IMG/VR virus record: IMGVR_UViG_3300008451_000397
Span: 1 to 37,139 of that record
Length of the DNA stretch: 37,139 nucleotides
Source of the DNA: a virus
Strand: one strand, 5' to 3'
Below the pieces are notes generated by a model, which saw only the letters and a program-made list of their open reading frames with translations, was not told where the DNA came from and did no database searches. Each line of letters begins with the position of its first letter. The stretch's first letter is position 1. The position numbers and the translations under genes were made by a program. Positions 1 to 37,139 of this stretch are shown in pieces.

Positions 1-15
1 CCGCCCCGGGTGAAT

Positions 16-417
16 TTAAAAAGGGATTTCTTGATCTATGTCGCTGTAATTTGGCGCTGGAATAGCTCCATTTGTTCGTGTTGCTTGTCGCACAGATGGC
101 GCCGCTGATTCTTCACGCTTCCCGCCTTGTAGCGCAACGTCATTTACGCGAACGTCCATGCTCTTACGCTTAATACCTTCTTTATCTGTCCAATCTCTTT
201 CCGTTACTTGGCCCGTCACTGTTACAGCCGTTCCTTTTTTCAGGTATGGCGAAAGAGAATCTCCACGCTTTCCATATAGAGAACAATTCCACCAGATTGT
301 CGGCTTATCTTTCCCCTGCGAATCAGCAACCGAGAATGATGCAACGGCATCGCCATTGGCTAAATACTTAACTTCGGCATCTTTCCCTAGTTGACCTGCG
401 ACACATATAATGTTCAT
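16..417 (-). CDS. ssb: Single-stranded DNA-binding protein
   Basis: This protein coats single-stranded DNA during phage replication and recombination. The 133-residue chain has an N-terminal OB-fold pattern (opening MNIICVAGQLGKDAEVKYL, then a WWNCSLYGKRGD stretch near residues 42-53). It has a low-complexity linker and the acidic tip DIDQEIPF, the SSB tail that recruits partner proteins. The length is slightly shorter than bacterial SSB, as is usual in phages. Its ATG overlaps the stop of the upstream ERF gene (ATGA), so the two are translationally coupled, and annealing protein plus SSB form one recombination unit. It is the last leftward gene before the left edge. The Gp157-like gene at 37120 probably follows it on a circular map. 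Confidence 0.95.
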   Translation of the reverse strand: MNIICVAGQLGKDAEVKYLANGDAVASFSVADSQGKDKPTIWWNCSLYGKRGDSLSPYLKKGTAVTVTGQVTERDWTDKEGIKRKSMDVRVNDVALQGGKREESAAPSVRQATRTNGAIPAPNYSDIDQEIPF

Positions 418-1001
418 GCTGCTTCCTTTGGTGTGAGTTGTAATTTTCTTGCTGTAGCTGCTGCGCGTAATTTCGACAATTGATCTTCTGTCGCTCTTGA
501 TTTAACCGCCGATTTTAATAACTGGCCTATCTCGTCAACGCTTCCCGCATCAGTAATTTGCGTTTGCATGTCAACCAATTGGCTTTGTGAGAGTTTCACT
601 TCTGGCTGTGGCTTGACTGCTTCCGTGCCATCGTCATCGGCTTGGTACAGTCCTGTGATCGCTGCCAGTGCATAGCGGCGGGAGTAGGTCGCTGCGCTGC
701 CATATCCTTGTGCATCGTTCTTTTGCAGCGGCATTACAAGTTCGTCCTCTATCCATTCGCCAGACTCGTGAATTAATCGAGTGGTGAGGTTTAGCTTGCC
801 TGTCTCGCTTGGAGAGAACGACTGTATAAACATGATGCCGTTTTGATTGAGTGCCGGCTTGATCGCGTCTATTACCGATTCCAGATCAGCATAGGTCGAT
901 TTAAAATGGGGGTTCTTCGCGTCTTTGGCTGCAAACGTAATTGCCATCTGTGCTTTTAGTAGTGCTGGCGCCAACTTGCTGATTTCTGCTGATGTTTTCA
1001 T
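414..1001 (-). CDS. erf: ERF-family single-strand annealing protein
   Basis: Essential-recombination-function (ERF) proteins anneal complementary single strands and help circularise terminally redundant phage DNA in P22-like phages. The 195-residue protein shows the family pattern: LAPALLKAQMAITFAAKDAKNP, then FKSTYADLESVIDAIKPALNQNGI, then YGSAATYSRRYALAAITGL and a DDDGTEA motif (about residues 10-130). The C-terminal third is a variable helical tail. The start at 1001 is preceded by AGGAAAAG. The gene overlaps the next gene (ssb) by ATGA. The start lies inside the 3' end of a small upstream frame. An ERF protein fits a headful-packaging phage that recombines its ends. Confidence 0.92.
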   Translation of the reverse strand: MKTSAEISKLAPALLKAQMAITFAAKDAKNPHFKSTYADLESVIDAIKPALNQNGIMFIQSFSPSETGKLNLTTRLIHESGEWIEDELVMPLQKNDAQGYGSAATYSRRYALAAITGLYQADDDGTEAVKPQPEVKLSQSQLVDMQTQITDAGSVDEIGQLLKSAVKSRATEDQLSKLRAAATARKLQLTPKEAA

Positions 1002-1092
1002 CGTCTTTTCCTAGTTGATATTCGTAGTCTGCTAATCCGTCATTTGTTTCTTGCGTCAACTTCTCAAAATAGAAGTCTTTAATCTTGCTCAT
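901..1092 (-). CDS. Small acidic early protein, unknown
   Basis: I do not recognise this 63-residue product. The ATG at 1092 is preceded by GGAGA at good distance and opens MSKIKDFYFEKLTQETNDGL. It lies inside the 3' end of a 34-codon gene. The frame continues about 100 nt into the erf gene. The N-terminal half looks like a normal small soluble protein, while the last 30 residues, where it overlaps erf, look less protein-like. The strong ribosome-binding site supports translation. The late part of the frame may simply be imposed by erf. Another possibility is that it is mainly a leader that couples translation into erf. Confidence 0.5.
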   Translation of the reverse strand: MSKIKDFYFEKLTQETNDGLADYEYQLGKDDENISRNQQVGASTTKSTDGNYVCSQRREEPPF

Positions 1093-1183
1093 TTGGTATT
1101 CTCCAACGCCATGCAAGCTCAAATGCTGACTTGCGGTTAAACTGCTTTTCTCTCCAGTAGATGTATGCGCGTATTAGCTTCAT
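1079..1183 (-). CDS. 34-residue basic, Trp-rich early protein
   Basis: This short gene sits in what would otherwise be a gap. Its ATG (1183-1181) overlaps the stop of the preceding leftward gene as ATGA, and its own end overlaps the start of the next gene. It encodes 34 residues opening MKLIRAYIYWREKQFNRKS and ending near AWRWRIPNEQD. The product is helical, basic and aromatic-rich with no transmembrane segment. Its function is unknown. Support comes from coupling on both sides and a plausible amphipathic helix. No homology search was possible. Confidence 0.5.
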   Translation of the reverse strand: MKLIRAYIYWREKQFNRKSAFELAWRWRIPNEQD

Positions 1184-1404
1184 TTCTGCACCATCTTGAA
1201 ACCAGTCATATACGCGCCCTGTGCTGCCAGTGCCGCCTCTATCCGCTTATTCTCTGCGGCTTCAATACGCGCCGATCTGATGGCCTCCTTGGTCACTTCC
1301 GCATCGTGCTGTCGCTCTTTTACTTCGTCTGATGTTGCGTACATCATCAATGCGAATACTCCGACGAGAACAAATGCAGATTGAATAGCTGAAAATGATT
1401 TCAT
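1180..1404 (-). CDS. Small single-pass membrane protein
   Basis: The product is 74 residues, starting MKSFSAIQSAFVLVGVFALMM: one hydrophobic helix of about 17-19 residues near the N-terminus. A charged Ala/Glu/Lys-rich helix follows to the end. The ATG at 1404 overlaps the preceding stop as ATGA, so I prefer it over a longer in-frame start at 1467, which would lie deep inside the neighbour. The likely location is the inner membrane with a cytoplasmic or periplasmic helical tail. It could act in early host takeover or superinfection exclusion, but nothing in the sequence proves a role. Confidence 0.65.
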   Translation of the reverse strand: MKSFSAIQSAFVLVGVFALMMYATSDEVKERQHDAEVTKEAIRSARIEAAENKRIEAALAAQGAYMTGFKMVQK

Positions 1405-1604
1405 GGCATTACCTCTTCGACTACAGTATTGAATTTCACGCTTTTTACGGCTGCTGAATATCCGCACATTTTCGCGTCAATCTTTGCTAATTGCGTTGCG
1501 ATTCCCTTTGTGCTTGCATAGCCAACCCATCCAAACACTGGCAACTTTGCCGACTTCGCAAAAGTTAAATCAATTGAGTATTTTTTCATCTTCATAATCA
1601 TCAT
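1401..1604 (-). CDS. Small early protein, unknown
   Basis: The product is 67 residues, beginning MMIMKMKKYSIDLTFAKSAK and containing a Gly/aromatic patch (VFGWVGYAS). The start at 1604 has a clear AAGGAGA ribosome-binding site just upstream. A longer frame to 1670 would run through a structured non-coding stretch and is rejected. It looks like a small soluble alpha/beta protein. The tail ends VVEEVMP and overlaps the next gene as ATGA. No family was recognised. Confidence 0.65.
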   Translation of the reverse strand: MMIMKMKKYSIDLTFAKSAKLPVFGWVGYASTKGIATQLAKIDAKMCGYSAAVKSVKFNTVVEEVMP

Positions 1605-1788
1605 CGTCTCCTTGTTAGTTAGTGGTGCCGCATTGCTACGGAACGACCGAGAATCCTCCGTCCTCACCACTGATAATCACTCTCTCGCTAAAGCTACGAA
1701 TCGCGGGAAGTATCAAAAACCGCTTGGAGCTAACCCAATTTGAAAGTGATTATCAGTAGCGGCTCGTAACGTGAGCCAGCCGGTTAAA
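1605..1788 (-). ncRNA. Structured untranslated segment in the leftward operon
   Basis: This 184-nt gap separates two leftward genes. It holds a perfect 13-bp inverted repeat: ACTGATAATCACT at 1669-1681 and its complement at 1745-1757, with a 63-nt spacer. A second 6-bp pair (GTGGTG 1622-1627, CACCAC 1665-1670) lies next to it. In the leftward transcript this would fold as a long closed stem followed by a smaller one just before the ribosome-binding site of the 1604 gene. There is no U-tract, so it is not an ordinary terminator. It could be an antitermination, RNA-processing or translational-control element. The type is inferred from structure only. Confidence 0.35.
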
Positions 1789-2097
1789 TCAAATCATTAA
1801 GTACGCTGTCCAATAATTGATGCTGGTATCTTTCAGGAACCGAACAAGCTCATCGCCTTTGTTCTCTTTCACCAGTTGCGCCAGTGTTGTTTCAAAGTTG
1901 CGGCCTTCTGTTCCCATTGCGCCTAACTTCTCGCTGATCGCTTCGTTCATGTTGTCTTTGCTGGCCCAGAAATATTCGCCGCCTTCTGTCATCACTTTTG
2001 CTTCGGCTTCTTCTGCGGCTGCTTCTTCTGCTGCTTCTTGTGCGTCACGCTCTTTGTAATATCTAGCGGTGTCTACTTCTACTTGGCAGTAATTCAT
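1789..2097 (-). CDS. Acidic Ala/Glu-rich early protein
   Basis: The product is 102 residues, with a run of Ala/Glu (AQEAAEEAAAEEAEAKV, about residues 20-36) predicted to be a charged helix. A more ordinary globular C-terminal half follows. A strong AGGAGA site precedes the ATG at 2097. It is the second gene of the leftward operon, after the antirepressor. Its high negative charge is typical of small phage proteins that bind host factors or mimic DNA, but that is only a possibility. No family was recognised. Confidence 0.65.
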   Translation of the reverse strand: MNYCQVEVDTARYYKERDAQEAAEEAAAEEAEAKVMTEGGEYFWASKDNMNEAISEKLGAMGTEGRNFETTLAQLVKENKGDELVRFLKDTSINYWTAYLMI

Positions 2098-2124
2098 TTC
2101 AGTCTCCTATTAGTTTCGATACAG

Positions 2125-2904
2125 TCATGCAACGTTAGATAAAATCAGGTGATCGCAAGCGCTGACAAACCACTTCAATTGCTTGACAGGCGTACCGCTT
2201 GAACTCTTTTTGCCAGTGTCTAACCACTCGCAATGTTTCAGACCAAGATCGGTCGGCTCCCATGCTGATGTTTTTTGGTTTGATTTCTGCAAGCCACTAG
2301 CGGAAAGTAGTTTGTTCATTGATTGCGCAGAGATTCCGCGCTCTTTGCCAAGTTCGGTAGGTGTGAAGGTGAGTCCGCGCTGATCTGCAATCAGGTGTGT
2401 CTGCCCGATTAATGACAGAGTGCTGATGCCTGTGGTTTTGATGGATGCTTTATCGGCTGCGAGTAATGCTTGGTTGCCAGTCAATCCGCAAAGTTTCGCA
2501 ATACGCAAGGCCGGAGTGAAAATTGACATTGCTTCGCGCTCTGGTGCTTGCAAACGTGGTGCGCGTGGCTTTGTCGATGGAAGTGCCTTTGCTTCCCGTT
2601 CGCAAGAAATGAAGTATTGACGCGCCTGTTTGCCTTTGGCGTTGCGCTCGACCATCGACAATTCTTTAGCCATGTCGAGGGTGATAAAGTAATCAACAAG
2701 TGTCGCGTTATTGGCTTCCATTTTTTTATGGAGGCGAACGTAATCAACATTTTCAACAAAGCCATATTGATCAATGCGTGACTTGATCCAAGTTGAAAAA
2801 TCTTGCTTGCTTTCCAAGTGAGCATGAAGCTCACGAGCATTAACAGCCTGCACTTGTGCATCATTGATTGTTTGCTGCGTTATTACGATTAATTGATTCA
2901 TCAT
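2125..2904 (-). CDS. AntA/AntB-type phage antirepressor
   Basis: This protein is predicted to inactivate phage repressors by direct binding. Residues about 18-95 match the AntA/AntB antirepressor pattern: VNARELHAHLESKQDFSTWI, then YGFVENVDYVRL, ITLDMAKELSMVERNAKGK and the ending ARQYFISCEREAK. The C-terminal part (about 150-255) is a separate helical domain with a winged-helix look (GISAQSMNKLLSASGLQK). I start it at 2904, or the adjacent ATG at 2901, after an AGGGGAAA site. An in-frame ATG at 2934 falls inside the operator and promoter and upstream of the expected transcript start. It is the first gene downstream of PL, so its expression should be controlled by the repressor it antagonises. 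The family is known from temperate phages of many bacteria. Confidence 0.85.
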   Translation of the reverse strand: MMNQLIVITQQTINDAQVQAVNARELHAHLESKQDFSTWIKSRIDQYGFVENVDYVRLHKKMEANNATLVDYFITLDMAKELSMVERNAKGKQARQYFISCEREAKALPSTKPRAPRLQAPEREAMSIFTPALRIAKLCGLTGNQALLAADKASIKTTGISTLSLIGQTHLIADQRGLTFTPTELGKERGISAQSMNKLLSASGLQKSNQKTSAWEPTDLGLKHCEWLDTGKKSSSGTPVKQLKWFVSACDHLILSNVA

Positions 2905-2932
2905 TTCCCCTGGTTGTTTGAAGCGATGAGTC

Positions 2933-2962
2933 ATTAAACCACAAGTTTAATTAAGAGGTCAA
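2933..2962 (-). promoter_or_regulatory. PL-type early leftward promoter
   Basis: On the minus strand, a TTGACC -35 (2962-2957) and a TTTAAT -10 (2938-2933) are separated by 18 bp. The predicted start is near 2926, upstream of the antirepressor ribosome-binding site. The -35 overlaps the operator at 2959-2973 and the -10 overlaps the operator at 2934-2950, so bound repressor would block polymerase. The -10 is identical to that of the PR-type promoter. Confidence 0.65.
2934..2950. promoter_or_regulatory. Operator OL1-like
   Basis: A 17-bp perfect palindrome with unpaired centre, TTAAAC-CACAA-GTTTAA. Its centre is 24 bp from that of the neighbouring site at 2959-2973. It covers the PL -10 element. 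Confidence 0.65.
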
Positions 2963-2973
2963 CCACAAGTTGA
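2959..2973. promoter_or_regulatory. Operator OL2-like
   Basis: A 15-bp palindrome TCAAC-CACAA-GTTGA with the same core as OL1. It overlaps the PL -35 element. The 24-bp centre spacing places it about two helical turns from OL1, so repressor dimers could bind cooperatively. Confidence 0.62.
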
Positions 2974-3046
2974 ATAAATATTTAAAATTTTTTCAATGTG
3001 TATCTATTTTGTTAAAGATTCATGTAATATATTTGTAATAATAATT

Positions 3047-3061
3047 GTTACATTGTGTAAC
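3047..3061. promoter_or_regulatory. 15-bp palindrome upstream of the 50-codon gene
   Basis: GTTAC-ATTGT-GTAAC has the same 5-5-5 geometry as the operators but a different half-site. It lies about 17 bp before the ATG at 3078, in an AT-rich segment (2974-3077) that otherwise holds no gene. It could be a binding site for another regulator or a divergent operator. Confidence 0.35.
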
Positions 3062-3077
3062 TATAGAGACATGATTC

Positions 3078-3230
3078 ATGAACAGAACAGACGAAGAAGC
3101 GCTCCTGATCGCATTTAAAAAAATGAATCAGGAGGCTAGAGATACAATTTTGATGATTGCAGAGAAATATGCAGAGGCAATGCCAGGGGAAGAGTTTCCC
3201 AGACTTAGATTAGTTAGCAGCTCGAAGTAG
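3078..3230 (+). CDS. 50-residue protein resembling the repressor tail
   Basis: This short frame runs convergently with the repressor gene; their 3' ends overlap by 21 bp. It encodes 50 residues starting MNRTDEEALLIAFKKMNQEA. Its middle (ALLIAFKKMNQEARDTILMIA) aligns by eye with the last 40 residues of the repressor (ALITAYKEATDDGKKMIELAA). The tail has no DNA-binding domain. This kind of sequence is common as the C-terminal oligomerisation tail of short phage repressors. It may form mixed oligomers with the repressor and weaken it, or its transcript may act as antisense to the repressor mRNA. It could also be a decayed repressor remnant. The ribosome-binding site is weak. Confidence 0.5.
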   Translation: MNRTDEEALLIAFKKMNQEARDTILMIAEKYAEAMPGEEFPRLRLVSSSK

Positions 3231-3605
3231 TTTTTTACGTTTTGGAACTGACGATGCAGCCAGTTCAATCATCTTTTTACCGTCATCGGTCGCTTCTTTA
3301 TAAGCAGTTATAAGGGCAAGCTCCGTGGCGTTGACGTATATTAATGCCGTGCCAGGTATATCACTTGGCTGGAAGTATTCCGGCGGCAACTGACCATCCT
3401 CATTTCCCCCTGCACTTAATAGAGTATCGACCGACACTCCTAGAGCCTTAGCTACGGCTGGCACATTCTTACGTGCAATATTCCCCGATTTAGTCCATTT
3501 CGACACGGCATTGACCGACACGCCGACAGCATCGGCCAGAAATTGCTGATTTTCCCTAAGTATTTTTAGGCGTTCAGCGATGTATTTTCCAATATTTTTA
3601 TCCAT
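3210..3605 (-). CDS. Short XRE-family CI-like repressor
   Basis: This is predicted to be the lysogeny repressor, binding the operators in both flanking clusters. The 131 residues contain an HTH_3/XRE domain at about 8-63, with the recognition region LADAVGVSVNAVSKWTKSGN and the closing VPAVAKALGVSVDTLL. A short linker and a helical tail (about 88-131) follow. There is no S24/LexA-type peptidase domain, so RecA-stimulated self-cleavage is not expected, and the antirepressor is the natural inactivator. No Shine-Dalgarno sequence precedes the ATG, and a weak TACGAA -10 lies only 9 bp upstream of it. The message from its maintenance promoter may therefore be leaderless, as known for lambda cI. 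Confidence 0.85.
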   Translation of the reverse strand: MDKNIGKYIAERLKILRENQQFLADAVGVSVNAVSKWTKSGNIARKNVPAVAKALGVSVDTLLSAGGNEDGQLPPEYFQPSDIPGTALIYVNATELALITAYKEATDDGKKMIELAASSVPKRKKLLRAAN

Positions 3606-3616
3606 TTTGTGATTTT

Positions 3617-3631
3617 CGTAGCAGTGGTTTA
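3617..3631. promoter_or_regulatory. Operator OR3-like (degenerate)
   Basis: CGTAG-CAGTG-GTTTA keeps one consensus half-site (GTTTA). It is closest to the repressor start. Its centre (3624) is 24 bp from the next site, which is the main reason for calling it. Confidence 0.45.
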
Positions 3632-3640
3632 AAAAAACAA

Positions 3641-3655
3641 CGGAACATAGGTTGA
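3641..3655. promoter_or_regulatory. Operator OR2-like (degenerate)
   Basis: CGGAA-CATAG-GTTGA keeps one half-site (GTTGA). Its centre at 3648 is 24 bp from OR3 and 23 bp from OR1. It overlaps the PR -35. Confidence 0.45.
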
Positions 3656-3680
3656 TTTAAAAATAAACCTGTGGTTTAAT
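3652..3680 (+). promoter_or_regulatory. PR-type early rightward promoter
   Basis: TTGATT at 3652-3657, a 17-bp spacer and TTTAAT at 3675-3680. The predicted start falls at about 3686-3688, on the ATG of the Cro-like gene. It is overlaid by the operators at 3641 and 3664, as in lambdoid control regions. Confidence 0.6.
3664..3678. promoter_or_regulatory. Operator OR1-like
   Basis: TAAAC-CTGTG-GTTTA is a full palindrome. On the other strand its core reads CACAG, nearly the CACAA core of the left operators. It covers the PR -10. Confidence 0.62.
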
Positions 3681-3686
3681 TCGGTC

Positions 3687-3926
3687 ATGAAAACACAAAA
3701 CCACATACCGCCGATTGAGAAAGCCGTTGCCATTGCTGGCGGCGTTTCTGTCTTGGCGAAGGCTTGCGGGGTGTCTTTGCAAGCGGTCTATAAATGGCTG
3801 AAAAAAGGCTACCCGCCGGAAAACAGGCGCAAGTCAATCGAGGCTGCTGTCAATGGTCGCGTTTCTCGTTTTGACTTATTGCCGCCTGACTTTCATCTAA
3901 ACAAGGAAAACCCATGTGACACCTAA
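3687..3926 (+). CDS. Cro/YdaS-like DNA-binding protein
   Basis: This small protein should compete with the repressor for the operators and commit the phage to lysis. It is 79 residues with a Cro-type helix-turn-helix at about 18-66 (GGVSVLAKACGVSLQAVYKWLKKGYPPE). A segment of the form RRKSIEAAVNGRVSRFDLLPPDF follows, typical of the YdaS/Cro group. It is the first rightward gene and is divergent from the repressor. No Shine-Dalgarno precedes the ATG and the predicted PR start coincides with it, so translation may be leaderless. Expression would be repressed in the lysogen. Confidence 0.82.
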   Translation: MKTQNHIPPIEKAVAIAGGVSVLAKACGVSLQAVYKWLKKGYPPENRRKSIEAAVNGRVSRFDLLPPDFHLNKENPCDT

Positions 3927-3935
3927 CTCGACCGC

Positions 3936-3966
3936 AACACCGAACTACCCGATAAACACCGAACTA
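3936..3966 (+). repeat. Tandem 12-bp direct repeat after cro
   Basis: AACACCGAACTA occurs at 3936-3947 and again at 3955-3966, a 19-bp period. A partial copy, ACCGAACT, follows near 4239. The pair sits just before the ribosome-binding site of the next gene, the place where lambdoid phages have nut or CII-type sites. Its function is not known. Confidence 0.4.
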
Positions 3967-3979
3967 AAAGAGGCAACAA

Positions 3980-4216
3980 ATGAACGCACGCAACATAGTT
4001 GTAAAAACACTTCTTAGCGCTGACGAATTTCTGACATTCGAAACAGCGTGTAAGCACTCCGATATATCCCAGTCCAAAGCCCTGCGCGATCTGGCTAATG
4101 GATGGGTCAATGATAGACGGGTGGGATGGATAGCGGAACGGCCTGCTTGTGGCCATAGACGGCACATAAGCACGGCGCGAGTGAATAAGCCAAGCAATTT
4201 CCGTATGCGGCAATGA
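3980..4216 (+). CDS. Ribbon-helix-helix-like small regulator
   Basis: The product is 78 residues. Residues about 8-43 (VKTLLSADEFLTFETACKHS then SKALRDLANGWV) have the strand-helix-helix pattern of ribbon-helix-helix DNA-binding proteins. The rest is basic and Arg/His-rich. It occupies the slot of cII in lambdoid phages, directly after cro, so an early or lysogeny regulator is plausible. The start has GAGG upstream and the stop overlaps the next ATG. An opposing 99-codon frame in this interval has no coupling or ribosome-binding site and was rejected. Confidence 0.6.
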   Translation: MNARNIVVKTLLSADEFLTFETACKHSDISQSKALRDLANGWVNDRRVGWIAERPACGHRRHISTARVNKPSNFRMRQ

Positions 4217-4440
4217 ACACAAAAAGCAAGTTAATCAACCGAACTGAAAGAAAAAACATGACAGAGCAAGACCAACTATTACAGATTGCCCAAGTATCAA
4301 TGGAGATCGTTATTTTGCGTGATCGCATGAACTCGGCAGAAAAGACTGCACGCAAGGCACGTACTGCGCTTGAAATGATGGAGAGCGTGCATTACGACAT
4401 GGTGAGCAAGTTTAAGCGTTTATCGGTGACGCCACCATGA
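4213..4440 (+). CDS. Small coiled-coil early protein
   Basis: The product is 75 residues, mostly one long helix (about 20-60: LLQIAQVSMEIVILRDRM and then an Ala/Arg/Lys-rich stretch). The ATG at 4213 overlaps the previous stop as ATGA. An internal ATG at 4258 (MTEQDQLL) is an equally likely start, since it follows a purine-rich GAAAGAAAAA. Likely cytoplasmic. No family was recognised. Confidence 0.6.
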   Translation: MNTKSKLINRTERKNMTEQDQLLQIAQVSMEIVILRDRMNSAEKTARKARTALEMMESVHYDMVSKFKRLSVTPP

Positions 4441-4634
4441 CGTACCAGTCGCCCGCCAATGTTGATCAGATGCATATCAACAATCAACGTCCGAGCATTT
4501 CCGCGCAGTCGCCTACTAAGTGGTGCGCGAATAACAATTGCAAAGTAACGCGCAAGCAATCTGTTGCGCAGTTTTGGAACGCCAAGCGCAATCCGATATT
4601 CAAGTTTTGCGCGACTTGTCGGGGCAAAGCATGA
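4437..4634 (+). CDS. Small cysteine-containing early protein
   Basis: The product is 65 residues. A C-terminal region with WCANNNCKV and FCATCRGKA gives four cysteines as two close pairs, a typical small zinc-ribbon arrangement. The N-terminal 25 residues look disordered. Start and stop both overlap neighbours as ATGA, so it is part of the coupled early operon. It may bind nucleic acid or a host protein; no specific family was recognised. Confidence 0.6.
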   Translation: MTYQSPANVDQMHINNQRPSISAQSPTKWCANNNCKVTRKQSVAQFWNAKRNPIFKFCATCRGKA

Positions 4635-4975
4635 GCCAAGACACCGAAGTTAATATCTTTAAGTGTCTTGATTACCTAAGGGTAAACGCACCAGCTTATG
4701 CGCAAGCAAAGGCTAATCGTGTCTATCTGGAAGAGTATCGCAAGTCGCTTAAAGCTATTGAAATGGCTAAGGCTGAATCTGCTGGCGCCAAGTCAGCAGC
4801 TACACAAGAACGTGATGCCTACGCAAGCGAGGCATATCAACTTCATTTGCTTGGACTGCAAGAAGCCACGTTACAAGAAGAGAATTTACGATGGATGCTA
4901 GTAGCAGCACAAGCAAAAATCGAAGTCTGGCGCACGATTGAAAGCTCGCGCAGATATGAGGCTAAAACCTTATGA
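4631..4975 (+). CDS. Helical early protein, unknown
   Basis: The product is 114 residues when started at 4631, where ATG overlaps the preceding stop. The longer upstream frame to 4538 only reads through the previous gene. The sequence is mostly helical: VNIFKCLDYLRVNAPAYAQAKA, a YLEEYRKSLKAIEMAKAES helix, then a coiled-coil-like LQEATLQEENLRWML. Similar small helical proteins are often found just upstream of recombination nucleases in phages, which is the case here (Ref and RusA follow). No defined function. Confidence 0.65.
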   Translation: MSQDTEVNIFKCLDYLRVNAPAYAQAKANRVYLEEYRKSLKAIEMAKAESAGAKSAATQERDAYASEAYQLHLLGLQEATLQEENLRWMLVAAQAKIEVWRTIESSRRYEAKTL

Positions 4976-5268
4976 AGCGCACATCAACAGCAGCAGAAAA
5001 ACGCCATCTGGCAAGCGTTGCGGCTCTTGGCTGCATCGTTTGCGGTCATGTATATGGCAACTACGACACACCAGCACAAGCACACCATGCCCGGGTACGC
5101 CATGGGTGGGGACGCACTAGCCATTTAATGACAATCCCATTATGCCCAGAGCATCACACCGGAAAAACAGGAGTGCATAGCCATGGGCGCGAGGAATGGG
5201 AAGCGTTGCACGGCTTTAGTGAAATTGAATTACTGGCAGTGGTTCAAGCCAAGTTAGGCATCGAATGA
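4972..5268 (+). CDS. Ref-family recombination nuclease
   Basis: Ref of phage P1 is a RecA-dependent HNH-type nuclease that cuts within displacement loops. This 98-residue protein has the zinc and active-site pattern of the family core: C21-x2-C24, paired H38-H39, then PLCPEHH (C58, H61, H62), and HSHGREEWEALHG near the end. It lacks the long disordered N-terminus of P1 Ref. The start overlaps the upstream stop and the end overlaps rusA as ATGA. With ERF, SSB and RusA it would form the phage recombination set. The family call is from motif reading only. Confidence 0.78.
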   Translation: MKRTSTAAEKRHLASVAALGCIVCGHVYGNYDTPAQAHHARVRHGWGRTSHLMTIPLCPEHHTGKTGVHSHGREEWEALHGFSEIELLAVVQAKLGIE

Positions 5269-5642
5269 TCACTTTCTATCTACCAATGCCGCCAACTGTT
5301 AATCACTACTACGGGCAGAGTGGAAAGCGCAAATTCATATCTGAGGCTGGAAAAAAGTTTCGCGCCAAGGTACAGGAAATTGTCGCGCAAGCTGGGCACG
5401 AAATTATCGAAGGTCGTGTGATGTTTGCGGTGTCAATCCATCCAGCCAGCAAGCGCAAACAAGACCTAGACAACAGATTAAAGCCACTGCAAGACGCGCT
5501 GACGCTTGCGGGAGTGTGGATTGATGACGAGCAGATTGATGTTCTGCACGTTGTGCGCAGAGATGTAGTCAAGGGCGGCTATGTGACCGTAGTAATTACC
5601 GAATTATCAGCAGCACCAAAGCAAAACCCGCAACAGCGATGA
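5265..5642 (+). CDS. rusA: RusA-family Holliday-junction resolvase
   Basis: RusA dimers cut Holliday junctions during phage recombination and replication. The 125-residue chain has the RusA fold signature: a start of PMPPTVNHYY, then KRKQDLDNRLKPLQDAL (acidic D67, D69 and N70), then GVWIDDEQI (D87, D88). These positions match the family's magnesium-binding aspartates. The length is typical. It overlaps the ref-like gene upstream. It is the last gene of the GC-richer block before the AT-rich endonuclease gene. Confidence 0.92.
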   Translation: MITFYLPMPPTVNHYYGQSGKRKFISEAGKKFRAKVQEIVAQAGHEIIEGRVMFAVSIHPASKRKQDLDNRLKPLQDALTLAGVWIDDEQIDVLHVVRRDVVKGGYVTVVITELSAAPKQNPQQR

Positions 5643-5684
5643 ACTGATGCGGGCTTCTATCAACGTACTAACAAGGGTAACACG

Positions 5685-6227
5685 ATGAGTAAGCAAATTA
5701 TAGGCGAATTAAATACAAAAGCCAAAATTTCAAAAATTGCCATATTAAAAAGCGATTTATTTGCGATTGTTGATGATTGTGATTTTGAATCAATGAGTCA
5801 ATTCAAATGGTATTTGCACACTGGCGGCTATGCAGTACGGAATGTTGAAATAGAAAACATAGGCAGAAAAGTCCTTCTTATGCATAGGAGCATATGCAGT
5901 CTTGATTATGGAGATAGAAGGGTAGTTGACCATATTAATGGCAATAAGCTTGATAACAGAAAAATTAATCTGCGAGTTTGTCATCGAATGGAAAACGCAA
6001 GAAATCAAATTCTCAAATGCACCAATACATCTGGGTATAAAGGTGTTTCATTTGTTCCGTCTAGAAATTCATACATTGCATATATAACTGCAAATAATAA
6101 AAGAAAAACAATCGGGTATTTTAAAACCCCAGAGTTGGCGCATGAAGCATATAAAACTTTTGCACAGCAATATCACGGGAGTTTTGCAAATTTTGGATTT
6201 GGTTCAATTTTAAATATGGGGGCTTAA
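5685..6227 (+). CDS. HNH endonuclease with AP2 DNA-binding domain
   Basis: Proteins of this type are free-standing, homing-like endonucleases common in phages. The 180 residues show an HNH module at about 66-107 (MHRSI, then VVDHINGNKLDNRKINLRVC and a following N-rich segment) and an AP2 DNA-binding domain at about 116-165 (SGYKGVSFVPSRNSYIAYI, ending LAHEAYKTFAQQYHG). It breaks the ATGA chain: a 42-nt gap precedes it. It is strikingly AT-rich (15 G/C in the 60 bases from 5701, against 32 of 60 from 5461 in rusA). It is therefore likely a recent arrival. It ends directly against the helicase start. Confidence 0.9.
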   Translation: MSKQIIGELNTKAKISKIAILKSDLFAIVDDCDFESMSQFKWYLHTGGYAVRNVEIENIGRKVLLMHRSICSLDYGDRRVVDHINGNKLDNRKINLRVCHRMENARNQILKCTNTSGYKGVSFVPSRNSYIAYITANNKRKTIGYFKTPELAHEAYKTFAQQYHGSFANFGFGSILNMGA

Positions 6228-7601
6228 ATGGGTCTCTATGAAGATTTTATCAAAAGCAAGACGCATAGCCTCGGGAGTTTTGGATTTGATCCTATATGGA
6301 TGCCTGATTGCGCATTTGATTTTCAAAAATCAATTATTGAAAAATCTATTAAAAAAGGTCGTATAGGCGTTTTTGCAGATACGGGACTTGGAAAAACATT
6401 GATTCAGGTTTCTATCGCGGAAAATATTGTAAGGCATACAAATAAGAGGGTTTTAATCCTCACTCCGCTGGCTGTTGCATTCCAGTTTATTGACGAGGCT
6501 ACGAGAATTTGCGTAGATGACATCGCTCACAGTAAATCTGGCGAAATAACTAAAAAAATCACGGTCTGCAACTATGAGCGACTGCACTTGCTTAACCCTG
6601 ATGACTTCGTTTGCGTGATGCTTGACGAATCCAGCATTTTAAAAAACTTTGCAGGTAAAACGAGGGATCAGATCGTGGCATTTATTAAAAAAGTGCCTTA
6701 CCGATTCTTATGCACGGCTACGCCTAGCCCTAATGATTTTATCGAGCTTGGTAACAGCTCAGAAGCTCTTGGATACATGGGATACATGGACATGCTAACT
6801 AAGTTTTTTAAGTCAAATCAAAACAGCGTAGATAGTAACAATCGAAACATCGGCGAAAAGTTCTATCTAAAGCCTCACGCTGAAAGAGATTTTTTTGCAT
6901 GGGTGAATCAGTGGTCGGTGATGGTTAAAAAACCTTCTGATCTTGGATTTAGCGATGATGGTTATGGATTGCCATCACTTCACATTAATAAGCACATGGT
7001 TAAAAACGAGAAAACATGGGTTATTGATGGTCAATCCTCTCTATTTGCTATGCCAGCAAAAAGTATGACGGAGGTTAGAGAAGAGCAAAAACTTACAGTT
7101 AAAGAACGATGCGATAAGGCTGCTGTTTTGGCGAGTGGAAAAACATCTGTTTATTGGTGCAATTTAAACGAGGAAAGCTCTTTACTTGCCAATATTGATC
7201 GTGATGCCGTTGAGATTATCGGAGGCATGCCAATTGAGAAGAAGGAGGAAATATTAGTCGCATTTGCTAGAGGTGAAATAAAGAGGTTGATCACAAAAGC
7301 AAAAATGACTTCTATGGGTCTTAACTGGCAACACTGTAATCACACAGTATTTTTCCCGACTTGGAGCTATGAGCAATATTACCAGGCGATAAGACGGTTT
7401 TGGAGGTTTGGCCAAAAGTCGGAAGTGACTTGCGACATGGTTATAAGCGAAGGTCAGGAGCGTGTAATGGAGACACTAGACCAAAAGACCAAAAAAGCTA
7501 TTGAGTTATATGGAAATTTAGTAGCCGCTACAAATCGTGAATTTAGCCATCACACAAAAGACTTTAATCAAATCGTTACATTACCGGAATTCGTCAAATG
7601 A
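6228..7601 (+). CDS. SNF2/DEAD-type helicase paired with methyltransferase
   Basis: This is a superfamily-2 ATPase of 457 residues. Motifs in order: Walker A ADTGLGKT (50-57), LILTPLAV (76-83, motif Ia), DESS (133-136, the DEAD/H box variant), TATPSPN (163-169, motif III), and a late YQAIRRFWRFGQ segment (motif VI, arginine fingers). The residues between the two RecA-like lobes include a 60-residue insert. It probably translocates on DNA rather than acting as the replicative helicase, since a DnaB type is encoded at 9999. It overlaps the methyltransferase start as ATGA, and such helicase/methylase pairs recur in phages. Their joint role is not settled. It is AT-richer than the replication genes. 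Confidence 0.85.
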   Translation: MGLYEDFIKSKTHSLGSFGFDPIWMPDCAFDFQKSIIEKSIKKGRIGVFADTGLGKTLIQVSIAENIVRHTNKRVLILTPLAVAFQFIDEATRICVDDIAHSKSGEITKKITVCNYERLHLLNPDDFVCVMLDESSILKNFAGKTRDQIVAFIKKVPYRFLCTATPSPNDFIELGNSSEALGYMGYMDMLTKFFKSNQNSVDSNNRNIGEKFYLKPHAERDFFAWVNQWSVMVKKPSDLGFSDDGYGLPSLHINKHMVKNEKTWVIDGQSSLFAMPAKSMTEVREEQKLTVKERCDKAAVLASGKTSVYWCNLNEESSLLANIDRDAVEIIGGMPIEKKEEILVAFARGEIKRLITKAKMTSMGLNWQHCNHTVFFPTWSYEQYYQAIRRFWRFGQKSEVTCDMVISEGQERVMETLDQKTKKAIELYGNLVAATNREFSHHTKDFNQIVTLPEFVK

Positions 7602-8650
7602 AAACTAAAGACCAAATAATCACACCTCAGTACGCAATCTACAACTCGGATTGTATGGAGGTATTGCCGACTCTTCCTGACAACTCAATCGACTTATCGG
7701 TGTATTCACCTCCTTTTGCTGGCTTATACAACTACAGCTCGAGCGAGCGAGATTTTTCAAACTGCGAAAGTAAAGAGCAATTTTTAGAGCAGTACGACTA
7801 CTTAGTAAAAGAAATTGCTAGGGTAACTAAGCCAGGTCGCATTACCGCTGTTCATTGCACAGATGTTTTTGATAATTCTTGCCGCCTTTGGGATTTCCCT
7901 CACGAGATTATCCGGATACATGAGAAATATGGTTTCCAGTACAGAAATAGAATTACCGTATGGAAAGAGCCATTAAAAGTTCGCATGCGGACGATGGTTA
8001 AGAGCTTGATGCATAAGTTAATAGTTGAGGACTCTACCCAGTGTTTTACCGCTATGCCTGACTACGTTCTTATTTTGACAAAAAAAGGCGATAGCGAAAC
8101 ACCAGTTACGCATCCTCATGGCCTAAGTCGTTACTTTGGCGAGACTCCTATTTTGCCTAACATTTTGAGGGCATTCAATAATGCAAATGAGTCTAAGTTT
8201 AACGAGGATCAATTGTGGGAATACCTTAAAAGTAATTTTGCTGACCACAAAGATCCAAAGAGCAACAAATTATCTCATTACATATGGCAGAGATACGCAT
8301 CTAGCGTATGGGATGACATAAGAATAGACAATGTTTTACCTTTCCGAGATAGCAAAGAACAGGACGACGAAAAGCATGTTCACCCATTGCAATTAGATGT
8401 TATCGACAGGATCGTTGAGATGTACAGCAACGAAGGAGAGGTGGTTTTAACTCCATTTATGGGGGTTGGTTCTGAGGTTTATAGCCCTGTTTCAATGGGT
8501 CGCAAGGCTATCGGGGTTGAGCTAAAAGACAGTTATTTTAAACAAGCAAAAATTAACTTAGAACTGGCAAAAAACCGCTTTGATAAAGAAAAAACATTTA
8601 AGCAAGAGTCACTTCTTGATGTTGATCTATTTGAACAGGTGATGGAATGA
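7598..8650 (+). CDS. Beta-class DNA methyltransferase (N4-C or N6-A)
   Basis: This enzyme transfers a methyl group from S-adenosylmethionine to a base in duplex DNA. In the 350 residues the catalytic motif IV comes first (VYSPPFAG, SPPF at 37-40). The AdoMet motif I lies near the C-terminus (TPFMGVGSE, 285-293), after the HPLQLDVIDRIV segment. That order is the beta class. SPP-[FYW] is common in N4-cytosine enzymes, though the base cannot be fixed by reading. The target-recognition region is about 110-250. No restriction nuclease lies next to it, so it probably protects phage DNA or marks it. It is coupled to the helicase upstream and a small HTH gene downstream. Confidence 0.9.
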   Translation: MKTKDQIITPQYAIYNSDCMEVLPTLPDNSIDLSVYSPPFAGLYNYSSSERDFSNCESKEQFLEQYDYLVKEIARVTKPGRITAVHCTDVFDNSCRLWDFPHEIIRIHEKYGFQYRNRITVWKEPLKVRMRTMVKSLMHKLIVEDSTQCFTAMPDYVLILTKKGDSETPVTHPHGLSRYFGETPILPNILRAFNNANESKFNEDQLWEYLKSNFADHKDPKSNKLSHYIWQRYASSVWDDIRIDNVLPFRDSKEQDDEKHVHPLQLDVIDRIVEMYSNEGEVVLTPFMGVGSEVYSPVSMGRKAIGVELKDSYFKQAKINLELAKNRFDKEKTFKQESLLDVDLFEQVME

Positions 8651-8808
8651 CTCGCCGCAAAGTTCTCACAGCCGATCAAGTGCGCGAAATTCGCAAACTG
8701 CATCTTGGCTATGTTGTCGGGTATCAGGCACTTGCTAAACGCTTCGGCGTTGGTGCTTCGACTATCCGCGATGTGGTCAAGTTTTATACCTATGCGGGGG
8801 TTATATGA
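8647..8808 (+). CDS. 53-residue helix-turn-helix protein
   Basis: This short gene overlaps the methyltransferase stop as ATGA and the following gene in the same way. It encodes 53 residues with one helix-turn-helix: LTADQVREIRKLHLGYVV, then YQALAKRFGVGASTIRDVV. This is the pattern of resolvase-type or HNH-associated DNA-binding heads. Such single-domain proteins occur as DNA-binding partners or remnants of larger proteins. It may regulate the island or the replication genes. Confidence 0.65.
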   Translation: MTRRKVLTADQVREIRKLHLGYVVGYQALAKRFGVGASTIRDVVKFYTYAGVI

Positions 8809-8921
8809 ATCTTATGAACATGGCTGAGAACGTCAAGAAGCTGCACACGCAAGAGGCAAAGGATCGCCAGGTGCATTTGCTACTCGCTTCGCTTGCGGTT
8901 TTATTGAAGCGGGGTAAATGA
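8805..8921 (+). CDS. 38-residue helical protein
   Basis: ATGA overlaps join it to both neighbours. The 38 residues open MNLMNMAENVKKLHTQEAKD and end with a Leu/Ala-rich helix, LLLASLAVLLKRGK. It may be amphipathic or weakly membrane-associated. It may serve mainly to carry ribosomes to the initiator gene. Function unknown. Confidence 0.5.
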   Translation: MNLMNMAENVKKLHTQEAKDRQVHLLLASLAVLLKRGK

Positions 8922-9616
8922 TGGCGCGTATCAGAACAATAAAACCAGAGTTTTTTACATCGTCCGATATTCTCTCTTTGACGCCACTTTCACGCCTATT
9001 TTACGTGTCTTTATGGTGTGAATCTGATCGTGAGGGGCGCTTAAATTGGAACGTTCAAACACTTAAATTCCGTTATTTTCCGGTCGATGACTGCGATATT
9101 GCAGCGATGGGCGAGGAGTTAATCAACGCGAAATTAATCAGTATCTACTCTGTAGATGATCGTGAATATGCGGAAATACACAGCTTTGCAAAACATCAAG
9201 TCATCAATAATCGTGAGTCTGTCAGCACAATTCCTCCACGCGTGAAAGTGGCGTCAAAGTCGCGTGAAAGTGGCGTACAAGGGGAAGGGAAGGAAGGAAA
9301 GGAAAGGAAAGGAACACGCGTCGCGGAAAAGGAAGCATTCGAAACCTTCTGGATTGCCTATCCAAAAAAGATCGCAAAGCAAGATGCCGAGAAAGCATTT
9401 GCAAAACTCAATCCAGATGCAGACCTGCAAGCCAAGATTCTGCAAGCGGTTGGACGCGCTGCTAAATCCGCTGATTGGCTCAAAGAGGCGGGGCAGTTCA
9501 TACCTAACGCTGCAACATGGATCAACGGGAAGCGGTGGGAGGATGGCTTAACGCTGGTTCCTGCTGTCGGTGCAAATGATTGGCGCAATGATCCGCGCTT
9601 TCGGGGGGCAAAATGA
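8918..9616 (+). CDS. Lambda-O-like replication initiator
   Basis: This is predicted to bind the phage origin and load the replisome. Residues about 1-90 form an N-terminal winged-helix region of phage replication proteins (RIRTIKPEFFTSSDILSLTP, FYVSLWCESDREGRL). Residues about 120-215 match the C-terminal part of phage primosome proteins (FETFWIAYPKKIAKQDAEKAF, FIPNAATWINGKRWED). Between them is a Gly/Lys/Glu linker encoded by the repeat and purine tract at 9239-9314. The start may be 8918 or the second ATG at 8921. It sits ahead of a DnaB-type helicase, so it plays the O role with the helicase encoded by the phage. Confidence 0.8.
   Translation: MMARIRTIKPEFFTSSDILSLTPLSRLFYVSLWCESDREGRLNWNVQTLKFRYFPVDDCDIAAMGEELINAKLISIYSVDDREYAEIHSFAKHQVINNRESVSTIPPRVKVASKSRESGVQGEGKEGKERKGTRVAEKEAFETFWIAYPKKIAKQDAEKAFAKLNPDADLQAKILQAVGRAAKSADWLKEAGQFIPNAATWINGKRWEDGLTLVPAVGANDWRNDPRFRGAK
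9239..9314. other. Probable phage replication origin inside the initiator gene
   Basis: Two exact 16-bp copies of CGCGTGAAAGTGGCGT lie at 9239-9254 and 9261-9276, a 22-bp period (about two helical turns). They are followed at 9279-9314 by an uninterrupted 36-nt purine run of GGAAG/GGAAA units. Because 22 is not a multiple of three, the two copies encode different peptides, so the repeat is held at DNA level. Lambda has the same design: iterons inside the O gene followed by a strand-asymmetric tract. Confidence 0.65.
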
Positions 9617-10008
9617 ATATTCCCAACGGAGCAGAGAAAGTGATCGCGGCAAGGAAGAAAGGTTTCAAGCCTTCGGAGATGCTAATCATTTCCCTTGTTG
9701 GCAAGCTGCAAGAGCTAAACCATACGATCTACGCGAACCCTGATGCCGTTTATGACTGGCGCTGGATGGTCGGTTTAAAGGCTTGCATCTTCACAAAAAC
9801 GGGAATTGATTCTAAAGCCATTTTAAAGGCCGTGGCTAAATCTAATCCTGATTGGCTAGGCATGTATGACCTAGACCAATTTAAAGGCGCTGATGTGTCT
9901 TTCCTGCCTTTGGCGGGGGATATTGAGAAGCCACAAAGCCAGTGGCGCTACAAATTGCAATTTCTTGTGTGGACAAAGTGGCAGAACGAGGAGTTCTCAT
10001 GGAACTAA
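9613..10008 (+). CDS. Replication-associated protein, unknown
   Basis: The product is 131 residues, coupled to the initiator gene (ATGA) and overlapping the helicase start by 10 nt. It has an N-terminal basic helix, then YDWRWMVGLKACIFTKTGID and a C-terminal region ending in aromatic residues (WRYKLQFLVWTKWQN). Its position between O-like and DnaB-like genes is that of helicase loaders or replication accessory proteins. There is no Walker motif, so it is not a DnaC-type ATPase. Function by context only. Confidence 0.6.
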   Translation: MNIPNGAEKVIAARKKGFKPSEMLIISLVGKLQELNHTIYANPDAVYDWRWMVGLKACIFTKTGIDSKAILKAVAKSNPDWLGMYDLDQFKGADVSFLPLAGDIEKPQSQWRYKLQFLVWTKWQNEEFSWN

Positions 10009-10937
10009 TCCGTGATGACATAGACCTGTCCGATTACATGACTGAGCAGGTGACAGAACACCGCGTTTTACCTGCAAGCGATTGGGTATCTGAATTGGTG
10101 GATCACTTCCACAAGCGTGACGACACAGTGAAAATTTACATGCCGTGGATGCGCACTCACAAGGATTTTCATTTCAGGCCGTTTGAGGTGTCTCTTTGGG
10201 GCGGTATCAATGGGCATGGCAAATCGCAAATTGTTGGGCAGGTAGTCCTTGCATTAGCAAAGCAAGGGCAGAAAGTCGCTCTGGCATCGCTTGAAATGAA
10301 ACCTGCTTCAACCATGGCAAGAATGAGTCGCCAGGCTTACGGCGAGGACATACCACCGAAAAATTATCTTGAAATGTTCAGCGCATGGACTGACGAAAAA
10401 ATCTGGGTTTATGACCACGTTGGATCAATCCGATCAGATGTAATGCTCGCAGTTATTCGATACTCGATTGATAAGTTTGCAGTGCAACATTTCGTAGTCG
10501 ATAACTTGATGAAATGCGGCATGGGTGAGGACGATTACAACGGGCAAAAATCATTTGTTGATGGGCTTTGTACCATCGCAAAAGATACGGGGTGCCATAT
10601 TCACCTAGTGCTACACGTAAAAAAAGGCCGTGACGAGTTTGCTATGCCGACCAAGTTTGACATTAAAGGATCGGGCGCAATAACTGATTTGGTGGATAAC
10701 GTTTTTATTGTGTGGCGCAACAAACAGAAGGAAATTAACGCAAGAAGTGGCGTCGAGTTTGCACCTGATGAGCCTGATGCAATGCTTCTTTTGGTGAAAC
10801 AGCGGCATGGTGAGAATGAGGGGGAATATCGGCTGTATTTTGATAGGCCATCTTTGCAATATGCCGAATATCACAACGCCATCCCGACCCATTTTAAAGC
10901 TGAGATTGGAGTGAATTCGCATGAAATCGACTTCTGA
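9999..10937 (+). CDS. DnaB-type replicative helicase (RecA-fold ATPase)
   Basis: This is a hexameric-helicase-type ATPase for phage DNA replication. With the start at 9999 (ribosome-binding site CGAGGAG), it has 312 residues. Walker A is GGINGHGKS (68-76), followed by VALASLEMKP (93-102, the DnaB H1a-like motif). Walker B lies around FVVDNLMKC (165-173) and the later HLVLHVKKGRD segment is motif H3-like. It lacks the N-terminal domain of bacterial DnaB and so is nearer to the short phage and T7-type helicases. An upstream in-frame start at 9942 would only read through the preceding gene. Confidence 0.85.
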   Translation: MELIRDDIDLSDYMTEQVTEHRVLPASDWVSELVDHFHKRDDTVKIYMPWMRTHKDFHFRPFEVSLWGGINGHGKSQIVGQVVLALAKQGQKVALASLEMKPASTMARMSRQAYGEDIPPKNYLEMFSAWTDEKIWVYDHVGSIRSDVMLAVIRYSIDKFAVQHFVVDNLMKCGMGEDDYNGQKSFVDGLCTIAKDTGCHIHLVLHVKKGRDEFAMPTKFDIKGSGAITDLVDNVFIVWRNKQKEINARSGVEFAPDEPDAMLLLVKQRHGENEGEYRLYFDRPSLQYAEYHNAIPTHFKAEIGVNSHEIDF

Positions 10938-11217
10938 ATACAAGTATCCAAAACGCCTATCTGATGACTTGAAATTTCTTTCTCAATTCTACGGATGGAC
11001 AAACGAGGATAAGGCAGAGATTCGTGCTGCTTTTACCGGATCGCCTGAAATGGTCAACTTCTTTATTGTTTTAGCGGCAGCACATCGGGCGGGATACAAA
11101 CAATGGGCGGGAAATGGCTTTCAGCGGTTGGAGCATTGGTGCTTGGAGCATGGACTAGAAAGCCCGTTTGCTCTTGGTGGCTTCGATTTAACAGAACTGG
11201 ATCGGATGGCGATATGA
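10921..11217 (+). CDS. Small early protein, unknown
   Basis: The product is 98 residues with a start overlapping the helicase gene by 17 nt and a GGAGTG site upstream. The sequence is helical and aromatic (LKFLSQFYGWTNEDKAEIR, MVNFFIVLAAAHRAGYKQW). It ends in an acidic segment. No transmembrane helix is convincing. Its place after the helicase suggests a replication accessory protein. No family recognised. Confidence 0.6.
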   Translation: MKSTSEYKYPKRLSDDLKFLSQFYGWTNEDKAEIRAAFTGSPEMVNFFIVLAAAHRAGYKQWAGNGFQRLEHWCLEHGLESPFALGGFDLTELDRMAI

Positions 11218-11384
11218 AAAAACTATTTAAAGACTTCTTCGCAAGCATGGGAACTAACCGCAGGAACGAGGAATTGCTCAACGAATTGTGCGAGTCGTGC
11301 AAGTTGAAAGATGCGGTTATAGCCAAGCAAGCGGATTTGATTGACCGATTAGTGATTGATTTACATAGGACGGGGAAGGTATGA
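11214..11384 (+). CDS. 56-residue helical protein with CxxC
   Basis: The product opens MKKLFKDFFASMGTNRRN and continues with ELLNELCESCKLKDAVIAKQ and a terminal helix. The ATG overlaps the previous stop (ATGA), so the longer frame back to 11103 is rejected. A single CxxC pair could bind metal in a dimer. Coupled to the following gene. Function unknown. Confidence 0.55.
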   Translation: MKKLFKDFFASMGTNRRNEELLNELCESCKLKDAVIAKQADLIDRLVIDLHRTGKV

Positions 11385-11845
11385 AAAAGCGCAATAAGCA
11401 ATACAGGCCAAAAATGGCGCTAGTACCAAAGATCATTCGCAGAGTGTCGGCGCTTGAAGCTTACCCAGGACTTGCGCTGGAATTGCACATGAAACTACTG
11501 GCAGCAAAGGAAGAGCCAAGCATTGCCACGATCAACCAGTTAAGCAAGGAGCTTTGCATTATCGCGGGGGCCATGTCGTATGAGAGCAACTGCAAGCCAA
11601 TCGAAGGACGTAAAGACATGGAGGCGCTGGCAATCATGAGCGCAATCAAAGTAACGGAGTTGATTGTGGGGCGATATGAGCGCACTGGCAGCGTCTTTGT
11701 AAGCTCATTGGATAGAAAGAGCATGACAGCAGCGGCAAACGGCTTGGACAGCGTTTTAAGCAGAGTATCAAAAAGGAGTTATGAGATAGCGGCTCTCGAA
11801 GTTGAGGGCTATATCAAGACAGCAGAGACGAGGGTAGCGGCATGA
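11381..11845 (+). CDS. Phage early protein, unknown
   Basis: The product is 154 residues, predominantly helical and basic at the N-terminus (KKRNKQYRPKMALVPKIIRR). Helices of ALEAYPGLALELHMKLLAA type follow, with Ala-rich C-terminal helices. No motif or membrane span was seen. It lies in the coupled run leading to the Q-like regulator, with ATGA overlaps at both ends. Related small proteins in this slot of other phages are uncharacterised, so no role is assigned. Confidence 0.65.
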   Translation: MKKRNKQYRPKMALVPKIIRRVSALEAYPGLALELHMKLLAAKEEPSIATINQLSKELCIIAGAMSYESNCKPIEGRKDMEALAIMSAIKVTELIVGRYERTGSVFVSSLDRKSMTAAANGLDSVLSRVSKRSYEIAALEVEGYIKTAETRVAA

Positions 11846-12024
11846 GGCGCGGGGATTACCGCGATCCATTGCGAATACTGATTGAGCGTGAAAACAGCAC
11901 ATGCAAGGGCTGCAAGCACATCGGATGGGTAGAGATAGGCGAGAAGCGGGTGACTATCTGCAACATCAGAAACAAATTTGATAATCGAAAATGCACGGCT
12001 TATAAACTAAGGGGTGAAGAATGA
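11842..12024 (+). CDS. Small four-cysteine zinc-finger-like protein
   Basis: The product is 60 residues with C21-x2-C24 (TCKGCKHIG), C40 and C51, a spacing suited to one zinc site. The remainder is basic (RRGDYRDPLRILIE). It is coupled at both ends by ATGA. Such ninG-like or small finger proteins are frequent just upstream of late regulators, but identity with a named family is not established. Confidence 0.6.
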   Translation: MRRGDYRDPLRILIERENSTCKGCKHIGWVEIGEKRVTICNIRNKFDNRKCTAYKLRGEE

Positions 12025-12398
12025 AGCGAGATATTCCAGAAACATCATTAAATCCATTCGACAGAATCAAGGACGCATTAAATGAATGGGCCGGATTTAT
12101 GCGCGATAGACAATCTGGCGGTTATCCTAGGGCATCTAACTTTGCAAATGAAAGAGTGCAGTCAAGCAATACAACTGATGCCTATTATGAAAACGTACCT
12201 GATCGCGTCATTATGTTGGATAGGGCCATAGAATCATTGGCTCCTATGTTTAAATTAATAATGCACATGGAATATATGGATAGACGATCTAAGGCAATTA
12301 AAGCGGCTGTTATAGGAATCAGCCATCAGATATACGGGCAAAGGCTGTCTTTCATGTATGAGCAATTAAGTTTTCAAATGTTTAAAGATAATTGTTGA
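12021..12398 (+). CDS. Q-like late transcription regulator
   Basis: The product is 125 residues. The segment about 60-118 (DRVIMLDRAIESLAPMFKL, then MEYMDRRSKAIKAAVIGISH and YGQRLSFMYEQL) reads like the sigma-4-type helices of phage antitermination or late-activator proteins (Q and ArpU-like families). The last gene of the early operon is the usual place for Q. Its stop overlaps the -35 of a strong promoter candidate, and a terminator and the packaging genes follow. It would allow polymerase starting there to pass terminators in the late operon. The family call is inferred from pattern and position. Confidence 0.6.
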   Translation: MKRDIPETSLNPFDRIKDALNEWAGFMRDRQSGGYPRASNFANERVQSSNTTDAYYENVPDRVIMLDRAIESLAPMFKLIMHMEYMDRRSKAIKAAVIGISHQIYGQRLSFMYEQLSFQMFKDNC

Positions 12399-12423
12399 CA
12401 ATACTTGCGGCAAAATGTACCCT
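12395..12423 (+). promoter_or_regulatory. Candidate late promoter (PR'-like)
   Basis: A consensus TTGACA at 12395-12400 overlaps the end of the Q-like gene. A 17-bp spacer leads to a poor -10, TACCCT (12418-12423). A second weaker candidate is TTGTAG 12429-12434 with TAAATA 12452-12457. A strong -35 with a weak -10 fits a Q-dependent start. Confidence 0.5.
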
Positions 12424-12463
12424 GTTTTTTGTAGTGTTGATTTCTGCGCACTAAATAATTAAA

Positions 12464-12489
12464 GCTCACCCGAAACGGTGGGCTTTTTT
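12464..12489 (+). terminator. Intrinsic terminator before the late operon (tR'-like)
   Basis: GCTCACC (12464-12470), loop CGAAAC, GGTGGGC (12477-12483) and six T form a seven-pair stem with U-tract. It stands about 35-60 nt after the putative late start, so late expression would need antitermination. Confidence 0.85.
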
Positions 12490-12634
12490 GCTTTCTGGCG
12501 GCTACCTAGTACCGCAGACGTGAGGCGATACACGTAAAAACGCATATACGCCAGTGAACTACATTAAGTTGTGGCGCTGGCTTTTCTATTTTATGCACCT
12601 GACATTCTTCAGGGTTGCCGAAAGGCTATGTTTT
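12490..12634 (+). other. Untranslated leader before the packaging genes
   Basis: This 145-nt gap holds no convincing gene. It has a small inverted repeat (ACGTG 12518-12522, CACGT 12531-12535). A frame open from 12554 joins the terminase gene but reads unusually hydrophobic and aromatic, and has no better ribosome-binding site than 12635. A pac or cos site could lie here or in the terminase gene, but none is evident by eye. Confidence 0.3.
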
Positions 12635-12940
12635 ATGAATAAAATAACCTCAAATAACCCCAATTTGCGCGGCGTTGCTGCTAAAGGATCGGGGCCAGGC
12701 AGACCAAAAGGCGCAGTAAATCGCAACACAGCACAGCTAAAAGAAATGATCTTGCAAGCGCTTGACCGTGCTGGCGGCGTTGACTACTTGCTTGAATGCG
12801 CAACAGAGGAAAAGACCAAAGGCGCGTTTCTGTCGTTGATCGGCAAGGTTCTACCAATGACACTTGCGGGGGATCCTGACGCGCCACTTAATCTTGGCGT
12901 GACTGTTACCTTTGTAAAGCCCAATGGCACAGCTTCCTGA
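12635..12940 (+). CDS. Probable terminase small subunit
   Basis: The start at 12635 follows an AAAGG site; an in-frame start at 12554 is less likely. The 101-residue product opens MNKITSNNPNLRGVAAKGSG, with GRPKGAVNRNTAQLKEMIL (the 'GRPKG' head shared by many small terminase or DUF5681-type proteins). A helical body and a beta-like C-terminus (LGVTVTFVKPN) follow. It overlaps terL by 17 nt. It should recognise the packaging site and regulate the motor. The sequence match is modest; position supports it. Confidence 0.7.
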   Translation: MNKITSNNPNLRGVAAKGSGPGRPKGAVNRNTAQLKEMILQALDRAGGVDYLLECATEEKTKGAFLSLIGKVLPMTLAGDPDAPLNLGVTVTFVKPNGTAS

Positions 12941-14150
12941 GTGGTCGCAAAGACTTTGGGAGCCTTCTAGGTACAAAGTCATGCGCGGTGGTCGTGGAAG
13001 CGCCAAGAGCCGTTCTGCTGCTGCTGCGTTGATATTACAAGCGGCAGAGGGTCCACAGCGTATTTTGTGCGCACGTGAGATTCAGAAGTCTATCAAGGAT
13101 TCTGTTAAGCGCTTGTTAGATGACGAGATAGAACGCTTGGGGCTGTCTCATTTCTTCGATTCAGTCGAGAACGAGATACGCGGGAAGAACGGCAGTTTGT
13201 TTATCTTCGCTGGCTTACGTGGCAATTCTGCATCCATAAAAAGTATGGAAGGCATCACGCGCTGTTGGGTGGAAGAAGCGCAAACGATTAGCCGCGCATC
13301 GCTAAACGATCTAATTCCGACGATCAGAACGCCAGGCAGCGAAATATGGTTCACATATAACCCGCGCTTGGAGACTGATCCTGTTGATGTGATGTTTAAG
13401 GCTGATGAGCTACCTCCAAGCACGATACTTTTACACGTTAATTGGCAAGATAATCCTTGGTTCCCTGATGTTCTCCGTGACGAAATGGAGTATGACAAGC
13501 GGCGCGACACTGACAAGTATTTGCACATTTGGGAAGGTAAGTACCAAGCCAAATCAGGTGCGCGAGTCTTTACCAATTGGGTGATCGAAGAGTTTGAAAG
13601 GCCAGCGGGAACGGTCCACAGGCTCGGAGCTGACTGGGGCTTCTCTGTTGATCCTTCCGTCCTTGTTCGATGCGATATCGAAGGGAATAGGCTTTACGTT
13701 GACTATGAAGCATATGCGGTGGGTTGCGAGATCGTTAATTTGCCTGAACTGTTTATGTCTGTACCTGATGCCGAAAAGTGGCCTATCACAGCAGACAGCG
13801 CAAGACCTGAGACGATCAGCCACATGCAGCGCAATGGCTTTCCAAAGATACGCGCAGCGGTAAAGGGTGCAAAGAGTCTGGAAGAGGGCGTTGAGTTTCT
13901 CAAGTCATTCGATATTGTTGTGCATCCTCGCTGCAAGCATTTGATAGATGAGCTAACTCTATACAGTTACAAGACCGACCCGCTTGATGATACGAAGATA
14001 CTGCCAATTTTAAGCGACAAAGATAACCACGTTATTGACTCTCTCAGATACGCATGCGAAGGCGCAAGACGCGCCACAGCGCACAAGAGAGACCGCAAGC
14101 CGATACTCACAATGCCTGATGCACATCAAGGCACATGGATGCAAAACTAA
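12924..14150 (+). CDS. terL: Terminase large subunit (packaging ATPase and nuclease)
   Basis: This is the motor that pumps DNA into the procapsid and cuts it. In 408 residues, the ATPase has GGRGSAKS (22-29, Walker A) and CWVEEAQ (114-120, Walker B plus catalytic Glu). The C-terminal RNase-H-like nuclease has acidic residues in GADWGFSVDP (D237), ITADSARPE (D291) and NHVIDSLRYA (D372). It resembles the Terminase_3/PBSX type. It overlaps the small subunit and is followed directly by the portal gene. Headful cutting is likely from the P22-like head, but not proven. Confidence 0.96.
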   Translation: MAQLPEWSQRLWEPSRYKVMRGGRGSAKSRSAAAALILQAAEGPQRILCAREIQKSIKDSVKRLLDDEIERLGLSHFFDSVENEIRGKNGSLFIFAGLRGNSASIKSMEGITRCWVEEAQTISRASLNDLIPTIRTPGSEIWFTYNPRLETDPVDVMFKADELPPSTILLHVNWQDNPWFPDVLRDEMEYDKRRDTDKYLHIWEGKYQAKSGARVFTNWVIEEFERPAGTVHRLGADWGFSVDPSVLVRCDIEGNRLYVDYEAYAVGCEIVNLPELFMSVPDAEKWPITADSARPETISHMQRNGFPKIRAAVKGAKSLEEGVEFLKSFDIVVHPRCKHLIDELTLYSYKTDPLDDTKILPILSDKDNHVIDSLRYACEGARRATAHKRDRKPILTMPDAHQGTWMQN

Positions 14151-16433
14151 ATGGCTAAAGAAGATGTATTAGAAACTGCGTTAAAGCGGTTTGAATTGTC
14201 TATGGAGAAGTGCGCTCATAACATCGAGAAAATGCGCTCAGACATTCGTTTTGCCGCTGCATCGCCTGATGATCCTTGGCAGTGGGATGAATCCGACATG
14301 CAAGCGCGTGGCAATCGTCCAATGCTGACGATCAATAAGATGCCGCAGCACATTCGCCAGGTGACAAACGACATTCGACAAAACCGTCCTGCTATTCGCT
14401 TTCGTCCTGCCGATGATGGCTCTGATGTAGAAGTCGCTGAAATTCTGATGGGCTTGGTGCGTCATATCGAAGCTAATTCTGACGCTGATATTGCTTACGA
14501 CACAGCCAGCGAGCATCAAGTTATTCACGGACTCGGCTATATTCGCGTTGTTGCTGACTATGTTTCTGATGACTCATTCAATCAGGATATTTTCATCAAG
14601 CGCGTCAAAGACCCGTTTAAATGCTATGACGATCCAAACGCAGAAGATCCAGCGGGCGCAGATCGCAAATACTTTTTCATCGAAGATAAAGTAAGCGAAA
14701 AAGAATTCAAAGAGATGTACCCGAAAGCGGAGGCGATCGACTGGAAGTTTGATAACGATGCTTCTTGGTTCGACTCTGAAAAGAACGTGCGATTAGTCGA
14801 GTATTTTGAGCTGATTGACACTGAAACCGACCTTTACATGTGGGCCAATGGTGCTACGTCATTCAAGGGCGACAAGCTACCGCAAGGCGTGTTTGAAGGT
14901 GAAGCACCAATCAAGACGCGCAAGGCCAAGAAGCGCTCGACAATGTGGCGCAAGCTGAATGGCAAAGAGATACTGGAAGAGCGCGAATTTCCGTGTAAAT
15001 TTATCCCTGTTGCGCGTGTAATCGGTAATGAGTGGGAAGTTGACGGTAAAACCTATCTTTCTGGTTTGGTTCGCAATGCCAAAGACTCACAGCGCATGTA
15101 TAACGTTGCACAATCGGCTATCGTTGAGCGTGTCATGCAGTCGCCTAAAGCACCTTGGCTTGCACCTGCTGAGGCTGTTGAAGGCTATGAAAAGACATGG
15201 CAAACAGCGAACAGTGCGAACCATGCGTTCTTACCGTACAACCACTTAGATGAATCGGGCAATCCGATACCAGCGCCACAACGCAATTCACCCGCCACTG
15301 TTGAGACTGGTCTGAATCAGATCGCAATGGGCGCGGCTGACGATATTAAATCAGAGACAGGGCAGTATGATGCTTCACTGGGCCAAAAGAGCAATGAAAC
15401 ATCTGGCGTGGCTATCAGGGCAAGACAGCGCGAGGGCGACAATGCTACTTTTCATTATGTTGATAATCTTGGTCGCGCAATCCGTCATGTTGGGCGCATT
15501 ATTTTAGACATGATTCCGAAGATTTACGACACAGAACGAGTGGCACGAATCTTGGGCGAAGATGGATCTGGCGCGATGGCTACGCTTGACCCTGAAAACG
15601 CAGAGGCACTGACAGAATACAAGGACGATCAAGGCGCGATGCAGCGGATATTTAACCCTAACATTGGAACTTACGACGTATATACATCGTCCGGCCCTGG
15701 CTTCTCTACCAAGCGATTGGAAGCCGTGGACGCAATGACAGCGATGACGCAAGCGAACCCGCAATTGTGGCAGGTCATTGGTGATCTACTGGTTAAAAAT
15801 ATGGACTGGCCCGGTGCTGATGATATGGCAGAGCGTTTGAAACTGACGCTATTGCCACAAGTCCAGCAGACACTCGACAAAGACAAAGAAGAGCAATTGC
15901 CCCCACAGATTCAACAAGCTATGGATCAAATGCAACAGCAGATTCAAGCAATGGATCAGCAAATGCAAGCGGCTGGCGATGCTATCGAGGCGAAAGATAA
16001 AGAGCTTGGCGCCATGCAAGTCAAGTGCCAACAAGAGAGCATTAAGCGTATGTCAGTTGAGCTTGATCTTGAACGTGTGCAAGCATTGGGCGAGATTAAA
16101 GACGCACAGCAGGATTTGCAAATGCAAGCGATGCAGCAGCCCGCAGAATCAAACGGCGATGATGCAAAGCTAGCAGTCGAGCAGATCAAAGCAGAGAGCG
16201 CGGAACGCATGAAGCTGATGGAGATTGCAGGGCAAATGCTGACAGCAAAGCCAGAGGCCGAGCATGAGCAAATGGAGCCACAGGATCAAGGCCAGAACAT
16301 GCAAGACGTATTGATGGCTAACATCGCGGCGGTGCAGCAATTGGCAGAGACATTGGCACAACCGAGACAATCAAGCATTAGCATTGTCAAAAATCCTGAC
16401 GGCTCATTCACTGGTCAGAAGATCGAGAATTAA
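14151..16433 (+). CDS. P22-type portal protein
   Basis: Twelve copies form the channel at one capsid vertex and bind the terminase. The 760-residue chain resembles P22 gp1. Its N-terminal part includes RPMLTINKMPQHIRQVTND and IRQNRPAIRFRPADDGSDVE. The middle wing and stem regions follow. The Gln/Met-rich helix at about 582-640 (QIQQAMDQMQQQIQAMDQQM) is like the long C-terminal barrel of P22. A further helical C-terminus follows. The start is immediately after terL, and the stop overlaps the next gene as TAATG. The length (P22: 725) fits. Confidence 0.92.
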   Translation: MAKEDVLETALKRFELSMEKCAHNIEKMRSDIRFAAASPDDPWQWDESDMQARGNRPMLTINKMPQHIRQVTNDIRQNRPAIRFRPADDGSDVEVAEILMGLVRHIEANSDADIAYDTASEHQVIHGLGYIRVVADYVSDDSFNQDIFIKRVKDPFKCYDDPNAEDPAGADRKYFFIEDKVSEKEFKEMYPKAEAIDWKFDNDASWFDSEKNVRLVEYFELIDTETDLYMWANGATSFKGDKLPQGVFEGEAPIKTRKAKKRSTMWRKLNGKEILEEREFPCKFIPVARVIGNEWEVDGKTYLSGLVRNAKDSQRMYNVAQSAIVERVMQSPKAPWLAPAEAVEGYEKTWQTANSANHAFLPYNHLDESGNPIPAPQRNSPATVETGLNQIAMGAADDIKSETGQYDASLGQKSNETSGVAIRARQREGDNATFHYVDNLGRAIRHVGRIILDMIPKIYDTERVARILGEDGSGAMATLDPENAEALTEYKDDQGAMQRIFNPNIGTYDVYTSSGPGFSTKRLEAVDAMTAMTQANPQLWQVIGDLLVKNMDWPGADDMAERLKLTLLPQVQQTLDKDKEEQLPPQIQQAMDQMQQQIQAMDQQMQAAGDAIEAKDKELGAMQVKCQQESIKRMSVELDLERVQALGEIKDAQQDLQMQAMQQPAESNGDDAKLAVEQIKAESAERMKLMEIAGQMLTAKPEAEHEQMEPQDQGQNMQDVLMANIAAVQQLAETLAQPRQSSISIVKNPDGSFTGQKIEN

Positions 16434-19400
16434 TGGCAACCGTTTATTCTTTAATTTGCTTCGGAGGTCGCACTGGCAAGACTGCCACGATGACGATTGC
16501 AAATCCTTGTGTTGTGACGCTGACGAATCACGGCTTGCGCGATGGTTTTGGCGTAGTGCTATCGACTAGCGGCGCATTGGCAACGGGATTAACTGCGGGC
16601 GTGACTTACTACGCCAAAAGCACAGGGGTAAACACGTTTAACCTATACGACACATCAGCGAATGCGATAGCGGGCGGGACAACTGGGCGCGTAACAACGA
16701 CAGGATCGCAGTCAGGCACGCATACGATTAAGAGCGCGTATAGAAACGGATTAACGTCTGATCAATTGCTACGCTATGGCACGGCGGGGAGTGAGCGTAT
16801 TTATGATTCTCTTGCGGCGTTTAATACCGGACGATCTGCGGCATCTCAATTCGATACTGAAGTCTGCGAAATATCAGATGCTTTCACCAATTACGATTCA
16901 TATACATTAACAATTAATGTTCCTTGCGCAAGTTTGAGAATCACTACAGAAGTTGACGGGGTAAGAAGTCAGGCATTTCACAACGGGGTGATAAGCCAAA
17001 CGTCATTAGCTGGTGGATTTATTCTGAAATATCAGCAGGCAGATAGTGCGGCAATAATTATTTCTAAATATTATCAAGAGTTAGACGGTTTTTCTGTTTA
17101 TTGCTCAAATGCAGGCAATACGGTCGCCATAAATGTAAACACATCGTCAGCGTATTTAAGAAGAATGATCGTGACAGGCACTGGTGGAACTTCAATTGGT
17201 ATAGCTCACAATGGTACGTTGAATAAAATTGAAAGAAATGTCGTTTCTGGCTTTAATGTTGGAATGCAGTTACAACAATATGGATATGGCTCACTATTTG
17301 CGAATAATACTTTTACGAAAAATGTAGGTTTTGGAATTGATACCATATATGCGTCAACATCCGCGATTTTTGGGTATTTTTACAATAATATTTCCGTAGG
17401 TAACGGGACTAATTGGCGCACACCAATGGCCTCAAGCGTAGAGGGTGGAGATAAAAACGCAGGGTTATCAGGTGAGGCTTGGCTAACAGGATCGGGAACA
17501 AGATTAACGATTGCAACCACAGATTTTACTGATCACACGAATAATAATTTTAGACCAATTTTATCAACATCGCCGCAGGTTGAGGTTGGCACAACTTATT
17601 ATCAGTCGATATTCTCCGATGTGGCTGGTGCTGTGGTTCCGAGTTACATCAACGGCACGACTGACAAATTCGATGTTGGCGCTTATGAGTTTGATCAGGG
17701 CAACGGACTAAAACCAAACGCCGTGACGGTGTCGGGTTCGGGCATGATCGCGGCATCACGCATAAAGATTGCAAAACAGTCTGACGGTTCAGAATTAAGA
17801 AATGTTGTTTTGGGCAGCACTTCGGACAGCTATAGCCAAAACTCATCTGCCGATATTCCTGTCTATATCTATCTGCGCAAAGGCAGCGCAGCACCGTATT
17901 ACAAGCCTGTCAGACTATCGGCAACTATTACCGCTGCTGGCGGTTTAACGTATGACGTATCAGGCTTGCAGATACCCGACATTGCAGCGTCAACGTATGC
18001 GGCTGGTGTGGCTACAGACTGGACATTGAACACGACAACGGGCGCAATCGTGCATGCAAGCGGGTCAACTCGCTACAGTGTGCAAGACCTGTATTCATAT
18101 CATCAAAATTTTACAGATGATAATGCGACAGTTGACGATATGCTTTTGATGGATGGCACAACGCCAACCGTTTTCAGTCTCGTTAACTCTGGCGCAATCA
18201 GTGACGCTGATCATCAATTCCTTTATGGTGGCTCAATCAGCGAGGCGGCAGGTGCAACACTTTGGAGCAATATCTATTCTGTCGGTGGCTTGGCAGGATC
18301 ACCAACGATTTATATCTACCAAGGATCGACAAAGCTAACAAACTATTGGGCGGCGGGTCATGTTGATTTACTGCTGAAGGTTAAGTCTAGCGGATCGCTT
18401 ATTTCTTCTGGATTGGTCACAGGATTTAGTCGCAAATGGGGCTATACCTATGATCATTACGAGGTCGATCTCTCGGCAGGTGGGCGAAACGTTATGCCAC
18501 TATCGACAGCATCGGATGCTAACAACCAGACAGCGCGGGCAACTGTCGCGGCTTATTCTGGCATCACTGTTACTTTCGGCACGTACTCGCGGGATTTTGG
18601 CGATGGTGCAGGTGCTAAGACATATTACGCAGAGATTGATTGCAATAACTTAACGCTGTTGCAGGTGTACGAATACACAAAATATCTAACAGACGAAAGC
18701 AACGCGACAACGTTAAACGGTGTGCCAGGTAATCGCTATTTATCAGCACATGCCAGTATGTCTGCGGTGAAGTCTGCACCGTTTGGTGTCTTTGCTGGTG
18801 GCACTTGGACATGTGCGCAGGGCGTATGGCTTAAAAACGTGCCGACTGGCGACACTTACAATTACATCGTGACGGATACGGCAGCGGGCACACATCAGAA
18901 CGTGCAATCGCTATTTCAGTCGGCAACTGTCAGCAATATTGTGGTCGGTTCGCGTGTGCAGATTTACGATGCGACAAGCGCTACAGAACTGTATAACGGC
19001 ATCGCGGCGACTGGTTCCGTTACGTGGAACGATGGCTCGGCTCCTGCGGGTGATCGTGCGATCAGGATTCGCATCCAGTACGTCAACGGCACAACCGCCA
19101 AGAATTTCCTTGAGGCGAACATCGGCACATGCGGCACAAGTGCTGAAACAAAAGACGTGGCGTACTTGGCGAATCAGACCAACGATACAACGTACATTGC
19201 CAATGGAAAGGATGGCTCGACGGTAACCGGCATCACGATTGTCGAAGGTGCCACTGATCGAGTTCAAATCTCTATCGCTGGCGGTTCGGTGCCTTGGTCT
19301 GATATTTATGCTTATCAGTGTTACTGGTTATTTACTGCAACAGGTATCCAAGACGATGGCGCGTTTATCTCTGCACCAGACACAGCAAACTATGTCTTAA

Positions 19401-19729
19401 CAGGCTTCAAAATAAAAAACACACACGCCACAGTGCCACTGATTATCACGAGCGGCTACGGCGTAGATTCAACCGGATCGGTGAGCGCTTTGTACGACAC
19501 GACAGGCACAAGCATCTTTCCCGCACCTGCGCACGTTGTGCCTTTCCAAACATCAGGAAGCTATGCAATCACTGGTGACATTGCCACGATCATGACCGGA
19601 TTAAATGCCGTGCCAGCCGCGGTATTAAGTGCGGCAACTGCTGCGCCGATACATTCAGACGCGAAGAAGGTCAACGGGTACGCTATTGGCGGCAATGGGC
19701 AAAGCGGTACGGAGTGGGGGCCGGCCTAA
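16433..19729 (+). CDS. Large beta-helix virion protein between portal and scaffold
   Basis: The product is 1098 residues. Residues about 1-110 contain HGLRDGFGVVLSTSG, ATGLTAGVTYYAKS and NTFNLYDTS, a small beta domain frequent in phage structural proteins. About 130-420 is a parallel right-handed beta-helix with NNTFTKN-type turns. The remaining 650 residues are Thr/Ser/Ala-rich beta structure with no named domain. The beta-helix DNA is markedly AT-rich (17 G/C of 60 from 17041, against 32 of 60 from 18961), so that domain may have been swapped in. P22 has no gene at this place, between portal and scaffold. It could be a capsid fibre or decoration. Coupled TAATG at both ends. Confidence 0.7.
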   Translation: MATVYSLICFGGRTGKTATMTIANPCVVTLTNHGLRDGFGVVLSTSGALATGLTAGVTYYAKSTGVNTFNLYDTSANAIAGGTTGRVTTTGSQSGTHTIKSAYRNGLTSDQLLRYGTAGSERIYDSLAAFNTGRSAASQFDTEVCEISDAFTNYDSYTLTINVPCASLRITTEVDGVRSQAFHNGVISQTSLAGGFILKYQQADSAAIIISKYYQELDGFSVYCSNAGNTVAINVNTSSAYLRRMIVTGTGGTSIGIAHNGTLNKIERNVVSGFNVGMQLQQYGYGSLFANNTFTKNVGFGIDTIYASTSAIFGYFYNNISVGNGTNWRTPMASSVEGGDKNAGLSGEAWLTGSGTRLTIATTDFTDHTNNNFRPILSTSPQVEVGTTYYQSIFSDVAGAVVPSYINGTTDKFDVGAYEFDQGNGLKPNAVTVSGSGMIAASRIKIAKQSDGSELRNVVLGSTSDSYSQNSSADIPVYIYLRKGSAAPYYKPVRLSATITAAGGLTYDVSGLQIPDIAASTYAAGVATDWTLNTTTGAIVHASGSTRYSVQDLYSYHQNFTDDNATVDDMLLMDGTTPTVFSLVNSGAISDADHQFLYGGSISEAAGATLWSNIYSVGGLAGSPTIYIYQGSTKLTNYWAAGHVDLLLKVKSSGSLISSGLVTGFSRKWGYTYDHYEVDLSAGGRNVMPLSTASDANNQTARATVAAYSGITVTFGTYSRDFGDGAGAKTYYAEIDCNNLTLLQVYEYTKYLTDESNATTLNGVPGNRYLSAHASMSAVKSAPFGVFAGGTWTCAQGVWLKNVPTGDTYNYIVTDTAAGTHQNVQSLFQSATVSNIVVGSRVQIYDATSATELYNGIAATGSVTWNDGSAPAGDRAIRIRIQYVNGTTAKNFLEANIGTCGTSAETKDVAYLANQTNDTTYIANGKDGSTVTGITIVEGATDRVQISIAGGSVPWSDIYAYQCYWLFTATGIQDDGAFISAPDTANYVLTGFKIKNTHATVPLIITSGYGVDSTGSVSALYDTTGTSIFPAPAHVVPFQTSGSYAITGDIATIMTGLNAVPAAVLSAATAAPIHSDAKKVNGYAIGGNGQSGTEWGPA

Positions 19730-20118
19730 TGGCTTCCTCATTCATCGGATGGGCAAATAGCTGGGCAAATAGTTGGGGCGGCGTTGTTGTTGATGTGCCT
19801 GATGCCGTTCCTGATGTTGTCTTACTCGGCGGCACATTCAAGCGCGGAAAAGGCTCGGCGTGGGATAAGTTACTCAGCCCACCAATACAACACAAGTTAG
19901 CAAAGATTGAACCAGAGGCAGCGCAAGAGATTGAAGCGCAAGCGGTGGCAGAGGTCACTCAGCCAGATCACAGCGAAGATCAGATGCGTGAGGCTCTGGA
20001 TCGCTTGGGCATTGCTTACAAAGAGGCATATCAAGAAATATACAGAGAGTTGGTCGCAGAGATGCGGCAAGCTCAGGAAGATGAGCAGATCGCGCAGATT
20101 ATGGTGATGTTGCTCTAA
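19729..20118 (+). CDS. Small structural-like protein with WANSW repeat
   Basis: The product is 129 residues. It starts at 19729 by TAATG overlap with the large protein. It opens MASSFIGWANSWANSWGGVV. This Trp/Gly motif is often seen as a C-terminal tag of phage structural proteins; here it is the N-terminus of a separate chain. The rest is an acidic, helical tail (YKEAYQEIYRELVAEMRQAQ). It may be a partner or detached tail of the 1098-residue protein. It ends just before a terminator hairpin. Confidence 0.6.
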   Translation: MASSFIGWANSWANSWGGVVVDVPDAVPDVVLLGGTFKRGKGSAWDKLLSPPIQHKLAKIEPEAAQEIEAQAVAEVTQPDHSEDQMREALDRLGIAYKEAYQEIYRELVAEMRQAQEDEQIAQIMVMLL

Positions 20119-20138
20119 CAGTCAAAAATTAAACAAGG

Positions 20139-20160
20139 CCACCTTCGGGTGGTTTTTTTT
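20139..20160 (+). terminator. Hairpin terminator before the scaffold gene
   Basis: CCACC (20139-20143), TTCG tetraloop and GGTGG (20148-20152) are followed by eight T. A-rich bases upstream can extend the stem by pairing with the T-tract. The same hairpin type recurs on both sides of the coat gene. Confidence 0.8.
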
Positions 20161-20207
20161 CGTCCGTACTCATCCGGTTTGATGGGGTTCCCTAAAGGGT
20201 GATTTAA

Positions 20208-20975
20208 ATGTCTGAAGAAATGAACGCCGAATTTTTGGCAACTTCCGAAACTGAGGAAGTAAAACAAACAGAGCCTAACAGCTCATCGGAGACTGCATCT
20301 GATGAAGTCGTGGAAACACAGCAGGAAGAATCAAAGATGTTCACTCAAGCAGAGATGGACGCAGCGATTCAAAAGCGGCTACTAAAAGAGGAGCGCAGGG
20401 TTCATAGACGGATCGAGCAGCAAATGCGAGAGCAAGCTGAATCGAAAATCCGTGATGTGGAGCCAGTGCGGGAAACTTTCAGAGACGAAGAAGAATATCT
20501 ACAGGCACAAATTGAGCACTTAGCAGAGAAGCGAGCGGAAGAGAAATTATCTCAACGCGAGAAGGCAATGCGGGCAGAACAAGCAAGCGATGCTTTCACA
20601 GAACGCGCAGAAAAAGCACAGGAACGTTACCCAGACTTTCAGACAGTAGTGGGCAATCCTGCCCTAGCTATCAATGAGGGTATGGCTGAGTTTATATCTG
20701 ACTCAGAAGCGGGGCCTGATATTGCTTACCATCTCGGCATAAACCCAATGAAAGCTTTGCGGATTTCGCAAATGTCTCTTATTAAAGCTGCTCGGGCGAT
20801 GATGGATATCGAAAAAGAGATTTCATCTAAGCCACAAGCAAAACCAAGCAAAGCACCGGAGCCAATAACGCCAGTCGGATCGCGTGGAAAGTCGTCTAGT
20901 TCTTCACTACCAAGTGACGAGGACGATATAGATACGTGGATGCGAAAAGAGGCGCAACGAACTCGCGGGCGCTAA
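20208..20975 (+). CDS. Capsid scaffolding protein
   Basis: This protein helps the coat protein assemble and leaves before or during packaging. The 255 residues are highly charged and helical. An acidic disordered N-terminus (about 1-40) leads to a coiled-coil with EERRVHRRIEQQMREQAESK and EEEYLQAQIEHLAEKRAEEK. The C-terminus is a Ser/Pro-rich linker and a short basic helix (DTWMRKEAQRTRGR), which is how P22-type scaffolds contact the coat. It lies directly upstream of the coat gene with a ribosome-binding site AAAGGGTGAT. It is bracketed by hairpins. Similarity to P22 gp8 is by character, not by an exact motif. Confidence 0.82.
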   Translation: MSEEMNAEFLATSETEEVKQTEPNSSSETASDEVVETQQEESKMFTQAEMDAAIQKRLLKEERRVHRRIEQQMREQAESKIRDVEPVRETFRDEEEYLQAQIEHLAEKRAEEKLSQREKAMRAEQASDAFTERAEKAQERYPDFQTVVGNPALAINEGMAEFISDSEAGPDIAYHLGINPMKALRISQMSLIKAARAMMDIEKEISSKPQAKPSKAPEPITPVGSRGKSSSSSLPSDEDDIDTWMRKEAQRTRGR

Positions 20976-20998
20976 ACCACGACGCAACAACGACACAG

Positions 20999-21018
20999 CC
21001 ACCTACGGGTGGTTTTTT
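20999..21018 (+). terminator. Hairpin terminator between scaffold and coat genes
   Basis: CCACC (20999-21003), TACG loop, GGTGG (21008-21012), six T. It is nearly identical to the hairpin at 20139. Confidence 0.8.
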
Positions 21019-21040
21019 CATTTCTAAGGAATTATAAATC

Positions 21041-22243
21041 ATGGCTAATACTATCCTCACCCCAGCAGCAGTTACCCGCAAAGCTCTTTCCATTTTGCAC
21101 CAGAAACTTAACTTCATCGGTTCGATCAATCGCCAATATGATGACTCATTTGCATCGAGTGGCGCAAAGATTGGCGACTCTCTGAAAATCCGCTTGCCGA
21201 ATCAGTACACAGTACGATCAGGCGCGGCGATTGCTTCCAATCTCGATACAGTCGAATCAAGCACCACATTGCAAGTGGCAACACAGAAAGGTGTAGATAC
21301 CACATTTACATCGGCTGAATTGACATTGAGCATGGATGATTTCGCCTCGCGTATTCTTGAACCTGCCATGTCTGTATTGGCGGCAAACTTGGAAGCTGAC
21401 GCGCTGACAATGGCGCTCGATGTTTACAACAACGTCAATAACGTTGGTTCAGCGTTGACAATGGCTAAGACACTTGCGGCACGTAAAGCGCTGGTAGATA
21501 ACTTGGCGCCAGGCTCCGAACGTTCGTTACTGTTGAACACGCAAGATAACGTTGACTTGGTTGATGCGCTGAAAGGTCTTTTCCAAGACTCGACAGAGAT
21601 TGGCAAGCAATACCGTGAAGGTCTTGTTGGTCGTACTGCTGGCTTCGGTAGCATCTACGAAAATACGTTGCTGGCTTCTCAGGCAACAGGTACAGCGCCA
21701 TCTACCACGCTCTACACCACCAACGGCGCGACCGCTACTGGTGCAACTGGTATCGTTGTTCAGACTGGCACAGCGACATTTAAGAAGGGCGATCTGATCA
21801 CTATCGCTTCGGTAAATCGCTGCCATCCTGAAACTAAGGCCGATACTGGCGTCTTGCAGAACTTCGTTGTGACGGCTGATTATGCGGGCGGTGCGGGTAC
21901 TGTTTCAATCTCCCCACCTATCTTTGGCCCAACTTCGCTTGGTAAGCAAAACGTGGTCGCCCTGCCGACTGGTACGAACGCCATCGTTAAAGTTGGCGGT
22001 GCTTCTGCCATCTATAAGCCTTCCTTGGCATTCCACAAAGACGCTTTCACCTTCGCGACTGCCGATCTGGAAGATGTGTCTAAATATGGCGCGTGGGGTT
22101 CCCGTCAATCGTTCGACGGTATCTCTATGCGTATCGCTCGTCAGTATGCAATCAACACTGACACGATCCCTTGCCGTATTGACGTGCTGTATGGCTTCAA
22201 AACCATTCGCGCGGAATTGGCTTGCCGAATCCTGAGTAACTAA
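21041..22243 (+). CDS. P22-family major capsid (coat) protein
   Basis: This is the shell protein of the head. The 400 residues resemble P22 gp5. The N-terminal region has MANTILTPAAVTRKALSILH and FASSGAKIGDSLKIRLPNQY. A body follows with ELTLSMDDFASRILEPAMSV. A middle insertion is rich in Gly/Thr/Val (about 225-320), comparable to the P22 insertion domain, with the C-terminal arm after it. It is about 30 residues shorter than P22. A good AAGGA site precedes it. Hairpins before and after would give the coat its own transcript ends. Confidence 0.93.
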   Translation: MANTILTPAAVTRKALSILHQKLNFIGSINRQYDDSFASSGAKIGDSLKIRLPNQYTVRSGAAIASNLDTVESSTTLQVATQKGVDTTFTSAELTLSMDDFASRILEPAMSVLAANLEADALTMALDVYNNVNNVGSALTMAKTLAARKALVDNLAPGSERSLLLNTQDNVDLVDALKGLFQDSTEIGKQYREGLVGRTAGFGSIYENTLLASQATGTAPSTTLYTTNGATATGATGIVVQTGTATFKKGDLITIASVNRCHPETKADTGVLQNFVVTADYAGGAGTVSISPPIFGPTSLGKQNVVALPTGTNAIVKVGGASAIYKPSLAFHKDAFTFATADLEDVSKYGAWGSRQSFDGISMRIARQYAINTDTIPCRIDVLYGFKTIRAELACRILSN

Positions 22244-22250
22244 AGACCTG

Positions 22251-22278
22251 CCCACCTTCATTTTGGGGGTGGGTTTTT
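22251..22278 (+). terminator. Hairpin terminator after the coat gene
   Basis: CCCACC (22251-22256), an 11-nt loop, GGTGGG (22268-22273) and five T. This is the third hairpin of the same stem sequence around the scaffold and coat genes. Confidence 0.75.
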
Positions 22279-22301
22279 CTTTGCTTATTTAAGGGTAGAA
22301 A

Positions 22302-22985
22302 ATGGCTAATGCACTCTCACTAATCGAACGGGCTTACTCGTTGATCGGCTTCAAAGACCCTGGCGAGGCGCTTTCTGGTACCGATACAAGCTACGCGCTT
22401 GGCGTTCTCAATGACATGATCGACTCATGGAATACGCAGAATTTCTTTATCGTATCAGTGCAGGAAGTTGTTGCCACAATCTCAGGTAACCCGATTACGG
22501 TAGGCCCATCAATGATGGTCAATATTCCGCGGCCTGCCACAGTTGAAAACGGCTCTTTCGTGCGCTCTGGCGGTGTTGATTTCCCTATCGAATGGATCAC
22601 ACGCGAGGAATACAACAACATCGCTTATAAGACGGTCGTCAGCAATATTCCTGCTTATGGCTATTATGACGCAGCGCTCCAAACGGCAAAAATCTATCTC
22701 TATCCATACCCAACAGCAAGCGCCGAATTGCATCTGCAAGTGCAGTCTGATTTGAGCGAGTTTGAAAACTTAACGACTGATTATCCACTGGCACAAGGAT
22801 ACCGCAGGGCGATTGCTTATAGCCTTGCAGAAGAGCTGGCACCAGGTGTAAGGGAGTTGCCCGCATCAGTGGCAAAAAACGCTTTCTTGGCTCGTAAAGC
22901 TATCCGCAAAGCCAATGTTGTCGTACCTGTTCTTTCTTCGGCTGTCGGCGTCTCTAACTTAACTCGGTTCCTCTCCGGCGTATGA
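22302..22985 (+). CDS. P22 gp4-like head-to-tail connector
   Basis: This is a tail accessory (packaged-DNA stabilisation) factor that binds under the portal. The 227 residues begin with ALSLIERAYSLIGFKDPGEA and continue with LGVLNDMIDSWNTQNFFIV, the pattern of the gp4 family. A beta segment and a C-terminal helix follow (QGYRRAIAYSLAEELAPGV). It is longer than P22 gp4 (166). In P22 gp4 can also hydrolyse peptidoglycan; this cannot be judged here. The stop overlaps the next gene (ATGA). Confidence 0.88.
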   Translation: MANALSLIERAYSLIGFKDPGEALSGTDTSYALGVLNDMIDSWNTQNFFIVSVQEVVATISGNPITVGPSMMVNIPRPATVENGSFVRSGGVDFPIEWITREEYNNIAYKTVVSNIPAYGYYDAALQTAKIYLYPYPTASAELHLQVQSDLSEFENLTTDYPLAQGYRRAIAYSLAEELAPGVRELPASVAKNAFLARKAIRKANVVVPVLSSAVGVSNLTRFLSGV

Positions 22986-24406
22986 AGATAAAAATCCCAT
23001 TCATCGGCCAAAGTTATCAGGCGAGAAGCTCCAACGTTGACGCACAGAGAACGCTTAATTGTTTTGTTGAGCTAGACGAAAGCAACGGACGCGCTCCGCT
23101 GGCCTTATACGGCACGCCAGGGCTTCGCAAGGTTCTCACGTTGCCCACTTATCCAGTGCGCGGCGGGATAGCTGAGGCGGGCTATGCGTGGGTTGTGGCT
23201 GGCTCTGTCGTGTACAAGATTGCGCAGGATTTCACTTATACGGTGGTCGGCTCGGTCAATACGGCAACAGGGCAGATCAGCATCGCATCGAATGGCGGGC
23301 AATTGCTCATTGTGGATGGTGTGAGTGGCTACATTGTGACGGTAGCGGCTTCGACACTTGCACAGATTACTGATGATGCCTTTCCAAATGGCGTTAAGCG
23401 TGCAGCGTATGACGATGGCTATTTTCTGGTAACCGGTGACGGATCGCAAAAGTTTTACATCTCCGAGATTCTGGACGGTGGCGCATGGGATGGCTTGGAT
23501 TTCGCCAGCGCAGAGGGTGCACCGGATAACACTGTCGGAATTATCGTGGCGCATCGTGAGGTGTGGCTATTCGGTGATCATTCGGCAGAAGTCTGGTTTA
23601 ACACTGGCAATGCAGCATTTCCATTTGAGCGCTCGGGCAATACCTTCATCGAGCAAGGTTGCGCGGCTTCGGCAACGATAGCCAAGATGGACAGCACAGT
23701 ATTTTGGCTGGGCGGCACAGAAGCGGGCGCTGGCGTGGTGTGGCGTGCTAATGGCTACAGTCCACAACGTATTTCAACGCATGCAATCGAGTATGCCATT
23801 TCCCAATACGCTGACATTTCGGACGCTTTCGCACTGATCTACCAGCAAGAAGGCCACTGGTTTTATATCCTGACGTTTCCAACTGCGGGCAAAACGTGGG
23901 CGTATGACATTGCCTCGCAAATGTGGCATGAGCGCAGCTACAGAAAACCTTCTACTGGCGGGGAGTCTCAATGGCGGCCTTCTTGTCACATGATGCTTGG
24001 CGACTTGCATCTGGTTGGTGATTGGGAGGATGGGCGCATGTATGTCCTCGACATGGATTATTTTACGGATGATGGCGACAATATCCTTCGCTTACGTGTC
24101 GCGGCAACGAATGAGCAGCTTCAGAACCGTTTATTTTTCCAAGACCTACAGATAGACATGCGCACAGGTGTAGGCCTCTCTACTGGCGATTCTGCTACGT
24201 TAATGCTGCGATACTCAAACGATGGCGGCAACACTTGGAGCAATACCAAAACTACTTCGGTCGGTTTCTCTGGTGAGTACAGTTCACGGGCTAAATTCAA
24301 TCGGCTTGGTCAAGGTCGCAATCGCTCTTGGGAGATTTCAATGACTGATCCGGTGCGGTTCGTTGTTATCGGTGCGTTAGTCGATGCCACTTCGGGAACG
24401 AGCTAA
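22982..24406 (+). CDS. P22 gp10-like packaged-DNA stabilisation protein
   Basis: This is the tail hub protein that closes the head after gp4. At 474 residues it is nearly the length of P22 gp10 (472). The sequence is beta-propeller-like: IPFIGQSYQARSSNVDAQRT at the start, ALYGTPGLRKVLTLP, then repeated blades such as HREVWLFGDHSAEVWFNTG. The C-terminal part has NEQLQNRLFFQDLQIDM and a short beta-sandwich. Start by ATGA with the upstream gene, stop by TAATG with the downstream gene. Confidence 0.9.
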   Translation: MKIKIPFIGQSYQARSSNVDAQRTLNCFVELDESNGRAPLALYGTPGLRKVLTLPTYPVRGGIAEAGYAWVVAGSVVYKIAQDFTYTVVGSVNTATGQISIASNGGQLLIVDGVSGYIVTVAASTLAQITDDAFPNGVKRAAYDDGYFLVTGDGSQKFYISEILDGGAWDGLDFASAEGAPDNTVGIIVAHREVWLFGDHSAEVWFNTGNAAFPFERSGNTFIEQGCAASATIAKMDSTVFWLGGTEAGAGVVWRANGYSPQRISTHAIEYAISQYADISDAFALIYQQEGHWFYILTFPTAGKTWAYDIASQMWHERSYRKPSTGGESQWRPSCHMMLGDLHLVGDWEDGRMYVLDMDYFTDDGDNILRLRVAATNEQLQNRLFFQDLQIDMRTGVGLSTGDSATLMLRYSNDGGNTWSNTKTTSVGFSGEYSSRAKFNRLGQGRNRSWEISMTDPVRFVVIGALVDATSGTS

Positions 24407-24843
24407 TGTCAACGATATTAAATCTCTTTCCTGCGCGTATTCAGTTCGTCAAGCCTGACGGAACACTGACACCAGAAGCCTATCGCGCATTGCAAACTGT
24501 TTTCTCTCGCATAGGTGGGCCACTCGGTGACAACGGTGTCGATGTTCTCGCTGATCTAGTCGCCACAGGCTCAACAAGTAGCGCAGCAACAGACACCATC
24601 ACGCAGCCTGACTACGTGCCAGTGCTGCAAGAAATGACGCAGCAGATGGCGCAATTTGATCTGATTTATCCAGACATTACGCAGCCACAAATTATCACGC
24701 CAGTGGCATCAGGTGGCGCGGCTCCTGCTGGCGGTGTCGGTACGGCTGCGGGTGGGTATGACACAGCAGCAAATAGAAATGCACTGATCACGCTAGTAAA
24801 TAACATGCGCACGGCGTTGATCAATGCCGGCTTAATGACATAA
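24406..24843 (+). CDS. Small tail-module structural protein
   Basis: The product is 145 residues, with the opening FPARIQFVKPDGTLTPEAYR, LQTVFSRIGGPLGDNG, which is common in phage tail modules. A Gly/Ala/Thr-rich middle and a C-terminal helix (RNALITLVNNMRTALINAGL) follow. It sits where P22 has gp26, the tail needle, but there is no long trimeric coiled-coil, so I do not call it the needle. A minor virion protein is likely. TAATG coupling upstream. Confidence 0.65.
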   Translation: MSTILNLFPARIQFVKPDGTLTPEAYRALQTVFSRIGGPLGDNGVDVLADLVATGSTSSAATDTITQPDYVPVLQEMTQQMAQFDLIYPDITQPQIITPVASGGAAPAGGVGTAAGGYDTAANRNALITLVNNMRTALINAGLMT

Positions 24844-24852
24844 GGGGAAATA

Positions 24853-25191
24853 ATGCAACGATTACCAAAAAGACTTGTAGATGGCTCATTGCTGACAACT
24901 GGCGCTGCGGCCTACTTTACGGCGGGCGCTAATACGCTGGTAACAATCTCGGCCTGTACCGTGACGAATACCACAGCGGGCGCATTGACAGTGACTTTAT
25001 ATCTTGTGCCTTCTGGCGGCTCTGCTACGGCAGCAAATTGCATCCTCTCGGCGCGTACTCTGGCTGCGGGTGAGTCGCTTAACGTTGGCTCGGCTATCGG
25101 TCAGACATTAGCAGCGGGCGGCATGATCCAAGCTCTTGCCAGTGCTGGCGCGGGTGTGTCTCTGGTTGCATCTGGTTACGAAACAACATGA
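24853..25191 (+). CDS. Small beta-rich virion protein
   Basis: The product is 112 residues, Ala/Gly/Thr/Leu-rich beta strands (TLVTISACTVTNTTAGALTV, AGESLNVGSAIGQTLAAGG). A GGGGAA site precedes it. Similar chains occur in tail modules of other podophages as small Ig-like or decoration proteins. Coupled by ATGA to the cupin-like gene. Role unknown. Confidence 0.65.
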   Translation: MQRLPKRLVDGSLLTTGAAAYFTAGANTLVTISACTVTNTTAGALTVTLYLVPSGGSATAANCILSARTLAAGESLNVGSAIGQTLAAGGMIQALASAGAGVSLVASGYETT

Positions 25192-25646
25192 ATATAACGG
25201 TCACTTATGGCGCGGGCTTTGGTCTTGAACAGCCTAAGACTATGCGCGAAAAGGTGCAAAACTTGCAAACTGAAATATCCAAACTTCCGCAATACGAACC
25301 AATCACAAAACACTATTTCCATGCAGGCATGTATTGCCGTGAGGTTTTTCGTTGTGCTGGCGCGTTAATTGTTGGGCGGGTGCATAAGAAAGAGCATTTC
25401 TATCTTGTTGCAAGCGGAACAGTAGTTATTACTACGGATGACGGAGTGCAAGAGGTAACGGGGCCGAAAGTGATCAAGAGCATGCCAGGCACTAAGCGCG
25501 CCGTTTATGCGGTAACTGATGCCACTTGCATGACATTTCACGCGACAGAAATAACAACACCAGAAGAAGCGGAGTCTGATTTTGTAGAGCCTGAACCGCT
25601 TGCACTATTTGACGCACAAAACAAACTAACATTGATCGGGGCATAA
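25188..25646 (+). CDS. Cupin-like protein in the tail module
   Basis: The product is 152 residues. The core (about 44-120) reads as a double-stranded beta-helix: MYCREVFRCAGALIVGRVHK, EHFYLVASGTVVITTDDGVQ, then IKSMPGTKRAVYAVTDATCM. The metal ligands of classical cupins are not clearly all present (single His at 70 and 73 or nearby). It is therefore probably a structural protein, not an enzyme. Its position between tail and ejection genes is shared in other phages of this type. The fold call is by pattern. Confidence 0.7.
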   Translation: MNITVTYGAGFGLEQPKTMREKVQNLQTEISKLPQYEPITKHYFHAGMYCREVFRCAGALIVGRVHKKEHFYLVASGTVVITTDDGVQEVTGPKVIKSMPGTKRAVYAVTDATCMTFHATEITTPEEAESDFVEPEPLALFDAQNKLTLIGA

Positions 25647-25647
25647 A

Positions 25648-26382
25648 ATGACATGGGTTGCGGCAGCAGTTATAGGCGGGTCATTGATCGGCGCTTATTC
25701 TTCGAAAAAAGCATCTGATGCACAATCAAAGGCGGCAGGACAGGCCAACGATGTGCAACTGCAAATGTTCAACAAACAGAATGAGTTAAATGCTCCATTC
25801 CGTGAAAATGGGCTTGCTGGTCAGAATCGCTTGATGGATTTGCTCGGCCTGAGTAAAAACACGGGCGCAGAGGGCTACGGCTCGATGAATAAGCAATTTG
25901 GCGCGGGTGATTTCAACGCTGATCCAGGCTATCAATGGCGCTTGGCTCAAGGGCAAAAGGGAATAGATAGAAGCATGGCGGCGCGTGGTGGCTTGCTCTC
26001 TGGAGCGGCTGTCAAGGCTTCGGCTGATTACAATCAAGGCATGGCATCGCAGGAATACGGCAACGCATACAACCGATTCCAGACGGATAGATCAAACGTT
26101 CTAAACCCTCTGCAATCTCTCGCAGGTATGGGGCAGACAGCTACCGGACAAATGCAGCAGAGTGCGCAGAACTACGGCAACAACGTGGGAAATAATTTGA
26201 TGGGCGCAGGTAATGCGCGGGCATCTGGCTACATGGGCATGGGTAACGCTCTGAGTAATGGTATCAGTCAGGGCGCGAATATGTACCAATCGAATCAGCT
26301 AATGAATAAGCTATTTATGGGATCGCCTCCAGCGAGTGCGGTACAGGGCAACCCATCGTTTATAGGGCCTACACAATGGTAA
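25648..26382 (+). CDS. Probable DNA-ejection/internal virion protein
   Basis: The product is 244 residues. The N-terminal hydrophobic Ala/Gly segment (VAAAVIGGSLIGAYSSKKAS) has a glycine-zipper look and could cross the membrane on ejection. A helical body with NELNAPFRENGLAGQNRLMD and PGYQWRLAQGQKGIDRSMAA follows, then a Met/Gln/Asn/Gly-rich tail. This pattern matches the smaller internal virion proteins of podophages (comparable to P22 gp7). It overlaps the next gene by 7 nt. Function assigned by pattern and order. Confidence 0.68.
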   Translation: MTWVAAAVIGGSLIGAYSSKKASDAQSKAAGQANDVQLQMFNKQNELNAPFRENGLAGQNRLMDLLGLSKNTGAEGYGSMNKQFGAGDFNADPGYQWRLAQGQKGIDRSMAARGGLLSGAAVKASADYNQGMASQEYGNAYNRFQTDRSNVLNPLQSLAGMGQTATGQMQQSAQNYGNNVGNNLMGAGNARASGYMGMGNALSNGISQGANMYQSNQLMNKLFMGSPPASAVQGNPSFIGPTQW

Positions 26383-27575
26383 ATTCAAACATCGCAATGG
26401 GTGCGCAACCCGTCCAGATTAATGACCCGATGAATCAGCTTGCCAAGATGATGCAGATCAAACAGGCAATGCAGCAAAACGACATTAACGATGCGGCTAT
26501 GCAAGACCGTCAACGTGGATACGAGGACACAAATAAACTCAATTCTCTTTACGCTTCCTCGATGGGCGAAAATGGAACGATAGACAGAAATAAACTTTAT
26601 CAAACTGTCGCCCAAAATAACATGGGCTCAAAAATACCTGGTTTGCAAAAAGGCTTCCTTGATACTGACGAGGCGCAGGGGAAAGTCAATAAGCAAAAAT
26701 CAGAGGCGCTTGATTCAAGAATCAAACAATCACGCGAATTATTGACCGGAGTAAAGACGTTGCCTGATTATCTGGCATGGCACGAAGGCAATCACGCCGA
26801 CCCTGTTATGGCTGAGTTTTTCGCGTCAAAAGGCATCACAGCGGCACAATCTCGCGCTCGCATAATGGAGGCATCACAGAGGCCTGGTGGATTACAGGAA
26901 CTGATTGCGCAGTCATCGTTGGGCATGGAAAAGTTCATGGATAAGAACACCAGAACAGCAGACAACATCGCTACTGTTGGCGCATCAATAGAAAACAGCA
27001 AACGCACAGCACAGACTGCGCGTGAAGGCCATGCTATCCAGCGTGAGAACAACAGATTAGCACCTGGCAAAGCCAGCGACAAGATGACGGAAGATCAAGG
27101 CAAGGCGACTGGCTGGCTTGTTCAAGCTGAAAACGCATTCAAAAATATGATGGCAGTCGGCGTTGATAAAGATGGGAACCCAACTAGCGCGGCGAAGCCT
27201 GGCTTTAACGATGGTCTAGCTGCAATTCCTTCATTCGGATTTACTGGCGCGATTGCGAATTCTTTCCGCGGAGCAGATCGTCAGAAGTTCATGCAATCAG
27301 CATCATCACTCAGCGAGGCGCTTTTGCGTGCAGCCACAGGCGCTGGCGTAAATAAAGACGAGGCATTGCAGAAAGTTCAAGAGCTTACGCCAGTTTTTGG
27401 CGAGGATAGCAAAACCACAAAGCAAAAGTATGCAGCTATTCCTCTGTACATTGAATCTCTCAAGGTTCGCGCAGGGCCTGGGGCAAAGAAAGCGGAAACA
27501 GTGCTAAAACCGCCCGCCTCTGGTGGCTCAGACATTCATTCACTGGCTGACGCAATTCTGAAAGGTGGCGACTAA
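26376..27575 (+). CDS. Probable ejection/internal virion protein
   Basis: The product is 399 residues, mainly helical and Met/Gln/Ala-rich (MNQLAKMMQIKQAMQQNDIN at the start). A globular central region and a disordered Pro/Gly/Lys C-terminus follow. No catalytic motif (such as a lytic transglycosylase) was seen. It is placed second in the three-gene ejection block, as P22 gp20 is. Start alternatives are 26376 or 26397. It couples to the next gene by TAATG. Confidence 0.65.
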   Translation: MVNSNIAMGAQPVQINDPMNQLAKMMQIKQAMQQNDINDAAMQDRQRGYEDTNKLNSLYASSMGENGTIDRNKLYQTVAQNNMGSKIPGLQKGFLDTDEAQGKVNKQKSEALDSRIKQSRELLTGVKTLPDYLAWHEGNHADPVMAEFFASKGITAAQSRARIMEASQRPGGLQELIAQSSLGMEKFMDKNTRTADNIATVGASIENSKRTAQTAREGHAIQRENNRLAPGKASDKMTEDQGKATGWLVQAENAFKNMMAVGVDKDGNPTSAAKPGFNDGLAAIPSFGFTGAIANSFRGADRQKFMQSASSLSEALLRAATGAGVNKDEALQKVQELTPVFGEDSKTTKQKYAAIPLYIESLKVRAGPGAKKAETVLKPPASGGSDIHSLADAILKGGD

Positions 27576-29683
27576 TGGCAACATCAGAAGAATATGCAGC
27601 TTGGATTGTTAAGAATGCAGACAAGAAGGGAACGCCTGAATTTGATACTGTGGCTGCTGCCTATGCCGATTCAAGAAAGCCAGCAGCAACAACTAAAGAA
27701 GCAGCACCTTCAAAGCCATTTGGTCAGCAACTAAACGAGAACATTGAATCAATCCCTCGGCAAATAGGATTAACTGCGCGTCATGGATTAAAGGCGGTTG
27801 GTAATACCGTTGGCATGTTATCTGATCCAATTGGCGGCACGATTAACGCACTGACAGGATCAAAACTAAAAACGGCGGGATCTCTGGCTTCGTCTTTTTC
27901 GGACGCTATCGGCTTGCCATCGCCAGCCAATGTAACAGAGCGAGTTGTGGGTGACACCACAGAGATGATGGCATCAGCTGGAGGTATGTCGGGCGCTGCT
28001 AGACAGGCGGCGGGGTATCTTTCTGGCGCTCCTAAGTTTGTCGCCAATGCTCTCGCGGCTAATCCATTGCAACAAATGGCATCAGGCGCGGCGGCTGGTG
28101 GTGCTGGTGGATATACAAGGGAAACAGGCGGCAATGGCGTGGCTCAGTTTCTGGCATCGTTGGCGGCTGGTGTGGCGGCTCCTATGGCTGCAAATGGATT
28201 GATGAAAGCTGGCGAATCTGCAAATAAATTATTCAGCAGTATTGGCAAGCCCCAATCAGCGCCAAGTAATCAAATTGACGTTACGATAAACAACGCATTG
28301 CAATCAAGTGGCATGGTCTTGTCGGATCTACCTGCAAATATACAGACCGGCATAAGAAGCGATGTTGCATCGGCATTAAAGACAAATGGCGCACTTGATG
28401 CCAATGCGCTTAGACGGTTAGCTGATTATCGAATGACTGGCGCAACGCCGACCAATGCCACATTAACGCTCGATCCTGCATCTGTAACACGACAGCAAAA
28501 TCTTGCAAAATTAGGCATCAACAGCAAGGACGCAGCTGCGCAGCAATTGGGAAGAACTGCCAACGAAAATAATCGACTGCTGATCGGTGGTCTTAATGAT
28601 CTTGGAGCTGCAACCACAGACACGGCACTGTCGGGCGGCAAAAAGGTGATGGGAGCATTGACGGCAAGGAATGACAGAGCCAATGCATTAATTGATGCTA
28701 AGTATAAGCAAGCACGCGCCACGGACGGACGGAGCGCAGCACTTGACCCGCAAGCATTTGCCACACGAGCCGATGAACTATTGACGCATAATTTGCGCAA
28801 TGCTGAATTGCCAGCGGATATTCGCACAACGCTTAACTCATTCGCATCCGGTGAAACTCCGTTGACTATTGAGACTGCGGAGCAATTCAAAACGATCATG
28901 GCAAAAGTTCAGCGCACATCATCGGACGGCGGCGTGCGCGATGCTATAAGCCATGTCAGGTCAGCACTTGACGAAACGCCACTACTTCAAGGTCAACCGT
29001 TAGGAGCAGGGTCGCAAGCTGCGTTTGACAGTGCTCGTAGTCTAAACCGTAAATATATGGGCATCGTAGAGAGAACGCCAGCACTCCAAGCGGTGCGCGA
29101 TGGGATAGAGCCTGATAAGTTCGTTCAAAAATTCATTGTTGGTAATGGAGAAAAGGCGAACGTTTCTGACTTAAATGCTCTAAAAGCTTCCATTAAATCA
29201 AGTCCTGAGGCAATGCAATCGGTGCGCGAACAGATAGCAGCGCATCTTAAATCGCAAGCGCTGAACGGTGCGGCTGATGAAGTGGGGAATCTTTCTCAAT
29301 CGGCATTTAATAAAGCGCTTAACGGCATTGGTGATTCAAAGCTTTCAATGTTCTTTAAGCCTGATGAAGTTCGCCAGTTAAAGGCAATCGGACGAGTTGC
29401 AAGCTATGAGCAATTTCAGCCAAAAGGTTCTGCTGTCAATAACTCAAATACGGCGGGAACAGCAATTGCAAATGTACTAGATCGTATTGGCGGCAGTTCA
29501 ATGCTGTCAAAGGTGCCATTAGGCAATCTGCTTTCTGCACCTGCGCAAAATATATCGCTTGGTATGCGGTCTGCCGATGCGCTAAAGGTTCCCAATGCTT
29601 TAATTGGGTACATGCCAAAACAAGCCAGGTCTAATTTACTCATGTCGCCAGCGGTCTTTATGGCAAGCGAACAAGACAAATAA
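27575..29683 (+). CDS. Large ejection/internal virion protein
   Basis: The product is 702 residues, the largest of the ejection block. The N-terminus is acidic and helical (EEYAAWIVKNADKKGTPEFD). Then comes a long Ala/Gly-rich hydrophobic region (about 120-220, including AAGGAGGYTRETG and LAAGVAAPMAANGLM), suited to membrane insertion. A long helical C-terminal half follows. The role is comparable to P22 gp16, which delivers DNA across the envelope. No enzyme signature is visible. It is followed by a tiny antisense gene and a terminator. Confidence 0.68.
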   Translation: MATSEEYAAWIVKNADKKGTPEFDTVAAAYADSRKPAATTKEAAPSKPFGQQLNENIESIPRQIGLTARHGLKAVGNTVGMLSDPIGGTINALTGSKLKTAGSLASSFSDAIGLPSPANVTERVVGDTTEMMASAGGMSGAARQAAGYLSGAPKFVANALAANPLQQMASGAAAGGAGGYTRETGGNGVAQFLASLAAGVAAPMAANGLMKAGESANKLFSSIGKPQSAPSNQIDVTINNALQSSGMVLSDLPANIQTGIRSDVASALKTNGALDANALRRLADYRMTGATPTNATLTLDPASVTRQQNLAKLGINSKDAAAQQLGRTANENNRLLIGGLNDLGAATTDTALSGGKKVMGALTARNDRANALIDAKYKQARATDGRSAALDPQAFATRADELLTHNLRNAELPADIRTTLNSFASGETPLTIETAEQFKTIMAKVQRTSSDGGVRDAISHVRSALDETPLLQGQPLGAGSQAAFDSARSLNRKYMGIVERTPALQAVRDGIEPDKFVQKFIVGNGEKANVSDLNALKASIKSSPEAMQSVREQIAAHLKSQALNGAADEVGNLSQSAFNKALNGIGDSKLSMFFKPDEVRQLKAIGRVASYEQFQPKGSAVNNSNTAGTAIANVLDRIGGSSMLSKVPLGNLLSAPAQNISLGMRSADALKVPNALIGYMPKQARSNLLMSPAVFMASEQDK

Positions 29684-29761
29684 TTATTTCTTCCGCGACC
29701 AATACCAAGCATTAAAGATAAACGCCACTAAAGCACCCAATTTTATAGGGTCAATTTCCAT
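29684..29761 (-). CDS. 25-residue antisense membrane peptide
   Basis: On the minus strand, in the gap between the ejection and tailspike genes, a frame of 25 codons opens MEIDPIKLGALVAFIFNAWY and ends SRKK. It has one hydrophobic helix followed by a basic tail. An excellent ribosome-binding site (AGGAAAGG) stands 6 bp before the ATG. It runs against the late transcripts. It could act in lysis timing or superinfection exclusion, or be a chance frame; the ribosome-binding site and the clean fit to the gap argue that it is real. Confidence 0.45.
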   Translation of the reverse strand: MEIDPIKLGALVAFIFNAWYWSRKK

Positions 29762-29775
29762 TTTTAACCTTTCCT

Positions 29776-29798
29776 AGCCCGCTATATGCGGGCTTTTT
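29776..29798 (+). terminator. Terminator after the ejection genes
   Basis: AGCCCGC (29776-29782), TATAT loop, GCGGGCT (29788-29794) and a T run. The stem is perfect over seven pairs. It stands directly upstream of the tailspike start at 29813; an in-frame ATG at 29786 lies inside its loop and is rejected as the start. Confidence 0.8.
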
Positions 29799-29812
29799 CC
29801 ATTGGGGCAGCC

Positions 29813-31852
29813 ATGACCGGAACCATCGCAACAATACCAAAATACCAGTTTCTCGACTCGCTCGGTGTGCCATTAGTCAACGGAACACTGACGACTTACT
29901 TAACCGGATCAACAACGCCCACAAGCACATGGCAAGATGCCGCGCTGACTTCGCTCAATACTAACCCAATTGTCTTAGATTCTCGCGGTGAGGCCACATT
30001 ATGGCTTGATTCTGGCACTACTTATAAATTTGTTTTAAAGAATGAGGCGGGCGCGGTTCAGTGGACTGTGGACAATATAAGCGGGAATGAACAATTAGCA
30101 ATCGCACTAACTGCTGCGCTTGCGGCTTCGTCTGGATCTTCTCTTGTTGGTTTTCTGCAAGCGGGAGCTGGTGCGGTCGCCAGGACTTTACAAGCAAAAA
30201 ATCGTGATGTTGTAAGCGTTAGAGATTTTGGCGCATTGGGTGATGGTGTAAGTGATGATTCAGCAGCTATCCAACTCGCACTAAATTCATCGCTTGCCGT
30301 GTATTTTCCGACTCCATCAGTATCTTATTATTTAGGCAGTGCGGTATCTCCGCGAAGTAATACAACGATATCTGGTGACGGTGTTTCTTCTAGCATCACT
30401 ATAAAAGACGGAACTATAAACGGGTTTTATTTGGATGGTGTTTCTGGTGTTGCAATTAGAGATTTGAAAATCTCTTCTGCATTACAAGTAAATGCAACGG
30501 CTTATAAAGCGGGCATTTTAATAACAAATGAGTGTAGAAATTGCATTGTTGAAAATGTAACCATGTTCAATCTTGGTTATTGGGGCGTATCTATTTATAG
30601 TTCCTCCAATAATATCGTTAGGGGATGCCGTTTTTCTTCTTGGTTTGGAACTGTGCAAGATAGTGCGCAAATTGCCATTCAAAAAACGTCAAGCAATAAT
30701 TTAATTGAGGGAAATTATTGTTTTGCAAGTTCTGAGCACGGCATATTCATGCAAGACCCGTACACAAATGACACGCCAATCGGTAATTCGATAATAAACA
30801 ATTATATTTCTAGCGCAAGGTCAGCCGGGATTATTGCGTATGTAACTACCGCGTATGACACACAAACGACAATATCAGGCAATAGGATTTTTGACATTGC
30901 TGGAACTGCATTATCTGGTCTGAGTGGTCACGGTATCTATATCCAATCATCCGGTGGGACGATTGTCACTAACAACACGATCAATAATTGCTGCATTAGC
31001 ACGACCAATTTTGAGACTCAGGCCGTGGCATCTATTGGCATAGCAACGGGAGACACAACAAGCTACCCAGCGGGGACAATTAACGAGGTGATTGTTTCTA
31101 ACAATCATATTACAGCACAGAGGGGGCCAGCAATAGCGATTCAAACCTGTGGCGTTCCGGTTAATGTGGAGGGGAATATTATTCTATCAACTGGCATAGG
31201 CGCAGTTAGGGGAGAGGCTATTTATGCAGTAAATGCTGACAGTCTGCAAATAAAAAACAATACAATCAAACACCTAAACACAAATTATAACGCTATATCC
31301 ATCGGGTCATCGTTGGGGGTGATGAATGGTATTTCAGTTTCAGGAAATAGGATCAGAGGGGCAACGTATGGGATTGCGTTCAACCCATCTGGCGCTGGCA
31401 CTTTCACAAATGCTGTCATCTGCGGGAATATAGTTACAGGGCTAACAAGTACAGCGTTATCCATCGCCAAGCTGTCAGGTTCTCAGATTTCAAATAATAA
31501 TTTCTCATCTACAGGGGTGGTTTTTTCACTGACAACCTGTCCAAACACACGTATGTCAGCGAATAGAATTTATTCGTCGTATGGAAGCTATGCAATAGTT
31601 TTTACTGGTGCAGCAGCAGCCAATTTAGGGACTGTCGTAGATGAATCAAACGATCTAAGCGGCGTTATTTTGAACGAGGCGGCTAACGGGGCAATTATTA
31701 GCAGATACAGCGCGTCAGCTCCTGGAATATCAGGCATTTCAGGGGTTGGCGATAGAGTAATCCAATCTGTGCCAGTCGTAGGACAGCCGAAAGGCTGGCG
31801 GTGTACTGTTCTTGGTTCGCCTGGTACTTGGGTTTCTGAGGGGGCCCTGTAA
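29813..31852 (+). CDS. Tailspike with head-binding domain and beta-helix
   Basis: This is the receptor-binding spike. In 679 residues, about 1-92 is the head/tail-binding domain shared by many podophages (TIPKYQFLDSLGVPLVNGTL, WQDAALTSLNTNPIVLDSRG, YKFVLKNEAGAVQWTVDN). A linker leads to VVSVRDFGALGDGVSDDSAA (about 133-152), the start of a pectate-lyase-type parallel beta-helix to about 640. A short C-terminal cap follows. Active-site residues for polysaccharide cleavage cannot be named by eye. The head-binding domain is about 52% G/C while the beta-helix falls to about 33%, which suggests receptor-domain swapping. The start at 29813 follows a GGGG-rich site. Confidence 0.88.
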   Translation: MTGTIATIPKYQFLDSLGVPLVNGTLTTYLTGSTTPTSTWQDAALTSLNTNPIVLDSRGEATLWLDSGTTYKFVLKNEAGAVQWTVDNISGNEQLAIALTAALAASSGSSLVGFLQAGAGAVARTLQAKNRDVVSVRDFGALGDGVSDDSAAIQLALNSSLAVYFPTPSVSYYLGSAVSPRSNTTISGDGVSSSITIKDGTINGFYLDGVSGVAIRDLKISSALQVNATAYKAGILITNECRNCIVENVTMFNLGYWGVSIYSSSNNIVRGCRFSSWFGTVQDSAQIAIQKTSSNNLIEGNYCFASSEHGIFMQDPYTNDTPIGNSIINNYISSARSAGIIAYVTTAYDTQTTISGNRIFDIAGTALSGLSGHGIYIQSSGGTIVTNNTINNCCISTTNFETQAVASIGIATGDTTSYPAGTINEVIVSNNHITAQRGPAIAIQTCGVPVNVEGNIILSTGIGAVRGEAIYAVNADSLQIKNNTIKHLNTNYNAISIGSSLGVMNGISVSGNRIRGATYGIAFNPSGAGTFTNAVICGNIVTGLTSTALSIAKLSGSQISNNNFSSTGVVFSLTTCPNTRMSANRIYSSYGSYAIVFTGAAAANLGTVVDESNDLSGVILNEAANGAIISRYSASAPGISGISGVGDRVIQSVPVVGQPKGWRCTVLGSPGTWVSEGAL

Positions 31853-32247
31853 TGGATAAAACTTACAGCGAGACAGAAGCGCAGCATCTCATTGCGCGTG
31901 AAGTCGCCAAGCAGCGCATGTCTGACATGGAACGCATGATCAGCGAGGGCGAGAGGCGCTCGGTGCGTGACGTTGCAGAACTGAAAATTGCCATCGCAAA
32001 TGTCGTCATTTTAATCAAGGAGCAAGGCGCAGATATGAAAGAAAATAACGCCAATTTGAAAGCCGAAATTGAAAAGGATTTTGCAACAAAGTTAGAAGTC
32101 AACGGATTATCAAATAAAGTCGATTCGGATTTTGACAAGTTGAATACAAAAATAGATGCTCTTTGGGGGAAGTTGACGCTGATCGTGTCAACCATTACAG
32201 CAGCGGGTCTTGTTCTTCAATATTTCATTACGATTGGACATAAATAA
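31852..32247 (+). CDS. Coiled-coil protein with C-terminal membrane helix
   Basis: The product is 131 residues. A long charged helix (about 1-105), with heptad-like DMERMISEGERRSVRDVAEL and DFDKLNTKIDALWGKL, leads to one hydrophobic segment, LIVSTITAAGLVLQYFI, at the end. It resembles XhlA-type and other tail-anchored proteins next to holins. It probably belongs to the lysis cassette rather than the spike, but could be a spike chaperone. TAATG coupling on both sides. Confidence 0.65.
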   Translation: MDKTYSETEAQHLIAREVAKQRMSDMERMISEGERRSVRDVAELKIAIANVVILIKEQGADMKENNANLKAEIEKDFATKLEVNGLSNKVDSDFDKLNTKIDALWGKLTLIVSTITAAGLVLQYFITIGHK

Positions 32248-32711
32248 TGATGACTTCACTAATCAGTTTTCTCGGTGGTAACGCTTTTAGAATGATCTGG
32301 GGCGAGGTATCGCACTGGCTGACAGCAAAGCAAGATCACAAAATGGAAATGGAGCGCATGGAGTTGCAGTCGGCAGGTGATGCGGCTGAACATGCTCGCA
32401 ATCTTGAGTCAATCAAGCTGCAAGCCGACTTGGGCGTTAAGACGATACAAGTGCAGTCTGATGCAGATATTGCCAACATCGAGGCGGGCGCATGGGGCGA
32501 GGTGGTCGAGAGTACAACTAGAACTATCGGGGTCGCGTGGGTCGATGCTTGGAATGCCATTATTCGCCCGGGTGTTGCAACGTGGTCGATTGCCATGCTC
32601 ACTTTTGCAGAGTTTGGCGCATTCGTGCTATCTGAAAATTCGGCTATGGTCTGCTCGGCTGCGTTGGGCATCTACCTTGCTGATCGCACTTTAATGAAGC
32701 GCAACAAGTGA
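32247..32711 (+). CDS. 3TM-type holin
   Basis: The product is 154 residues. It has a charged helical N-terminal half and then two clear membrane helices (PGVATWSIAMLTFAEFGAFV and MVCSAALGIYLADRTLM), with a third weaker hydrophobic stretch at the N-terminus (SLISFLGGNAFRMI). The VDAWNAIIRPGVATW segment matches the core of the 'holin of 3 TMs' family (gene-transfer-agent type). It should form the membrane lesion that releases the lysozyme. It overlaps the lysozyme by GTGA. Confidence 0.72.
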   Translation: MMTSLISFLGGNAFRMIWGEVSHWLTAKQDHKMEMERMELQSAGDAAEHARNLESIKLQADLGVKTIQVQSDADIANIEAGAWGEVVESTTRTIGVAWVDAWNAIIRPGVATWSIAMLTFAEFGAFVLSENSAMVCSAALGIYLADRTLMKRNK

Positions 32712-33148
32712 AAACTATTGATATTGCGGCGGCACTTGGCAGACCTTTCGAGGGCTGCTATCTGCGGCCTTATTTATGTCCAGCTGGTGTTGCGACTATC
32801 GGAATTGGCTGCACTTTCTACCCTGACGGTCGCGCTGTCACGCTACATGATGCGCCGATTACTCGAGAGTATGCTCATTACATGCACATATGGATGATCA
32901 AAAACATCTACATGCCGAAAGTGATCAAGCTATGCCCAAAGATCGACACGCCAGAACGTGCGGCGGCGTTGATTGACTTCGCGTTTAATCTTGGCGCGGG
33001 TCGCTTAAAATCCAGCACGTTACGCAAGCGGGTAAATGCGGGCGATTGGGCAAGCGTACCTGCTGAACTGCGCAAGTGGAACAAGGGCGGGGGGCGTGTG
33101 TTGCGCGGTCTGACGTTGAGGCGCGAGGCAGAGATTAAATTGATTTAA
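32708..33148 (+). CDS. GH24 endolysin (lysozyme)
   Basis: This enzyme cuts peptidoglycan glycan strands at lysis. The 146 residues contain FEGCYLRPYLCPAGVATIGI: E15, C24 and T30 sit in the E-x8-D/C-x5-T spacing of T4-like lysozymes, with Cys in place of Asp. The later AALIDFAFNLGAGRLKSSTL and GGGRVLRGLTLRREAEI are also typical. There is no signal peptide or signal anchor, so release depends on the holin. The start is GTG, overlapping the holin stop. The stop overlaps the integrase stop on the other strand by 4 bp. Confidence 0.9.
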   Translation: MKTIDIAAALGRPFEGCYLRPYLCPAGVATIGIGCTFYPDGRAVTLHDAPITREYAHYMHIWMIKNIYMPKVIKLCPKIDTPERAAALIDFAFNLGAGRLKSSTLRKRVNAGDWASVPAELRKWNKGGGRVLRGLTLRREAEIKLI

Positions 33149-34152
33149 CGGTGCAGGTCTTTCGCTCTCACTTGCGTATATCTGGCAAGCATTTTCCAAT
33201 CTCGATGACCGGACAAAAGCGCCACTTGTTCAATTGAATATTTCTGTTCAAAAAATCGGCTCACTCCTTCGTGGCGCAAGTCGTGGAAACGCAAATCAAC
33301 AATGCCAAGCTCACGACATGCGCGAGGGAATAGGCTTGATGGTGTACCTTCGGCAATTGGAAATATTCTTTCGTCTGTTCGCTTTTGGCGCATAGCAATA
33401 GAAAAGGCATTTCCAAGCAGCGGCACTTCCTGATCGTTTCCGTCTTTCTCGGTCGGGTGCTTTCGGTTTCTGATGATAACGGTCTTTTCCGTTTCATTCA
33501 AATCTGCCCATTTGAGATTAACTATCTCGCCCAGGCGCATTGCAGTGTCAACTGCAAACAGAATTAAATCCTCCATTGGCACTCTCTGGCGCGTCTTGCA
33601 AGTGAAGTGTAGGCAAATATCATCTATCTCTTTTTGAGTCGGCCTGCGCTCTCTGTGCTTGCTCTTAGCTGATAATCCCATATATTTTAGGCTTGCCGTG
33701 GCTTCTTTGCAGATAGTCACATCGACAGGCAAGCGCCAAAGCTCTTTGGCTGTTTTGATGACCGCGCCCAAGTAAGCAAGATCGACCGCTATTGTTGCGC
33801 CTGTCACAGTCTTGGCCCTATCCTTTGCCCACTTGATCAATAAATCAGAATTCAAGTCTGCCAGCGTTACATCGCCATGCGTTACTTTCCACGTTTCCAA
33901 TACTGCGATTTTCGTGCGCCTAAACTCCTTTATACCGCCGATTTCTTCTTGATAGCGCTCGATCAATTGCTTAACTGTAATTCCAGTCAATCCACGGGCA
34001 TCTTTAAATTGCAGCGCGTCCATTTGAGATTCAATCTCACGCGCCCATACTTGCGCCCGTCCTTTGGTCGTAAATGATTTACTGATAGACTTATGACCTT
34101 TGCGCCGTATATCCGCAACCCAAGACAATCCCCTTTGAACAATCCGCGCCAT
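33145..34152 (-). CDS. int: Tyrosine-family phage integrase
   Basis: This recombinase joins the phage attachment site to the bacterial one. With the start at 34152 it has 335 residues. The N-terminal arm-binding region is about 1-50, the core-binding domain 55-160, the catalytic domain 165-335. The catalytic set is visible: R206 (AMRLGE), H290-x2-R293 (HDLRH), H316 (GHRDW) and Y325 (ARYTQ). The gene lies beside the dusA-like attachment region and arm-type repeats, so it belongs to the group of integrases that target dusA. It is convergent with the lysozyme gene. Confidence 0.94.
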   Translation of the reverse strand: MARIVQRGLSWVADIRRKGHKSISKSFTTKGRAQVWAREIESQMDALQFKDARGLTGITVKQLIERYQEEIGGIKEFRRTKIAVLETWKVTHGDVTLADLNSDLLIKWAKDRAKTVTGATIAVDLAYLGAVIKTAKELWRLPVDVTICKEATASLKYMGLSAKSKHRERRPTQKEIDDICLHFTCKTRQRVPMEDLILFAVDTAMRLGEIVNLKWADLNETEKTVIIRNRKHPTEKDGNDQEVPLLGNAFSIAMRQKRTDERIFPIAEGTPSSLFPRACRELGIVDLRFHDLRHEGVSRFFEQKYSIEQVALLSGHRDWKMLARYTQVRAKDLHR

Positions 34153-34155
34153 AAA

Positions 34156-34176
34156 AATCCGTAGTAAATCCGTAAT
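34156..34176. repeat. Integrase arm-type sites, left pair
   Basis: AATCCGTAGT (34156-34165) and AATCCGTAAT (34167-34176), period 11 bp. The same decamer occurs as a pair on the other side of the att core. It lies immediately upstream of the int start. Confidence 0.55.
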
Positions 34177-34233
34177 GAGCGCATAAGATAGCATAAGTTT
34201 GATTAAGTTTTAATAAGATTTGGAGTTTTACAA

Positions 34234-34314
34234 ATGACCGTTCTCATAGGGGAAAGCCCAAGAAAGCCCAAGCGTACTATCTGCACTGCGCCCATGATGG
34301 ACTGGACGGAATAA
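34234..34314 (+). other. dusA: attP region with replacement start of dusA
   Basis: A 26-codon frame begins at 34234 with a GGAG ribosome-binding site 8 bp upstream. It ends TICTAPMMDWTE before a TAA. APMMDWT(D/E) is the conserved N-terminal motif of tRNA-dihydrouridine synthase A. The phage therefore carries the start of dusA, and the attachment core probably lies in 34285-34310 (ACTGCGCCCATGATGGACTG and following). After integration the host dusA would continue from this phage-encoded start. The upstream MTVLIGESPRKPK part is phage-specific. A 10-bp direct repeat (GAAAGCCCAA, 34252-34271) lies within it. Confidence 0.75.
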
Positions 34315-34342
34315 GGCTAATTTTGTCTATGAAGCCTTATTC
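34309..34342. repeat. 9-bp inverted repeat next to the att core
   Basis: GAATAAGGC (34309-34317) and GCCTTATTC (34334-34342) form a perfect inverted repeat with a 16-nt loop. It begins at the end of the dusA motif. It may be a recombination protein site or an RNA hairpin in the xis-int transcript. Confidence 0.55.
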
Positions 34343-34344
34343 GT

Positions 34345-34365
34345 AATCCGTAATTAATCCGTAAT
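34345..34365. repeat. Integrase arm-type sites, right pair
   Basis: AATCCGTAAT at 34345-34354 and 34356-34365, period 11 bp, matching the left pair in sequence, orientation and spacing. The last bases overlap the stop of the excisionase-like gene. Confidence 0.55.
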
Positions 34366-34583
34366 TAAGTGGCGGTTTTTCTGGCCTCGTCCATGTAAAT
34401 TGCCACATCACGAACGTCGGCAAGTAGCCTTGCACCCGACTTGCCGCGCATAGGAACTGGAAAGGTTCCCTTGGAGCGCATCACATGGGCCGTGGCGACT
34501 TCTACGCCGACAATGCCGCATACTTCTGCTAGTGTTAGCATTGGCTTATCGTACTTTGCTAAAAGTAAAAATTCAGCGTTCAT
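34365..34583 (-). CDS. Excisionase candidate / PrtN-like small HTH protein
   Basis: The product is 72 residues: MNAEFLLLAKYDKPMLTLAE, then a helix-turn-helix-like VCGIVGVEVATAHVMRSKGT, FPVPMRGKSG and a terminal helix VRDVAIYMDEA. It resembles the pyocin-activator (PrtN) group and small phage excisionases that choose direction of recombination. Its location next to attP and int favours an excisionase. The start at 34583 has GGAGGGGAAA upstream; the longer frame to 34640 is not needed. Confidence 0.7.
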   Translation of the reverse strand: MNAEFLLLAKYDKPMLTLAEVCGIVGVEVATAHVMRSKGTFPVPMRGKSGARLLADVRDVAIYMDEARKTAT

Positions 34584-34972
34584 TATTTCCCCTCCTTCGG
34601 TGCAGCTGGTAGTGCTTCCACAAACTCCATGCAGCCACAATACTTACAGCCAGCATTCTCCATATTTTCATAACTGTCAAAGTGCCTATAGTAAGAGTGC
34701 CCGCACTCACAAATTCTATCGTCACCGTATAACAGGTTGTAAGCCAGATCAGTCACAACTTTTTTTGTTACTATGTACGGCGCTGCAACCATATCGTTGA
34801 CGCTAACAATTTGGTCAGCAGGATAGTCTGGTGCTGCTGCGATCATTAAATCCCATGCGCTGCCTAAGTGAGATATTCCGTCCATCTCAGCATCTCCAGC
34901 CAGAATCATTGAATCTGTCGGCTCAATCGGCACTAGCTTGTGCGTCTTAGGGTTAAATGTGACTGTTATCAT
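34583..34972 (-). CDS. Early protein with zinc-ribbon C-terminus
   Basis: The product is 129 residues. The N-terminal region has VPIEPTDSMILAGDAEMDGI and AWDLMIAAAP, a form common in phage 'Ea'-type accessory proteins. The C-terminus has CECGHSYYRHF, then CKYCGC: at least four cysteines for one zinc site. The start at 34972 overlaps the preceding stop (ATGA), so the longer frame to 35032 is dropped. It couples by TAATG to the excisionase candidate. Function unknown. Confidence 0.65.
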   Translation of the reverse strand: MITVTFNPKTHKLVPIEPTDSMILAGDAEMDGISHLGSAWDLMIAAAPDYPADQIVSVNDMVAAPYIVTKKVVTDLAYNLLYGDDRICECGHSYYRHFDSYENMENAGCKYCGCMEFVEALPAAPKEGK

Positions 34973-35187
34973 TTCGCCTTTTCCTTTCTTATATTCCCAA
35001 TAAACCCAAGGTTTTTTCCACAAGAACGGCAAATTGCATCGCGTGAACTCGTTTCCCTAACCCCTGAATCATGCTTACATTTTCTTTCGTGCATCCAAGT
35101 AAAAAGGCTAATGCAAAGACCAAAAACAGAAGCAATTGTTATAAGGATTATTGCAATCCAATCACTAAGGGTGATTACTGTGATCAT
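34969..35187 (-). CDS. Small membrane protein with CxxC tail
   Basis: The product is 72 residues. One hydrophobic helix at about 8-30 (LSDWIAIILITIASVFGLCI) is followed by a Cys/His-rich tail (ERKCKHDSG, AICRSCGKNLG). Positive residues follow the helix, so the tail is probably cytoplasmic and may bind zinc. ATGA coupling on both sides. No family recognised. Confidence 0.62.
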   Translation of the reverse strand: MITVITLSDWIAIILITIASVFGLCISLFTWMHERKCKHDSGVRETSSRDAICRSCGKNLGFIGNIRKEKAK

Positions 35188-35708
35188 TTCGCTTGCTCCA
35201 ATTTGATAGCTGCGTCAATTCCGCAGAAAATATCTTCGTGATCTACAGGGACGAAGAACGCTACAGAGAAGCCGTTGCCATCGCCCTTGCTTGAATAGTT
35301 TTCGTGTATCCACTGTTCACGCGCTTCGTGTATTTCTACACGACTCTGCAACTTGTCGCGCTCTGTGTCGCGTCTAAGTAGCAGCTCGATACCTACCAAT
35401 ATTTTCTTGATATTATCGAGTGTTACTTGGATTGCCTGCACTTGCTCACTAGGGGTATGTTTATTCGCCACATAAGCAGGAATGCACTCACTCGGTGGGT
35501 GGTCTAAATGATCTACGACATAATTTGATGACTTAGGATCAACCCACAAATTACAAGCATGTGTCGTCTCGTTAGCTTGCTGCGCTAGTGCTGCTTGATA
35601 TCCCTTCTCCCAACCTGACTCCCATCCAAACTGCCAGCAACTTGCCTCAGCGTTGCTATATGATGCGCATGGCTCTGTGGCATCCGGTATTGTTTTATCG
35701 TTGCTCAT
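35184..35708 (-). CDS. Early accessory protein, unknown
   Basis: The product is 174 residues. An opening of WQFGWESGWEKGYQAALAQQ is typical of phage accessory proteins that begin with a W-x-G-Y-x-AA helix. A middle helix (QAIQVTLDNIKKILVGIELL) and a C-terminal segment (GFSVAFFVPVDHEDIFCGID) follow. No enzyme motif. The start overlaps the upstream stop (ATGA). Role unknown, perhaps host interaction. Confidence 0.65.
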   Translation of the reverse strand: MSNDKTIPDATEPCASYSNAEASCWQFGWESGWEKGYQAALAQQANETTHACNLWVDPKSSNYVVDHLDHPPSECIPAYVANKHTPSEQVQAIQVTLDNIKKILVGIELLLRRDTERDKLQSRVEIHEAREQWIHENYSSKGDGNGFSVAFFVPVDHEDIFCGIDAAIKLEQAK

Positions 35709-36094
35709 GCTTCACCTTCCTTAATAGCTGCGTAAATAGGTTGGTCTTTAAACATTTCGATATCAATCACGCGCTCAAAACCATATAAGCCATTTTCACC
35801 ATCCCATTTTCGATAACATGAATTAAATCGGTCGGTGATATCTCTCTCAAAAAGCCAATCGTACCTATCAACTTTTTTGCATAATTCAGAATTGCTATCT
35901 TGCTCTGCAATAAGCATGTGAAAGCATCCGGTATAGCGTGTTTTCTCTTGTGCCAATTCGCGCTCTAGCTGCTCAATGCGATTAATCAGTGCTTGCGCAT
36001 GATTTCTCTGCGCTGAATCTGGATACATTGCTTCTATTCCGCTTGGCTCATGCGGATAGGCGCTATCACCCAAGAATAAATTTTTATCAGTCAT
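35705..36094 (-). CDS. Early protein with coiled coil, unknown
   Basis: The product is 129 residues. A disordered N-terminus leads to a helix at about 34-54 (ALINRIEQLERELAQEKTRY). A C-terminal half with VDRYDWLFERDITDRFNSCY and FERVIDIEMFKDQPIYAAIK follows. That tail type recurs in many phage early proteins of unknown role. The start overlaps the 31-residue membrane gene (ATGA). Confidence 0.62.
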   Translation of the reverse strand: MTDKNLFLGDSAYPHEPSGIEAMYPDSAQRNHAQALINRIEQLERELAQEKTRYTGCFHMLIAEQDSNSELCKKVDRYDWLFERDITDRFNSCYRKWDGENGLYGFERVIDIEMFKDQPIYAAIKEGEA

Positions 36095-36186
36095 TTTTCA
36101 TGATCCACAATTAGGTAAGCTAATAAACATAGCAAAGCCACAAAACAAACCGTGATGCAGATAGTTTCAATTGAAGAATCGCTCAT
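36091..36186 (-). CDS. 31-residue single-pass membrane peptide
   Basis: This frame joins its two neighbours by ATGA overlaps at both ends, leaving no gap. The 31 residues open MSDSSIETICITVCFVALLC and end in a short acidic/basic tail (VDHEK). One transmembrane helix (about 8-26) is clear. Double coupling makes a real gene likely. Role unknown. Confidence 0.6.
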   Translation of the reverse strand: MSDSSIETICITVCFVALLCLLAYLIVDHEK

Positions 36187-36632
36187 GCTGGCACGCTGTA
36201 AATTTGTGAGGTTAGCTTGCACAATTCGGACTCGTTATACATTCCCAATGGTGAAAACCACGATTGCCGCTTAAACTCAGGCACAACAGCTTTCGGCACT
36301 TTATACGCTTGCTCCCGTGGAAGTCGGATTGCTTTCAGCTTGTCACGGTACTCTTTGCTGATGATCTGATCTTTAGTCGGCTCGTAAATAGCATCGGGCA
36401 AATTCCCAGCTTTAAACAGTGCCACAACTAGCGTTTTACGCTTGCTGACAGTTGCATGGCCACAGACATACACGCGCCCATTTTCGCGGAATTGCTTGAA
36501 GTACAGCTTCACGCTTGTGATTGACAGCCCCAAGATATCGGAGACTTCCTCAATAGATCGCGGAGTTTCTTTGATCAGATCCAATGCGGCGTTTTGGCGT
36601 ATTACTGACTTTTCGTATTGTGTTGGCTTCAT
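36183..36632 (-). CDS. Winged-helix early protein
   Basis: The product is 149 residues. Residues about 9-58 (AALDLIKETPRSIEEVSDIL, GLSITSVKLYFKQFRENGRV) form a winged helix-turn-helix. The remainder is basic and Pro-rich, with KVPKAVVPEFKRQSWFSPLG. It may be a transcription factor or DNA-binding accessory of the leftward operon. ATGA coupling both sides. Confidence 0.65.
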   Translation of the reverse strand: MKPTQYEKSVIRQNAALDLIKETPRSIEEVSDILGLSITSVKLYFKQFRENGRVYVCGHATVSKRKTLVVALFKAGNLPDAIYEPTKDQIISKEYRDKLKAIRLPREQAYKVPKAVVPEFKRQSWFSPLGMYNESELCKLTSQIYSVPA

Positions 36633-37120
36633 TTGATTGTCAGCCTATCTTTTTTAATTAATAGAACGCCTGGCACTTCATAACCATCTTTTATCGCCTT
36701 CTTGATTAGCGCCTTATCTGGCATCGGTTCGACCGGTTTTGGTTCTCGCATGTATAAATCTGGCACTTGCTTAATATCGAACACTTCCACGCTTTCATCT
36801 CTTGCCAAGTCCAATTTCGCAATGAACTCAGCGCATTTAATCTCGCTGATGCCAGTTCTGCGCATGTTGTCGGCTAAGTATTCGCGCAGGCGTGTAGCGC
36901 GGTTTTGCATTGGCTTGGCACGCTCTGCCATCTTCTTGCTTGCGTCAATAATCATTTGCGCCTGTGCCTCGCAGTTCAGAATGTAGGCAGTGACGCCCAA
37001 TCCTTTACCCTCAAATACGCGCAGGGCGGTGCTTAATTCTTCGCTGATGCAACCATCATCATCTATCTGGTCGAGTAGTGGCGCGAGGTCGTCAGCGGCT
37101 TGGTAAAGTGAAATATTCAT
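36629..37120 (-). CDS. Gp157-like phage protein
   Basis: The product is 163 residues matching the Gp157 family pattern: long helices with a central region AQAQMIIDASKKMAERAKPM and RATRLREYLADNMRRTGISE. A beta part then follows, FIAKLDLARDESVEVFDIKQ, ending in ALIKKAIKDGYEVPGVLLIK. The family was first linked to phage-resistance effects in streptococcal phages, and occurs beside ssb and recombination genes, which holds here if the ends are joined (ssb stop at 16). No strong ribosome-binding site is seen within the window; a short frame running in from the other end could couple to it. Confidence 0.82.
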   Translation of the reverse strand: MNISLYQAADDLAPLLDQIDDDGCISEELSTALRVFEGKGLGVTAYILNCEAQAQMIIDASKKMAERAKPMQNRATRLREYLADNMRRTGISEIKCAEFIAKLDLARDESVEVFDIKQVPDLYMREPKPVEPMPDKALIKKAIKDGYEVPGVLLIKKDRLTIK

Positions 37121-37139
37121 TTTTTAAGCGGCATTTCTA

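Follow-up and report, generated by a model that had tools for sequence, protein, structure and literature searches.

The attachment site of a P22-like temperate phage carries an in-frame replacement start for host dusA

That an integrating element can replace the 5' end of dusA with its own sequence is known from Farrugia et al. 2015 (PMC4482086) for islands and prophages with dusA-associated integrases (DAI), and in 2021 lacZ fusions showed that IMEVchUSA3 of Vibrio cholerae gives dusA a new promoter and N-terminus (PMC8409611). RdfN, a protein of the PrtN type, was shown to be the excisionase of that element (PMC8409611). Excision, integration and element-driven expression of dusA are established for elements other than the one studied here (PMC4482086, PMC8409611). 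The virus record IMGVR_UViG_3300008451_000397, the 37,139 bp of which we call the window, has in common with the DAI elements (PMC4482086) the target in the 5' part of dusA, the predicted replacement of the 5' end and a short conserved att core, but differs from them in being the apparently excised genome of a P22-like phage, probably from Oxalobacteraceae, that has arm repeats of its own. With IMEVchUSA3 it appears to share a new dusA start and N-terminus at attR, and the RdfN/PrtN-type excisionase of that element is weakly similar to the product of a phage gene; IMEVchUSA3 is, however, a mobilizable island and not a phage, and expression from the new promoter has been measured in IMEVchUSA3 only. 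Three isolated phages, Burkholderia BcepMigl, Klebsiella YMC16/01/N133 and Pseudoalteromonas C5a, resemble the phage studied here in carrying an in-frame DusA N-terminus beside a related integrase, although their integrases are only 36–39% identical to its own and their classification assigns them elsewhere (Lessievirus, Casjensviridae and Peduoviridae).

The record lacks terminal repeats, and the virus is a P22-like temperate phage. Its portal and major head protein match phrog_156 and phrog_283, with best hits annotated as a P22-like portal and P22 coat protein, and the P22-like podovirus trait (P22-type portal and coat protein) is thereby present as judged from the virion genes only; other phage genes encode an AntA/AntB antirepressor, an ERF recombinase, a Gp157-like protein and a phage lysozyme. 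The host probably belongs to Oxalobacteraceae (Undibacterium group). Because the phage attachment site, attP, lies intact inside the contig, we infer that the record stems from excised or packaged phage DNA rather than from an integrated prophage. The tyrosine integrase gene int (33145–34152, minus strand; PF00589, E = 1e-19; phrog_1 integrase) is predicted to target dusA. Its listed open reading frame, beginning at 34194, is overlong, and homologues and tblastn set the start codon at 34150–34152, giving a protein that begins MARIVQRG. The integrase is 77–79% identical to those adjoining dusA in lysogens of Undibacterium macrobrachii and of an Oxalobacteraceae metagenome-assembled genome (MAG), and 52–79% identical to those adjoining dusA in Oxalobacteraceae. 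Judged from the PF00589 match and these identities, it is a tyrosine recombinase of the dusA-associated group.

Divergently from int, an open reading frame of 26 codons at 34234–34314 (plus strand) encodes MTVLIGESPRKPKRTICTAPMMDWTE, starting with ATG at 34234–34236 and closed by a phage-supplied TAA at 34312–34314. A Shine–Dalgarno GGAG (34222–34225) precedes the ATG by 8 nt. The preliminary description, made from the letters of this DNA, had pointed out the GGAG, the ATG and a frame that leads into the start of DusA, and this reading was borne out. APMMDWT is the conserved start of DusA, and by our own arithmetic the probability of a 21-nt stretch encoding it by chance is about 128/4^21 per position, which is negligible. 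In the phage-borne head, the unusual residues ICT stand in place of the ISV or LSV of native DusA, and among the relatives with an ATG 18 codons ahead of the core, the strong Shine–Dalgarno sequence is confined to this phage. Within the head, the 10-bp GAAAGCCCAA occurs twice in tandem at 34252–34271, and the length of the head is the same as in the relatives.

The function of the site became evident from the lysogens of relatives. In U. macrobrachii (G002), two copies of the core lie 36.4 kb apart. The left half of attL resembles the native Undibacterium dusA (41/67 identical bases) and its right half the phage attP (46/63), and at attR the left half resembles the phage attP (43/67) and the right half the native dusA (53/64); the other, nonhomologous comparisons of the half-junctions aligned only a few bases and were uninformative. 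The element has the native, GTG-started head of 13 codons at attL and a phage-type, ATG-started head of 18 codons at attR. In the MAG (G001), attL and attR are exactly alike only over CCCATGATGGATTGGTC, and in U. macrobrachii over a slightly longer stretch. As the junctions agree exactly only there, strand exchange is placed at the equivalent of 34291–34307 (plus strand), the core CCCATGATGGACTGGAC of the phage attP, a crossover region of 17 bp encoding PMMDWS/T. The core proposed earlier, 34285–34310, was slightly too wide. When the empty sites are rebuilt from the host flanks, dusA again starts with GTG and has a head of 13 codons, VNSPIIPSRRISVAPMMDWSDRHCR and VKLPLIPSRRISIAPMMDWSDRHCR (the V at the front being the GTG start), equal in length to the dusA head of the locus L072, whose genome has no close relative of the integrase. 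With 13 codons and GTG in the rebuilt heads and 18 codons and ATG in the phage, integration swaps one for the other. The host head stranded at attL has a TACAAT-like element upstream and runs into a phage-supplied TAA; such a TAA follows the core also in the related locus L030 and, at 34312, in the window.

An exact match of 23 bp to the core was found inside dusA in 3 of the 195 Oxalobacteraceae genomes, and the lack of any such host match had been named beforehand as an outcome that would speak against the proposal. With this match and the phage-derived start carried by the lysogens of relatives, the suggestion that the phage brings a replacement start for dusA held up: the att core lies in the 5' coding region of dusA, as seen from the host genes and from the attL and attR of relatives, and the element supplies an in-frame replacement of the 5' coding sequence, as seen at these junctions and in a survey of 20 sites. 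None of the 399 genomes sampled from the order contained a lysogen of exactly this phage; they gave only the U. macrobrachii relative and short matches to the core. Close DNA relatives of the att region were also sought in the phage collection, which returned only short integrase matches, and an exact scan of IMG/VR for the attP pattern gave no match.

The target range of the integrase lineage is wider than dusA. Beyond the three isolated phages named above, a Vibrio tectivirus-like element has an in-frame DusA head where its record ends, and four other phages with related integrases showed no DusA head within the stretch read, so dusA is not the target of every member of the lineage. At six loci (L044, L045, L046, L047, L048 and L050), more distant integrases from the same bacterial family, 36–41% identical to that of the window, adjoin a tRNA gene (CGCCGTAGTTCAATGGATAGAACGAGTGCCTCCTAAGCG..., apparently tRNA-Arg CCT) and not dusA, with repeats of the TATCACT or TGTAGCA type beside int, a switch of target within one integrase lineage. 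In one genome (G119), about 42 kb separates two related integrases (L052 and L038), and the DusA head at the outer one runs into TELSMSS and a stop and not into dusA; apparently, one dusA has taken up two elements in tandem. For the isolated Shewanella phage vB_SspM_M16-3 (L092), the annotation describes the related integrase as interrupted by an amber point mutation.

A 21-nt direct repeat flanks the core with one copy on each side, AATCCGTAGTAAATCCGTAAT at 34156–34176 and AATCCGTAATTAATCCGTAAT at 34345–34365 (both plus strand, 90% identical); the copies fit arm-type binding sites, and the one in the P arm is a putative site for the integrase or a recombination directionality factor (RDF). 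An equivalent of the P'-arm copy is present at attL of the two Undibacterium-group lysogens and in L030. Relatives have the same arm repeat at both ends, int is accompanied by other tandem repeats in more distant ones, and in Oxalobacter paraformigenes a different tandem repeat is seen at both ends of the element. Across attP from int, a gene of 72 aa (34365–34583, minus strand) matches the excisionase family phrog_1300 (E = 1.3e-6), and a weak match to PF11112 PyocinActivator (E = 0.013) falls below the cut-off; we consider the gene product a putative RdfN/PrtN-like excisionase and a candidate RDF of the phage. A perfect 10-bp inverted repeat, GAATAAGGCT/AGCCTTATTC, surrounds the stop codon (34309–34342). 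Since the relatives lack this inverted repeat, the idea of a conserved hairpin downstream of the core was dropped.

Similarity to dusA could in principle be explained by the recombination core only, the in-frame dusA being unselected because the gene is dispensable and the upstream reading frame incidental. Consistent with this, laboratory strains can do without dusA (cited in PMC4482086), and one Undibacterium lysogen (genome G594, locus L106) has a 1-nt deletion by which the phage-supplied ATG falls out of frame, with no in-frame ATG, GTG or TTG remaining; the frameshift fits with the dispensability of dusA, which may be silent there, or may be a sequencing error. Similarly, the test of codon-level selection on the N-terminal codons was weak, being nonsignificant over all pairs of the seven relatives, with 295 of 2,000 column shuffles giving values as low. 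Against this, an in-frame ATG, GTG or TTG start ahead of the core is kept in 19 of the 20 sites beside related integrases, and the distance from the ATG to the core is 54 nt in 7/7 close relatives, without indels. Moreover, the differences between close pairs are mostly synonymous (e.g., pS 0.46 and pN 0.13 for the window and L030), several pairs having pN/pS of about 0.2–0.4, and the frame reaches far upstream of the crossover segment. Taken together, we regard an explanation by the core only as improbable.

The remaining explanations fared worse. The reading frame of 26 codons could encode a micropeptide that has a function in the free phage, as the good start signals (GGAG at a spacing of 8 nt) and the conserved stop just past the core might suggest; dusA needs the same start signals once the phage is integrated, however, the stop is equally explained by the closing off of the stranded host head, and the relatives do not share the strong ribosome-binding site, which makes such a peptide very improbable. 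That the segment is a dusA fragment gained by imprecise excision or transduction and unused for integration is scarcely credible: it does resemble the start of a host gene, but it is flanked by repeats, adjoins int and has an excisionase-like gene across the site, and relatives have integrated at exactly the same point, their mapped attL and attR in essence refuting the idea.

We are thus nearly certain that the site is attP, that the integrase recombines it into the PMMDWT codons of host dusA, and that the phage start and 18 codons join dusA in frame. The absence of a lysogen of this phage from the 399 genomes, the unusual ICT in its head, the nonsignificant codon test and the frameshifted L106 are the points that speak against it. 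Under this mechanism, attP would recombine with the conserved codons, and the phage start codon and the 18 codons through ICT, left of the crossover, would join host dusA at the int-side junction. As the phage start joins the gene in frame there, the lysogen would make DusA with a phage-derived N-terminus; the host promoter and start would be stranded at the other junction and ended by the phage TAA. The junctions, the swapped start and the repeats on both sides were observed in relatives, and the phage itself probably integrates by the same swap, judging from its sequence. By analogy with the published elements, the phage side would then be expected to drive the expression of dusA.

A leader is common to int and the dusA head. 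The distance between the divergent starts, given as about 80 bp in the preliminary description, is 81 bp (34153–34233) after the int start was placed by homologues and tblastn. In the alignment of seven relatives, the leader contains a conserved AT-rich block with the approximate sequence TAGCATAAGTTTGATTAAGTTTAAATAAGATT, and its conservation looks higher than that of the coding head. This conserved block holds a tentative IHF-like site, AATCAAACTTATG (34192–34204, minus strand), with one mismatch and about 0.4 such sites expected by chance in the region. A search of the 81 bp for consensus sigma-70 promoters found no pair matching at least 9 of 12 positions on either strand. The block may serve as a promoter, as a bending site or as both, and the co-regulation of int and dusA, also raised earlier, is possible but unsupported. 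It is conceivable, though unlikely, that the integrase or the excisionase, bound at the P-arm repeat (34156–34176) and at the conserved AT-rich block, controls both int and the phage-started dusA, and that the prophage state would thereby set the dihydrouridylation of host tRNAs.

The principle of start swapping is already published, and the phage is a clear further example with an unusually complete anatomy and no departure from the known kind. It is absent from the published dusA elements compared here, and the natural lysogens of its relatives show both junctions. Insertion into dusA in this manner means a swapped gene start and not the loss of the gene. The arm-like sites, the core, the start codon and the excisionase-like gene all lie within one stretch of 430 bp, and so compact an attP would make it easier to test how strongly lysogeny alters the expression of DusA.
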